Source of the DNA: Plicaturopsis crispa FD-325 SS-3
Lineage: Eukaryota > Basidiomycota > Agaricomycetes > Amylocorticiales > Amylocorticiaceae
Assembly: GCA_000827205.1 (NCBI GenBank)
Contig: KN832557.1
Span: 1,459,771-1,523,770 of the forward strand
Length of the DNA stretch: 64,000 bases
Direction: 5' to 3'
Notes under the pieces: generated by a model
What the model was told of the DNA's origin: nothing
What the model saw: only the letters and a program-made list of their open reading frames with translations
The model's database searches: none
Position numbers and translations under genes: made by a program
Shown here: piece after piece, positions 1 to 64,000 of the stretch
Numbering within the stretch: position 1 is the stretch's first letter
Layout of the letters: each line of letters opens with the position of its first letter

Positions 1-3000
1 ACGACTTTCGCAGAAACGTCCAATGGTAGCCAAGAGACAGGCTGTATAATCACCCATGAGCAAAGCTGCACAATTCAATGCGGGAAAAACATTCCTACCT
101 GCTCGCCGCCCGGGACATTGCCGAGATGTATACTTGACTTGACTAGTGAAGGGAACCACTCAGTAACCTTCCAATATCCGCTGCCTACAGCACCGCTGAT
201 TTGGCCAACGCGAATCGAGGTGGCTTTGAGGGGCGTTTGCTCCGCTGCGAGCTGAAGCACCTTCTCCGAAACCCATTTGGACTCGCTGTAGCCATTACCA
301 ATAGCGACTGCAGGTTCAACAGGAGCCTCTGGAGCTGGCCCTGTGGTGTCACGTTCTGGAAGTGGGATCTTAGTGAAGATACATCGGAGACGAAGATGTG
401 GGCGTACGACGCAGGACACCGATAGAACTGGTGAAAAGGAGACGCGCCGGGGATGGATGCGGGGAGGACAGAGCTAAGTCGATGAAATTGCGCACGCCGC
501 GGACTTGAGGCTCGAACGACTTCAGTGGTACATTGAAGTTGACGTGCCATGCTGGATGCCAAATCAACATAAGCATATGCTCGGATACCATGCGAGGCGT
601 GAGGACGCACCGTTGTGAATGATGTGTGTAACAGAGGAACGAATCTGTAACAATGCCACATACGTCACCCGTGCTACACTAGTACGACAGGACACTTACC
701 TCCTCGAACAGTTCAGCGGGAACACCCAGATTCGGCTCGCTTACATCCGTCTCGACGAGAACCACTTTCGAAGACGAGGCAATGGCGGGATCCAATCCTT
801 GCTGCTCTAAAGACGCTTCCTGTCTTTCCTTCAACGAAACGCCTGCCCGGTCTGGTCTGTTGACGGCATAGACACGCGCAATTTTGTCCGATGCCGCTAT
901 CTCGGCTAACAGAGCGGTCCCGAGACCACCTGTGGTGCCAGTCACCAATAGGACATCCTGCTCTGGTGCAGGTGCCGAGGGGGTGTGGATGAGGAAGTTG
1001 TGGCCGTATTTATCCGCGAGCGCCAACATCTCTGTTACTTTCGCGTCCACAGATACGTCCGCGGCCTGGGAAGAAGCGGTCTCCGTGGCGAACTTCGCAA
1101 GCGCTGAGATAGACGGGTACTCGTAGACGATATTACCAGGAATGACACGCGTGTTAGCCTCCGTTGTCTCTTTTAGAGCGTGGAGAAGCGAGTTCCGTAT
1201 CCACGTAGCTTGTAGACTGAGCGATAGCATCGTTAGACAGGACTGGCATTTTGGGTGAGTATCATCGACATACCTGTCGCAGCCATGCTGGAAAACATCG
1301 GCATCATCATCCAACTCTTTCTTCATCACTTTGGCGACGACAGTCCGGACGAATTTCAGGGACTCGTCGTCAGTCCAAGCTTTCGGCGGCGAGATGTCCG
1401 ATTGCGTGGTTTCATCGAACGCCTTGTAAAGTGCCTCGATTTCGTCGGCATACTCAGCCAAGACAGCGTGCCGGCGGACAGTGTTCTTGGCAGTGTATGT
1501 GAAAGGTTTCGACGGGGAGGTGACAATAATCATCTAGAATGCCATTCATGATCAGCTTAACAGTGATGAGACGAATTGCTACCTACCTCTTTGAACAACC
1601 TCGAGTGCTGAGGAGCATATTTGTTGAGACGCTCAACGGTTGGCCTAGAGAAACGGTATTAGTTGTCATGTATGTATTCGCCCAAGCGTGAACACACCAT
1701 ATCATATTGCGATACTGCTCGAGTTTTACGGTATCCGTAGGGTCAAACCTTTCTGAAGGCATTGGCTCAACGAGGACACCAGCATTGAACCTAAGGATCA
1801 TTACTGTCAGAATTTTCAAGCACGGATGCTACTCCTCAAGTGCCGACCTTCCACGACCGAACATAACGGAGTTGAACACGTATGGGTCCTGTTTCAGTAT
1901 ATTCTCTGTTGGTTCTTGGTCAATTGGCGAATATTGATCGATAAAATGGGACATACCGAGAGGTCCAGGATTTGTCTATGAACATGGTAAGCTTAGTTCC
2001 TCAGAAGGTGTTATCCGAAGAAGGGAGAGACTCACCTTCTCTCCAGTATTGTGCATGATCTGGTCATCAGACCTACCGTAGACAGCCCAGTATCCCGGTT
2101 TCTCCGGGTGCTCGATGAAGAGGTCACTCGTCGCATAAACATCGAAGTCTCCGCGTTTCGAGTTGACAACGGCAGGCGCATGAAGTTCGTGAGGCTGTTG
2201 TAGACACTAGTATGAACAATGGGGACCTATTGGCACTTGATTGACGCACATAAACGACCAGTTCCGCATGACCTTGGCCGTCAGGCTCCATCACGCATTT
2301 CATCTGGGATGACATCCTGATATACTGGAAGTCGCCAACCTCTGTACCAAGAACATGTTCAGATCCATGGACATAATACCATGAAAGCATCGCTATTGGC
2401 TTACGAGGTATGATAGGGGACGCGATGCCAACTTCGGTACTGTGTGAACGGTACATCAGTCGACGCTTCTGTAAGGCCACAGGATCCAAACAGCACACAC
2501 CATCCGTAGAGGTTGAATATAGAAATGCCTTTCGCGGTCAGTGTTTCTCCGACTTCCTTATTCAACGGGCCGCCCCCATAGAGCTTTCACACATTTCAAA
2601 ATTATACCGCAGCCTATAGGTGAGAACACTCACGACGCCTTCGATCTTTTGGAGTTTGGCCACATGCTCGGGATTTTTCGCCCATTCCTGTGCAATGAAT
2701 GAGCTTATTTCTATGCAGGGAGACAGTGTCAGTACCGCCCTCACCTCGATGAAACTTGGAACGCAGAATATGATGTCGCTTTTGGCGTCCATCGCACCCT
2801 CGAATACATGCTCGGGGGTCATGGCCTTTGCCGGAGATTGCGGCTTGAACGTAGTCACGATCAGACCACTCAGCGCCTTCCCGCGATTCTAATTAGCGCC
2901 TGCGGAGCAATGGGTACAGAACTAACATACCGTCCAGCCAATTTGGAAACAGCCCATGCCGTGGAACATAGCTAGATGCCGTCATGTCATATCAGAATCG

Positions 3001-3965
3001 TAAGAGCGCGTCCTGAGGAGGGCTACATACGAAGCGCCTGGCATCCAAGCCGCTGTCCGGTCAGATCGCGCTCTCCGAAGTCTGCAATAGAAGATCAGCC
3101 GTCGGGACGGGGAACAGTGCACGGGTAGCATACACGGGACGCTCGAGAGCTGCATGAATCGGTAATGGTTCCAAACAATGGGTTTAGGGAACGCCGTCGA
3201 TCCTATGAGCAGAAGTCATGTCATGAGATGGCTATGCAAACATGACCGTGCGCAGTACAGCTTACCAGAAGAATGGAGAACGAGAGCCGGTGCATCAAGA
3301 GCAAAGCGTCTCGGAGGCAGCGGCTTGAACGAAGATGGATCGTTGAAATACAAGTCTTCGAAAGCAAGCATGGGGGATGTCGCCGGTTTGTCGCCCTTCA
3401 TCAGATCCAGCGAAGCGCTCGCGAGATCCTTCAGCGCCTGCTCAGCGCCAACCAGGAAATGCGCGGCCTTCATTTTGGACAGCAGGTGAGCGACTGCCGC
3501 TGGAGAGTTACGCGGGGAGATGGGGAACACGCCGAAGCCGGCGCGCATGGCGCCCGCAATGACAGTGAAATACGGGATAGTATCTAGCTCACATTTAGCA
3601 GCCGCTTACGCCAGGTCAATCCAAGGTGGTAAAAACACAAACGTACCTGCGAGACTGAGAATCGCGACGATTGGCGTGTCTGTTATTTTGTGATTCTCGT
3701 CCACGTCGAGACGCGCACAGACAATGCGCCCAGCCTCGTGCACTGCACGGACGGCCTCTGGCCATAGAATGGTGCGGATCGAGTCAGGACCATCGGGATA
3801 TGCGAAGATGGGGTGGTTGGGGGTGTTCTCCAGATGCCAGTCGTAGATCTCAGGGATCGTCAACGAGCCATCGATAGGTGGTTTCTTGAACGTCGGGCTG
3901 TTCAGTGCCTGCGTGTTGGGCAGCGCGGGGAGGGGGAGGTTCATGTACGCTGAACAGGCTGTCAT
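1..3965 (-). CDS. NRPS-like adenylate-forming reductase (A-PCP-R), 3' end beyond the window
   Basis: Multi-exon minus-strand gene starting with ATG at 3965 ([16 protein letters not shown]). An AMP-binding adenylation domain comes first; the exon joint near 3240-3180 gives the A3-type loop [12 protein letters not shown] carrier domain follows with the phosphopantetheine site [11 protein letters not shown] (around 1240). The last part is a thioester-reductase domain with an NAD(P) loop VTGTTGGLG (around 930) and an SDR-type YSESK catalytic pair (around 280). In this family an acid is activated with ATP, held on the carrier arm and released as an aldehyde or alcohol by NADPH. The substrate cannot be read from sequence. 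The reading frame runs off the left edge, so the reductase C-terminus is missing here. Such genes are common in Agaricomycetes; with no neighbour on the left visible, membership of a metabolite cluster is open. Confidence 0.9.
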
Positions 3966-5850
3966 TTTGGCGTTAGAATAGATTCAAGTAAGTTTCATAG
4001 CCGTTTACCTTATGTATGGATTGCATCGGGCACCGGGCACACACCCCGCATCTTTCCCTACGATTAGTCCGGGATTGAGCAGCAGCTGGGGGGCGTGCAT
4101 TCGCGTGTATATCGGGTCCGTCTCCATGATGCAAGAGATATGGAAGCAGATGAAAACAGCGTGGGCAAGCTAGAGCGACTGGGGGAAGTCTACGCAGAGG
4201 AAATCAGATTCCCCTGTTCCAAAGTTGTGCCAGGATCCAAGTTCCTTCCCATGCGATCCCAGCACTCACATATATCGGGATTTTCCAACGTCTGTCCCTA
4301 TTCACTTGGCATCTACTTCGAACTTCCTCTGAGCATCAGGGCATTCGGGTCAATGCTCAAGCTGGCGCGATACCTTCGCCTTCGTATGCCTTCGTATGGC
4401 AGGTCTCCGTCGACGACGGCATATGGCAGATGGTGTCGTGAAGGAAAAATGTGATGACTGCACGCGACTGACTACGAACACGCGAAGACCGCATCGCGCC
4501 ACAAAGGATCTGGTGGCGTTGCAGACGGACAGCCTCGCTCAAAATTTCATAACACAATTATACCGGCCCCGATTGGAAGTTTGGAACCTTGTAACCTTGT
4601 AATCTTCGGTCTGGTTCTCGGACCGAAAGTGGGGAGAGAAAGTACTGTAAAACAACACAGCGAATACACTTGCTTGTACAGGTGCAGAACGCCTGCCTTT
4701 CTAACAGTGACTGTTATTGACTCTTATCTCTCAAGTCGACCGGGCATTGCATCAAATGCTTCAGATGTTCCAAAATTGCCCAGCCGATAGGAACCGACGA
4801 GATTTCTATCACAGAAACCTGGTACGTCTGTATGTATACCAGAAAAGGGCCCTAATCGTCACGCGTCAAAACCTGTAATCTTCGAATAAGTAAAGATGGA
4901 CACACCTTTGGCTCATATGAAACAGTCACAGCGAAGTATGAGTGTTCATGGGGGCGTCGGAGGGACAAGTGGGACGAGAAATCAAACGTGATAATGCTGT
5001 GAGATAGCCTCGGTCTCAAAAGACTCGCTAGCGCGGCGTCATAATGTCGTGGGCTGGCTCTGGCAAAGGTCCAAATGCCGACTTGTGGACAGTGTCTTTC
5101 AAAAGTTTCATCGATACACATTACCGATGCATACAGCGTGGTCAAGTTTCTCGAGGCACGCATGATCCTGAAGGCAACATCGGTGCCGACCTCAGATGCA
5201 CCGTGATTACTATATGCAAAAAAAGACTGGTCATTTCTCACTAGCACACACACAGGACAGACTACACCGACCTGATTCCTTTCCATCCCGAATTTGTGCA
5301 GCCAACGTTGCTAAACAGCTGGCAGGAAACAGAAGAGAAATACGATGTGGCGTTGACGAAAAGGGTAAGAAGGCGGTGCACAGCCGTGTGCGGTTTCGCT
5401 TTACGCCTTGTCGTGTGGAAAACGGTTTGATTCCATCGTAGCCGCTGCTTTTCTATTTCCAAGTAAATCGCCTACGAAAGCATACCAGGAACTGCGCACG
5501 GGCCCTGCTATCTCTCCAACTTTTCAAGTCCACTACGAAAAATCACGACGCTAGACCGAGGGCAACACCGCTGGCTGCCAAACGTAAGTCCTGTTTCCTT
5601 CGCTATATCCGCTCTTCCTTTTCCTGTACACCGATTCCGGTCCTATATACCTGCATACCCGCCTTTCCTGCCCCAGAATCTGTGCTTAGAACAGCGTGTT
5701 GACCGCCCCTGTTCCCCAATGTTGCAGCCCGCAGCAGCCCGGCGCTCCGGTCCTACTTTTACCCTCCGCACACCCACTCATTTGCCCTGAGTGCGTCCCG
5801 TGCCTTTGCGTTTCGGATCGCGTGCAGCGCGTCGCGTTCGGGTGCTCCAA
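3966..5850. other. Intergenic, no supported gene
   Basis: About 1.9 kb between the divergent reductase and SNF5 genes. Open frames here are short and lack family motifs, splice continuity or a consistent start. The last few hundred bases should hold the SNF5 promoter and 5' leader. Nothing else was recognised. Confidence 0.6.
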
Positions 5851-5930
5851 AGTTGCAAGAAAGAGTGCTGACTTTACGTTCCAGCTGGCCGTCGTGCCTA
5901 CTAACGAGACCCAGTCCAACACGGGCACAT

Positions 5931-5986
5931 GTGAGTTTCAACGAGATGCGTATTGCGAGTTTTGGCCAAACTAACAAGTACTGTAG
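5931..5986 (+). other. Probable 5'-UTR intron of SNF5
   Basis: A 56-nt segment with donor GTGAGT (5931), branch site CTAAC (5971-5975) and acceptor CTGTAG (ending 5986) lies just before the SNF5 ATG at 6009. An open frame in phase with SNF5 runs through it from 5853, but the splice signals fit an intron in the leader better. Confidence 0.55.
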
Positions 5987-6008
5987 ATCATACGAAACTA
6001 TCGATACG

Positions 6009-9000
6009 ATGAATACGAATGGCTTCCAACAGCACCAGCCTTACCAACAACATTCCCAACATCAGTCGCATACACCCAACCCAGGGCTGGGACAAGGCCA
6101 GATGACGGGCTCCATCAACCCCGCGATGCTCGCCGCATTCCAGCAAAAATTGCAATACGGTGGTGGCGGAATTGGCGGTGTAGGCATGGGCGGGATGGGA
6201 GGCGGCGGTGGGAGCGGTGTGAATCCCGCAATGCTGATGAATGGCGGCGGGATGCCACCACAGCCGCAACATAACAACGTGAATGCCCAGCAGCAGAATA
6301 CTCACCAACATCAACAGCAGGGCTCGCTCAATCCACAGCAACTTCTGCAGCAGCATGCGCTGTCGCAGATGGGCGGAGTAGGAGGCATGGGCGGCGGTAT
6401 GGGGAACATGGGCGGTGGGGGTGGGATGGGCTTGAATATCAACATGGGCATGGGCGGTGGCCTAAACGGCATGAACGGGGCTAGTGGCAGCAGCATGAAC
6501 GGAGCCATGAACGGAGCTATGAATGGCGGCATGAACGGTGGCATGAACGGTATGTCCATGAACAATCCCGCCATTAACAGTGCTCGCGCGATGTCCAACC
6601 CCCTCGCACACGCGAATCCATCCCCTCATCCCAATCCCGCGCACCTGATGTCAAACCCCATCCCTTCTGGTTCTCCGCATCCCATGTCGAACTCGTCGCC
6701 ACACCCGATGTCAAACCCTCCACAACACCAGAATCCGCTCCAGTTTCCGGGGCAAATTACTCGCGAGCAAGTCGCCCAAATGTCGCCAGCGGACCGACAG
6801 CTCCTACATACCAAGATGCTAGCGTATCAGCAGCAACAACAGCAACAACAGCAAGGGTTCCCAGGTGGTCGGAATCCACAGCAGCAGCCACCGCCACAAG
6901 GATACTACGAGCGTCCATCGTCGTCCGCATCCTCCTCGTCACATCCAATGGCTCCACCCTCTCAGCCTCCCTCTTTTCCTCGACCGCCTTCCGCCGCAGA
7001 CATGGGCTTTTCACAGCAGCAATTTCCCAAGCAGGCATCGCCGCCGCGTGGCGCAAAGAGGAAGGCCGCACCCATGCCTGATCCAACGGGGATGATGGGC
7101 CCGCCCATACTTCCGCGGCAAATGTCCAGCCAGCCGAGCATGAGCTCACCGCGCCCGTCGACAGTGGACCCTGTGCAGATTCCGCCCAGCCCGCGCCGTG
7201 CCGCGCCGGTGCTCCCCCCGCTGCCCTCCAACGTGAACCTCAATCCGCTCACGACGCGCGTGTCTGTCGTGCCGCTTGCAGAGTCCGAAACAGCGATCCC
7301 GCCGCTCAGTGCAGACGAGATTGCAGAAATCAAGTCGTGGAAGGAGCGGGACCAGGAGTATGAGGGGGTATTCAAGCGCATGAAGATACGCATGGGGGCG
7401 GAGTTGCAGGAGAGAGGGGCGCCTGGGAAGGCTGCTTGGTGGGAGAAGGATGTCATACCGACGAGGCGGATGGGGAGACCGGAGCCATTTGATGTGAAAT
7501 ACCCGCGGAATCGCAAGGAGAAGGATGGGAAAGAACGGAAAAAGGCGGGCAGGAGGGAAGGTATGAGAATGTGAGTGTGGTCGCGCCGTCTTCGTCAGTG
7601 GTTTGCTAACGTTCTGTAGTCCCCGCAAGTTGGATCCTGAAGATGCCAATCGACCAGAACAACTTGTGCCCATACGGCTTGAGTTTGACGTCGAGCATCA
7701 TAAGATGCGCGACACTTTTGTGTGGAACCTAAACGGTAACGTTTTTTTATATATTGTCGTATGTGATGCATAGACTCACCGATCTGTGTGCAGACCCCGT
7801 CGTCACCCCCGAGTCCTTCGCGCAGTCCGTTGTGGACGACTATAACCTCATGCCTAGTTACCATTCGGTAATCACCAAGTCCATCCAAGACCAGCTGAGT
7901 GACTTTCGTGCCCACTCGGCCAGCATCATCGACGTCGACGGCACGGACGCTGATGCTGAGGACAATGGCGTCGCTGGGAAAGGTTTGTTGGACGACGCCG
8001 ATGCCGCATGGTGGGAGTCGTGGCGGAGGCGACTGCGAAGCGAGGAGGCATCCGCGAGGGCGGCTCGCAGGGCAGATAAGACGGGCAAGAAGCGGCGGAG
8101 AGTTGTGGTCAAGGATGAGCAGCTCACTGGTCAGGAATCTGATCTCGAGAAACCTATGGCTGTAGATGACTTCGACGTGGACGAGAAGAGCCTGCGCGAC
8201 GACATGCGGATCTTAGTCAAGGTATGTGTTAATTTTTGTCACAGCAAGGCATACACTAATATGGCCGTCATGTTACAGCTTGATATAATTGTTGGATCCA
8301 TGAAGCTCGATGATCAATTCGAGTGGGACATCGAGAGTGCTGCGGTTTCCCCGGAACAGTTTGCTACAACGTATGCGAATGAACTTGGGTTAGGCGGGGA
8401 GTTCAGGTGTGTCCAGCGCAGCTGTAACACACGGTATTCCATGCTCACACCGCATATCATAGGACTGCCATCGCCCATGCAATTCGCGAACAAGTGCAAA
8501 CATACCAGAAGTCATTGTTCCTTGTCGGGCACCCCTCTGACGGCTCCGTGGTTCAAGACGACGAGTTACGGACATCCTTCCTCCCAAGTCTTTCTTCCGG
8601 CTCCCGTGCACTCGACGAGGTCCAGTCGTTTACCCCACTGCTGAACTACCTGAGCGACGGCGAGATCGAGAGGAGCGAGAAGGAGCGCGAGAAGGACATG
8701 AACAAGCGACGCAAACGGAATACGAGAGGGCGCCGTGGAATTGCGCTGCCCGATCGAGAGCCGATACGTACCTACCGCACACCTGCAATTGGGTTCCCCG
8801 AACTGGATCCCGCCGCTTTGGCTCTCGCTGTTGCCGCGACGGCACCCACCTCTAGACGAGCTGCCGCCGCGGCTGCCTCCCTGACCATTGCCAATATGGT
8901 TGCCTCAGAAAACGGCCAAGTCTATCCGCAACAGAGTATGCAAACAACTTCCCAGCCGACAGCTGCATCGAAAGAGAAGAAAACCAAAGGACACTTCAAG

Positions 9001-10153
9001 GCGCCGCCGTATCCCCCCTCTGTCCTTCGTCCCCGTGCACACGTCACGGCACCGACCCCATCCACTGCTATGGACGCGTCCATGTCGATTCCATTAGACG
9101 ACTCGCTGGCCAATGCCCCGCCCGACAGCAAAGCCCAGCGAGTCATCACGGCACGGCGAGCTAAGGAGTTGGAGCGGGAGGCGAAGGAGAAAGAATACGC
9201 AGAGGGCCAGCATGCAAATATGATCGATGGTGTCTGGCACTGTTCCAATTGTGGTGCTCCGGAAAGTGTTGCAGTTGGCCGTAGGAAAGGACCATTGGGT
9301 GATAAATCACAGTGTGGACCATGTGGTATGCACTTTTGGTATCTTCTGCCCGAGAACAGTTCGTCTTACTGATCCTAATGTAAAAGGTAAATATTGGCAC
9401 AGGCACCGGCGTCCGTACCCCATCGAGTGGAACACAGACCCTGCGTTCCACACTAGCTATAAACGCGATCCTGAGGCGGGTGTACGGTCTCAGGCCAAAA
9501 AGAAAGGCGCTGCTGCACTGCGTGCCCAGGGTGCCACCGCCGCATCCACGCCAATCGAAGGTACCGTTGAACCTGAAACGCCGACACGGAGGAAATCGAG
9601 TGAAGTCTACGTTGACGTTCCCCCTCGACCTTCGTCGCCTTCGCGGCCTGTATCCCCGGCGCTCTCCTCCGCATCTAGCGGGTCTGAGCCTCCTCTTGCC
9701 CAACAGATCAAAATGAATGGCATACATTCTGATAGCCCGCCGCCCTCCAAGTCAGATCCGGCGCCATCCGCCGAACAAAATCGCCCCGAAGCCCAGTCAG
9801 GAGCCCCTGCTAGCACCAACGGCTCTTCGACACAACCTCCGCCAAAACACAACGCTCCCGAATGGCTTCAGACAGCCAAGGAGGAAATGGAGGCTAAATG
9901 GCCGGATGATAGATTTGAGCTTTTTGCAAGGAAAGTGGCTGGTTCGGATGTTCCCGAATGGCGCATCAAGTGCCTCGATTGTCCGGGCAAGGTGAGCAGC
10001 ACGCTCTTCTTACTCAATGGCGGTGTTGTTGATATCTCGTTGTAGCTATATACCCCAGGGCCTGGGGAGACACTATCAAACTACGAAGTGCATATGAAAA
10101 ACCGACAACACCGAAACCGAGTCAATACCCGCAAGGGTACCGTGGACCCGTAG
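6009..10153 (+). CDS. SNF5: SNF5/SMARCB1-family chromatin remodelling subunit with GATA-type zinc finger
   Basis: Core subunit of SWI/SNF-type remodellers, nuclear. Seven exons: 6009-7570, 7620-7735, 7794-8221, 8279-8406, 8463-9325, 9387-9991 and 10046-10153. All phases agree and give about 1269 aa. The first 500 residues are low-complexity: Q, N, G and M rich, with NGAMNG-type repeats and a nine-Gln run. The SNF5 domain begins about residue 530 (VPIRLEFDVEHHKMRDTFVW). Its second repeat starts about residue 700 (LDIIVGSMKLDDQFEWDIES), with a roughly 100-residue acidic and basic linker between. A C-x2-C-x20-C-x2-C finger (CSNC...CGPC, about residues 1003-1030) matches the GATA class. The C-terminus carries a conserved-looking block, WRIKCLDCPGKLY. 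The ATG at 6009 follows a likely leader intron. SFH1 is the alternative paralogue name. Confidence 0.93.
6828..6854 (+). repeat. CAG/CAA run encoding polyglutamine
   Basis: Nine consecutive Gln codons, mixed CAG and CAA, inside the low-complexity N-terminus of SNF5. Mixed codons suggest a moderately stable repeat. Confidence 0.9.
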
Positions 10154-10575
10154 TCTCTATACTCTCTCCTGGACATCTCGTTGCCGCTGTTGTGCGCTAT
10201 CCCTTGCTCGATGCTATCGTGTATCGTTATGTGTCTCTTTCTCTATCTTTGTAACTAGTATATTACGACACATATGTGCGGATTTTCCTTATACAAGTCT
10301 TAGCTTGCGATTGTGCGCCTTGGGCCTTGGACCGCTGGTACGAAGCTAAGATGATCGCGTCTCGTCTGAATCAGACAACAATATCCGAGCCCGCGAGGTT
10401 GAACGAATTGTCTTTCATCTGAATCTGCACAGGGAGACTACGCGTCGACGTCGGGAACTTTGTTCAAACGTTCACCGGTTCGGCCCTCCTCCTCGACAAT
10501 TCGACATCTTCACTCCACCGTTCTACACGGTTTCAGGGTAAAAAGGCCTTGAGAGAACTGTCTAACTATTCTGCA
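10154..10575. other. SNF5 3' region and helicase promoter
   Basis: About 420 bp between two genes in the same direction. No gene seen. It must hold the SNF5 polyadenylation region and the helicase promoter. Confidence 0.6.
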
Positions 10576-13500
10576 ATGGCCGCCCGCAGTTTCAGTCTAT
10601 CGACCGATTCTCAAATTAAATCCTTCATTGCTCGTCACCGCACATTGCTCACCAGGGAGCGCCATGCAGAGATAGACCGTACTTCACTCCTGCTCTCTAA
10701 TTGCGGTCCCAAACTGCTCGAGCAGAAGGGACTAGCGCTTGGCGGACTATCCGTCGTGGGTGTAAGGATCGGACTGGGTGGAAAAACGTGCGGAAATATA
10801 CGTCCACAGACAGCTTCGAGTCCTTGGATGCTCAGATAGCTTCTAGTCTAGTCGAACTGGAACGACCAGCGGCATACCATTCGAGTGTTATATTTCCCCC
10901 TCATACGTTCAGGTGCGGCGGTAGCTTCGTAGTGGCCGTATGTATCTGACACTGTCTCATTTACGAAACAAGACCAGGGGATCTAGCGCGGATCGAGGAG
11001 AATGTAACGACCAGTGCCAATGGAGCCACCAAGAAGAAGAAAACTAGCACTATTGACACGAAGAGCAACAATGCAGAGGGCGTTGTGTACAAGGTATGTG
11101 TGCTTGTCATCCACCCGCAGGCCTGTTCATAGCGATACACTAGGTCTCAGATACACGAATTATTATTGCCGTTGATCCATCGACATCCTCAAACTCGGAA
11201 GAGCTCGATCTTCCCGAGCGGTGCCGCGTCCTTAAGCTCGCCAACAGCGTGACATATGACAGGTAGGTATTTAATGCACACCCTGGTTGTCCCAGATCAT
11301 CGGACAACGCGTTATTCAGAATGGATAAAGCTTTGGACGACCTGGAGAAAACAGCTCTACCATCGGTCCGTCATTGTCAACCGTAGAGTCGCCAGAATCC
11401 CAACCGTGCAGTCTCTAGGGATCAGGAAAACCTCCGCAAGATTTGTCAACCCTGATGCAGGTCCTGCTCGGACTGAAAACGCCGTCGGCGAAAACTCCTG
11501 TTAGCGACCTCCAGTTTTACGACGAGAACTTGAATGCAAGCCAAAAAGAGGCAATCAAATTCGCGTTGGAGTCTCCCGAAGTCGCGTGTATCCATGGCCC
11601 ACCTGGTATGCCAGCATTCGGGCGCTAATACGGTGCACATGTCTGAATAGTAACTTTTCTTAGGAACAGGGAAGACTCATACGCTGATCGAAATCATCAG
11701 ACAGCTCACTGCCGCCCCTGTATCCGGACCACCCAAACGCATTTTAGTTTGTGGTGCATCAAATCTATCGGTCGACAACATCCTCGAACGGCTACTTGCC
11801 CTACCCCCCGTGGCAGATGCCAAAGGTGGAAGTGCCTCTGGTAAACTAAAGGTGACTCGTATAGGCCATCCAGCTCGCGTCATGGGCGGAAATAGCGGTG
11901 TTTTGGACGCGACTTTGGAGGTTAAGGCCAGTCGGACAGAACAGGTAAGGCCTCTAGCTGTTTTGGTACACTTCCTGGCTGCCTACATCCCCTTTCTGCA
12001 CTTCATTTTTTCCGTGGCTCATTTCCACGTCGCGTACAGGCTGCACTGGCAAAGGATGTGAAGGATGAGCTAGAATCAACACTTGATGTCCTGTCTGGTA
12101 AGGGAAAGGGCGCAAAGGGAAAGAAGCCGCGCGGCTTAGAACGCAAGAAGATGTGGGACGATGTAAAGGCCCTTCGGAAAGAGTAAGTCTCCTCGTCTCT
12201 TCCCGCGCTTCAAATGCGACCTACATGAGATGTGTAGATACCGGCAGCGCGAGGGCGGAGTCGTGCAGACTGTCCTCCGTGAATCCCAGGTACGTGCATA
12301 CCATTACCCGTGTATATAAAAATGTGGCACCGAATACTAAAGACGGACGTAGGTCGTGCTGGCCACATGCCATTCCACGGGAGGATGGCAACTGCGCGAT
12401 TTGAAGTTTGATGTCGTACTCATCGACGAAGCGACTCAGGCATTGGAGGCGGTGAGTACATGTTCAGTTTCATAGGTCGTGCGTTTAAGTCTAGTATTGA
12501 TGTCGTATTGACGACCAGGTCTGCTGGATCCCAATATTCAAAGCGAAGAAACTCATTCTCGCCGGAGACCCGAGGCAGCTACCGCCTACCATTCTCTCCT
12601 TGGACCAAAAGAAAAAGGGTGACGGAAAAGCGAAAAGCAAGCCCCCTCCAGGGAAATCCTCGCAAAGCAAAGATAAACCCATGCCCAAACCCGACGAAGT
12701 TAAACCAAAGCAGGCGCAGAAAACGGCAGATGTGACTGAAGATGTGCCGGATACCTCAGATGCTGAGCTGCCACCCAACTCCTCGTCAGACTCGGAGTCA
12801 AGCAGCTCGGAGACTGACAACGACGACGACAAAGTACCAGTACCAAAACCAGATCCTAAACCCACAGTGAAGGACCGTCTCGTGCGTAAACCAGCCTATC
12901 TGAAGCCACCTCGTACATTAGAGACAACGATGTTTGAACGCCTCGAGAAGATGTATGGCCCTGGTATCAAACGCATGCTTCAAGTACAATATCGGTGCGT
13001 CCTTTGTTATCCTTTGATGCCTCAAGAGACTGATAGGGCGAATAAAAAATAGGATGCACGCGCAAATATGTGCATTTCCGTCGAAGACGTTATATGCCTC
13101 GAAACTGACATCAGATAATGCGGTCGCCAGCCGACTTTTGCGAGACCTCCCAGGTGTGCAAGCTGCTGACGAGGAGGACGAGAAAGAGATCTTAGGAACA
13201 CCCGTCGTATTCTTCGACACGGCTGGATGTGAATACTACGAGCGCTTAGAAGGCGATGGTGATGAGGGTAGCCGGTGCAACGAGAACGAGGCTACTGTCG
13301 TCAAAAATTGGGTCGAGAAGATGGTGAGACTTTGGCTTTTGCTTGCTCTTTCGTCCACCAGAATTGACTCAAGGGCTTATAGGTTGGTGCCGGCGTGTCC
13401 CCCGCACAGATTGCGATCATCACTCCGTTCGTGACATTCCTCAGTCATAACCATAGGCGCTGACCTTCTTGTTTCTTTAGTTATCAGGCGCAGGTGACAC

Positions 13501-13971
13501 TGCTATCCTCTTTGCTTCGTCCACTTTATGGTCCAACAATCGAGATTGGAACCGTCGACGGTATGCAAGGACGGGAGAAGGACGCCGTTGTCATCAGCCT
13601 TGTGAGGAGCAACGAATCAGTAAGCACTAATATTTTTTCGCCGTAGAGCGTCTTATAACTGAGCAATCCGGCCCATTCAAATCAGCGAGAAGTTGGATTC
13701 CTGAAGGAAAAGCGTAGAATGAATGGTGAACATCTTCATTGATCTCATTTCGTCACTTGTCGTCTGACTTTGCTCTCTACAGTCGCAATGACACGGGCAA
13801 AACGGCACTTGGTATGTAGGTCTATCGCGTTCAAAGGTGCTTGCTGAATGCCTTCGTGTCCAGTGTGTTGTCGGTGATTCCTCCACTGTACACCATGGCG
13901 GTTCATACTTGAAGAAATGGCTAGCGTGGCTCGATGCCAACGCTGATGTTCGATACGCCGGGCTGGACTAA
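10576..13971 (+). CDS. HCS1: HCS1/IGHMBP2-type superfamily 1B DNA/RNA helicase
   Basis: ATP-dependent helicase of the Upf1-like group; the yeast relative Hcs1 associates with DNA polymerase alpha. About 17 exons and 830 aa. The start MAARSFSLSTDSQIKSFI is followed by the family hallmark GLALGGLSVVGVRIGLGGKT. Walker A is GPPGTGKTHTL, created across the intron at about 11607-11664. Walker B is VVLIDEATQALEA (about 12415). Motif III is LILAGDPRQLPPT (about 12550). QYRMH spans the intron at about 12994-13053, and the motif IV-VI region reads GTVDGMQGREKDAVVISLVRSNES then VAMTRAKRHL. Between motif III and QYRMH lies a hydrophilic Ser/Asp/Lys/Pro-rich insert of about 110 residues (12597-12925). The gene converges on the ATPase gene with a 193-bp gap. 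Confidence 0.92.
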
Positions 13972-14164
13972 ATTTTGTGGAGGACGTTTTGTATGATCAA
14001 TATCCGCATCATCAACGGAATGGGAATGGCATTATGGGACAGACTGGCCAGCGAGTAGTACATGTACGATATGTTACAATTAAATAGACGACCATAATAC
14101 ACAACATACCGGCACCGATGATACAGTAAAACGCAGCGACGAGAAAATCAATACGGTACCTCAC

Positions 14165-16673
14165 TTAGTATTCGTCCACATCGCTCAGCGAAGCGTACTC
14201 GGACAAGCTCTGCACATCCTCATACTCCTGGACGACCTCTCGCATGGCATACCGCATAATCGGAGAGATTGGCACTAGCTTCGGCCCCAAGATGTCGTCC
14301 ACATCATCCTCGTCATCGTGCCCGTAAGCCTCCCTGTCCGAGATCGGGACGATCTCCTCATCGTCAGAGCCCGCGCCGTCTACCGCCGTCCCGCTGCTTC
14401 CATGGTCCGGATGATGTGTCCTCAGTCTCGTTGGCGGGTCCGAATCCTCCTTCGTGACCGCATCCGTCCAGCGGAGATCCAGTACCCGCCCCTTCACCAT
14501 CCCGTCCATCGCGCGCACACCCATCTCGCGGCAGAGCAGGAAATAGGGCAGTTGCTTGACGTCGGGCTGCGCGAGGCGGCTCATGACTTTCAAAAGCTGC
14601 ATCGCGGAGAATTCGGGCACGTGAAAGTCCTCGTCAGGACCATCTCCTTGAGGCCCGTGGGGATGGGTGATGGGAGAGTAGATCTTGAACCCGGCCGCGC
14701 CGAGGTTGGGGTGGATGCCGGTGTGTATCGCGTCGGTGCTGCTATTAACGTCACGCGGCTGCGCTGGATTATCCGGAGGCATGGATTGCGAAGAATGGAT
14801 GATATGGAGGTTGAGCAGAGCATGCGCCTGCAAGAAATGAGAGCTTTGCTTGACTGTGAGAGGTTTTCGTGAGCTTGTAGCCCAACACATGTAAAGCTGA
14901 GTGATACATACTGTCGAAACGCCCATTCGCATTCACTAGACATTGAATCCTCAATCAGAAGGAGATTGAAACATTAGGAGGACGAGAACTTACCGAAGTC
15001 GGTAATGAAATCATGCCAGTGCGCCAGTTTCCCGCCAAACGCTTCGTACAGGTTCTCAAAATCTAGCCGAGCCCGCATCCCTTCGGGAACCCTGGGCAGG
15101 ACTCGCTCGATGAAAAAGACGCGTGTTTCCGCTTTCGAGCAGTCTCCGACAGTGATGATCTATTGCATGCAGCAACCGTAAATGACTGTGCGCGAAAAGC
15201 GAAGAAAGCAGTGGCAACATACCTTGCAGTGCTGCATGACGTTCAGCTGCCGAAGCCAAGTCTGGTAGAACGGGTCAGACGTGGCGTGAATAACATGGCA
15301 GAGTCGGTCCTGCTTCGTGAGGACGAGCATCGAATCAAGAATGCATTTCATCGTTTCGGTCGACTTGATCAACGCTGGCCTGAAGGAGCATAATGAGCGG
15401 ATGATCGCGAGAAACACGTCAAGTGCGGTACGCACAGTTTGTGCGCCTCGTCAAAGAAAAACACGGGCATCTTCTTCGCGGGCACCTCTTTCCCCTTTCC
15501 CTTCTCTCGCGCGCGCTCCTTTTCAGCTTCAAGCCGCTCTCGCTCTTGTTCCGCCTTGCGCTTCCCGCGCCCACGAAAGAACCAACGCGAGCGCGACTTG
15601 GGTTTCGTCTCAACACGGGTTCTGTCCGACAAGGCGTCTGTTTCCTGGCGGCGATGTCCCTTTCCAGCGTCTGCGTCAACTTCTTCCTCTGGCTGGAACT
15701 CGCGATACTTTAGAAGTGAGCTCTGGTGGGGCAGTAAGTCAAGTGAATCGGGACAGTTAGATGAGACCAACTTGGAAGAGTTCCATAAGCCGAGCAACGT
15801 CGCTGGTCATCACGCGCGGTGTCCCTGCACTAGGTGGACCATCCGTCATTCCCAGCCGACGTTCCACGTTGAGACGGTCGTGCTATGATGATATGAGCTC
15901 TCGTCATGGATAGCTTGAGGAGTATATCACCTTGAAACTCCACGCCTCTTTTTGGAATTCCCCGTATCCGTGCATCTTCTCAGCGATCTCCTCGAAGTAC
16001 TGTTCCATCTGCTGGCTGAGGCTCATGTAAAGGCTGGCGAGATCGGCAAAGCCTGCGATGCGCAAGTCGAAGTGAAGGACGTGATAACCATCACGGCACA
16101 AGACCTCCCGTAAAAGTGCTGTCTACAAGATCTGAGATGTTGGTGTATTGCACTAAGCGATCGTGCAGGCCTGACCCACCTTGCCGACAGAGCTTGCGCC
16201 GAAGAGTATAGTGAAAGATGGTTCGCCCTCCAGGATACGCTCGATGGCGCGCATCTCTGCTCGGCGAGGGAGATATCCGGGTAGGCGCGAGAAGGTGTGC
16301 TTCGTGCGGAGCTGGGAGCGCTCACGGTTCTCCGATATCTCCCTGCGCGCCTCATCGAGCAGTCGTTTCGAGTCAGTCAGCGAGCGCACGGTTTCGGCAG
16401 GCTGTAAAATAGGCATTCAGTATGTACGTCAACCAGGTAGAGTTTTGAGTTTGGGTGCGGAATGATACCGACATTCGTGAGTACGCCAATGATTTCACCC
16501 ATGCCAAAAAGGTTTCTCTTGTGTATGTCACTGGGGAGGGACAGTTTCCTTTTGCGCGGGATGTTGGTGCGAAATAGCCAGTGGACAGATGAGGTGAAGC
16601 GGGTGTAGGTCGGGGAGTATGTTGAGGATCTCCTGTGTTGAACGTTGGAGTTATTTCTGCTGCGAGGCGGCAT
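14165..16673 (-). CDS. Archaeal-type AAA ATPase (ATPase_2-like, STAND/ORC-related fold), function unknown
   Basis: Multi-exon P-loop ATPase. The start MPPRSRNNSNVQHRRSST is at 16673. The N-terminal lead ends in LPGYLPRRAEMRAIERIL, followed by Walker A LFGASSVGKT, completed across an intron near 16180-16120. HFDLRIAGFADL follows. Walker B is VFFFDEAHKL (about 15460). Then come a sensor-like HATSDPFYQTWL (about 15270) and an acidic tail ending SLSDVDEY at 14165. Between Walker A and B is a very basic and charged insert (about 15455-15640) rich in R, K and E. The pattern matches the ATPase domain seen mainly in archaea (PF01637) and occurring as single genes in Agaricomycetes. I cannot assign a cellular role; mitochondrial or nuclear location is undetermined. 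The splice donor of the first intron (near 16470) is ambiguous. Confidence 0.75.
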
Positions 16674-17659
16674 GGTGATATTGCGCAGCGGTTGGAGTGC
16701 AAGTGAAAGATAGATAGGACGTAAGGCGAGCGAAGGATAAGACCATTTCATATAACATAGCAGAGGGGTATGCGCACGTTGATAATGAGTCAAGATGCAC
16801 GCTCTTGGACACGCCGCCGCAGGCATGCTGAACATGCAAACCTGATTCAGAGAACTGATATGTTCGGGCCGTCCGTACAGCGCCTTGAGGATGCCATGAC
16901 CGGGGTAAAATAGTAATCATCTCAGCGAATTAGATACTCGTATTGTCGGAGGGCGTCTTGGGCACGGCTGGTACGTTCTGTATAGCTCCGTACGCGTTGT
17001 TGTGTCGTGCCAAAGGTCTTGTTCGTAAGACAGGTTTGCCGTCGTGGCTGATGAGACGGTCCCCCCAATTTGCAATCTCGGACGGAGGCACAAGTTTAGC
17101 CTTGGATGCGGTGCTAGCAGGCCTTGAGGCAACGTCGTGGCGATTCAAAAGTGGAAAGTCCTATTACAAAACAATGCAGCCTCGAGGGTGAACTGGATAG
17201 CATTGTTATTAGCTGCAGGCTCCGGATCCTCCAGAAATGTGATATGACGGAAATCGCGGGCACCAGGGTAATTAGAGCAGGATTGCAGGCCAGATTGATC
17301 GTATGCCATTCTCCGGGAAGTGGCACAGAGGAACGCCGAGACAAGGACAACATGCACACCTCACATAGTTTAGAAGGCAGCCCTTGTGAAGAAATTGATG
17401 AAGTCGCTCTGGAGACCGTAGAAAATGGTGATTTGTTGCAGGTTTGTTGGTGGTAGAAGGCAAGCTGTACCATCAATGTACCATGGCCATCTGACTTTCG
17501 AGACGCGTCGAAATTCTTTAGACGCGTCGCGCCACCAAGCGCGCACATGTGTAAACGCCTTGCATCAGCTTGCACCCCGACAAGCTGTCTCTGGATAGTA
17601 TGCGCACAAATTTTCGGTCTATAGTACAGCCATGTTTTGATATTAAACGCTCTAGGACA
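16674..17659 (-). other. Unresolved ~1 kb interval with weak coding-like segments
   Basis: Lies between two minus-strand genes (RING upstream, ATPase downstream). A 72-codon frame at 16930-17148 has a fairly sober composition (for example LVPPSEIANWGDRLISHDGK), and a 150-codon frame covers 17114-17575. I could not link them into one gene with good splice sites and recognise no family. The interval also holds the ATPase promoter. It may contain a small gene, or only untranslated sequence. Confidence 0.25.
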
Positions 17660-20012
17660 CTACCAAGTTGCGATATGATACCCATGTCCTTCCGAATCTT
17701 CTGAAGACGATCGGTATTCATCGTCGTCGTCTTCGTCTTCGTCGATGTCGTAAATGTTGCGTCGAGAGGCATGCTCGCGTGCAGAGCGAGAGACTAAGCC
17801 GTCGTCGCCATACTGCTCTCTAGCAAGAACAACAGTTTTGAGTTGCCGCTAAGGTGCTTGAGTAGACAACAGACACTGACCGTTCTCGCCGAGCTACTAT
17901 ATCCGCCAGGTCCCTGGACGACGACGCGTAAGAAGGGCGTTCATCAGATATGCCAGTGCAACCTACGGGTCAGGTTCACCATCGCTACCACTTCCTTGAC
18001 CTTCAAAATCCGTATGATTATCGAGATGACTACAGTAAGCCATGGTTAGCACACGAAATACTACTGCATGACATGGGAAACGCACGATGACTCCACGTCG
18101 TCATCGGAAGATTCATCTTCTGACACGACGACTCGCCTACGGCCGCGGCTTCCAGCAGTGGCAGCATTGGATGCACCATCCGGCGCTCCATCCTCCTCCT
18201 CAGAGGACACGACTATGATGGCACCCGAGCGGCCAATGTGTCTTCGGGGACCGCGATTGCTTCGACCGCGACGGGGCTGCGGAACTTCATCCTCATCCTC
18301 GTCGTCGCTGACCTCGACAATCGCATTCGATCTTGGGGCAATCGAGTCTGGATGAACGCGCATACCCGCAAGCGGAATAGAACCGTCAAACTCATCTCCC
18401 GACTCATCTCCAGGAAGTCGCAATGGCCGGGCATGGCGCGGTATGCCGTGATCTTCCGCGTCATCGATGAAGTCGCTTTCATAATCTTCGTCCTCGTCTT
18501 CCTCGGAACCATCCTCATCGACGTCAACATCGACATCGTCGTGTAGTCCGTGGTGCCGGTGTATGTGATGCCGAAGCACATGTACATGCTCTGCCATATT
18601 CTCTGCGATGATAGCGTCGTCGTCGCTGCCAATGTGGCTGTCATCTGACGGTTCGTAGATGTGGGCATGGTGGGCGCCCCAGTGGCCGAAAAACTCGAGC
18701 TCTTCTTCGATGTTGTATGGATCATCGTCGGCCTCAAGTGCGTCTAGGTCTCCGTACCCCTCAGCATCGTAATGGTGGTGTGCATGCGGATGGTGTCCGT
18801 GCCCCGGATAAACACGCCCGCAGGATGAGCACACGCCATCCCAAAGTTCGTGCAAACAGTCCAAGCAACGCCACACTCCATCTTCTACATCGTGCATGCC
18901 CATATTTTGCCCCTGCTCGCCGCCGGGGGGCGGTGGTGCAAAGTGCTCGGGAAGCTCGAATCCATCGAACGGAAACGGATGGGCGTGAATTTGTCTCGGC
19001 TTCCGGAATATACCTGCCCAGGGGTCCGCGGGCATCTCGACGCCGTCATGGGCAGGTGGGAGACTGTCATCAACGTGTAGTAGGCCGCTGTTAGCGAGCA
19101 CCCCCACGGCGCTCTTCACGACCCACACCTCCACTGGTCGCTCCGTGACGACGGCGCGGCAGTGCGGACATGTTTTCTTGCGAATGATCGGGGGTGCTGC
19201 ATTGTTTCCTTCGGCTGGCGGAGCTTTGAACCACGAGACGAGGCAGCCGTAGCACGCCACATGACCGCAAGGTGTAAGCGCGTACGGTTTGCGTATGAGT
19301 TCAGTGCAGATCTGACATGTGAACGCTTGTTGCATTTGTGCGACTACATTCTCGTGTCGCGTGAGTTTCTGTTGAGCCGTATACCATCAATGACGGAAAA
19401 GAACAGTTCATAATAAATAAACCGCACCTCGGTTTTGTCTGCAAGCTCCTGAGTGAGCCTGGCAATGATAGCTTCGTGGGTTTCTGTCGCCGGTGCGATT
19501 GCTATTTCTTTGGACTTTCCTTTATCGGACGAAGAGGGCGGCGGTGGATGTGACATGGAGCGAGAGACTTTCGGTGAGGAAGACGAGCTGGACAATGTGG
19601 TAGATGTAGATGTGGCGGAACCGACCAACGATGAATCAGTAGAATCGGTGCTGCTATTCGAGGTATTTGCAAGTAGACTGTTGCTATCGTTAGGGAGAGT
19701 GACTGACTTGGCACTAATTGCTGAGGCGAGATGACTTCCTGAAGCGACCGCGTTTGAAGGACCAGCTTTGCGATCTGCCACAGCCCCGACCACCACGGGT
19801 AAATTCTTCGACCGCTTCCTCTGACGTCGTTTCTTCTCCCTTGACGAGGATGGCACGGGCGCCTCGTCTGTACTTTTCGTTCTTTTGACACCTCTCGCGT
19901 CCTCCACCTCCTCTGCGTCCGACAACGATCTCTTGTGGGTGGTTTGAGGTGCGATCTGGATTTGAAGTACAGTGCTCGGACCAGGGCTACCAGAGTGCAC
20001 GGATGTAGACAT
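17660..20012 (-). CDS. RING-finger E3 ubiquitin ligase with acidic, His-rich tail
   Basis: ATG at 20012 (MSTSVHSGSPGPSTV). A Ser-rich, Lys/Arg-rich disordered N-terminus precedes a short coiled stretch (EAIIARLTQELADKTE). A C3HC4 RING follows: CQICTELIRKPYALTPCGH, CYGC, CPHC (about 19310-19140). A second Cys pair set, CLDC and CSSCG (about 18870-18810), leads into a His-rich segment and long Asp/Glu stretches. Past the in-frame stop near 18061, three well-formed introns (18030-18085 with branch GCTAAC, 17914-17966 and 17820-17880) join exons that keep one phase. They end in an acidic tail, YDIDEDEDDDDEYRSSSEDS, with stop at 17660-17662. Total is about 700 aa. The protein probably transfers ubiquitin; its substrate is unknown. 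It diverges from the transporter gene with 260 bp between starts. Confidence 0.85.
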
Positions 20013-20272
20013 TTAGTACCGCTGTCAACGCGTTTGAATGAGAAAGCAGCGTCGCGAACTGAGTGTCGCGAATGGTGGTGGGAGGACAAGACGCCTTCCG
20101 AGCTCCGACTCCGTTAGCGCGTCACAAATACTGCAGTTCCTTTTCCTCCGCAACCACCATTTCTTGTTTCTTGCTCGCCCTGCGCTTGAGCGCGTTTTAT
20201 TCGCGTTTTATCCGCCCGTTATAACGGAATACACCTTGGCTACCGCAGCCGTCTTTCTGTCTCTTTTTTGAT

Positions 20273-21846
20273 ATGTCTGATGCCTCCTTTAGGCCGCCGC
20301 TCCTTCGCGCGCCCTCCGGATGGTCCTCGCGACACGACTGCGGAGAACTTGCCTCGAATGCATCCGAAGAGCCATTGCAGTCTATCCATGTCGTTGCGAA
20401 AAACGACTACGGACCCGAACGCGCCCATGCACAGTTGATGGCGAGGACTCGGCAGGAGAACGCACCGCCGACTCCTTGGAACCCGCCGCTCTCGCCGTAC
20501 TCGTCGTATACCGAGAAACCCAATCCGAGTGAGGAATATGACGCCAGTCTTATGCGGAGCCGACAGCCTCGCGCGTTACCTCCTCGCCGACGCATTTTTG
20601 ACGACAATACCTTCCTTGGACTATCGGCGACACCTTCCCCGATCGACGCAAAGCTTGCCATCCACCCCATTTTTCCGCTATCGAAACGACCTCTGAGACC
20701 GGACGCTTTCTCTGGATTTTACGACTCACAGCCATTCTGGTTGGCGCTGTACTTCTTTTTCAATCTGGGCCTGACACTGTACAACAAGGGCGTGCTGGTT
20801 CAGTTCCCATTTCCGTACACGCTGACTGCAATGCATGCACTGTGCGGCTCCATCGGCGGGCATTTCTTTCTCTCGAAACGGGCCTTCGTTCCGGCTAGGC
20901 TCAACACCAGAGACACCGTTGCCCTCGGTGCCTTCAGCGTCCTGTATGCAATCAATATCGTCGTCAGCAATTTATCCCTGTATTTAGTCACCGTTCCAGT
21001 AAGTTAGTCTACCATGTGTGAGACACAAGCTGATGATGACATAGTTTCACCAAGTTGTTCGAGCCGCAACGCCCATATTTACAATTGCGCTTTCTACATC
21101 CTTCTTCGGCTCTCAGACAAGTAACGCAAAAATCGTCTCTCTCGTACCCATAATTCTCGGGGTCGGACTCGCGTGAGCCCAATGTTGTTATTCTGCATAG
21201 GTGATACTGATGTCATGACCAGAACCTACGGCGATTACTATTTCACTCTCTGGGGCTTACTTCTCACCCTCTTCGGCACAGTTCTCGCGGCTCTCAAAAC
21301 GATATTTACCAACGTACTCCAGTCATCCCCTCATTCCGCCCCCTCTGCTCTGCGTCACCCGCCTCCTGCTATGCTCCCGCCGCGTTTGCAGATGCACCCT
21401 CTCGATCTTCTCATACGCATGTCGCCGCTAGCTTTCATTCAATGCGTCGTGTATGCGCAGATGAGCGGTGAACTCGACCGTGTCTGGCACTGGAGCGCAC
21501 ACGAGATGACCCTTCTGCGGGCATGCGCGCTGACTGCGAACGGGGCTATTGCCTTCGGCCTGAATGTAGTCAGCTTCACCGCGAATAAGAAGGCGGGTCC
21601 GCTTAGCATGACTGTTGCAGGTTGGTGAAATGTAGCCGCCTCGACGTAAACTCATGCTGATTATATACCATAGCCAACGTAAAACAGGTCCTGACCATCC
21701 TGCTGGCTGTAGTGATTTTCGACCTCACGATCACGTCGACGAATGCGCTGGGTATTTTGCTCACGCTTCTCGGCGGGGCGTGGTATGCTTGTGTCGAGTA
21801 CTCCGAGAAGGCTACAGGCGCCGCACATAAAGTGCACGGCCCCTAG
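20273..21846 (+). CDS. Triose-phosphate/nucleotide-sugar transporter family protein (DMT superfamily)
   Basis: Four-exon membrane transporter. About 150 hydrophilic residues at the N-terminus are followed by hydrophobic helices beginning FWLALYFFFNLGLTLYNKGV. The YNK signature of the TPT family is present. Exons then read FHQVVRAATPIFTIALS (after an intron near 21001-21045), TYGDYYFTLWGLLLTLFGT, and the ending VKQVLTILLAVVIFDLTI. About ten membrane segments are expected. Relatives exchange nucleotide sugars or phosphorylated sugars across Golgi/ER membranes; the substrate cannot be told from sequence. ATG at 20273, stop TAG at 21844-21846. Confidence 0.88.
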
Positions 21847-22033
21847 CTCTTCAAGCCAAGTTCCTATCTTTATTCTCTATCGGGCGGATTTTCGTTCCTT
21901 GTATGGTATCTCTTGCATTGTATCTTCCCCGTCGCATCATCATCATTGGACCAATCAATACCCCTACTACCCTCACGCTACATGTATTGTTATTTCATAA
22001 CATTCGCACACTGGAGATTACTAGAATTCCTTC

Positions 22034-22102
22034 TGCTCCTCCTCCTCCTCCTCCTCCTCCCACTACTACTACCCCCACTACCCTACTACTACACTTATAT
22101 CT
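22034..22102. repeat. Trinucleotide microsatellite (TCC)n then (ACT)n
   Basis: About eight CTC/TCC units run directly into short ACT/CTA runs, in the 3' flank of the transporter gene. Ordinary simple repeat. Confidence 0.85.
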
Positions 22103-23592
22103 TTCGTTCGCTTTGTTAGCATCAGCATTGTACATTTGATCAAACGGAAGGTTGTCGGCCCAAACACTATCCACAAGTTTTCTCATAGAAACATGGTACG
22201 TTGCTGGCTAGATGTCACCGTATGTGTGTATCGGAACGGTACCAAAGGAATCATCGCAAGGCCAATGCCTATAGTTTCCCAAAGGCAGGTAGAAGACAAT
22301 TCCTGGAACCTCGCAGGCTCGAATATCCTTGTCTGACCCGAGGCCCGCGGACATCCGCCGGCGCTAGCGACAGGCTCACTCGTAATTTCGTATTTCGAAA
22401 ACTTGAGCATTATTGCGGAAATAATCATGTCAGTGAGATGTCCAGTGCATTGTGCAAGTGAATATGCGCACGAGGCACTGACGGCCTAAGCTGCCATCGA
22501 GACAATCCGCGGTTAAATACCGCGTACTGGGTAACGCCGATGCCAATGCGCATCCAGACGCACCAGTACTCACAGGTATGATATGTTGCTAGCAGTGTGT
22601 ATGCGAGTGCATCACAAAGACGCAGCTTGATGGATAAGGACTTGTCGTGGAATTGTGGCAGTGCGCACGGTGGACTCCTTCCATGGAAACTAGGAATGAG
22701 CAGTTCAATGACAATAGATCTGACCGCAGAGTAGGGTCATGCCGTCGTGTGTATTCCACATTAGCAACGCACCTCTATAGCGAGAACGTCTGATGACAGG
22801 GTGGCCCATTCGTGTATGACGAAAGGTCAAGCTCAGGCTAAATAAAGGCCGTCTATTTGTTGTCCTAGCCGGTTGGCCAAGATACCCAAGGTCAGGAAAT
22901 CGTGATATTTGGTGTGTGTGGCTTGTAGAATAGTATAAAATCTCCTGTCGACTTGAGGTTTGGCCCGGGTGCAACGGGTGCGACAGTGTGTCCTTGACCG
23001 CAGGCTCGCGTCGGACGGTTTGCGGACGGTAGGCAATGGCTGATATTCGCGGAGTTTGAAACTCAATTGATTGTCTGTTTCCGCGGCTGCGACCGTCTTC
23101 GTCCCCGCGACGGCGAAAGGATTGCTACGGATTGCTATGCACTCTCCCAAAATTCATCAAGAAAATACACTGTATGCGCTACTCGGACGCAATGACTGAC
23201 CTTGCCAAGTTGAAATCCTGGATTGACTCATCGCCGTGTTTGTTCAATTGGAACCTCAGGATCAGGAAGACAGTGAGGGATCATGCAAGCTAGCGTTCAA
23301 TGGCTTGAAGGCACGTTCGAGTTTGTCGTCACACACTATAGCTGACTAGTCCTGACTGCATTTTTCTATCATGACTACATAGCTCGACGAGCCTGAATTA
23401 CTAACTTCAAATCACACTTGAATTGATGGAGTTGATTTCTCGTCGATCAAAACAAGATGCACAATTAGCTGCAAAAGTCGACCGTTCCTCCGTACTGGAA
23501 TGCCAGTTCACCCAACACCTTCCACTGTCGTGTCTATCGCACTAGCCACGCCGTACATCATGCGTCATGCATCATGCAAGATGGACACTAAC

Positions 23593-23610
23593 CTCAGGCT
23601 GAAGCCTGAG
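23593..23610. repeat. Perfect 8-bp inverted repeat with 2-nt loop
   Basis: CTCAGGCT, then GA, then AGCCTGAG. It stands alone in a non-coding stretch; a regulatory site or chance palindrome cannot be separated. Confidence 0.6.
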
Positions 23611-24627
23611 CGGAGGTGTAGTCCAGTTTGGTGAGCCTGGGAATGCTTTTCGAGCCCTTGATTCACTGCGCTTGCGCTGCGACCCTGCAAAATTCCAGTC
23701 TCCAAGTACCCTCAATGCTCGACCCTCGATCTGTCCCCGACACCTTGAATACTATGTACATTCATCCCCTTCGGCCTCACTGTGTCTGTACTTTGGAGCT
23801 GCGCCACACCCTACCTCCACCGTGACTCTAAACGCTTCCGCAATTGCAAGCGATGTCGACTGCGGAAGTCGATAACTCCGGATGCCTCGAGATCATTTCC
23901 GTTGTACTTAGTACTTCGTCTGAGTATTCCGAAACTGTCTTTGCCAAAGAAGCCGCGTCGACGGCAGCTGCCGTGAGATCTCCACCCCCTAGCCCGATCA
24001 TTTGTTCGCACCACTTTGTCGTGGTAAATCATCCCCGAGGAGTTGGCATCGAAGCAATGGACGTCGCTAAATCCGCACCCCTAATAGGTACCTGACGGGG
24101 TGAGGTGGGTCATCGCCTGTCATCGCGTATTCTTGCTAGCGTTAGTGCGACGGTCATGTTTACGGTCTTCTGACGTACATATTTGTACACAGATGCCCAC
24201 ACACCGACGGTTATGGAGGCGCATGTACAGCGCATGTCCTGGGGACTGGGTGTGGCCTTGGGCTACTGCTTCAAACCCAGTATTGCTCGAATATCAGACG
24301 CCTGAAGACACAATGGAATTGGATGAGTTTTGGTTTACAACGCCCATAAATTGACCCGGCGGAAGGTAAGAACATATAGATTATAATTTCTACGAGCAAA
24401 GAGTTGTTACAGAGTCATTTCAAGCATTGTGTAACACTTATGTACGGTAGGTATACGACTATGTGCAAAGGATAGTAGCGCAGTATGCGACGCGATATAA
24501 GGTAGAGGTAGTATGGTGTCTAGGGTGAAGGAGGGTGGGTTGAGGACGCAGATAACACGGAGAAGACAGGGAAATAATACACGTACAAACGCCAATGTCC
24601 AGACGTATAATGGGCGGTGCCGAGTAT

Positions 24628-25569
24628 CTATAGCTGGCGGAGTGAGCGGAGGACATCCTGGTAGTCATGCTCGGCCCAACGTCGTCCGCCTTTCTCTCGG
24701 ACCCACTGTCGGCTGCACCGTCTGATGAGCGCGGACTGCGAGGTGCCGAGGGTCGCCCCCATCCGCTGCAGTCGTGCACCCAGGTTTTGCGCAACGTGAT
24801 TGACTACCGCGTTGTCAACGTCGTCGGTGCCAGGCTCGCTATCCGAGTCGCTGTCGCTTTCGTCGTCCGATACGATCAGCATCGGCTGGTGCTGGGTGAT
24901 CTTTTCTAGGGTGGTGATCATGACGCCTTCCTCCTCGCCACCGTAGATAGCCTGGGGCGGAAGAGACTCCCCCAGCTTTCGTCGCAGCTTAGCCAAACGC
25001 CTCCTGTTGGCGGTCGTGGGCGAAAGCGGTATGGGCGAAAGTGGGCTGGGTGTCGGAGGCTCGAGGGCATGGGGTGGCAAGAGAGACGTGTCGGTGGAGA
25101 CCCTGACTTTGGGTAGGGACGCCCATCTCTGCGGGCCGGCAGGTCTTGCGGGCGCGAGATCTGAAGTCGAAGTAGGAGGATGGGGGAGCGGCCGCACCAT
25201 TGTTCGTGGAGTCCCTGGCCTCGAAGGGGGAGGTGATGGTGTAGGCGACGTAGATGGCACGGGGGGCAGTGGGCGTTTGGGTGTGTGGCACGCAGGCGTG
25301 CTATATGCCGGCGGCGCAGAATTCGGCACGCCATGTATGCTGTGGCTTTTGTGCTGCAGACGGGCCCGTTTTGTGGGCGATGTCGCGTCGCCGTCGTAGG
25401 AACGATGCGAAAGCAGTATCGGTGGAATATGGGTATGGGGGAAATGCTCGCTAGCTCCTGGACCCGCAGGGGCGGTAATTGGACGCGGAGACGGAGACGA
25501 AGAAACGATATAGGGTGTGGGGTATATCCGTAAGTCGGGGTGTAGCTGAGCCATCTGCATGGACGACAT
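24628..25569 (-). CDS. Intronless proline/serine-rich protein, unknown function
   Basis: One uninterrupted frame of 313 aa from ATG at 25569 (MSSMQMAQLHPDLRIYPTP). The first 180 residues are Pro/Ser-rich and look disordered. A basic helix-like block, ANRRRLAKLRRKLGESLPP, comes next, then an acidic DDESDSDSDSEPGTDD stretch. The end is a more ordered C-terminus with WVREKGGRRWAEHDYQDVLRSLRQL. That last block looks like the conserved part and could be a small helical module. I do not recognise the family. The frame length and residue pattern argue for a real gene; the gene stands isolated between two gene-poor intervals. Confidence 0.7.
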   Translation of the reverse strand: MSSMQMAQLHPDLRIYPTPYIVSSSPSPRPITAPAGPGASEHFPHTHIPPILLSHRSYDGDATSPTKRARLQHKSHSIHGVPNSAPPAYSTPACHTPKRPLPPVPSTSPTPSPPPSRPGTPRTMVRPLPHPPTSTSDLAPARPAGPQRWASLPKVRVSTDTSLLPPHALEPPTPSPLSPIPLSPTTANRRRLAKLRRKLGESLPPQAIYGGEEEGVMITTLEKITQHQPMLIVSDDESDSDSDSEPGTDDVDNAVVNHVAQNLGARLQRMGATLGTSQSALIRRCSRQWVREKGGRRWAEHDYQDVLRSLRQL

Positions 25570-27827
25570 CGTCGACGAAACGTGCGGTCAAAGATTTCGT
25601 CGAGGGAAGCGTCGTACGGGATGGCTGGAGCGCGTGCCCGAGTAAAAGGTGGTTGCTGGTGAATGTTGAGGAGTTGTCAACGACAAGTCGACTCACTATA
25701 TACTCCTCCGTAGAGTAAAAGCGGGGAGCTGCAGATCAGATCTCGATCAAAAACGCTCCCTAGGCGCGTTGAGTGTCGACTTTCTTACCCTCCATTAATC
25801 TTGGTCGAAGTTCTGGCTTCGACGAGATGAACACTTGATGGCATTGCCGATACAAGGGAAAAGCTCGACGCGACCCTGCCTTATTTAAAGCGTCCGTTTG
25901 ATCGCGATGAGGCGGTACACGAGACGGTAGCGTGGTCAGAGGAAGGGAAACGGCAACATCTGGCACTCACCTTGTACAACTTGACGTGCATGCATATGGC
26001 AGCCTCGGTCCATGGTCAAACCTTGAGCGTTTCACAACTGAACACTTTCATGGCAGCCGGGACTTACTGAGTGGTGCGGGCTGGTGCGGGTGGCGCGTCA
26101 AAACGAAGATTCCAATAATGTTGGTGCCTCGGTTTGGCCTCGGTCAAAACTTCCTCTTGCTGGACGTCGACCCTCCCGGACCTGAAATTTACTTCCGAGC
26201 GGCGGCGGCGAGCGCCATCAGCTCCTATTCAGACGTTAATTATTTCTTTTGTCTGTCCGTGAGGGCCCGGGACTAGCAAGTGAAAGAGTACTACCCATCT
26301 TGGGAATCCGCATCTTCAATCGCTCGAGAGGCTTGCAAAATTGGCCAGAGTCTGTAGCGCCCCCGCCAACAACTAAGACCAACTTACAGACCACATATCC
26401 TCGCCATAGCACATCGCAGAACAAATTCGCACGCCGCGGATGATTGGTATGTAACATGTTTCGGCATCGTCCGCCGTCTGGTCTGAGCCCAGTGGGAGCC
26501 CACTCACAAGGTAAGCAATAGTCATTGGAGTGGCCCGAGTCGACGGCAAGTCTACGGGTTTATGTGTCAGCAACGGGGGCGGTGTGCAGGTGAAACAACG
26601 CTGGCATCCTCGCAACGTTGACATGCGCCACAAAGGCCCATGGTGAGGAGTGGAGCCACGAACTTAACGAAGGGTTCCGTGCACTGTGCAGGTTCCAGGT
26701 CATTTGGCCTAGGGCTCAAAGGATCAAAGCTTCAGGATCAGTTTGAGCGACAATGATTGATACGTATATGCTTGGCCACGTACGGACGTTTGTCAATCAC
26801 ACGGACGCCGGGTCGACGTGGCGCGGACGCGCAAAGGGAGGGGCGACACTGGGCAGGCGTCAGTGTCCTGCACGGCCTCGAGGAGTCGGGACCGACGTAA
26901 ACCCAAGTGCGTGTTATCGTTGATCACGTTGCGATCGTCGGCGAAGAAGAAGTTGGTCCGGGATACCGCTGTCATTTTACAGTTGTTGTGTCCAATATCA
27001 ATGCCCTGGCAGCAGATGCGCGAACCCAGCGCCTGGTAGATAGGTGCTATAGGGAGCATTTCCTGAGCGATGTATGAGTGCAGCGCCGCTGATTATGCAT
27101 TATGTGTACTGACTCACTGACAGATATAGAGGAATCTGTTTCTAGCACAAGGTCATCACTTGACTCGCAAATTACAGAGACTTGGCTATGGTGACTCGAG
27201 ATGCCTCCGTTTGTTTTTGGCTCGAGCAAATCGGACAGTCACTTTCGGAGCTCGACGTCGGGTGAGATGGCTGTCCTTTTTGCGTTACCACTCGGCAAGC
27301 CTTTGAAAGGGATGCTGTCAACGGCGAAGGCTGACGGGGACGGTGCACATGAAGGGGCTTAGGGTCCACTCATTGTAATTGAACCATGACAAGTGGTGGC
27401 TGGACCGTCGGTGCATTGGATGGTTTGCAGTAGCCGACTGTCTACAAAACGTCTTCAGCAAACCATTCGTTCGATAGATTATGCGGCGAATAATACAAGC
27501 AGGTTACTTACCAGTGAGAGGATATAGCCGCATTAGCTAGTATTTTCGCAAGTGCGATGTGGGCTTGATCTCCCGACCGCCTCGGTCTCTGCAGCATCAC
27601 AACCTAATCACGGCCCTCAGAAATCAGATAACGGGCGGAGCCACGTTGTATATTATCTGAAAACCACGATACAGTAACCCTGAGAATAACGATGATAGCA
27701 CACAAACCCCTCCCGGCGGCACAGTCGCCGTTGCGCTCAAGGGAAGACTTTGCCCGCCCTGTTGATCGCGCAGCACGAGACACACACAATCAGCTGCTTG
27801 AACGACGGAGAGAGAGATCAAGGATCC
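25570..27827. other. Gene-poor interval, 2.3 kb
   Basis: Only short frames without motifs or matching splice signals. No RNA gene, repeat family or transposon end was recognised. Part must serve as promoter for the gene at 24628-25569 and as 3' region for the peptidase. Confidence 0.5.
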
Positions 27828-30271
27828 TTACGTGAACTCCCAAAGCTTTTGCGGGTTGTTGTACGTCTCTTTTGTGTACTGGAAACGCACTGAAATCAAG
27901 GGCTTCCTGTGAGTATCATGTTCCGCGATGCAGCGATGGCGGCTTACCTTGCGGCTGCTCCGACACATACGCAATTGGCTTGGACTCATCAAGATAACTC
28001 CAGGCAGTCCGCCAGTTGTGGCTGCGACACGGATGGGTCAGCACGGACTGACGAAAATCGACAACAATGGCGTCGGCTTACCGCAGATCGGCGTTGACAA
28101 GAAGATCCGGGGCAGCCAAAGGGTCCTAAGGGAAATTATTAGATTAGTTTCTGAGGTTTGTATGCGCATGAGCGGTTTTGGTACGGACATCCTTGAGGTT
28201 GGCAGTCTTGACTTCAGAGTCCAGATCAGCCCACTCGAGTACTTGGTTGCCCGACATGCCCTTGTACTGCAACTCCTCGCCGGCCTTGCCACCGAAACCA
28301 ACGATGGTGGTGTTATGGCGCTCAAACATGAGAGTCGTGAACATCGCGCAGGTCGATGCGCAGTTGCCGTTGCCGACTGTGAGTTTCGGTGAGCTTATCA
28401 CCTTAAGCTACTAGACGGACGCAGCCACTCACCGATAGCAACATTCTTGAGGTCGAACGGCGCTGCCTTGGGCAAGGGAACCTGGAAAGGCGTGCAGACA
28501 TCGTGGAACCTCTGTGAGATAACGTCTTGCTGCCCGTTGATCGTGATCGAGGTGTCCGGGTTGTTGTAGTCGTACGAGTCGGGCATCTGCGTGTTGTTCA
28601 AAAACGCCCAGTTGTCCGGGGCGTAGTAGCTGAGCGAGCTGTTCAGTCCGAGCTTGATGCCATTCTTGACGATCTTCTGCGCGAGAGGGTTGGCACGGCT
28701 AGTCGATTGGAATCCACTGTAAACCGCACACGTAAGTCACTAAGCAGTGGGGCGGAGTAAAGATAATGCTGACGCGTAACCAAGAGATTCGCCGGAGAGG
28801 TAGCGGTGCAGGAAGAGGCCAAGGCACACGTATCCTCCTCCGTTGTTGGAGACGTCGATGAGGAGCTGTGAGACACCCTTCTTCTTGAATGCCGCGATAG
28901 CAGCTACGGTGTCGGTCTGGAACTGATTGTAGTCGCCCTCGAACGAGCCAATGAACATGACACCGGTCTTGTTGTCGGGTAGAATGTAATTCTTGATGAC
29001 TCCAGTGCTTCCCTTCTGCTGCTTCAGCGTCGGGCGGAAGGGGTCAGGTAGGCCCACTGCGCTAACCGGCGCCTTGTCACGGAAAACACCTCGTGCAAGC
29101 TTGCGGCGGGGAGAGATATTGCCTTCTTCGAAGTTCTTGGAGCTGCTCTTGTAATCAACACCGTTGGTCGTGTTCGTTACTGCACAGTTATTGGCCCAGC
29201 TGAAAAGATTACCTGTTAAAACAACCGGGTCACTGAAAACCACGTCGGTACGTACTAAGACTTCTTGTCCGTGAAGGCCTTTCCTGTCAGACTCGCAACA
29301 TATGGGACAGTGACGTTGACAGGGGATGTCTTGTTAACGGGGAGGAGGGAGAAAGTGAGGCTATCGAGGGTCGGGAACGAGGGCCCAGCGAGATCGCCAA
29401 GGCGCTGACTGAAGTCATTGTTCTGGATGCGGTAGCTGCTGAAGACGCTGTTGACACGGATGTTGTGGTCGAGGTAGTTTCCAGAGACGGTGTCCGCAAT
29501 GTGGTCGACATAAGCGTACGGGTCCTGGCCTTCGATCGAGAGCACCTTCGCGCCGGCGAGCGCCTTCCAGTCGAACTTGAGCGCGTCAAAGTAGTCCGTG
29601 AAGTTAGAGCCGAGCTGGGACAAGAACTGGACTGAGTCGGGGGCAACGTAAATGGCCTGGGTGCCGTTCTCCTCAAGCTGCACGATGGGCGCTGGGAGGA
29701 TGTTCTGTGAAATTACTGATCTCAGCTCCATATCATGGGTGAAATTGAGCGATATCTACCTGGTAGGTGCTGTAGCAGTTCATGATCCACACTGTAAAAA
29801 TAATTACAGCTTGTTTCTGAAGACTCAGGAGAGAACGTACGAGTGTGGCCGTCGTTCAGTCCATTGACGAGGTCATAGAGGTCTTTGTTGAAATCAAAGT
29901 CGGTCTACGATATCCCGGAATCAATGTTTTCGCCCAATTTGACGCGAAATGACACTTACCTCATATTTCGTCGAGTTGATGCGCGCAAGCTCCTGGCGAA
30001 TATTGACCGTCGAGCCTTGGAAGGGAGCGGGAGAGTTGAGGTAGTAGTCCTCGAACGTGTAAAAATTGAAAACGCGGTCAGCGACGGTCAAGACGTTCTG
30101 CTTGAGCGTCTCGTTGGCAGCAAACGAACGCTGGCAGGCAAGGGCGTCCGCGGGGGCGACGTAGGTCTTGCCGCCGACTTTCGCACAAGCATCTGAATGA
30201 CGCGCTAGAGATGGAAGGGGGAAGCTCGATGCCGCAAGCAGAGCAGTAAGAACGAATGTGGGGGCGATCAT
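27828..30271 (-). CDS. Secreted S41-like (tail-specific protease) peptidase
   Basis: ATG at 30271 opens a signal peptide (MIAPTFVLTALLAASSFPLPSLA). About ten exons continue through NGLNDGHTLWIMNCYSTYQ (29900-29700, three short exons). The large middle exon has many N-glycosylation sites (NFT, NKT, NVT). The active-site half contains GVSQLLIDVSNNGGGYVCLG (about 28840) and VGNGNCASTCAMFTTLMFE (about 28360). The latter is where fungal S41 members carry the catalytic Ser. The end reads WRTAWSYLDESKPIAYV then YNNPQKLWEFT. The protein is probably an extracellular endopeptidase of about 640 aa. The last exon is short; the stop at 27828 could move slightly if a further intron begins at GTAAGG. Confidence 0.87.
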
Positions 30272-31260
30272 CGCGAAAGAAAGCGGAATAGGCGCGCAAG
30301 AGGCAGCAGCCTAGGAGGGGGGCGGGGAGGAGAAAGTGGGCAAAGTGCTGGGGACTTTAAGTTGTCCACGCGCACGTTAAATAGTCAATGACACTCCGCT
30401 AGCAGAAGCGCGTGGTCGACGGAGTGCACCTCTTACTTAGGTACGGAGATAACGCTGGTCGAAAGATCATCGCCTCGCGGTCGCTATGGGATTATCTATC
30501 CCATCCTGAGCGCTGAGCTGCGCTGAGCTTGTCCTGGGCAGCCAAGTCAGCGCACCGCCACCTTCTAAATCATCGAATAGAACGACAGAGCGCCTATTCG
30601 TGGCGTCGGCGTATCTGCTGGCATCCAGTCTCCTCCGAGTCCGGCCAGTAGGACTGTTCGGGCTCTATGGGCTTCAGTGTTGGTGATCTCGGGGTGCTTT
30701 CCTGGCTTCGAACGATTCATTCTGTATCGATTACAACGTTCAACCGTTCACCGACGACTGTCGACATGTAAACAGAAAGACGGCGAGGAGCTGAGGCCTG
30801 AGGGCATGACGGACGAGAAAGCAGAAGTTGTGTATAATTAATTTGATTAATTTGGTAAAATATTAGTGCCACGTGGTGGTCCCGCCCAATTTGCCGTCGC
30901 CGCTGCCACCGCCGTGTTGTGCACCTTGTCCTCAAATTTATCACTATTTCTGTTGTCATTCCGTTTGCTTGACTCTGAGGCGACCGTCAGACTTCAGGTA
31001 AGTGGCGTACTGGAGGCGCCGTGCAGATCACTGAAATGCAGGCTGCACCGCGCATGTACACGTGAATACCATCAATCACAGCGAACACCAGGCTGTCCCC
31101 GACGCAACGGTGCAATCGGGTAATATCTGCATCTTGCCATTCCTCACCGGCACGCAATGAAACTGGGCTTGGTTATAGAGCTTGGCGTGTACCTTGACCT
31201 CGAAGTTGACGCGCTGACACCTCGACATCCGCATTTACAGGTACCACGCAGCGTGCAGAC
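30272..31260. other. Divergent promoter region, peptidase/hydrolase
   Basis: About 1 kb separating two divergent starts. No gene seen. Near 30505-30530 the sequence GCTGAGCTGCGCTGAGCTT shows small direct repeats of GCTGAGCT; meaning unknown. Confidence 0.5.
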
Positions 31261-32875
31261 ATGATATCCTACCCTCGACCACCAGTCGAGGTGCCAGACG
31301 CGCCAGGGACACTCAGAGAGCCGAGGACGCTACGTCCGCTGCAAGCCCCGCCTGAGCCTCTGTCATACCCATCTCTTCCTTCCCCACCGCGTCAGCCTAC
31401 CTTTTCTAGCCAATTCACACTCAGTACCCACATCGTCCCTGCGGCGTACCCAAGGTCATCGCAGCCGGCGAAGTTACCGCACACGCCGCCCGAATCGGTC
31501 GACAAAAAAGAGCGCAAGAAACTACTCGCACAAGCCGCTTCTGAGATAATAGAATTGAGATCGAAGTTGTCGACCAACGACAGGGTGGAAGGGAATCACA
31601 AAGTGTTGTGGAATTGCGCCAACCGCTATGTGCGCAAAGACTTGGTGCAGTCCAAAGGTATTACGCTATTCTTCGCTCACGCGAACGGATTCCCGAAAGA
31701 GGTGTGTAGACAAGCAATCTGGTTTACTTTTCATGCTCACGGTCCCTAGATATGGGAGCCGACTATTGAGTATCTCCTTGCTACGGCGTCAGGCCCCCGG
31801 ATAGACGAAGTGTGGGCTTTCGAGGCCGTACAACACGGGGACGCCGGGCTCATTAACGAGGGCGCGCTCACCGACATGTGTAAGATCTGCCTACTATGTC
31901 TTCGCTGGAGTACTGATAAGTTCCAGATGACTGGGCTGATCACTCCCGCGACATCCTCAACTTTCTCTTGAATTACCTGCCGACCAGCCCAACTTCCTGG
32001 CCGCTTCCGACCCACCTTGAGTCCGTGACGGGCGCGGAGAGCGGGTCACGGATGATCGACGGCTGGACGGAACGCACTTTCGTAGCCGTCGGGCACTCGT
32101 TCGGAGGATGCACTACGTCTGTCTCCCTTGCATTATACTCCTTAACGCACCGCATTCTGACATGACGTAGGACGTTGGCCGCCGCGACCCTTCCCGCGCT
32201 CTTCCCCTCTCTCATCCTCGTTGACCCCGTCATCGCGCCCATCACAGATGACCTCGGAAAAATCCTCCACGAATATACGCTCGGCGCCATCTCGCGCCGC
32301 GAACACTGGCCGTCCCGCGAAGAGGCCCTGCGCGCATTCAGCGCTACCCCGTTCTTCAAAGCATGGGACCCCGCCGCGCTCGCGGTTTACGTGGAGTGTG
32401 GCCTTGCGCCGGATCCGGTCCGCGGAGGCGTGCGGCTGAAGACGTCCGGCATCCAGGAGGGCGTGATGTTCTCCGAGATGCGCGTGCCGCAGGAGACGTG
32501 GACGCTCCTGAAGACGCTGGACGAGCGTGTCGAGCTGAAGTGGATTGTGCCTAGCGAGAACAAGAATCTGTTCGATCACCCGGACGAGCTCATGCAGCGC
32601 AAGGTCTGGAGAAGGCCAGCGAACGCTTCGAATGTCAGGATAAGGGACGCTGGTCATCTGGTATGTCCTCTCACCATATGCTAGCGCTTGTTCTGACGCC
32701 TGCTTTGCATCAGATTGCGCAAGAGAAACCCAGAGAGCTCGGTGAGTCCCGCTTCCCTTCTATCTTTATCTTCTAGGTGCTTCCCCTGCTCACAGCCAAA
32801 TGTTATCCTCCAGCTGAAGAAATTCACGCCTTTCTTCAACATAAACATGGCAGTACTCGGAAGGCTAGTCTGTGA
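31261..32875 (+). CDS. Alpha/beta hydrolase, Lpx1-like (intact copy)
   Basis: ATG at 31261 (MISYPRPPVEVPDAPG). A Pro-rich lead is followed by FTLSTHIVPAAYPR, a basic helix, and GITLFFAHANGFPKE joined across an intron to IWEPTIEYLLA. The nucleophile elbow is VAVGHSFGGC (about 32095), and LILVDPVIAP follows. A late WKNL-type region is followed by a candidate catalytic His in RIRDAGHL before the last introns. The layout resembles fungal peroxisomal lipase Lpx1 and related cytosolic hydrolases. The C-terminus ends RKASL (stop at 32873-32875), discussed under findings. All splice joints keep phase: the T-to-T joint near 32115-32170 and the exon IAQEKPRELA near 32714. A second, damaged copy lies at 38328-39983. 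Confidence 0.85.
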
Positions 32876-33198
32876 ATCCTCGGCGCCTCAACTGCTCGTC
32901 ATGATACCATCTACCAACTACTTACTTACCTAGTGTTGTATTTGTGACTTGTCGACTTCCACAATCATCTGGACCAATTTCAGTTATACATTGTGAGGTC
33001 ATGAATATGACATATAAGCCCGTCGGTCGGCAGCATCCGGCACGGGTTTTCTGCGCGCTGCGCGCACCGCCCGCCCCGCCTAATTAGGGCGTTTCACGAA
33101 ATTCTTGCCTCTTGTTCCTTGCTTGTTCCCGACGTTCATGCCCCCAAATCCAAAGTGACAACCGGAAACACGAATTACGACTTTACGCAGTGCAGCGC
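32876..33198. other. Intergenic, 0.3 kb
   Basis: Separates two same-direction genes. The frame in phase with the next gene extends upstream to 33112 but only from a TTG codon. No other feature seen. Confidence 0.5.
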
Positions 33199-35396
33199 AT
33201 GTATTTTGACGTCAGTCGGCATGAACATCCTTCACGTCGCGGTGTGAGGCGCATCGCACGACCAGCGCTACCGGGGTGCCTCGCACTTCTCGCACCGCTT
33301 CTCTGCGCGCAAAATGCACTTGCGATGCCATTTAATGACCCTGTACAGAAGAGAGATACTGCACACGATGCATCTGTAGAAATCTGGGTACGTTAACCAG
33401 CTTCTTATCCTGGCCACTTATCCCTGACGCTCTGCAGGTTCCGATCGTCGTAGTCGTGCTGGCAGTGGTCGGTCTAATCATCCTCGGAGTGCGGCGCGGA
33501 TGGCGCATAAATCTTGCAAACTTCTCTGCGGGGGCGGCGGTCGCGACTGGGACAGCCGTGCCTACCGGCGCTGGCGGGGCACGCGAGCTCACTGCAGAGC
33601 AGCTCGCGGGGGGGACAACTGCGGGCACCACTGCTCCGACGACGCAGACGGGGACAGCGGGGCGTGCTGCAAGGAGGACACGGCGCGCGAGAAGGACGCC
33701 GAGTCAGATCTCGACAACGTCTCTTCCCGCTTATCAGAAGGAGCCCGGCGACGAGGAGCTCGTCGTTTACAGGCAAGCTGCGTTTTTCAATGCGCTCACG
33801 ACGCTCTTCTGACACTTTTCCAGAGGACCTGAGGACATGGAGGACGCGGGTGTCACCGTGATCATGCCCCCAGTCATCGAGGACGACGTCGAGGGCCCCT
33901 TCACGTCGCAGGCGTCGCTGCCCAACCACAACGGAGACGAACAGGACAATTCTAGCGCGCATCTCATGGCCCCGGCTACTGAAAGTGTACCACGGCGAAG
34001 CATCGACACAGGAGAAAGCTCCACGGAATCCAGCTCCCTGCTGCAGACCACGCCCGCTCAGGTACCTGACCCAAGAGGCGAGGCACCGGCATATTTCGAG
34101 CATGTTCCTGTAGAGAATGAGGGTACCACCTCTATGGACTCACAACGCCGCCCAACGATCGACCTCTCTGACGATGCGCATGCCAGCGCTGATGCGCCCG
34201 CAGACAGCACCGCCAGTCGTCGGCGTTCAGGCTTCCGCAGTCTCTTCAACGCACTGACTCCCAACGCCGCACGTCCTCCTATCCCTCCCATTCCGGCATC
34301 CGCACCTGCAACCCATGGGCGGGCGGACTCTCACGCGTCGATGGTGTCGATGTCCAGCGATGCCTCTCGCACGCGTACGCACCGGCCCTCGCATTCCGGC
34401 GGCTCGAACCTCACGTCCTCGATGTTCCGCACGATCTCACGCCAGCGCTCGAGCAACACGCTCAACTCCGCGCACCTCAACTCGCCGTCGACCATCTCGC
34501 TGCACTCCATCTCCTCGCCGCTGGCCCATACGCTCGTGCGCACGGAGATAACGTATCCAAAGTCCGGGCCTACACCGGAGCAGATGAAGCTTATATCGTC
34601 TAGGGAGTCGTTTGCGCGCTTTGGTATGCCGTATGGGAAGGACGCCATCGCGTATGCGGCGTCGACGTCGAGGCAGGAATTAAATCCGCCGCCCGATTTC
34701 GATGCCGCCTCGCCAGGACCCTCCGGGCGCCACAGCGCACAGTCCTCCTCGTCGACGAACGAGCTTCCTCGCGCAAGTGAGGAGGCGAATTCAAGCCCCG
34801 TGTCTTCGGATAGCGCGAATGGGAGTGGAGACGTACCGCCTGAACGGCCTGCGGACAATGCTGCTCCCGAGCAGGAACCAACTGAGGTCCCGGTTACTGC
34901 TTCACCGGAAAGTACAGAGGTAGATTCTGCAACAGTGCATGACGATAAAGCCTCGATAGCACCCACGGAGACAACGGAGAAAGCGGTTGTGAGAGACGAT
35001 GCCACTGAGATCATCCCCTCTACAACATCGACGAAGGAGGATCTTGAGGTAGCACCCGCGCCAGCCGAGTCTAATTCGCCATCGACGGGGCCTTCAACTT
35101 CCATTGCTACGGCAAACCGGGTTAATTCACCTACCTCACCGAAGGCTACCGCTCCTCCGACTTCCTTCAGACCATACCAAGGCGACATCAACCGGTCTGT
35201 TTCGCGGGCCAGCTCCGTGACGTCCTTTAATACTGCCGCTGAATCTATGGGCGAAGAGTCGTCGGATGCAGAATTCGAGACGCCCCAACCCTCGGAGCCC
35301 TCTACGCCCCGCCTGAATGCCCAACACCTACACGAGAACACGGATGCCACTATAACGCCTACGACGCTGCCGCCAGCATCGCAGGTAGCAGCGTGA
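33199..35396 (+). CDS. Single-pass membrane protein with long disordered cytosolic tail
   Basis: Three exons (33199-33387, 33438-33772, 33824-35396) give 698 aa. ATG at 33199 is the first in frame. A hydrophobic signal-like segment (LPGCLALLAPLLCAQNALA) is followed by a very short ectodomain of about 20 residues. One membrane helix (VPIVVVVLAVVGLIILGV) comes next, coded across the first intron. A basic RRTRRARRTPS cluster then marks the cytosolic side. The remaining 550 residues are Ser/Thr/Pro/Glu-rich, with one more ordered block (SSRESFARFGMPYGKDAIAY, about 34600). The shape is like membrane-anchored scaffold or sensor proteins of fungi, but I recognise no named family. The second intron is GC-AG. 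Confidence 0.8.
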
Positions 35397-35666
35397 ACCA
35401 TAATGTACTCGACGCCTCACGATGCTGCTTTCCCACTCTGCCAACTGTTTATCTTGCACATATTGCTTTCGTTCTTCCGGAGGGGATGTTACTTACTACT
35501 TATTCTGACGCGGTCCCTGTTTCTTCACACACCTCCCGTCGACGGACGAGATCTCTTTTATTTGGGCATCGGATATACATCACTCACATACAGATAGAAA
35601 TTTACGCCTATACTGACTGCTAGCCTTGTTTTTCGTGCTGTTATTCAATCGCATGTACCAGCCCAT

Positions 35667-37917
35667 CTATGCCGCATCTGCGCGCATGCCCTCTGCCAAG
35701 CTCCGCGGATCGACGGTCCACAGCGCAGCAATCTGATCGCCTTCGCCTTCAGCTGGAAAGTCTGCGACGCCTGCACCCGCGGCCTTCATCTCGCGGAGTA
35801 TAGCGCGCACGCTGGCTTTGTTGGCGGTTAGGGTTGTCCAGTGTAGCGCTGCGCCCCAGCGCATGCTCTGCACGGTGTGTGCTGTGAGGCGCGGGTTCGC
35901 CTTTGTCACGGTAGCACGTTGAATTTCGCCGCCGGAATGGGATGTCGGAGCGCTTGCCTCGTCCCTGCGTTCGAAGGGCAACACGCGCGGGTGCGGCATT
36001 GTTTCCAGTCGAAGGATCGCATTGCACGTATCCTCAAGCGCGGCAAAGAACGTGGCGGGTCCGTGCGGTGCAAATTCAATCCCTACAGTTGACGCTGAAA
36101 CGTCTCGAGGATCGGATGTAGGGTAGAGGTGAATCGGTAGTAATGGAAGGAACCCTGAGGGGTACCGTGAGTTCTTCCAGTAAGAGTCAGTGGCCTCTTG
36201 AAGAGATGGGGGAGATGCAGAGGGCGAAGACAGGGCGAAGAGGGCATGAGCTCGCCGGCGCTCATTTGGACCTCCGATTTTCGATATTATCATGAGGCAT
36301 CGATCCCTCGCTTCGGGCGTTGTCCAAAATTCGACACCAGCGATATCCGATGCTTGATGAGGCAGCTGAACAGTACTAGAGCGAGCAGACGAGGGCAATG
36401 CGGCGGCGAGCCGGTCTCTGACCTCTTGTAGCATGCCCCTGCTCATTTCCTGGAGCACCTGCCGAGCCAACGCTCGCGAGTGTTTCTGTGTGTCTGGCTG
36501 CTCGTCTCCGACCGCTATCTCCTTTTCGTTGGACGTGCTCCCCAATCCAGCAGAAAGTCGCTGTTTCTTCCACTCAACATACTTTTGCGGGGGTATAAAG
36601 CGTGCGTGCGCCTCCTCGACGGATGTCGGGAGCGGAGAGTGTGTGAGGTCAGAGACTAGGGCAATGAGGGTAGATAAATCGATGTTGACCTGGGTACTGG
36701 GCACGAAGATTATTGGTTTTAGCGGAGGCAATGGCGCTACATCGTCTCCTTCGCCGAGGTGGACGTCAATGCCCATAGCCTGGAGAGCATGTATAGTCTG
36801 CGCTATTCGGGGATCGGCATCTTCTCCAGAGGGATCAAGCCGCGTTAATCGTAGTGAGACGGTGGGCACAGTCATTCCAGAGGGTGTGTTTCCTTCGGCA
36901 GCAGCCAGGAGTGACCGGCCCATGCGCAGCACAGAATTGTCGAATTCAGTTTGTGCTAAGCTTGGTAGTTTCTCGGATGCAGGATCATCTGAATCCTCGT
37001 CAGAGTCTGTCATATAAGAGTCTATCTCGCGGAATTCCGAGAGCATGCGCGAGTTTTTCACCCTTTGTACATATTTTGAGCAACCCTTGCAAGCATGCGA
37101 TGGCGTAGATGCTCACGTATTGACTCTTATCCATTTCCTTCCGTTGTCTGCTACTACGTCTACTTTGACACCGGGCGGCTTTTGTGAACCTCGACTACCT
37201 GAAGCGACAGACGGCGCGTTCTTTTGAGAAGAAGAGGGAAAGGTCTTAAGAATCGCGATTATTGGGGATGGAGCGCGGAGCACCTCTCGCCAAACGGCGA
37301 TCAGGTATGGCGCATTGGTTGAAAGAGCGGGTAGTGCTTCACATGCTGGATCAGCAAGAAACTACTATGTAAAAGTTTCGAAATCAGATCTCTGCCATCT
37401 CACTCGGGGACGCGCTTACCGATTGCAACACGTCCAAGTCTTTCCGGATTGCTTCCCTCAGACTACGCAATCCCGGAACACTCTCCTGTTGTTTTCCCAA
37501 CTGGCTGCTGTCTTGACCTGAGAGTCCATCTACGGACGAGTCCAAAATGGGAGGTGTTGGCGTAAATCGCTGGAAGCTTATTGTATCGGAGTAGATCTCC
37601 TGCAATCTGGCTTGCAAGACGTGGAGATCGTGGTGGACGCGGCGTTTCTCGTTCATGTACTTCAATAGACGTGTTTGAGCACTAGATAAAATTCGGTTAG
37701 ATTGCAAAGTTGTACATGTAACGATCCAATGAAAAGTATGGCGCGCATTGTGCAATGCATCCCAGAACTCACATTTGAACTTGATTGAAAGTGAAGACTG
37801 TTGAACATTGCAATGTTGAACAAACGTTGAATACAGTTTCGTTCTTACTGATTCAAACTCCGCGGCCGTCAGTCCGCGTCGTGATTTCTGGATCTTCAAA
37901 GCTTTGGTCAACTTCAT
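35667..37917 (-). CDS. DUF1308 / C7orf25 (UPF0415)-like protein
   Basis: About five exons. ATG at 37917 (MKLTKALKIQKSRRGL). A helical N-terminal part includes RLLKYMNEKRRVHHDLHVLQ and VPGLRSLREAIRKDLDVLQS. It is followed by VKVDVVADNGRKWIRVNT and, after an intron, VKNSRMLSEFREIDSY. The C-terminal half carries the DUF1308-like core: QVNIDLSTLIALVSDLTHSP, VEFWTTPEARDRC and a late HTVQSMRWGAALHWTTL. Human C7orf25 shares this order (helical head, a V-DGG-W-K-like strand, then the DUF1308 core), from memory rather than by search. The core resembles PIN-like nuclease folds in some classifications; activity here is unproved. The gene converges on the membrane-protein gene with a 270-bp gap. Confidence 0.82.
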
Positions 37918-38327
37918 TCTTGTCTTCGAAGTTGTCTCGTGGCTTGAGCAACTTAAGCGTTAGAGCCTGTCCAGGACAACGGGTGAAGCATACCTAATCT
38001 TCCACCGACGCTCGCCACGGATGACTATTGGTATACTGTATGCGCCTCCCATTTCTCCTTGAACCACAGGTTTTACCCGAGTGCGCAGGCAGCCTGAGAG
38101 CGCCTCGGCGACGTCATGATGTGGACCTGCTCGCCCGCATTGCGCGATCAACAGCAGCCGCTCCCAGCTACTTATCATGAGAGCGTTGTACACGATGATA
38201 GGTAAGCTGATCTTCAATCAAGAACATCAATTAACCTATCCATCATGTGGATAAATCTGTAGAGGCCGGCAAAACCACTTAAACCTCGCAGGACCAGAGT
38301 ACCAGACAGGTCGCATTACATTCTGCC
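37918..38327. other. Divergent promoter, DUF1308 gene / hydrolase copy 2
   Basis: About 410 bp between divergent starts; no gene seen. Some of it may be the 5' leader of the DUF1308-like gene. Confidence 0.45.
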
Positions 38328-39983
38328 ATGACCTCTTACCCTCGGCCTTCTACCGCGACAAGTGCGCTGCCGGAGCTCTCGCACACAAGAACCCTACGAA
38401 CGCCAAGTCCTCCCTCTTTACCCCTTCCCTCACCCTCCCTCCCTTCCCCGCCTCGCGAGCCTGCATTCTCCAGTAAGTTCACCCTGAGCACGCATATTTT
38501 TTCTGCGGCATACCCAAGGACCGCGCCTCCGGATCAACTGCCAACACCACCTCCCAACACCGGCATTCCGAAGAAGCATAAGCAACTGCTCAATCAGACC
38601 GCTGCCGAGTTATTGTCCTTGAAGCAACGACAACATAATGACGATCGGGGCAATACACGAGTTCTATGGAACTGCGTCAACCGGTACGTGCGCAGGGACC
38701 TGGTCCGCTCGCGCGGCATCACCTTGCTTTTTACACAAGGGACTGGCTTTCCCAAAGAGGTGAGTCGGTTTGCGATTCTCTCGCTATGGACAGCTTCTGA
38801 CAGCTGGAAGATATGGGAGCCTACCATTGAACACTTGCTCGCAACTCCGTCTGGTGCCCAGATTGATGAAATATGGTCATGGGAGGGAGTGCAGCACGGT
38901 AACGCCGGGCTAATCAACGAAGGTGCCCTGACCGAGATGTGTAGGTTTCATGCCGTGTTTATCTTTGCTTCTCTATCCGCCGCTGACAGGATCTCGATCC
39001 AATGCGAAATCATCAGTTGATTGGTCCGATAATTCACGCGACATACTCAACTTCCTGCTGAACTTCCTCCCTACCTGCCCGGACTCCCGACCTCTCCCAA
39101 TACATCTCTCCCCCATCGCAAACGCGGAAAGTAGGTCGCCTATGGGAGGGGGCTGGTCAAAGCGTACTTTCGTGACTGTCGGACATTCATTCGGAGGATG
39201 TAGCGTGTATGTGTCTTTTCCTCTGACCCTGTACCCAGGGCTGCGTCTGAATCTGGAAGAACATATTTTACTAGGGCACTTGCGGCATCAACCCTTCCCA
39301 CACTCTTCCCCTCCCTCGTGCTCATTGACCCATCATTTTCCCCAAGGGCGCTGTTGGTGGCTCAGTGCAGCTTAACTACGTTGTCGCTGCTATGGCGCGT
39401 CGAAACCACTGGCCCTCATACGACGAGGCCTTTCGCGCATTCAAAGTAACTCCATTTTTTGGCGTGTGGGACCCCCGCCATTCTCAGGCTATACGTTCAA
39501 TGCGGCCTTACACCTGATCCGGGGCTGGGCGGCGTACGGCTGAAGATGTCTGGTTTCCAGGAGGCTGTGATGTACGCGGAGGTACGCACGCAGGAGGAAA
39601 CTTGGACACGGCTGAAGACACTCGACGAGCAAGTCGAATTGCGCTGGATCATGCCCGGGGGCAAGGAAGCGCATCTATTCAACGCCACGGACGAGGTGAT
39701 GCAACACAAGGTCTGGAGAAGGCCGGTGAATTAATTCATCGAACATACGAATTCCTGGGACCAGCCATCTCGTGCGTATTCATACTTCGCATTCTATGAT
39801 ACACTATCTAAATTATGTCGGATGTCCTACTAGCTCAGATTCTTCAGGAGAAACCCAAGGAGCTCGGTGAGTTTAGGTCTCCCAAATAATACCTCGCCCC
39901 GCTAATCCCTTTATACACCAGCACGCGAACTGGACGCTTACCTCTCAAGCAAGTACGGTACCACTATGAGGGCTAACTTGTGA
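38328..39983 (+). pseudogene. Alpha/beta hydrolase copy 2, frameshifted paralogue of 31261-32875
   Basis: Same exon order and motifs as the intact copy: FTLSTHIFSAAYPR, GITLLFTQGTGFPKE, IWEPTIEHLLATPSGAQI, DWSDNSRDILNFLLNFLP, TVGHSFGGCS and LFPSLVLIDPS. Downstream the frame breaks three times against the intact copy. There is one base missing between 39325 and 39400, one extra C in the CCCCC run at 39472-39476, and a four-base excess at AATTAAT near 39728-39735. A stop is reached at 39447-39449. The remaining exons still match (VWRRPVN, ILQEKPKELA, ARELDAYLSSKYGTT) and end in RANL with TGA at 39981-39983. Splice sites are all preserved, so decay looks recent, or the indels are assembly errors. 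Confidence 0.75.
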
Positions 39984-40201
39984 ATGAAGACCGCGAACCT
40001 GGACTAGCTCTTATGGACATGATATGTATTGTTGCTTGATTGTTATCGTGTTTTGGTGACTATCGATACCACCATACCTATTGCTGTATTTGTAATGGTG
40101 TGCTGCCGCAGTTTCAGGATGTTTTGCTGTAACAATTGTAGATCCCTGATGATGCGATTTGTAGTGTGATGAACTTCTCAGCTATCTATGTCAAAGTAAT
40201 C

Positions 40202-42954
40202 TTACACGATTTTATGTGTGCTTCTAGTAGGTCTCATGGGCCTCCCCCCAATATAGCCGTATCTTGTAACAGTTACAAAGTGGACGAAGTCATGGAGCGT
40301 TCCCAAAAACGAGTCGCACGATACGCCAGAGTGCGCGACGTGACTCAATGACCGGTAGGACCACGACAAGGAAAGCCGCGAAGAGCAGCCACACCTGGTT
40401 GAATTTATCAGTCTCATGAGTTCTCGAAATATAATGATAGACTCACAATCATTACCCCCACCCACCCTGCAAGAAAATGCTTCGAAAAAATATACGAAGT
40501 CGACCCGAGAGGCACAGGTATGAGCTGCATACATTGGCATTAGAGCATGGAACATGGTGGGACATAAGGCTACGTACGATGGTGATGATCACAGCCAACG
40601 CCGCAAACAGGCACCCGTAAGTTTTGAACGTTCGCTCCAACGCGGATAGATTCAGGCCATCTGGAGTAGTGTCCGACTCCGTGTCTTGACCAACTTTAGC
40701 TGCTGATGCATCAACGTCATACTTGGGATCTGTTTTCACATCTTTGACAGAATCCTCCTCGATGGATGACGTCTCGCGGACCATGGCCATGTTTCGCGTC
40801 TTCTCCCAATCAAAATTGGCAGGACGCCACAAGGAGAGCCCGATCGAGAGTGCGCCACCCGAAACGATTGCAGCAGCATTGCCTGCAAAGGAGACCCACT
40901 GGTCACTGAGCGTCTCAACGGTGATAGCGCCGCCAATGCCTTTGGCAGTGGCCAGCCACACGATGAGCGCAATAGCCATCCCGCCAATCGAGCCAGCCAC
41001 GGCGCCCGCCTTGCTGAGATTTTTCCATCTAAAGAAGAACGTAAGCACATAGAAAGTGAGTAAGCCGTATCCCTGATAGTGGCGTACGTGAAGGTGAGAG
41101 CGATCGGAAACACGCCTGAAGCTGTTGCCACGCCGAGGAAATAGAATAGCCACCCGAGATTCTGTACTGTGATTAGGAGGCGTTGTGCAATCAAGATCGC
41201 AGACTCACTATCCCAACGGCTTTAAACATGGCTGCGAACCCGCCAGAGAATATTGCCCAGAACATGATGAAGTACCGCGAAGCTTTGACAACTGCCGAAT
41301 GTGCGGCATGAAACACATGAGCACGGCATGCATTTTTACTGCTTACCTTCGTGGGAGGTTGCGTTGGGTCGAAAGTACTGCCTGTAGACATCGTAAGACA
41401 GCAGAGTTGAGCTTGCAATCATCTCCGCACTCAAAGCCTGCATGATTCCATATCGTTCAGGATAAATATGAGACACGGCAAAAGAGCACGCCTCACCGAT
41501 GTTACGCTCAGAAAGACGAGCAGAAGCATGAGCACAGAACCTGCTGTTCCGAAGAGGTAGCTTGCCGCTTGTGCACCAGAAAGACCAGCACCGACATCGT
41601 ACGCAGATAGCACAGGGAAATCGGGTAGCGTGGTAAGGCCACGGGCCACCAAACCAAGTGTCGTGCCGGTGGTCAATGGGATGGAGAACCAAGCGAAGCC
41701 TCCCAAGAAATACGCCTTGGCTGTTGTTGCTGGATTCGATGCAATCGCTCTTGACCAATATCCTGGCGATATCGTGTCAGTGACAGCCAGCGGTGGATAA
41801 TCTCGAGGTGCGTTACCTTGGTCACAGGTTACGAGCCCAAATCCGGTTATGATCGACTAAAAAAATATTGGGATGATGCTGAGGCAAGAGTCTAGATATG
41901 CCACACCTGAACCGCGAATATTGCGCCTGAGCGTGATTGAAATGTCAGGTAGCTACCGTGGTAATTATCTACCACAGGCGCCAATTCTGCTGCTGCGACC
42001 AGTAGCTCCCATAACCGGGCGGGGCTGCCGACTATCGCTGACTTCGTAAACACGCTAAAGAGAAGGGTTAGATATGCGCGTAGGAATTGCCAGGATTGAA
42101 CGCACATGAACGAGAAACACAGAAGAATGCCGAGCAAGAAAAACGTATGTGTCGCGTCACTGATGAATGTTGCTCGGAGGCCACTGGATAATATTCATTG
42201 TCATCGACCATACGCGTACCATTGAAATGGTGAGAACGGCATACCCAGTCGCGACATATACAGCGATACTGACGGGAATGAGAAAAATCGCAGCATATGC
42301 GTTCATTCCGGTCAAGGATGTTACGACAGCAGCCCCGCCAAGTAAGATGCATGCCGAGACTATGGCATTGCACACTAATCCACACCAGAGAAACGAGAGG
42401 TGGCCCGCGCGACCAAAGCGAATGTACGCGACCTGGCCCAGCAGTCAAACGACGTTTAAATATATGCAAACCGTAAAACGCACCTCTGGAAACGTAGTGG
42501 CGTGGTTTGCATTCATTTTGACTTTACTGGCAATCACAGAGAATATTGCGATCTGCAGCGTGCCTCCGACTGCATACCAATATCCACCAGAGATTCCAAT
42601 GTTATAAGACCTGCGTAGCATGAGCAAGATGACTTTTGAAAAATGATAGCCATACTCACTGAGTGGCGCTCTGTAGAAGCGTCAAACTCCAAGTCCCTGT
42701 ATATTACAATTCGCCTGTGAGGCTCGCAAGATATGTCGTTTGGATCGGAACTCACATGAGCTCAAGATGCCAGCAACCACGATCCCAGTCTTGAGCGATC
42801 TGCTCGCCGCAGTAAATTCGGCCGCAGAGTTGGGCGAGAATTGCGAGTACTTGGCTTGCACCCAAGTTATCACGTTCATGATCAAGGCAAAGAAGAACCC
42901 AAGACCCAGGACGACAGCATACCCAACGCCTTGGGAGAGCGGTGCAGTAGCCAT
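40202..42954 (-). CDS. DUR3: DUR3-type urea/polyamine active transporter (solute:sodium symporter family)
   Basis: Plasma-membrane proton-coupled urea uptake carrier of about 650-680 aa in roughly a dozen exons. ATG at 42954 (MATAPLSQGVGYAVVLGLGF), with the family opening PLSQGVGYxxVxGxGFFFAL and ITWVQAKYS. SSWTWSLTLLQSATQ is followed by SYNIGISGGYWYAVGGTLQ and TFPEVRYIRFG. Other exons carry LTGMNAYAAIFLIPVSIAVY and ATFISDATHTFFLLGILLCF. Later membrane segments include GSIGGMAIALIVWLATA, and the final exon starts VWLLFAAFLVVVLPVIESR. Stop at 40202. Fungal DUR3 genes are usually nitrogen-repressed; two GATA-type sites sit in the shared promoter. The product could transport another nitrogen solute. 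Confidence 0.88.
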
Positions 42955-43397
42955 CGCGAAGTGCTGGATATGAGCAGTTCACTCAATGGTTGAACGCGAG
43001 ATTTGATTATGGTGCCCAGGTTAAGTATGCTTGCTTCTTCGGTAGCGCCATGATGTGCCCGAGGATTGCGACAGCGGGCACCATTCCACCGACGGAGCAT
43101 TTAGCCTAGGCGAGAGCGATAGAACTTCGCCTGAGAGCTGATAGCAGCACATAGAAGCTAGCACTCCAAATGGGCAGGCTGGGCAAACTTTGGGAAGAAC
43201 TAGTGCGTAAGAGTGCACCAACCTACCGCATTGACATCAACGAGGTCGAGGAATACTAGATTGCGTGCTTCATCGAGCGGATGTCGCCAAGTCCCACAGT
43301 TCTGACCTGAAGAGGAATGAGTATACTCACGTCAGTTTCTGGATCGTATAAACGGTGGGGGGTCCGGAGCACAGTACCTAGTCCTGTAGAGCACGAA
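42955..43397. promoter_or_regulatory. Bidirectional promoter DUR3 / oxygenase with two HGATAR sites and a TATA box
   Basis: 443 bp between divergent ATGs. CGATAG (43117-43122) and TGATAG (43139-43144) fit HGATAR, the binding consensus of fungal nitrogen GATA factors (AreA/Nit2), and lie 22 bp apart in the same orientation. A further GATA core is at 42967-42970, 13 bp from the DUR3 ATG. TATAAA at 43347-43352 lies 46 bp before the oxygenase ATG. Function is inferred from known consensus only. Confidence 0.4.
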
Positions 43398-44997
43398 ATG
43401 TCCGCCACTACGACTGTAACGTACACTGAGACGCCGCGCTCTCTTCCGAAATGGAACGCGCCGCCCCCGACGACCTCTGATATCAAGTTTGCGGACATCC
43501 TCACCGTGGACTTATCGCTTTGGGACACAAAGCACGAAGAGCTTGTCCAGACCGTGGCCACCGCGTTGAAGAATGACGGATTTTTCTACGTCGTGGGCCA
43601 CGGCATTCCAAGCGAAACGGTAGAGCCTGATCGTCCGGCTGCTACGATGCATTTTTCTAAAACTGGGGATCGCACAGCTGAGCAGGCAGTTTGACATCGG
43701 GCAGCTGGCGTTCGATGGCGTATCCAGAGAAGAGAAAGAGGAACACAGAGCGCCCATAGCAGAGAAAGGAAGTTTTATTGGATACAAGGTGAGCGTTCGT
43801 AACAGAAAGAGCCGGATCGACGCTTGCGTCGCGCGCGCCTGAGCCTCTTTCCCTTCAACTTCATCACTGAGACAGACTGCATTATGGACGCAGCTACAAA
43901 ACTACTGGGAGATAAAGGATGGAGTGAGAGATAGGATCGAGCACTACAATTTCTACAATAACCAGTACGCCGAGGAACTTTACTTTTAAGAAGGTCACTC
44001 AGCCTGGATCTCGCCTACAGCATCGACCCCATTTCTCGCCATCCAAAACCGCTACAACCGTATATTGGTGAGGTCAAGGCATTCTTAGCGGTCAGCATGC
44101 TTGTTCCAGTTTCTTTGTCTACCGTGCTTATCATTACCGCTTAGGAAACACGCCAAAAAGTCCTTCGACGCGTCCTATCGCTTATCGACGCTGTCTTGGA
44201 GCTTCCCGACGAATACCTATGGTCCAAGCTACACGAGGATGACCAGGGCCGGACGGGCGACGACGTACGTATCGTTATTTTGATTTTTAGTCGGGCTACA
44301 TTGACACCCGCGAACAGCTTTTGCGATACATGATTTACGACCCACTCACGTCCGCAGAGGCCGAAAAGACGAACGGGGTCATGCTCAATGGCCACACGGA
44401 CTTTAACTCGATCAGCACGCTAGTATCCCAGCGTAAGTGCCAAGCCGCCGCTAGTGGTGATAAAACCTAACCATCGCAATCGCAGCTATCACTGCCTTGC
44501 AAATTCTTGGACAAGATGGGCAATGGCGTTACGTCCGGCATGAGCAAGATGCGCTTGTCATCAATATTGGTGACCAGCTCTCTTTCATGTCTGGTGGCAT
44601 ATTGAAGGGAACGGTCCATCGAGGTACGCAGCTTAATTTTTGCTCCCCGTCGTCTCTGATTGCATTGCGCAACAGTGGTTCGTCCTCCGGGAGATCAAGT
44701 AAACTATCGCCGACTCGGCGTGTTCCATTTTGCGCACTTTATAAGCGGCATCCCGCTCGACCTCCTGCCATCCGCTAAGGTGCAAACAGAGGGACACAAG
44801 ATTTTTGAGGGCAAGGTGCCAACATCCGACGAGTGGGTTCCTAATTATTTCAGGGCCGTGCTCGTCTGACCAATTGTGCTGTTGAACTCAGATGGGAGTC
44901 TGCCCGCGTCAAGACATATGGCACCGCGACTCTCATCAAGGGCGAGCAGTTCGACGTCGAGTATGTCGCGGGATTGCAAGTGCGTCACTACCATTAA
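43398..44997 (+). CDS. Isopenicillin N synthase-like 2-oxoglutarate/Fe(II) oxygenase
   Basis: About nine exons, some 370 aa. ATG at 43398 (MSATTTVTYTETPRSL); another in-frame ATG at 43317 would add 27 less family-like residues. The N-terminal DIOX_N region reads VDLSLWDTKHEELV and GFFYVVGHGIP. Exons then give LSRQFDIGQLAFDGVSREEK, GSFIGYK, NYWEIKDGVRDRIEHYNFYN and HPKPLQPYIGEVKAFL. The iron site is H-x-D in LNGHTDFNSI plus a distal His in GTVHRVV, followed by an Arg in the 2OG-binding region (NYRRLGVFHF). The protein is probably cytosolic, hydroxylating or oxidising a small molecule. The DUR3 promoter partner suggests a nitrogen-related job, but this is only inference. The last exon ends VAGLQVRHYH. 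Confidence 0.87.
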
Positions 44998-45723
44998 AGC
45001 ATGTCCCGTGAGACGAATGCGTACGGGGATGGTTTGTATGATTACACAGGGTAGGAAAGGAATGTGTATGATGGTCGTCCGACGTCTTGAGCGATACTTT
45101 ACACCGGACCGTGCGAGTTTTCTGCGTAGGGGTATCGTGAACGATCGCTATAGACGATGTATTCCCAGCAACGGACGTTATTCCAGACTGCTCGGACGTC
45201 CTTGGATCATGGCAGTAGCGTCGGGTACTTTTCGATATTGTGGGCTCGAGATATTGGGATTCTTCATGAGCACTCTCCAAGCTCCAGCACTCTTGCGAGT
45301 CTGCTCATGTGAAAAACTGCGTGAAAAGATATTTCAGGTTGTTTCCATGCAGCTATAGGAATTTTTGGAAATGAACTGTCTGCTCGCTGGCACGCTGTCC
45401 TCCCCGTGCATCCTGTCTGGCATCCTGCTCGCGCTACAGAAGGACCGTTTAAAGCTTTAACGCTTTAGCGTCGACTATCTGAGATCCATTAGACCGTAGC
45501 GATCGTAGCATGGTATGCGAGGAGCAAGCAGAGGTCTTTGAGGTGGACAACAGACAGACGACGAGGAAGTTGTGAGCAAGGACAAAAAGGTTTGGTCCGC
45601 TGAATTTGCAAAGTTCTCGCGCTCGCGCTCGCCGTCGCTTTCGTTCTCCCCTCAACTCCTCGCCGCCATCTTTCCGCTTTTCCTTCTCTGCTCGACACTG
45701 GATTCGGTGTCGAGTCTCGATAA
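44998..45723. other. Intergenic, 0.7 kb, SET1 upstream region
   Basis: No gene recognised. Short frames on both strands lack motifs. The AGCTTTAACGCTTTAGCG stretch (45453-45470) is a small near-repeat; meaning unknown. Confidence 0.5.
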
Positions 45724-48700
45724 ATGTCGGGAAAAGCTCCTCCTCGAGGACCACGGGCTTTGCTAGGCTCGCTAGTAGCGTCAGGGTCTGGCTCATCTTC
45801 GGCGTCGACGTCTGCCGCCACACCGCCGCCGCCGCCAGCTCCAGCACAGTCCAGTTCAACACAAGGCTCGAGAATCGGTGCTGCTCCGCCTACAGGTCCA
45901 CGAAGTCTCGCCAATGCTCCCCAGCGCGGTGGAAACCCGAAGCAGTATGTTAACGGCCATGCTGTTCATTCGCCACCGGCGCCTACGGGCCCGAGCGCGA
46001 TGAACGGCGCGCTGCCTCCTTCGCGTCCTTATAGCTTTCAAATTAAGTATCCGAAGAAGGGAAAGCTACCAGAAACACAGCCAGCATGGGCAACTGCGAA
46101 TGGAGTAAATGAAAACAATTGCTTTATTCCTGTACGTCCTCGAGCTCATGGGCACCCATCACAGTCGCCAGCGTTTTCGCCTCACGTCAATGGGTTCGAG
46201 CAACCGGTTGCCTCGACCAGTTCAAAACGCGCAGAGCCTGCGCCCTCGATTAATGGGCGTGCCGGTGGCGTGAAGGGGACATTTAAACCTTTTAAATTAC
46301 AGCCGCGTCCTCCTTCTCGGCCGCCACCTGAGATTGAACCCGCCCCTCCGCCTCCACCAACAGATCCACCACCCCCGCCGCCACCTCCAGCAGATCCACC
46401 TCCACCACCCACGGATCCGCCTCCTCCGCCCCCGCCGTCACATTCACCGCCCCCACCTCCACCTCCGACATCACCGCCACCGTCTCCCCCTTCAATACCA
46501 CCGCCACCGCCACCCGACTCGCCTCCCCCACCACCACCTCCGTCGCATGCACCACCATCTACAAATGCAACCCCGCCTCCCCCTCCGACCCCGTCGCGTT
46601 CGGATCCACCCGAACCCCCAACGCGTCCTGCTCCACCCCCACCCTCAACGCGTCCTCCACCCCCGCCCCCTCCGCCAAGGACTCCCTCTCCGCCTCCTAC
46701 ATATTCTCTTCCTCCGCCACCACCATGGCCTCCAGCGCGCTCAGAATATCCACCAGGAAAGGATTTCAAAGTTGTCTATGATCCCTTGATCGACAAAGAC
46801 CGCGACGGCCGATACCGCGCCTTGATTGAGAAACTACGACCGGCAGATCCAAGTCTCGCTCCTGAGGAACAACGCGTAAAAGGAAAGGGGAAGGGGAAGG
46901 AGATTCTGTTACGGTTTAATGGGGAGGTCGTCGAGGGTGAGCCGGAGCCAGTTGTGAGGGATCCACGGAAAGTTCCTGGGTTCAGGAAGTTGTTGAGTTT
47001 AAGGCCCGGGAGAGGAGACTTTCATGAGGTCAAGTACGAGGTATGTGAAGTTCATGTTGCTCGCGCCGACTTCCTCTTGACGTGTTCATACAGTACGATG
47101 CGAACTCGACAGGGCCGCCTCCACCCACAGCCGTGCTCGTTGCAAACGTTCCGCCTCTTACGCCGAACCATCAAATACGCAGGCATTTTGGTGCGCATGG
47201 TACCGTCGTCTCATTTGAGCCGCAGATCGACAAGGCGAATGGCGGAGCGTTAGGAATCGTCTTCATCAAGTATTCTTCGCATGACGAAGCCGCGAGATGT
47301 GTTGCGAAGGAGCATGGAAGGAAACTTGGTGCCGGTGGGCTTGGAGTGGGTGTCAGTTCAGCAGCAGGACAGAGTGTGGACGAACTGCAGGTCGTATTTG
47401 ACGGGGAAGGGAAGAAGCTGAAGGCAGTTATGAAAGAGCTGGACGACAGGCGGCGGCGAGAGCGAGAGGAAAAGCGAAAGAAGGAGAAGGAGGCCAAGCT
47501 GAAGGAAGCCGTGTCAAAGCTACCTACGCCATCGAGCAGCAGCCACACACCTCAACAGCCGGACAGCTCCAGACGGCCACATCAGGCTCCACGTCCTCCA
47601 CCTTTCAACCACCCGCAACTCCCACCTGGTGCCCACCAACTTCCGCAACCTCCACATCTTCTGAATGGTCGCCCATCCAGTCTCCCGCAGCCCCCAACTG
47701 TCAACGGAGCGCCACCTGTCCATCCGCTGCCACCCATTCCAGCACGAGTGCGACGGCCACCGCCGACACTCGTCCGGGCACGCATCATGACCTCGCGCGC
47801 TGTGCCCATGGCAGATTCCTATCAATCCCCTCGGTACCCACATTCCCTCCATTCGCCACAACCGCACTCGTCCTCGTCAACGCCCATGCACCTTCCAAAT
47901 CGTCCGTCCTTTGCGCCACCCTCGCGTCCACGCAGGAACTCTCGTTCTCGCTCGCCATCTCCCATTTCGCGAAGGCCAGGCCAATCAGGGAAGTCATCAA
48001 GGCAAAGGGAGCGTGAACTTGTTATGGAGGAGTTAGCGCGCAATGGATTCGACCATGTGCGACTTGACGGGCACGGAGCACAGTGGGCGGGAATGGCTCG
48101 GGAGGACGATGTTAAGCAGTTCTTCGATGGGTTCAAGGTCGACAAGGTGTGTCTTTGTTACCTTCGCTTCTTTGTCTTCATTCGCGCGTGCTTTTTCTTC
48201 AATGTTCTGCTTGAAGGGTTAACAAACAAACTTACAAACGCTTTCAGCTCTTACACGATCACATGGGCTGGTATGCTACCTTTAAGACGAGCGACTCTGC
48301 GCGTCGCGCCGCTATGGTTCTGAATTCCGGCACGCGTACCTTAGCGCACCACTCCGTGTCCATCTCTGTCCATCCACCACCAGCAGGTCTCTCCGCGCCG
48401 ACGAAGACGACGTGGAACGACCAAGAGCTTGTCGAACAGGCTGAGAAGGTCATCGTCAAGGAGTTAGCAGGGGTTCTCGAGAAAGACATCATGGAACGTG
48501 TCGTTGGGGCGGAGCTCAGGAAAGTCATCGCCGAGCAGAGGAAACAGTCAACGCAAGTCTTGGGTGTCGCAAACGGGCAGGTACTGGACGAAGGACGGAC
48601 AATCGCAGCAGTCGATGATAACTTTGCCGAGGGCCGTGGTCTGAAGGGCCTTTCGTTCCGAAAGCCTAACAAGCGTGCTCGGGAGGAGGCTAAGGCTGCC

Positions 48701-50114
48701 GCTAAGGAGGCCCTTGTGTCCGATGATCGCGAAAGGAAACCAGATAAGGAGGATGACGAACAGGAGGAAGCTGCCGTCCAGAGACCTAAGAAAAAGCGTA
48801 AGAAGGAGGTCGTCAAGAAGGTCAAGACAATCGTGGAGGACGACATCGAGTCCGAGGACGAAACTGAAGACATTCCAAAACCTGCTCTCGAGGTCATACG
48901 AAAGCGGGCAGTTTCTGAAGAGACCGACGACGAGCCTGCGAGGAAGAAACTCAAGGCAAATGGTGTTTCCCCGTCCAAAAAGTCTTCCCGCTCCGTCGAG
49001 CTTGACGACGTCATCCTTCCTATGGGATTGGACTTCCAATCGCCCGCTGTAGCTTCAGTGCACCTCACATCTCATTCAGCATCTTCACTCTCGCCACCTT
49101 CGTCCCCCGCCCCTGCAATACGGCCCCCTCTACGGACCCCAAGCCCTCCTCCAGACCCATTGGGGGAAGAGCTATGCGAAGACGACGAAGACTTGTATTT
49201 CGCAAAGCTAGCCTTGTCTCGTGGTACACCGCAAGCTGCCCCCTCCGCACCCCCGCAGTCGCCTACTGATCCCCCTGCATTCCGTAAACATCTGACCGGC
49301 TCGGCTCGTACAGAGGGTTATTACAAGATCTCGCACGCTGAGAAATTGGCGTACGTCGAACAGTACACGCTCCGTGCGCCCGCCATCGACCCTGCTGCAC
49401 AAGCGGAAGCACCACCGCCCGCACAGCATGTCACGTCCTCCCGGTCAAACCGTGCCAATGCAAGACGCCGCGCCCAAGGGCTGGAGGAAATCAACCAAGT
49501 CCAACGGGCTGTAGCGCTGTCCAAGGGCGAGACTGCGGCAGCCGAGCTAACGCTTAAGTTCAATCAGTTGCAGACGCGGAAGAAACAACTGCGTTTCCAT
49601 CGCTCACCCATTCACGACTGGGGTCTTTATGCCATGGAAAGAATATCTCGCGGAGAGATGGTCATCGAATACGTCGGGGAAGTTGTCCGCGCCGCGGTCG
49701 CTGATAAACGAGAAAAGGCATACGAGCGGCAAGGCATTGGAAGCAGTTATCTATTTCGTATCGACGAGGACCTCGTGGTGGACGCTACGAAGAAGGGCAA
49801 CCTTGGGTGTGTTACTCTTCATTAATACCTTTTATCTACGATTTACTAATATTGTCTCAGACGGCTTATAAATCACTCTTGCGATCCTAACTGCACGGCG
49901 AAAATTATCACAATCAACGGGGAGAAAAAGATCGTGATCTATGCTAAGCAGGACATCGAGTTGGGCGACGAGATAACCTATGGTATGTTCCATTCCCTTT
50001 TCGCATCGATGTCCGCTAATGCTTGGACGAATGTTAGATTATCATTTTCCTATCGAGCAAGACAAGATCCCTTGCCTCTGCGGTTCTGCCAAGTGTCGCG
50101 GCTATCTCAACTAG
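45724..50114 (+). CDS. SET1: SET1 histone H3K4 methyltransferase (COMPASS catalytic subunit)
   Basis: Five exons (45724-47040, 47094-48146, 48248-49806, 49861-49982, 50038-50114) give 1375 aa. ATG at 45724. Residues 206-337 are an extreme proline tract. An RRM-like domain spans about 440-520 ([20 protein letters not shown]), followed by Pro-rich spacer. A second RNA-binding-like (SPASK-type) region around 780-850 contains [20 protein letters not shown]. Next is a Lys/Glu-rich disordered region. The N-SET region ([18 protein letters not shown]) includes the WDR5-binding-type [12 protein letters not shown]. The SET domain (about 1237-1360) has [55 protein letters not shown] and EITYDYHF. Post-SET is [13 protein letters not shown]. 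It writes H3K4 methylation at active genes, in the nucleus. Confidence 0.96.
46340..46736 (+). repeat. Proline-rich tract in SET1
   Basis: CCN-rich imperfect repeat of mixed proline codons, about 130 residues, with PPPPPTDPP-type units and runs of five to eight prolines. The codons are varied (CCA, CCC, CCG, CCT). Confidence 0.9.
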
Positions 50115-50599
50115 ATTGTTTATCGATGCATCCACATTTTATCCTCCATCACACATTCATACCCTTGCTGTCACCGTACGTCTCATCTGTCCACATCGCT
50201 CTTCAGCTATGTATTGCTTAATCCGTTTCCGTGTTTCTATCGTGCACTGTGCAATATCATGGGAGATTTCTTGCTCGTATCGTGCTCTAGCATAGGACGG
50301 AAACGTGTGGGTGTAGGCCAACGCACCCCGGCTCAGGCTGGAATGCTCAGGAGCTATCAATCCATATTGGGCATGGGGAGCCCCTACCAAGCCTCCCTTG
50401 ACCGAGTCCTCCGTTAGCTCCGTTAGCCTCCGTTCATGTCGAACGTTCTGTCAAAACATAGCCCTGGTCCCTGAAATGCGCCTGCAATGAGGACGCCGAG
50501 GCATGTATGTAGTCCCCGAAACAATTCTTACTCGCTTTGCTTTCAAGTGACCCTCTCAGTTGCATCGGTGCTGGATTTACATTTCTCTATCGCACTCGA
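50115..50599. other. Intergenic, 0.5 kb
   Basis: SET1 3' region and promoter of the next gene. No gene seen. CTCCGTTAG occurs twice within 20 bp (near 50408-50430). Confidence 0.5.
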
Positions 50600-52488
50600 A
50601 TGCAAGTGCAACGGACCTGCTTGGTAGTTCTGAGGGACTTACGCCGGCGCGTGCGCGTTCTGTTGATCATATCGGTTTCTGTGATCGCTTTTACCCTCTG
50701 GACCTTGCGACTAGAACGATGGCCTGAAGTGGACGACAGCGACAGCGAACGGGATAACTTTTCCTACAGATTGCTGTCATCCAACGCGACGCGTCTCAGC
50801 GAAATATGCACCGTTATCGCGGCGGATGCCAATCCGTTGGTCGCCAATAATCACCGACGGCCGACCGAAGAGGATGCGAGCAACATGAATGTACCAGATC
50901 CTCTGAGCTCAGGCAATTTTATTGCTACGGGCCATCCGAGCAGGAGCTTCCGTGGTATGTCGTTCACGCTGGCCGCTGTGTATCTTCCTTGCACTGCTGA
51001 ATGTCACCAGAAAATCTACGAAATGACACGAAATATATTACATCTTGGACAGGTGCAGGATGGAGTACGTTGTTTTCTCCCTCGTACCAATGGCGCTGCT
51101 GACAAGCATTCCAGCGAACGATGTTATGACATTTGTACGTCGGTACACATGCGCTTGAATCTTTCAGCTCAATAGCTTTCGTCAGGCCAATATGATATAT
51201 CTCGGAATAATCACAAATAGAGTCCCTATCGTACCCAACTTTAACAAGAACAGCATACATCAGCGCCACGATACGCCGCCCATCCCGTTCGGGGAGATAT
51301 TCGATGTGCCCCGCCTCCGAGCAGCATTAGGCATTCCAATATTATTGTGGCCCGAGGTGAAGGATGAACACAGCGATTTTCTAGATGAGCTGGGCTGTTG
51401 GAGTGTCTGGGATGCTGTATCCACGGAAGATAAATTCCGCGACAGCGAGGTTCCCCGCCTCATTCATGCAGGTGCGCCGCGATTCGTAACGTTACCCCTC
51501 CGACCGAGTCTTTCACGGCGTTGCACGTAGATGTGTCGTATACAAAAGCACCTGCATATATCAAGATGGAACCCAACAACCCCCTGGACCTGCACAGCTC
51601 ATTCTGGGCCCTCGCCACGCTGTCGTACCCGGAGGGACATGCACATAGTCTCCACACGACTCCGCGTCCTTCCCCTCTTAATCAAAGGCACATGCCCCCA
51701 GATGAGCACTTGCTGTGTTTTGACTACATGTACTATGTGGCCGCTTTTCGAGTGAGTCCAGCTTCGCGTTGATGCATTGTTTACCGTCTCAACCGATCGT
51801 GGACAGGCGCACGAGTACGAGCGTGACTACAGCCCAGCATGGAACCAAGTGCTTAAACACATGCGCTGGACAGACCATCTCCTGAATGTCACGACGAGGC
51901 ATGTCAGGCAAACCCTGGGTGTGCAGCACGACGAGCCTACACCTCCCGTATGTACTGTGCTGGACTCAGGAACCACGACGACTGATTTGCAGCACCAGTG
52001 GATCTCAGTGCACGTCCGCCGTCGCGATTTCGAGGGTATGTGCGGCGACACGCCCCAATCGGAGTGCTTCGCGACGCTGCCGATCTACGCGCGCCGCGTC
52101 ACCGAAGTACGGGACGAGCTGCAGCGGAAGGGCGAGGACGTGAAGTATGTGATCATGACGAGCGACGAGCGCGACCCTGCGTGGTGGGCGGAGGTAGCTG
52201 CATTGGGGTGGTACCGCATCGATTTCGAAGCTCTGCATACCGAAGAGCTGTATGGAAAATGGTGGGGTTCTGCCGCCTTGACTGTTGTTCAGGGACACGC
52301 CCCCGCTGACCTGATCTGTCCTCAGGTACCCTACATTGATAGATGCAGTGATCCAGTCGACGGGTGCAGGGTTTGTGGGCACTGACCACTCTACGATGTC
52401 GTTGATCGCGAGACGCCGCACGGAAGATTGGAGCGGCGGGATAACGCGCACTGTGCGATGGGGATGGTTGGGTGCGGATGACCATTGA
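50600..52488 (+). CDS. O-fucosyltransferase-like type II membrane glycosyltransferase, copy 1
   Basis: ATG at 50600 (MQVQRTCLVVLRDLRRR) is followed by one N-terminal anchor helix (VLLIISVSVIAFTLWTL), so Golgi type II topology is likely. After a variable stem, exons give ENLRNDTKYITSWTGAGW, NDVMTF and ANMIYLGIITNRVPIVPNF. IPFGEIFDVPRLRAALGI, LDELGCWSVWDAV, DVSYTKAPAYIKMEPNN and YERDYSPAWNQVLKHM follow. Then come WISVHVRRRDFEGMCGD and VIMTSDERDPAWWAEV. It ends GFVGTDHSTMSLIARRR and WGWLGADDH. HVRRRDF fits the HxR motif for GDP-fucose binding in O-FucT families (PF10250-like), and GTDxSTMS matches the conserved C-terminal motif. The acceptor is unknown. Copy 2 at 57122 has the same exon plan. 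It converges on the F-box gene with a 106-bp gap. Confidence 0.82.
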
Positions 52489-52594
52489 CTGGCGTCCGGG
52501 AATGAGATTTGACTGCTGTGTCTTGGTTGTGTCGAGACCCGCTGCATAATGTATCGTATGGACGCGTAGTAGAGAACTACATAGACGTGCTGTA

Positions 52595-54351
52595 TCATGG
52601 AAAAGCTGAAAGGCGCCAATTTCCACCGCCTGATTCGAGGTATCCGATTAGGGAGACATCCATTCCCTGCCTCCTCCAATACTCTGCCTGGCCTATCAGA
52701 TCCCTAGAGCCGCTGCAAACGCATGTAAGCTGCTTTAACTGCGTGATTGCAACGCCGGGCCTGCGTCGTGATTCTACCATCTCAACGAGAGCTTCGTCTG
52801 ATACTAAAGGCAAGAGCTGGACCTCGAGCGACGAGAGATGGGGGACCAAAGATTTGGAATCGCCCGGATAGATGGAGAGGACATTGAGCATGTCTTCTGT
52901 CACCGCCGAGATACACTTCGGGGACTGCAGTCTGAGGGTCCTCAACTGGGGTACAAGATAAAGCGATTCAGCCAATGCGCCTGCGGATACTCTCGTATCA
53001 GCCAATAGACGCAAAGTCATAAGGGACGGGGTCGATCGTAGAGCGTCCGAAAGGAATTCGGCCAAGGAATTGAAGTGGAGGTATAACGAGGTGAGGGCTG
53101 ACGAGTGAGCGAGGAAAAGCTCGATGTTAGGATGCCACTCGTGATGAGGGGAATGGATTTCGAAGTGGCGCAAGGCAGGCATGCGGAGGTAGCGGAACAT
53201 ACCGCCCATCACCTCGAACGTGGACTCCGTCTCTCCTGTCCTGGTTGTGCGAAGGCCAATGGCAAGATGCTCGACGCCAGAACGTAGGCCACCCGGACGT
53301 TCCGGAAGCGCTGTGACCACTTCGACTGCCAAACGGACGTGTTTGAGTGCACGTCCCTTGGCGAGTATCTCCAAGCACTCATGCGCGGAAAAAGCATCCC
53401 CATAGTGCGTAGACTCTATTGATAAGGAAGTCAACCGGTCCCAGTCGATGTCCATGCTATGGACTTCGAATGCCAAATTCTTCATTGTTACAGTTCTTGA
53501 CACCGTGTACCATATGTCCTCTGAAGGATCTCGAGAGTCCAGGGACATCCAGTCTGGCGGACCGTTCCATGCGAATTCCCGTTTGATCTCTGGCGCCGTG
53601 GATATCTCGAGGCATTGCAGTCTAGGGAGAGGCAATGCATTCAAATCGCGAAAGATGCGGAAATAAGACGCTGGTAAAAGTGTTATCTGGAGAGTGTGTA
53701 GTCTGTCCGCGTGCGCGATGACAATGCTCCATATCCGGTTGAGTATTTCACGGCTGGAAATGTTGGGATCGTTCCACAACAAGGACGGCTTTTCCCTAGG
53801 CGGCGTCCAAGAAATAGAAAGCGGATGACGTCCAGAGCGAAAGATCCATAGAGAGACCAGAGTGTAGATGCCGAAGTCGACGCGCAAAGTCCTAGTAGTC
53901 TCGTCGTAAAAAGGGACTGCGCTCGTTTGCACTATGGACATTGATGACCACAATTTCGAAGTGGAGATGGCCAACTCTCTCCAACTTCTGCAAATCTGGG
54001 AAAGCAGCATCGGCGCACTCCTAGAGTGAACTAGTGGCTGCGATGTACGGGAAACACAAAACGAAAATATGATTGCCCAGATGTCTAGCGGGACACGACG
54101 AGCAGGAGCCATCAAAGCCGCTATGTCTGCAGCGAGACTGGCATCGGCGGGTATATGCTCCAGATAGGAAATCATATCTTGGCGCTCTTCCTGTGTAGGC
54201 ACATAGTTTGTCCCGAGATGTTTCGCGATAGCGGGGAACTGGTCCTACAGAGGATAGGCAGTGAGGTATTTTCGCAAATCGGGGAAGTTAGCTTGATAAC
54301 ATGGCGATAAAAGCTCACAGAACTTACTGAAAAGCTCCGCATTGGATCCAT
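52595..54351 (-). CDS. F-box protein with long LRR-like C-terminus
   Basis: Two exons: 54328-54351 (MDPMRSFS) and 52595-54244, joined by a 83-nt intron (GTAAGT donor, CTGTAG acceptor), giving 557 aa. After HLGTNYVPTQEERQDMISYL comes the F-box-like block ARRVPLDIWAIIFSFCVSRT (about residue 60) and ISQICRSWRELAISTSKLWS-type helices. The rest has repeating Leu-rich strands (ALTSLYLHFNSLAEFLSDAL, LMTLRLLADTRVSAGALAES), as in the large Agaricomycete F-box family. These proteins may recruit substrates to SCF ubiquitin ligases. The first ATG of the long frame is internal, so the short first exon is needed for a proper start. Family members are numerous and fast-evolving. Confidence 0.82.
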
Positions 54352-54978
54352 GGGTGCTGTTTGAAAGTCCTATGGTGCCGTAGACCTGCCAGGGTTAGTC
54401 GGAGCGTCGTGGAGCGCAACGTTGAAGAAGAAACCACGAGGCTAGTTCTAAGCATTGCCTCTTTGGTTGATTACCCCTGTTCTGCCGCCACCATTTGCCA
54501 CCGTCGCCGCACTTTGAACTCGACCGCTCTCGACGCAACATTCAACACTCTTCTTCGTCTTGTTTATCTAATTGCTTGCCCACGAACTGGCCTGCAATGT
54601 CATCGTTAGAGTATACTTACCCAGAAGGTAGCCATTCGCCACTAGAAAAAGGCAAGAAAGCCTTAGGATGCGGCCTCGCACATTTACCTGCCAGTTCCTT
54701 GTTCGCGGTGAGCTTTGCTGTAAACTTTCCTATCGTACTTGGCACCCATACACTGTCAAGGTACTTAGGAAGATCCTTTGAGGAGGTAATATCTCCACTC
54801 CTCTCAATAATAGCGCGCCATATATCTAATTGGTTGGCTTTGAAAGACGTATTCAATTGATCGCTGGCTTCCAGTCAGCCTCTGAGATCTGACGAGCCGC
54901 AAATCCTATAAATGGCCTTCCGTTGCATTGCAGTTTTTGAATCCTCTACATCTCCAAGCAATCTTCAAGACAACGACA
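54352..54978. other. Divergent promoter, F-box / secreted hydrolase
   Basis: 627 bp between divergent starts. No gene recognised; the only clear signal is the TATA box listed separately. Confidence 0.5.
54907..54912 (+). promoter_or_regulatory. TATA box of secreted hydrolase gene
   Basis: TATAAA lies 67 bp before the ATG at 54979, a fitting spacing for a short-leader fungal gene. Confidence 0.5.
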
Positions 54979-56436
54979 ATGTTCCGCGCGCTACCCCTCG
55001 TCCTATCGGCGTTCGTCGCGTCTACCTACGCCACGTACAACTGTACGACGATGAAAGTCCCCGTGTCCGTCTCCCTCGAGACGACCAAGCTGGATCTCTC
55101 AGCGCCCGCGAACGAGACCGAGCTCACTGCGCTAGTGACGCAGATCGTGAGCGCGACCTCGAATGTCACGTCTGCCCTTGTCAAGGGTACCGAACTCCTC
55201 AACGCGACGTACGAGATATACTCGCAGCTGTGCATTCCCGCGGGCTTCAAGCAGAACGGGACTCTCGAATTTGCCATTCATGGGTGCGTGGCCATGTTTC
55301 CCCGGGCATCTACTCGAGAAGCTGACAAAGGACCGTTGCAGGATCAACTTCGACCACTCGTACTGGACGTTCGGCGGGAAAGGCTCGCCCTACAACTACG
55401 TTGAAGCCGCTATAAATGCAGGCCACGCCATCTTCATTTATGATAGGCTCGGTACGTCTAACAACCTTCTGCACGCGCGGCAACTCGTGACCGTTGATTC
55501 GTGACCTTAGGTGTGGGCCACTCTACAAAACCAGACGGAATCAAAGAAGTGCAGTTGTCTACAGAGATTGCAGTAGCCGAGTCTCTTGTCAAACACGTGC
55601 GCAAAGGCATCGACGGCCACACCTTTGGCAAAGTCGTCGGTATTGGGCACTCTTTCGGCAGGTCCGTGAGATTTCATGTATCAAGTCGAGAAATTCCGTC
55701 TCAGATGACCTCCGCAACAGCATACAGCTAGTCGGGCTCGCCGCAAAGCATGGAAACGTCGTCGACGCAACCGTGCTGACCGGGTTCTCTACATACAGCG
55801 GAAGCACCCAGGCAACATTTGCGGGCTTCGGTGTCCGATTTGCCGCCCAGCAGAATGCAAAACGATGGGGTACGTGTGTCGTAGTATGCAGGGGGCTGAC
55901 GGAAGCTAACCACTACACTATAGGCAATCTGACGAACTCGTATCTCGCGACTCAGGGAATTTATAACGATCAGCTAACATTCTTCCATTACCCCGAGTTC
56001 GACTTTGGTACGCCATATCATTGCTACACTTACGGGCCGTTATGAATACTCTCTTTACAGCCAACCTCGAACTTGCCGAGACGACGAAAGCGACGCTAAC
56101 AATCGGCGAGCTGCTTACGCAGGGCGAAGCTCTCGCGTCCCCTGCCACCTCATACACCGGCCCCGTCTTCGTCGTCACTGGCGACAAAGATTTGTGCGTC
56201 CCTCCATCCTTCTCGCGATGCGGGATAGATTCTAACGATGATATAGCATATTCTGCGGTGCCAACTGCTACCAGTCCATGAACGGCTCGGCTAATCTCCT
56301 CGAGCCGAGCAAAGCTCTGTTCCCCGCCGCATCCAGCTTCTCGACGTACATTCCTGTTGGCACTGGGCATGCTGTTAACCAGCACTTCAGCGCCCCCGAG
56401 ACGTACAGAGTCATTGAAAAGTGGATTGGGGCTTAA
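54979..56436 (+). CDS. Secreted alpha/beta hydrolase
   Basis: ATG at 54979 opens a signal peptide (MFRALPLVLSAFVASTYA), and mature sequence begins near TYNCTTMKVPVSV. About seven exons continue: FEFAIHG-type end of the first exon, INFDHSYWTFGGKGSPYNYV, then AIFIYDRLGVGHST. The nucleophile elbow is VVGIGHSFGS (about 55640), with IQLVGLAAKHGN after the intron. AAQQNAKRWG-NLTNSYLATQG, VFVVTGDKDL (acid-residue region, about 56170) and a late VGTGHAVNQHF supply the catalytic His. It is probably an extracellular esterase or lipase-like enzyme of about 390 aa; substrate unknown. Several N-glycosylation sites (NCT, NET, NVT, NAT) support secretion. The first ATG in frame upstream of the signal is at 54928 but lies after an apparent TATA box. 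Confidence 0.85.
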
Positions 56437-57121
56437 GTATCACCAACTAGCGATTCATCTTTCTGCACATTATAAAATCTATGCCTCGGATCATTCTTAA
56501 GCTACCAATCATACCAATTAATTACACCGCGTCGGTACGAACACGCCGTAGATACTAGAGGCAGATTGCACTTGGTCCTTGGAACGAAGCAACAGTAGCA
56601 AGAAGAAGGTTAAGATGTAGAGTTATAAGTAGCGCCGGCGGAAGCGTGGCGTCGCCCTTCCCAAACGACTCTTATGATTGCTGCAAAGTATACAGCCTTC
56701 CTCCCATCCAGGTCCTCCTCTATTCTTTCTTGGGTCCGTAACTTTCTTTCCGGTTCCATGTCCAGAAGAAATCTGTTCAATGCGTTGCGCTTTGGTCCGT
56801 CTGCTTCAAGAGGAGTCTGAGTCCGACGCCGGCATATCTCGGCTGGCAGGCACGCCGTTGAGGCACACCTCAGCGTCAGGTCAGTGCCTTTGAACTCAAG
56901 TCCTTCATGTTGCATAGAGATGAGCGCTGACATGGACATGTACTGTGTATCAAGCGCTGAAAACTTGTCAGTCTACTAGGATAAGGGGGATCAGACGCCC
57001 TTCCGAAGACGCCGAGGTGATGAAAATTAAGGGCTATTAATTGAGGACTCGGAGGAGTACTTGAAACATGTGCGCTCCGTGAGCGGCGAACTTGCGAGTT
57101 GCGGTTTTGTCTCCCCCCTCC
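56437..57121. other. Intergenic, 0.7 kb
   Basis: Downstream of the hydrolase and upstream of the second fucosyltransferase-like gene. No gene recognised; short frames lack motifs. Confidence 0.5.
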
Positions 57122-59025
57122 ATGGTCTTCCTGCACGGAGAAAACACGGCTGCACGCACTCGGGCCCAACACCATGCTTCGACTTTGGGGACGACCGTAA
57201 CGACTCGACAGCGACGTTTCTTGTTCACGGCTTTTGTGACGCTCTGCGTAGCATCTCTTGTCTACATCGTATCGCATGCCAACACCCTGGAGGCACAACA
57301 AGCACCCACCGTACAGCCTATATGCAATCAAGATGCCGCGCTGAAGCAGCTATCCTCCAATATGTCTCAGTTGTGCGAGAGTCTAGGGAATAAGAGCCTG
57401 CCACATGCTCCCGAACTCGCGCAAGCCGTCCCCCAAGAAGCAGAGCATGTCGAAAAAGGAGAGGTCAGGAAACCACTCCTGGGGCCGCCCACTGAACGGT
57501 TTCGAGGTGAGTCTCAAACAGAATCCATTCCGTGCCCAAGTTTAAACACACTGTAGACAATCTCCGAAACGATACGAAATACATCACATCCTGGACTGGT
57601 GCAGGCTGGAGTACGTCTCTGTCTTTCTAGCGCATTCATATCAAGCTGACTTGGCCGACGATACGCAGCTAACGACGTCATGACCTATGTAAAATTCACA
57701 GCTTTATCTGTCTCTTTTTTCCTTCTGACCTCTTCCGTTAGGCGAATCTAATATACCTCGGCTCTATAACCGAGCGTGTGCCTGTTATACCCAAGTTCAC
57801 GCGCAACGTAGTGCACGTCGAGGGCGACATTCCACCCATCGCTTTCGGGGAGATTTTCGACATCCCGCGACTAAGCGCGGCGGTCGGTACGCCTATCCTT
57901 GAGTGGCCTGAAGTCAAGGATGAGGAGAGTGACCATACGGACGAGCTGGGGTGCTGGAGTGTCTGGGACGCTGTCTCGTCCGAGGATCAGGCAAGACCCA
58001 GCGACGCGCCTATTTGGATCGGAGTCGGTGCGTATAGCACGCGCATATCACAAGTGTAACTGCTAACCTTACTTTGCACTAGATATCTCTTACACGCGAG
58101 CACCGTCGTACATTAAGCTGGAACCTAATAGCCCGAGCGAGCGGTTCAGCACGTTTTGGTCCCTTGCGACCCTTAGCTACCCCGACAAGCGCAACAGCCA
58201 TCTAGTCGCACCGCGCCCGTCGCCTGAGCACGGTGTGATGCTCCCCCCGGATGAGCAGATGCTGTGTTTCGACTACCTCTACTACGTGTGCGCTTTCGAG
58301 GTACGTTTCGCGCGCCTTCCCCGTTCGACGGGTCTTCTCACGCAAGACCCGGCAGGCGTACGAGTTCGAACGCGATTACAGCCCCGCGTGGAATCACGTT
58401 ATGCGGCACATGCACTGGACGGAGCGCCTCCTCCAGATCACCGACACGCATGTTCGGCGCGCATTACAGATACCGCGCGGCCAGCCGACCCCGCCCGTAA
58501 GCTCATTGCCCAGTTTACCTGGCGTCGCTAACCGATTCACAGTGGATATCAATACACATCCGACACCACGACTTCGGGTACAAGTGCGGCGATGTCCCGC
58601 TGACGGACTGCTTTGCCCCGCTGTCGGCTTACGCGCGTCGCGTCCGCGAGATCCAGCAGGAGCTGCGGGAGCGCAAGGGGCTCGAGGTGACGCACGTGCT
58701 GATGACGAGCGACGAGAAGGACGCGGGGTGGTGGGCGGAGGTGGATGCGCTCGGGTGGAAATTCATCGACTTTGAGGCGCAGGAGACGGAGGACCTGTAC
58801 GGGCCCTGGTGAGTAGCTCGTAAGCTTATGTGGACGTGGCGCTGATTGCTGTGTATCGCAAGGTACCCAATACTTATCGACGCGGTTATACAGTCCATGG
58901 CCGCTGGATTTGTTGGCACGGATGGGTCCACGATGTCGATGATTGCACAGCGGCGGGTTTACGATTGGCATGAAGGTGTTACCAGGAACGTCAAGTGGGG
59001 ATGGGTCGGCGCCGACGATCACTGA
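57122..59025 (+). CDS. O-fucosyltransferase-like type II membrane glycosyltransferase, copy 2
   Basis: ATG at 57122 (MVFLHGENTAARTRAQ). The N-terminal anchor is FLFTAFVTLCVASLVYIV, with a stem of different sequence from copy 1. The catalytic part follows copy 1 closely: DNLRNDTKYITSWTGAGW, NDVMTY, ANLIYLGSITERVPVIPKF, AFGEIFDIPRLSAAVGT and ELGCWSVWDAVSSEDQ. DISYTRAPSYIKLEPNS, FERDYSPAWNHVMRHMHW, WISIHIRHHDFGYKCGD and VLMTSDEKDAGWWAEVDALG come next. It ends GFVGTDGSTMSMIAQRR and WGWVGADDH. HIRHHDF replaces HVRRRDF, keeping the Arg of the HxR motif. Intron positions match copy 1, including the one before WIS. Stop TGA at 59023-59025. Confidence 0.83.
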
Positions 59026-59380
59026 AGGACCATGTCGATATGTATGTCCGACATGTTGTGCTTATAATACTATCCGTACACTACTGATTCCTCCTTGTTG
59101 TTCTTGTTTGCTTGGCCATGTATGCTAGTGGCACTGTGAATGCACCTAATTTTAGATGGGATCGTCTGGCGCAACTTGTTTGAGTGCATCGTATTCCTGT
59201 CCCATTCGACTCCATCTCGCACCGCAGCGTTAGCATCGTTGACACCGTTTGCGTATTCTGCATTCTCAAACATAACGTAAAGGAGCAGGCATGGGCGTCT
59301 GTGTATTTCCCACACACCGCTTTTGCGCCTGATAGTGGCCTCACAATGTCCGACTCGCCATTCCTCCTTTTTGCCCACCC
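59026..59380. other. Intergenic, 0.35 kb
   Basis: Between two same-direction genes; no gene or clear regulatory site seen. Confidence 0.5.
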
Positions 59381-62300
59381 ATGGACATAATCCAGAACAT
59401 AAGGCGCCAAAATGGCGTCGACGAGGACATGCTCGCGCGTGTCGCCAAAGATCCTCAAGTCGCGCAGTCGATAGCGGCGATGCGAGCCAATCTTGAGAGA
59501 GCTCTGGAAAGGTGAGTTTCTAGTAGTTGTCGTCGTCGGTAGTCGAGCGCTGACCGATGCTGTCTATATCGCTCAGCCTCTCCGAGGAGTTGTACTCGAA
59601 GTCGACTCATTTCCTGTATGAGTTTATACAGAATGCGGACGATAATACATACGCCGACGGCGTGGAACCGGCCCTCCACTTGGAGCTCGGGCTGTGTACC
59701 CTGGTTATTCGTTGCAACGAAGTTGGGTTCAACAAGGAGAATGTTGAAGCAATCTGCAAAATTGGCGCTAGCACGAAGAAGAATATGAGTGGATACATCG
59801 GTGAGTATAGTAAGCGGTTTTCCAAATTCGACTTTAAGTTAACGTATACGGAAACATCGCAGGAGAGAAGGGAATCGGTAATTTGTTCCTGTATACGCCA
59901 TCCGACGGTGTGTAAGTTAATGCGTGGACTGCAGGTTTCAAATCTGTTTTCAAGGTCGCCGACGTGGTGCACATCTCGTCTGGACCGTTCACATTCAAGC
60001 TCGACAAACGCGAGGCCCTGGGGATCATCACACCTATCTGGTCTGATCTACTTCCCGTTGAACAAGGCTGGACCACATTTCGGCTACAGCTCTCTAATTC
60101 CGAGAACGTTGCCAACTTGGCGACCCACCTAAAGTCTCTCAAGCCTTCCATACTCCTTTTTCTCCGGAGACTGCGCTCATTAAACATCGACATTGCTTTC
60201 GAGGGCACTCGGCGCAACGTCAAGATAGCCCGTCGCGATAAAGGCGAACATATAACCAATCTCGAACGTGTTGTAGATGGAGCCCTCGACCTATCTCAAG
60301 ATTACCACGCCGTGACGCACACGGCAAGTACATATATTGGCGAGGCGAAACGGGACGGGATAACTCAGAGTGATATTGTGCTGGCATTTCCTGTCGGCAG
60401 GGATGGCCGTCCAGACATCAGAACCGAAGAGGTCCATGCGTTTCTACCTCTCAAAAATTTCGGATTCCACGTGAGTCTCACGACGAGTATCAAATCTTTG
60501 TCGCTAACACTCGCTGTAGTTCATGATTCAAGCCGACTTCTTGACGTCCTCCAGTAGGGAAGACATCCTGACAGACTCGCAGTGGAACATCAAGCTCCGC
60601 GAAGGGGTCGTGGATGCTTTTGTGCGGGCGGTTATTGAACACTTCCGGAGTTCTACAACCTTGGAGTATGTCTGGATACAATACCTTCCTTCCAACATCG
60701 TTGATCCGTTCTTTGTGCGCCTCCAAGACGATATAGTCTCATCGCTCAAAAAGATCCCCATTATTCGCTCCGCCACCCACAATTACCAACATCCTGGGAA
60801 GGTCTTGACTGTCCCGTCGTGTTTCTGCGACGACAAAGGCTCGCCGCTCATTCCGGAGATTTCTCTTCCTAGAGACACATTTTATCTACACAAAGGTTAC
60901 AATACCGTTGGGGATGCTACTCATCTGCATTCATTGGGTGTCAAGAGTATGGATATGAGGCTATTCGTCGACGGTCTTGAACGGATGAACTTGGCGGCAT
61001 CTCGTGGCGACCTCTGGACAAATCGCAATTCTGGCTCATGGCTTGAAGCCGTGTGTCGCCAACTTCTCTCAGCATTCACCTCGAGCTCGTACGAGTTGAG
61101 GTTGTTGAGGCCTAGAATCGTCGCCCTTCGCATTCTGCCCCTCAATGATGGCTCCTGGGCTGCTGCATCTGGGGCATCGACTGTCGTATTCGCCTCGGCT
61201 CTGGATGGTATTCCCGACGACATCGCTCTACCTACGATCAAGCCGAACATTCCACCGTCGTCGGATAGATACAGGCTTTTCAAAGCACTTGGTGCGAAAC
61301 CAGCAGACGCGAAAGCCGTTGCGAATGAAATTCTGGCTTTACATCGAGGTCGTTCGGCTTCCCTCCGGCGCTCGTCCCTGATTCAGCATGCCAAATTTAT
61401 GTTCACCCATCGTGACAAGTCCATATCGACGCATGAGCTTCTCGTTATGGATGACCAGGACCAGATAGTCAGGGGAAATCAGGTCTACATGGACTCACCT
61501 GGGTCCACAACCTTCGCGATGCGCAATGTCCTGGCTGGCACTTCGGCACGGTTTATCCATCCCGACTACCTCAAGGAATACCATGGACACCCCAAGCATG
61601 CCTCGTGGGTGCAGTGGATCAAGGACTCGCTGGGTGTCAATGTTATCCCTCGTGTCATCGATTCGGATGGTCACTTATCCCCGGAATTTCAGTCAATGAC
61701 CAAGAGACTCAACTCGCAGATTTTGCTCAAAGTTCTCAGAGTATTTTGGTCTCAATGGGAATTATCAGAGCCAACTCTATCCCAGCTCTCTAAAGTCATT
61801 GTATCATGTGAAGATGACACCTTCCAGCCTCTCAACAACACTTCGCTCAGGCGCGGAGCCTTAAAAAACCACCGGCGCCTACACTTCCTCCCGATCAGCC
61901 ACCCGGAAGATAAAGGATGGACATTTCTGCGCGAGGTCGGGGTTACTACGGAGGCTGATGCATCCTTGTTTCTTAAGCTTCTTTTTCGACTTCAAAGCGA
62001 TGATTGTAGAGATGCTTCCAGCGTAACCGCAATCTACATTCAGCTTGGTGCGAGATTCGATGACGACGCGGATAGCATACGGTGCGCACGATATTCTCCC
62101 TATTGTTATCATCGTCATGTTCTAACACTAGTCTAGCAAAGCTTTTGAACAGAAACCGTTGGTGTTTTTGCGACGTGCAGATGGCACAGACCCGGGGAGA
62201 TGGATGCCCTTGTCTAAGTGTTTTTGGGACGGTCCGCTGTCAATACTCTCCAAAGCCCGGCTCAAGGCATTCTTCTCGGATTCTTCACTCCGAGAATTTT

Positions 62301-64000
62301 TCGCAGACAAGTTAGGGGTCCAAAACGCGCCCCGAGCTTTGATTGTAGACGATCTGAAGGATGTTGCGGGCCTTTGGCGAGATAAAGTCCTTCCACGGGA
62401 AGTCGTTTCTCAAGTCAAGGGCTTACTCTGCGACATCAGTAACGAAATTGGCGATTCGCCACAAACGGCTTCGCGAGATTTTGGCGCCCTTCGCGATCTG
62501 GCCATCTTTCCAGCCCACACAAAGCTGGGAACCGTGCTGTTACCTTTGAATCAGCTCTACGTGCCAACATTTCCCTCCAATCACAAACTCAACGAAGTGT
62601 TCACGCCACTAGTGCCTTTGTTGGAGGCATCATCGACAGATATTAATCGTCTTGACGCGTTGTTGCGTTCCGAGGTATTCCGGGAGTGCGTACGCTTCCT
62701 TGCATTCGCTGCTACCAGCGACACAGTGCCGTCTGGACCGCCCATATTTGACACTGCGTTGACACAACAATTTGCAAGAAGGGTCGAATTCTTCGAGAGG
62801 TGCGTTCTTATCTCCGTTCCCAATCCAGTTTGTTGATGCTGAACAATACACAGAATAATACACCACGACATTTTGAAGAGGACGCGCAACAAGTCGGGCT
62901 GTGAGCAGCTCTTCACGCAACTACACAACCTCAAAATCTCGCGGGTAGAGTCTCTGGAACAGAAACTCTGTCTTGAGAGTCATATCGTACCATTCAAGGT
63001 ACCCTCCCACACGGAATGCGATGAGCACCAACTTTCGATATTGCTCAGTAACAGCGACCCGAAAGGCGATGATTTCTCAGTCATCGCGGAGCTAAGCACA
63101 TTGCTGGGAATCAGTAAAGATAAGCTTAACAGTGTCGTGTATATGCCACCTGACAATGTGAGGCGATACCTGGATGACGCAGGGATCGCTGAGCTCGGAA
63201 CCTCGGGTGCTTCTGGGCTTTCTTCCATGGAAAGTACACTCTCCGACGCGTATACACGCCCAGCCTCTGGCCCTAGTATGGGAACATCGAGTGCTGCGAA
63301 CGAGGAAGTACTGCCTCCGATTTTAGCGCCCATAAAACGGGCTCACCAGATCGAAATTGGCACTTTCGACGAACTTGCTCAGGCTGCATCGCAATCTGGC
63401 CCGGGCATGATACACAAGGGGGCTTCAGCGTCCTTCGCACGACAAGACATCGGGGACCTTCTCCGTTATGCACCAACATCTGCCGCGGTCACTATTACTC
63501 CCACTACGCGCAAGTCCACGCCCTTGTCCGACAGTGGGCAAGAGTCAACACGTGCTTCATTGACTACTAGTACTAGTAGTTCGATGCTGGCGCAGTCCCG
63601 AAATGAAGATGTCACGGAATTCGACCGCGAGAATGGTATCCGTGGAGAATGTTTCGTGAGTGCCCCTCTTCGCATCAAATTATCTATATTGCTCAACACC
63701 ATTGCGCTTCAGATTTACGCCATGTTACGGGACGTGTACAAGTTGCCCAACTTCGACGAGAACAACTGGACAAGTGAGCTTCGCGGTTGTGTCCCAGAAT
63801 TCAGACCGCAGGAACCAAATTTCAAAGCGCTCGCCGACTTTGAGTACGCCGACACCCGAGGCATTTTAACCGGTATTCTTTATGGGCCAGACAGACGAGT
63901 AGCATGGAAAGATTGTTGGCCAGTATATCACCTGGAGGTGAAATCTACTTCAGGTGCAGCGCGACTTCCATTCCACATGAGTGCGCATCAAATGGATATC
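59381..64000 (+). CDS. GHKL/Hsp90-like ATPase with C-terminal DUF3883, 3' end beyond the window
   Basis: ATG at 59381 (MDIIQNIRRQNGVDED). After the first intron the frame reads LYSKSTHFLYEFIQNADDNT, the N-box of GHKL ATPases. KIGASTKKNMSGYIG and, across two introns, GEKGIGFKSVFKVADVVHIS supply the G1/G2-like loops. TFRLQLS is a further conserved segment. A long middle part without a recognised domain follows (FMIQADFLTSSSREDILTDS, then about 800 residues with repeated helices). A Ser/Thr-rich disordered linker then leads to a DUF3883 domain beginning IYAMLRDVYKLPNF (63715) and holding FEYADTRGI and YHLEVKSTSG. The E-x-K is where DUF3883 nuclease-like domains carry catalytic-type residues. The frame continues off the right edge. 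The combination resembles Sacsin/NOV-type proteins; the role is unknown. Confidence 0.85.

What the first reader, a model, noticed from the sequence alone, without database searches (positions are those of the whole stretch)
59381..64000. GHKL (Hsp90/Sacsin-like) ATPase fused to a DUF3883 nuclease-like domain
Seen: an N-terminal GHKL ATPase with FIQNADDN and GEKGIGFKSVF, a roughly 1000-residue middle without named domain, a disordered linker, and a DUF3883 ending with LEVKST. Known: DUF3883 occurs in bacterial defence-related and restriction-like proteins, and its E-x-K resembles PD-(D/E)xK nuclease sites; Sacsin-type GHKL modules pair with it. Inference: this may be a stress, nucleic-acid-sensing or genome-defence ATPase in fungi. 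Its job is undescribed as far as I know, and it is the best candidate here for a new system.
Basis: partly seen in the sequence, partly recalled or inferred. Interest (0 to 1): 0.7.

Follow-up and report, generated by a model that had tools for sequence, protein, structure and literature searches.

The report
Fungal relative of Tiamat anti-phage protein
A fungal gene encodes a large ATP-binding protein with a nuclease-like tail that is a full-length relative of Tiamat, a bacterial anti-phage protein of unknown mechanism, which makes it a testable candidate for genome defence in fungi.

Summary
The gene has nine exons (59381-64286, 286 bases past the window) and encodes 1482 aa, one copy by tblastn: GHKL ATPase, long middle, S/T/G/P-rich linker, C-terminal DUF3883/NOV_C. 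Pfam sees only the sacsin-type ATPase. NOV_C is too diverged for the Pfam model but matches prokaryotic NOV_C ends profile-to-profile above 60 shuffles, with D1353 and E1386-x-K1388 in register. Prokaryotic relatives of about 1,350-1,690 aa share body and order of parts (ATPase part up to 44% identical). In trees of the ATPase part and of the body it sits beside proteobacterial TmtA; no other eukaryote could be included. Among 83 relatives the C-end varies: NOV_C in 40 (Pfam), CxxC...C..[HC] in 26 (motif), others. Some close relatives lie beside BREX, HerA and restriction-modification genes. The homologous NOV_C models like PD-(D/E)xK nucleases. Best reading: an ATP-gated nuclease-type effector of prokaryotic defence descent. 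Defence in the fungus is plausible but untested; a NO VEIN-like developmental role is the main rival. New member of a known kind.

The parts
59381..64000 (+). whole gene inside the window: exons 59381-59511, 59577-59800, 59863-59877, 59935-60470, 60520-62081, 62137-62799, 62854-63655, 63713-64000; last exon outside the window at positions 64059-64286 (L001)
   Evidence: one open frame of 1482 aa, eight GT-AG introns
59611..59643 (+). GHKL N-box FLYEFIQNADD (aa 56-66; E59, N63, D66)
   Evidence: E59, Q62, N63, A64, D66 invariant in Q and four plasmid homologues; the same positions at least 90% conserved in A2, whose 26 prokaryotic rows cover this part
59800..59951 (+). glycine-rich ATP-lid motif GEKGIGFKSVF (aa 119-129), split over three exons including a 15-nt microexon 59863-59877
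   Evidence: splicing; G119, G122, G124, F125, K126, S127, V128 invariant in five sequences
59935..60651 (+). rest of the ATPase plus transducer-like part ending in IQADFLTSSSREDI..DSQWN (aa 124-346)
   Evidence: Pfam SACS, PADLOC TmtA, NF047352; homologue model like Hsp90/GyrB N+middle
60652..63112 (+). TmtA body (about aa 347-1130), no Pfam name
   Evidence: blastp: L019 ORF covers Q 2-1084, 27% identity, E 6e-77; L020 Q 771-1129, E 5e-11; L036 Q 767-1176, E 2e-7
63200..63622 (+). S/T/G/P-rich linker (about aa 1160-1300), probably disordered
   Evidence: composition only
63632..64000 (+). diverged NOV_C/DUF3883 PD-(D/E)xK-type domain (about aa 1304-1482; runs on to 64286): D1353 at 63836-63838, E1386 at 63935-63937, K1388 at 63941-63943
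   Evidence: profile-profile match; residue numbers; fold of an archaeal homologue

Best explanation
The gene encodes a eukaryotic member of the TmtA (Tiamat) family: a GHKL ATPase that binds ATP and closes, probably as a dimer, whose motion is passed through a transducer-like part and a long body to a PD-(D/E)xK nuclease-type NOV_C domain hung on a flexible linker. By descent and anatomy it most likely acts as an ATP-gated effector against foreign or aberrant nucleic acid (mycovirus, transposon or other invading DNA or RNA). Shown here: gene structure, homology along most of the length, kept ATPase and nuclease-site residues, place in the tree of sampled relatives, variation of the C-terminal effector among relatives, nuclease-type fold of the homologous archaeal domain. 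Inferred: dimer closure, ATP gating, nucleic acid as substrate. Not shown: any activity or role in the fungus.
Against: No functional datum for any fungal member. Q's NOV_C fails the Pfam model. Its C-end matches archaeal/cyanobacterial-type NOV_C ends (score 40.1) but not those of its proteobacterial sister clade (14.8) nor the rest (19.9), both inside the shuffle range; a window 1201-1400, which holds D, E and K but lacks the last 82 residues, also scores only 20.3. The 19 ends in the profile were picked by an E-x-K motif, so their full keeping of E and K is partly by choice. MAFFT on exon 8 alone puts another Asp in the D column. Foldseek's best E is only 0.016, and its list also holds non-nucleases (Rep15:Rab3B, frataxin). 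The helicase next to TmtA in the five sister loci was not found in the fungal genome (no positive control). Long branch (2.7) on the body tree. No other eukaryotic sequence could be compared. Control neighbourhoods also gave 53 PADLOC families, among them DpdE, ZorD and MkoA.
Confidence: 0.45

Rival explanations
1. A NO VEIN-like regulatory factor: the same architecture taken over for nuclear or developmental control, with the NOV_C domain binding rather than cutting nucleic acid.
For: Plant NO VEIN gives PF13020 its name; [quoted passage not shown] PMC12690905 (passages) reports a NO VEIN / wu:fj29h11 homologue in a worm and says none has been characterised in metazoans.
Against: The putative cut-site residues D1353, E1386, K1388 are in register in the fungal protein, which binding alone would not need; nearest sampled relatives are TmtA-type proteins, though no plant sequence was in the comparison.
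Confidence: 0.25
2. A housekeeping DNA transaction enzyme of GHKL type (as MutL, Topo VI-B, GyrB) that cuts or clamps DNA in repair, recombination or silencing.
For: Fold likeness of the homologue's N+body to GyrB and Topo VI-B as well as Hsp90, and of the homologous NOV_C to Holliday junction resolvases Hjc and RecU and to FAN1; one copy.
Against: Prokaryotic relatives carry varying C-ends and some sit in defence neighbourhoods, unlike repair enzymes as I know them.
Confidence: 0.15
3. A sacsin/Hsp90-like chaperone.
Against: No DnaJ, HEPN, ubiquitin-like or repeated SACS domain reported by Pfam; a nuclease-type C-end in their place; HSP90-family NCBIfam models far below cut-off (31.8 against 455 bits on aa 1-346).
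Confidence: 0.1

Closest known systems
Tiamat (TmtA), anti-phage defence system, PADLOC PDLC03966/PDLC03972
   Same: GHKL ATPase, long body and, in NOV_C-bearing members, C-terminal NOV_C; HMM match E 5e-92; co-linear over most of the length; ATPase part up to 44% identical
   Different: gene with eight introns; diverged NOV_C; no helicase partner found; antiviral activity unknown
Plant NO VEIN and its NOV_C domain (PF13020, DUF3883)
   Same: GHKL + C-terminal NOV_C architecture (plant side recalled)
   Different: no plant sequence could be compared here; the PF13020 model itself does not hit the fungal protein
Sacsin (PF25794 SACS domain)
   Same: same type of ATPase domain
   Different: no UBL, DnaJ, HEPN or repeats found; ends in a nuclease-type domain
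PD-(D/E)xK nucleases (Hjc, RecU, SPARDA nuclease)
   Same: D...ExK residues, and fold of the homologous archaeal domain
   Different: larger spacing between D and ExK in the fungal sequence; activity untested
BbrUII/HgiDII-type GHKL restriction enzymes (NF050001)
   Same: GHKL ATPase in a restriction enzyme; weak match E 0.0025 over aa 41-139
   Different: far below cut-off (16.4 against 550 bits)

Membership tests
Tiamat (TmtA) | match to TmtA profiles | tested here: met
   E 5.1e-92 and 5.9e-85, eight TmtA models hit; PADLOC's own coverage threshold was not tested
Tiamat (TmtA) | co-linear architecture ATPase - body - effector | tested here: met
   blastp and full alignment
Tiamat (TmtA) | place inside the prokaryotic family tree | tested here: met
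   7-row clade 99/83 on the ATPase part; sister to five of the same proteobacteria at 91/95 on the body, not starred and on a long branch; rows chosen by likeness to Q, no other eukaryote
Tiamat (TmtA) | anti-phage (antiviral) activity | not testable with these tools
   none
Tiamat (TmtA) | prokaryotic defence-island context | not tested
   the gene is a spliced eukaryotic gene; defence context was examined only for prokaryotic relatives
NOV_C / DUF3883 (PF13020) | Pfam gathering score 22.1 bits | tested here: not met
   no hit at E<=10 on the whole protein or on the last 201 residues
NOV_C / DUF3883 (PF13020) | homology by profile-profile comparison with NOV_C-type ends | tested here: met
   score 37.6 against shuffle maximum 20.3 in 60; HNH ends 11.1, body 12.4; subsets 40.1, 14.8, 19.9
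NOV_C / DUF3883 (PF13020) | D and E-x-K residues | tested here: met
   Q D1353 (hhalign register; MAFFT on exon 8 alone differs), E1386, K1388; 19 of 19 ends, which were picked by E-x-K
Plant NO VEIN orthology | reciprocal closest relative of plant NO VEIN | not testable with these tools
   no plant or other eukaryotic genome collection at hand
Sacsin | SACS-type ATPase domain | tested here: met
   PF25794 47.7 bits against cut-off 32.8
Sacsin | UBL, three repeats, DnaJ, HEPN | tested here: not met
   no such Pfam hit at E<=10, 1482 aa
Hsp90 chaperone | HSP90-family model above cut-off | tested here: not met
   31.8 of 455 bits on aa 1-346
PD-(D/E)xK nuclease | fold | tested here: inconclusive
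PD-(D/E)xK nuclease | cleavage activity | not testable with these tools
   none

The most novel reading that the evidence does not exclude
Fungi keep a working copy of a bacterial anti-phage machine: a Tiamat-type ATP-gated nuclease, acquired from prokaryotes, that senses and destroys invading or aberrant nucleic acid (mycovirus, transposon or foreign DNA), so that the NO VEIN-like proteins of eukaryotes as a whole descend from prokaryotic immunity.
Probability: 0.3. Interest if true: 0.8.

Novelty: new member of a known kind. Interest (0 to 1): 0.55.

Why it matters
Tiamat is listed as a defence system of unknown mechanism (PMC10482375 and PMC12926258, passages), and the eukaryotic NO VEIN-like proteins have no known biochemistry as far as I recall. 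Joining the two gives each a testable mechanism: ATP-gated cutting by an exchangeable C-terminal effector. It would add a fungal case to the immune proteins shared by bacteria and eukaryotes. The searches made here (0 papers; 7 papers with DUF3883; 3 papers; 890 papers hold 4 of 5 terms, none of the 20 listed holds 'Tiamat') turned up no paper that links Tiamat with NO VEIN or with a fungal protein; the library lacks most subscription journals.

Tried and rejected
Pfam and NCBIfam on the C-end gave nothing, so DUF3883 was tested by profile-profile comparison. tblastn of the C-end against plasmids gave one chance-level hit (E 0.5). Viral contigs with the single protein gave 3 pattern hits and no relative; with alignment A1 64 pattern hits and 14 loci. 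The phage collection gave one weak hit in an unannotated record. No helicase partner in the fungal genome (no positive control). Further sacsin-type genes: three sub-cut-off exon-size hits that could not be read; that search did not list the gene studied either, so it is insensitive to spliced genes. Paper searches: and, where I looked, one search are mostly unrelated uses of 'no vein'; mostly found papers on Vibrio labelled NOVC. PMC10197012, searched for six terms, has no sacsin, GHKL, HATPase, Hsp90 or NO VEIN. A recent transfer from proteobacteria is not accepted: the body is nearest to them, but the C-end is nearer to archaeal/cyanobacterial NOV_C, and no other eukaryote could be placed. 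Of the two fold predictions, the 1190-aa model has pTM 0.48, so its domain arrangement is not used; parts beyond residue 453 are barely tested by the fold searches.

Full report
Check of the observation. The raw sequence and its continuation beyond the window give a nine-exon gene with eight GT-AG introns and one frame of 1482 residues ending at position 64286. FIQNADDN lies in exon 2; GEKGIGFKSVF is assembled from exons 2, 3 and 4, exon 3 being only 15 nt. There is one copy in the 33.2 Mb assembly at tblastn sensitivity.

What databases say. Pfam reports only the sacsin-type ATPase (PF25794, E 2.3e-12); NCBIfam agrees (NF047352, E 3e-18). PF13020 (NOV_C, formerly DUF3883) is not detected in the protein. 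The defence library changes the picture: the whole protein matches TmtA, the protein of the Tiamat anti-phage system, with E 5.1e-92 and 5.9e-85 and eight TmtA models in all. The C-terminal 201 residues alone reach the C-end of the same model weakly (E 0.017, positions 1573-1630 of 1655).

Prokaryotic relatives. tblastn of residues 1-346 found 16 plasmid records, nine annotated as DUF3883 proteins, one beside QatABCD. The closest are 40-44% identical over the ATPase part. Relatives of about 1,350-1,690 aa align along the length: L019 over Q 2-1084 (27%, E 6e-77), L020 over Q 771-1129 and L036 over Q 767-1176. Six relatives scanned are TmtA in PADLOC (L020, L053, L036, L032, L024, L012). Of six scanned with Pfam, L020, L053 and L036 carry NOV_C at the end, L032 an HNH_2 below its cut-off, L028 a helicase, L024 nothing named there.

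ATPase and body. E59, N63, D66 and G119, G122, G124 are invariant among Q and four plasmid homologues, and the same positions are at least 90% conserved in A2, where 26 prokaryotic rows cover them. A model of residues 1-1190 of L053 (pLDDT 85.4, pTM 0.48) resembles Hsp90 N+middle, GyrB and Topo VI-B within residues 27-457, and sacsin SR1 within 38-229. The rest of the body is barely tested.

Tree and variation of effectors. On the ATPase part of 97 rows (Q and 96 of 98 loci; two too short) Q falls with six proteobacterial rows at 99/83, and within 20 rows at 100/98. On the body alone (27 rows, ATPase part left out) it is again sister to five of those proteobacteria, 91/95, not starred, on a branch of 2.7. 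The rows were chosen by likeness to Q and hold no other eukaryote, so this shows that Q lies within the prokaryotic family as sampled, not when or how it came. Of 98 loci, 8 ORFs run off the contig and 7 of the rest are under 700 aa; among the remaining 83, Pfam at E<=0.01 finds NOV_C in 40, HNH_2 in 4, AAA_12 helicase in 3, NucS_C in 1 and a caspase domain in 1. By a rough motif they are 41 NOV, 26 CxxC...C..[HC], 16 other; a few motif calls look doubtful (for example L086, L090, L107), and Pfam names only 4 HNH_2. The motif labels need 22 changes on the tree (shuffled mean 35.8, as low in 0 of 200). An ATPase body that keeps exchanging its end is the pattern expected of a defence sensor with an effector.

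Neighbourhoods. Of the 19 loci in the 20-row clade, 14 had a usable control region from the same genome. Around these, 99 neighbouring ORFs within 5 kb hit 145 PADLOC families at E<=1e-15, among them BrxL, PglZ, HerA, type I and III R-M, GajB-type helicase and JetC-type, with DrmMI and type IIG models on the first member; 108 ORFs around alanyl-tRNA synthetase in the same 14 genomes hit 53, among them DpdE, ZorD, MkoA and mad3 models. Models overlap and only the first 25 are listed, so proteins could not be counted and no test was made. In the five proteobacterial sister loci with a complete gene the next gene is an SF1/UvrD-type helicase of about 570 aa, with a Pfam NERD domain in four of the five (not in L016).

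Function. The mechanism offered (ATP-gated PD-(D/E)xK effector against foreign nucleic acid) follows from anatomy and descent; nothing here measures it. NO VEIN in plants is reported as a nuclear factor for cell fate (PMC12289216 passage), which keeps a developmental role open. Tiamat's own mechanism is given as unknown (PMC10482375, PMC12926258 passages). The original Tiamat and NO VEIN papers are not held; what I say of them beyond those passages is recalled.

Verdict. It is a new member of a known kind, with a bold and testable reading.

Noticed in passing
window 59863-59877: a 15-nt microexon that supplies the middle of the ATP-lid motif GEKGIG
   Followed up: yes
L016 14650-16365, L019 14734-16464, L026 14602-16317, L027 14593-16299, L053 14668-16383: in these five proteobacterial sister loci the TmtA gene is followed at once by an SF1 helicase of about 570 aa, four of five with a NERD domain by Pfam: possibly a two-gene form of Tiamat
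   Followed up: partly
A5 members (83 prokaryotic C-ends): one relative each ends in a caspase (Peptidase_C14) or NucS_C domain: further exchangeable effectors on the same ATPase body
   Followed up: no
   Followed up: no
window about 51-52.5 kb and 57.1-59.0 kb, + strand: two similar genes near each other (shared SDE.D..WWAEV.ALGW and C-terminal VKWGW.GADDH, read by eye); looks like a duplication beside the gene studied
   Followed up: no
window 54980-56436 +, 52500-54350 -: a secreted alpha/beta-hydrolase-like gene and an F-box/LRR-like gene on the other strand, by eye only
   Followed up: no
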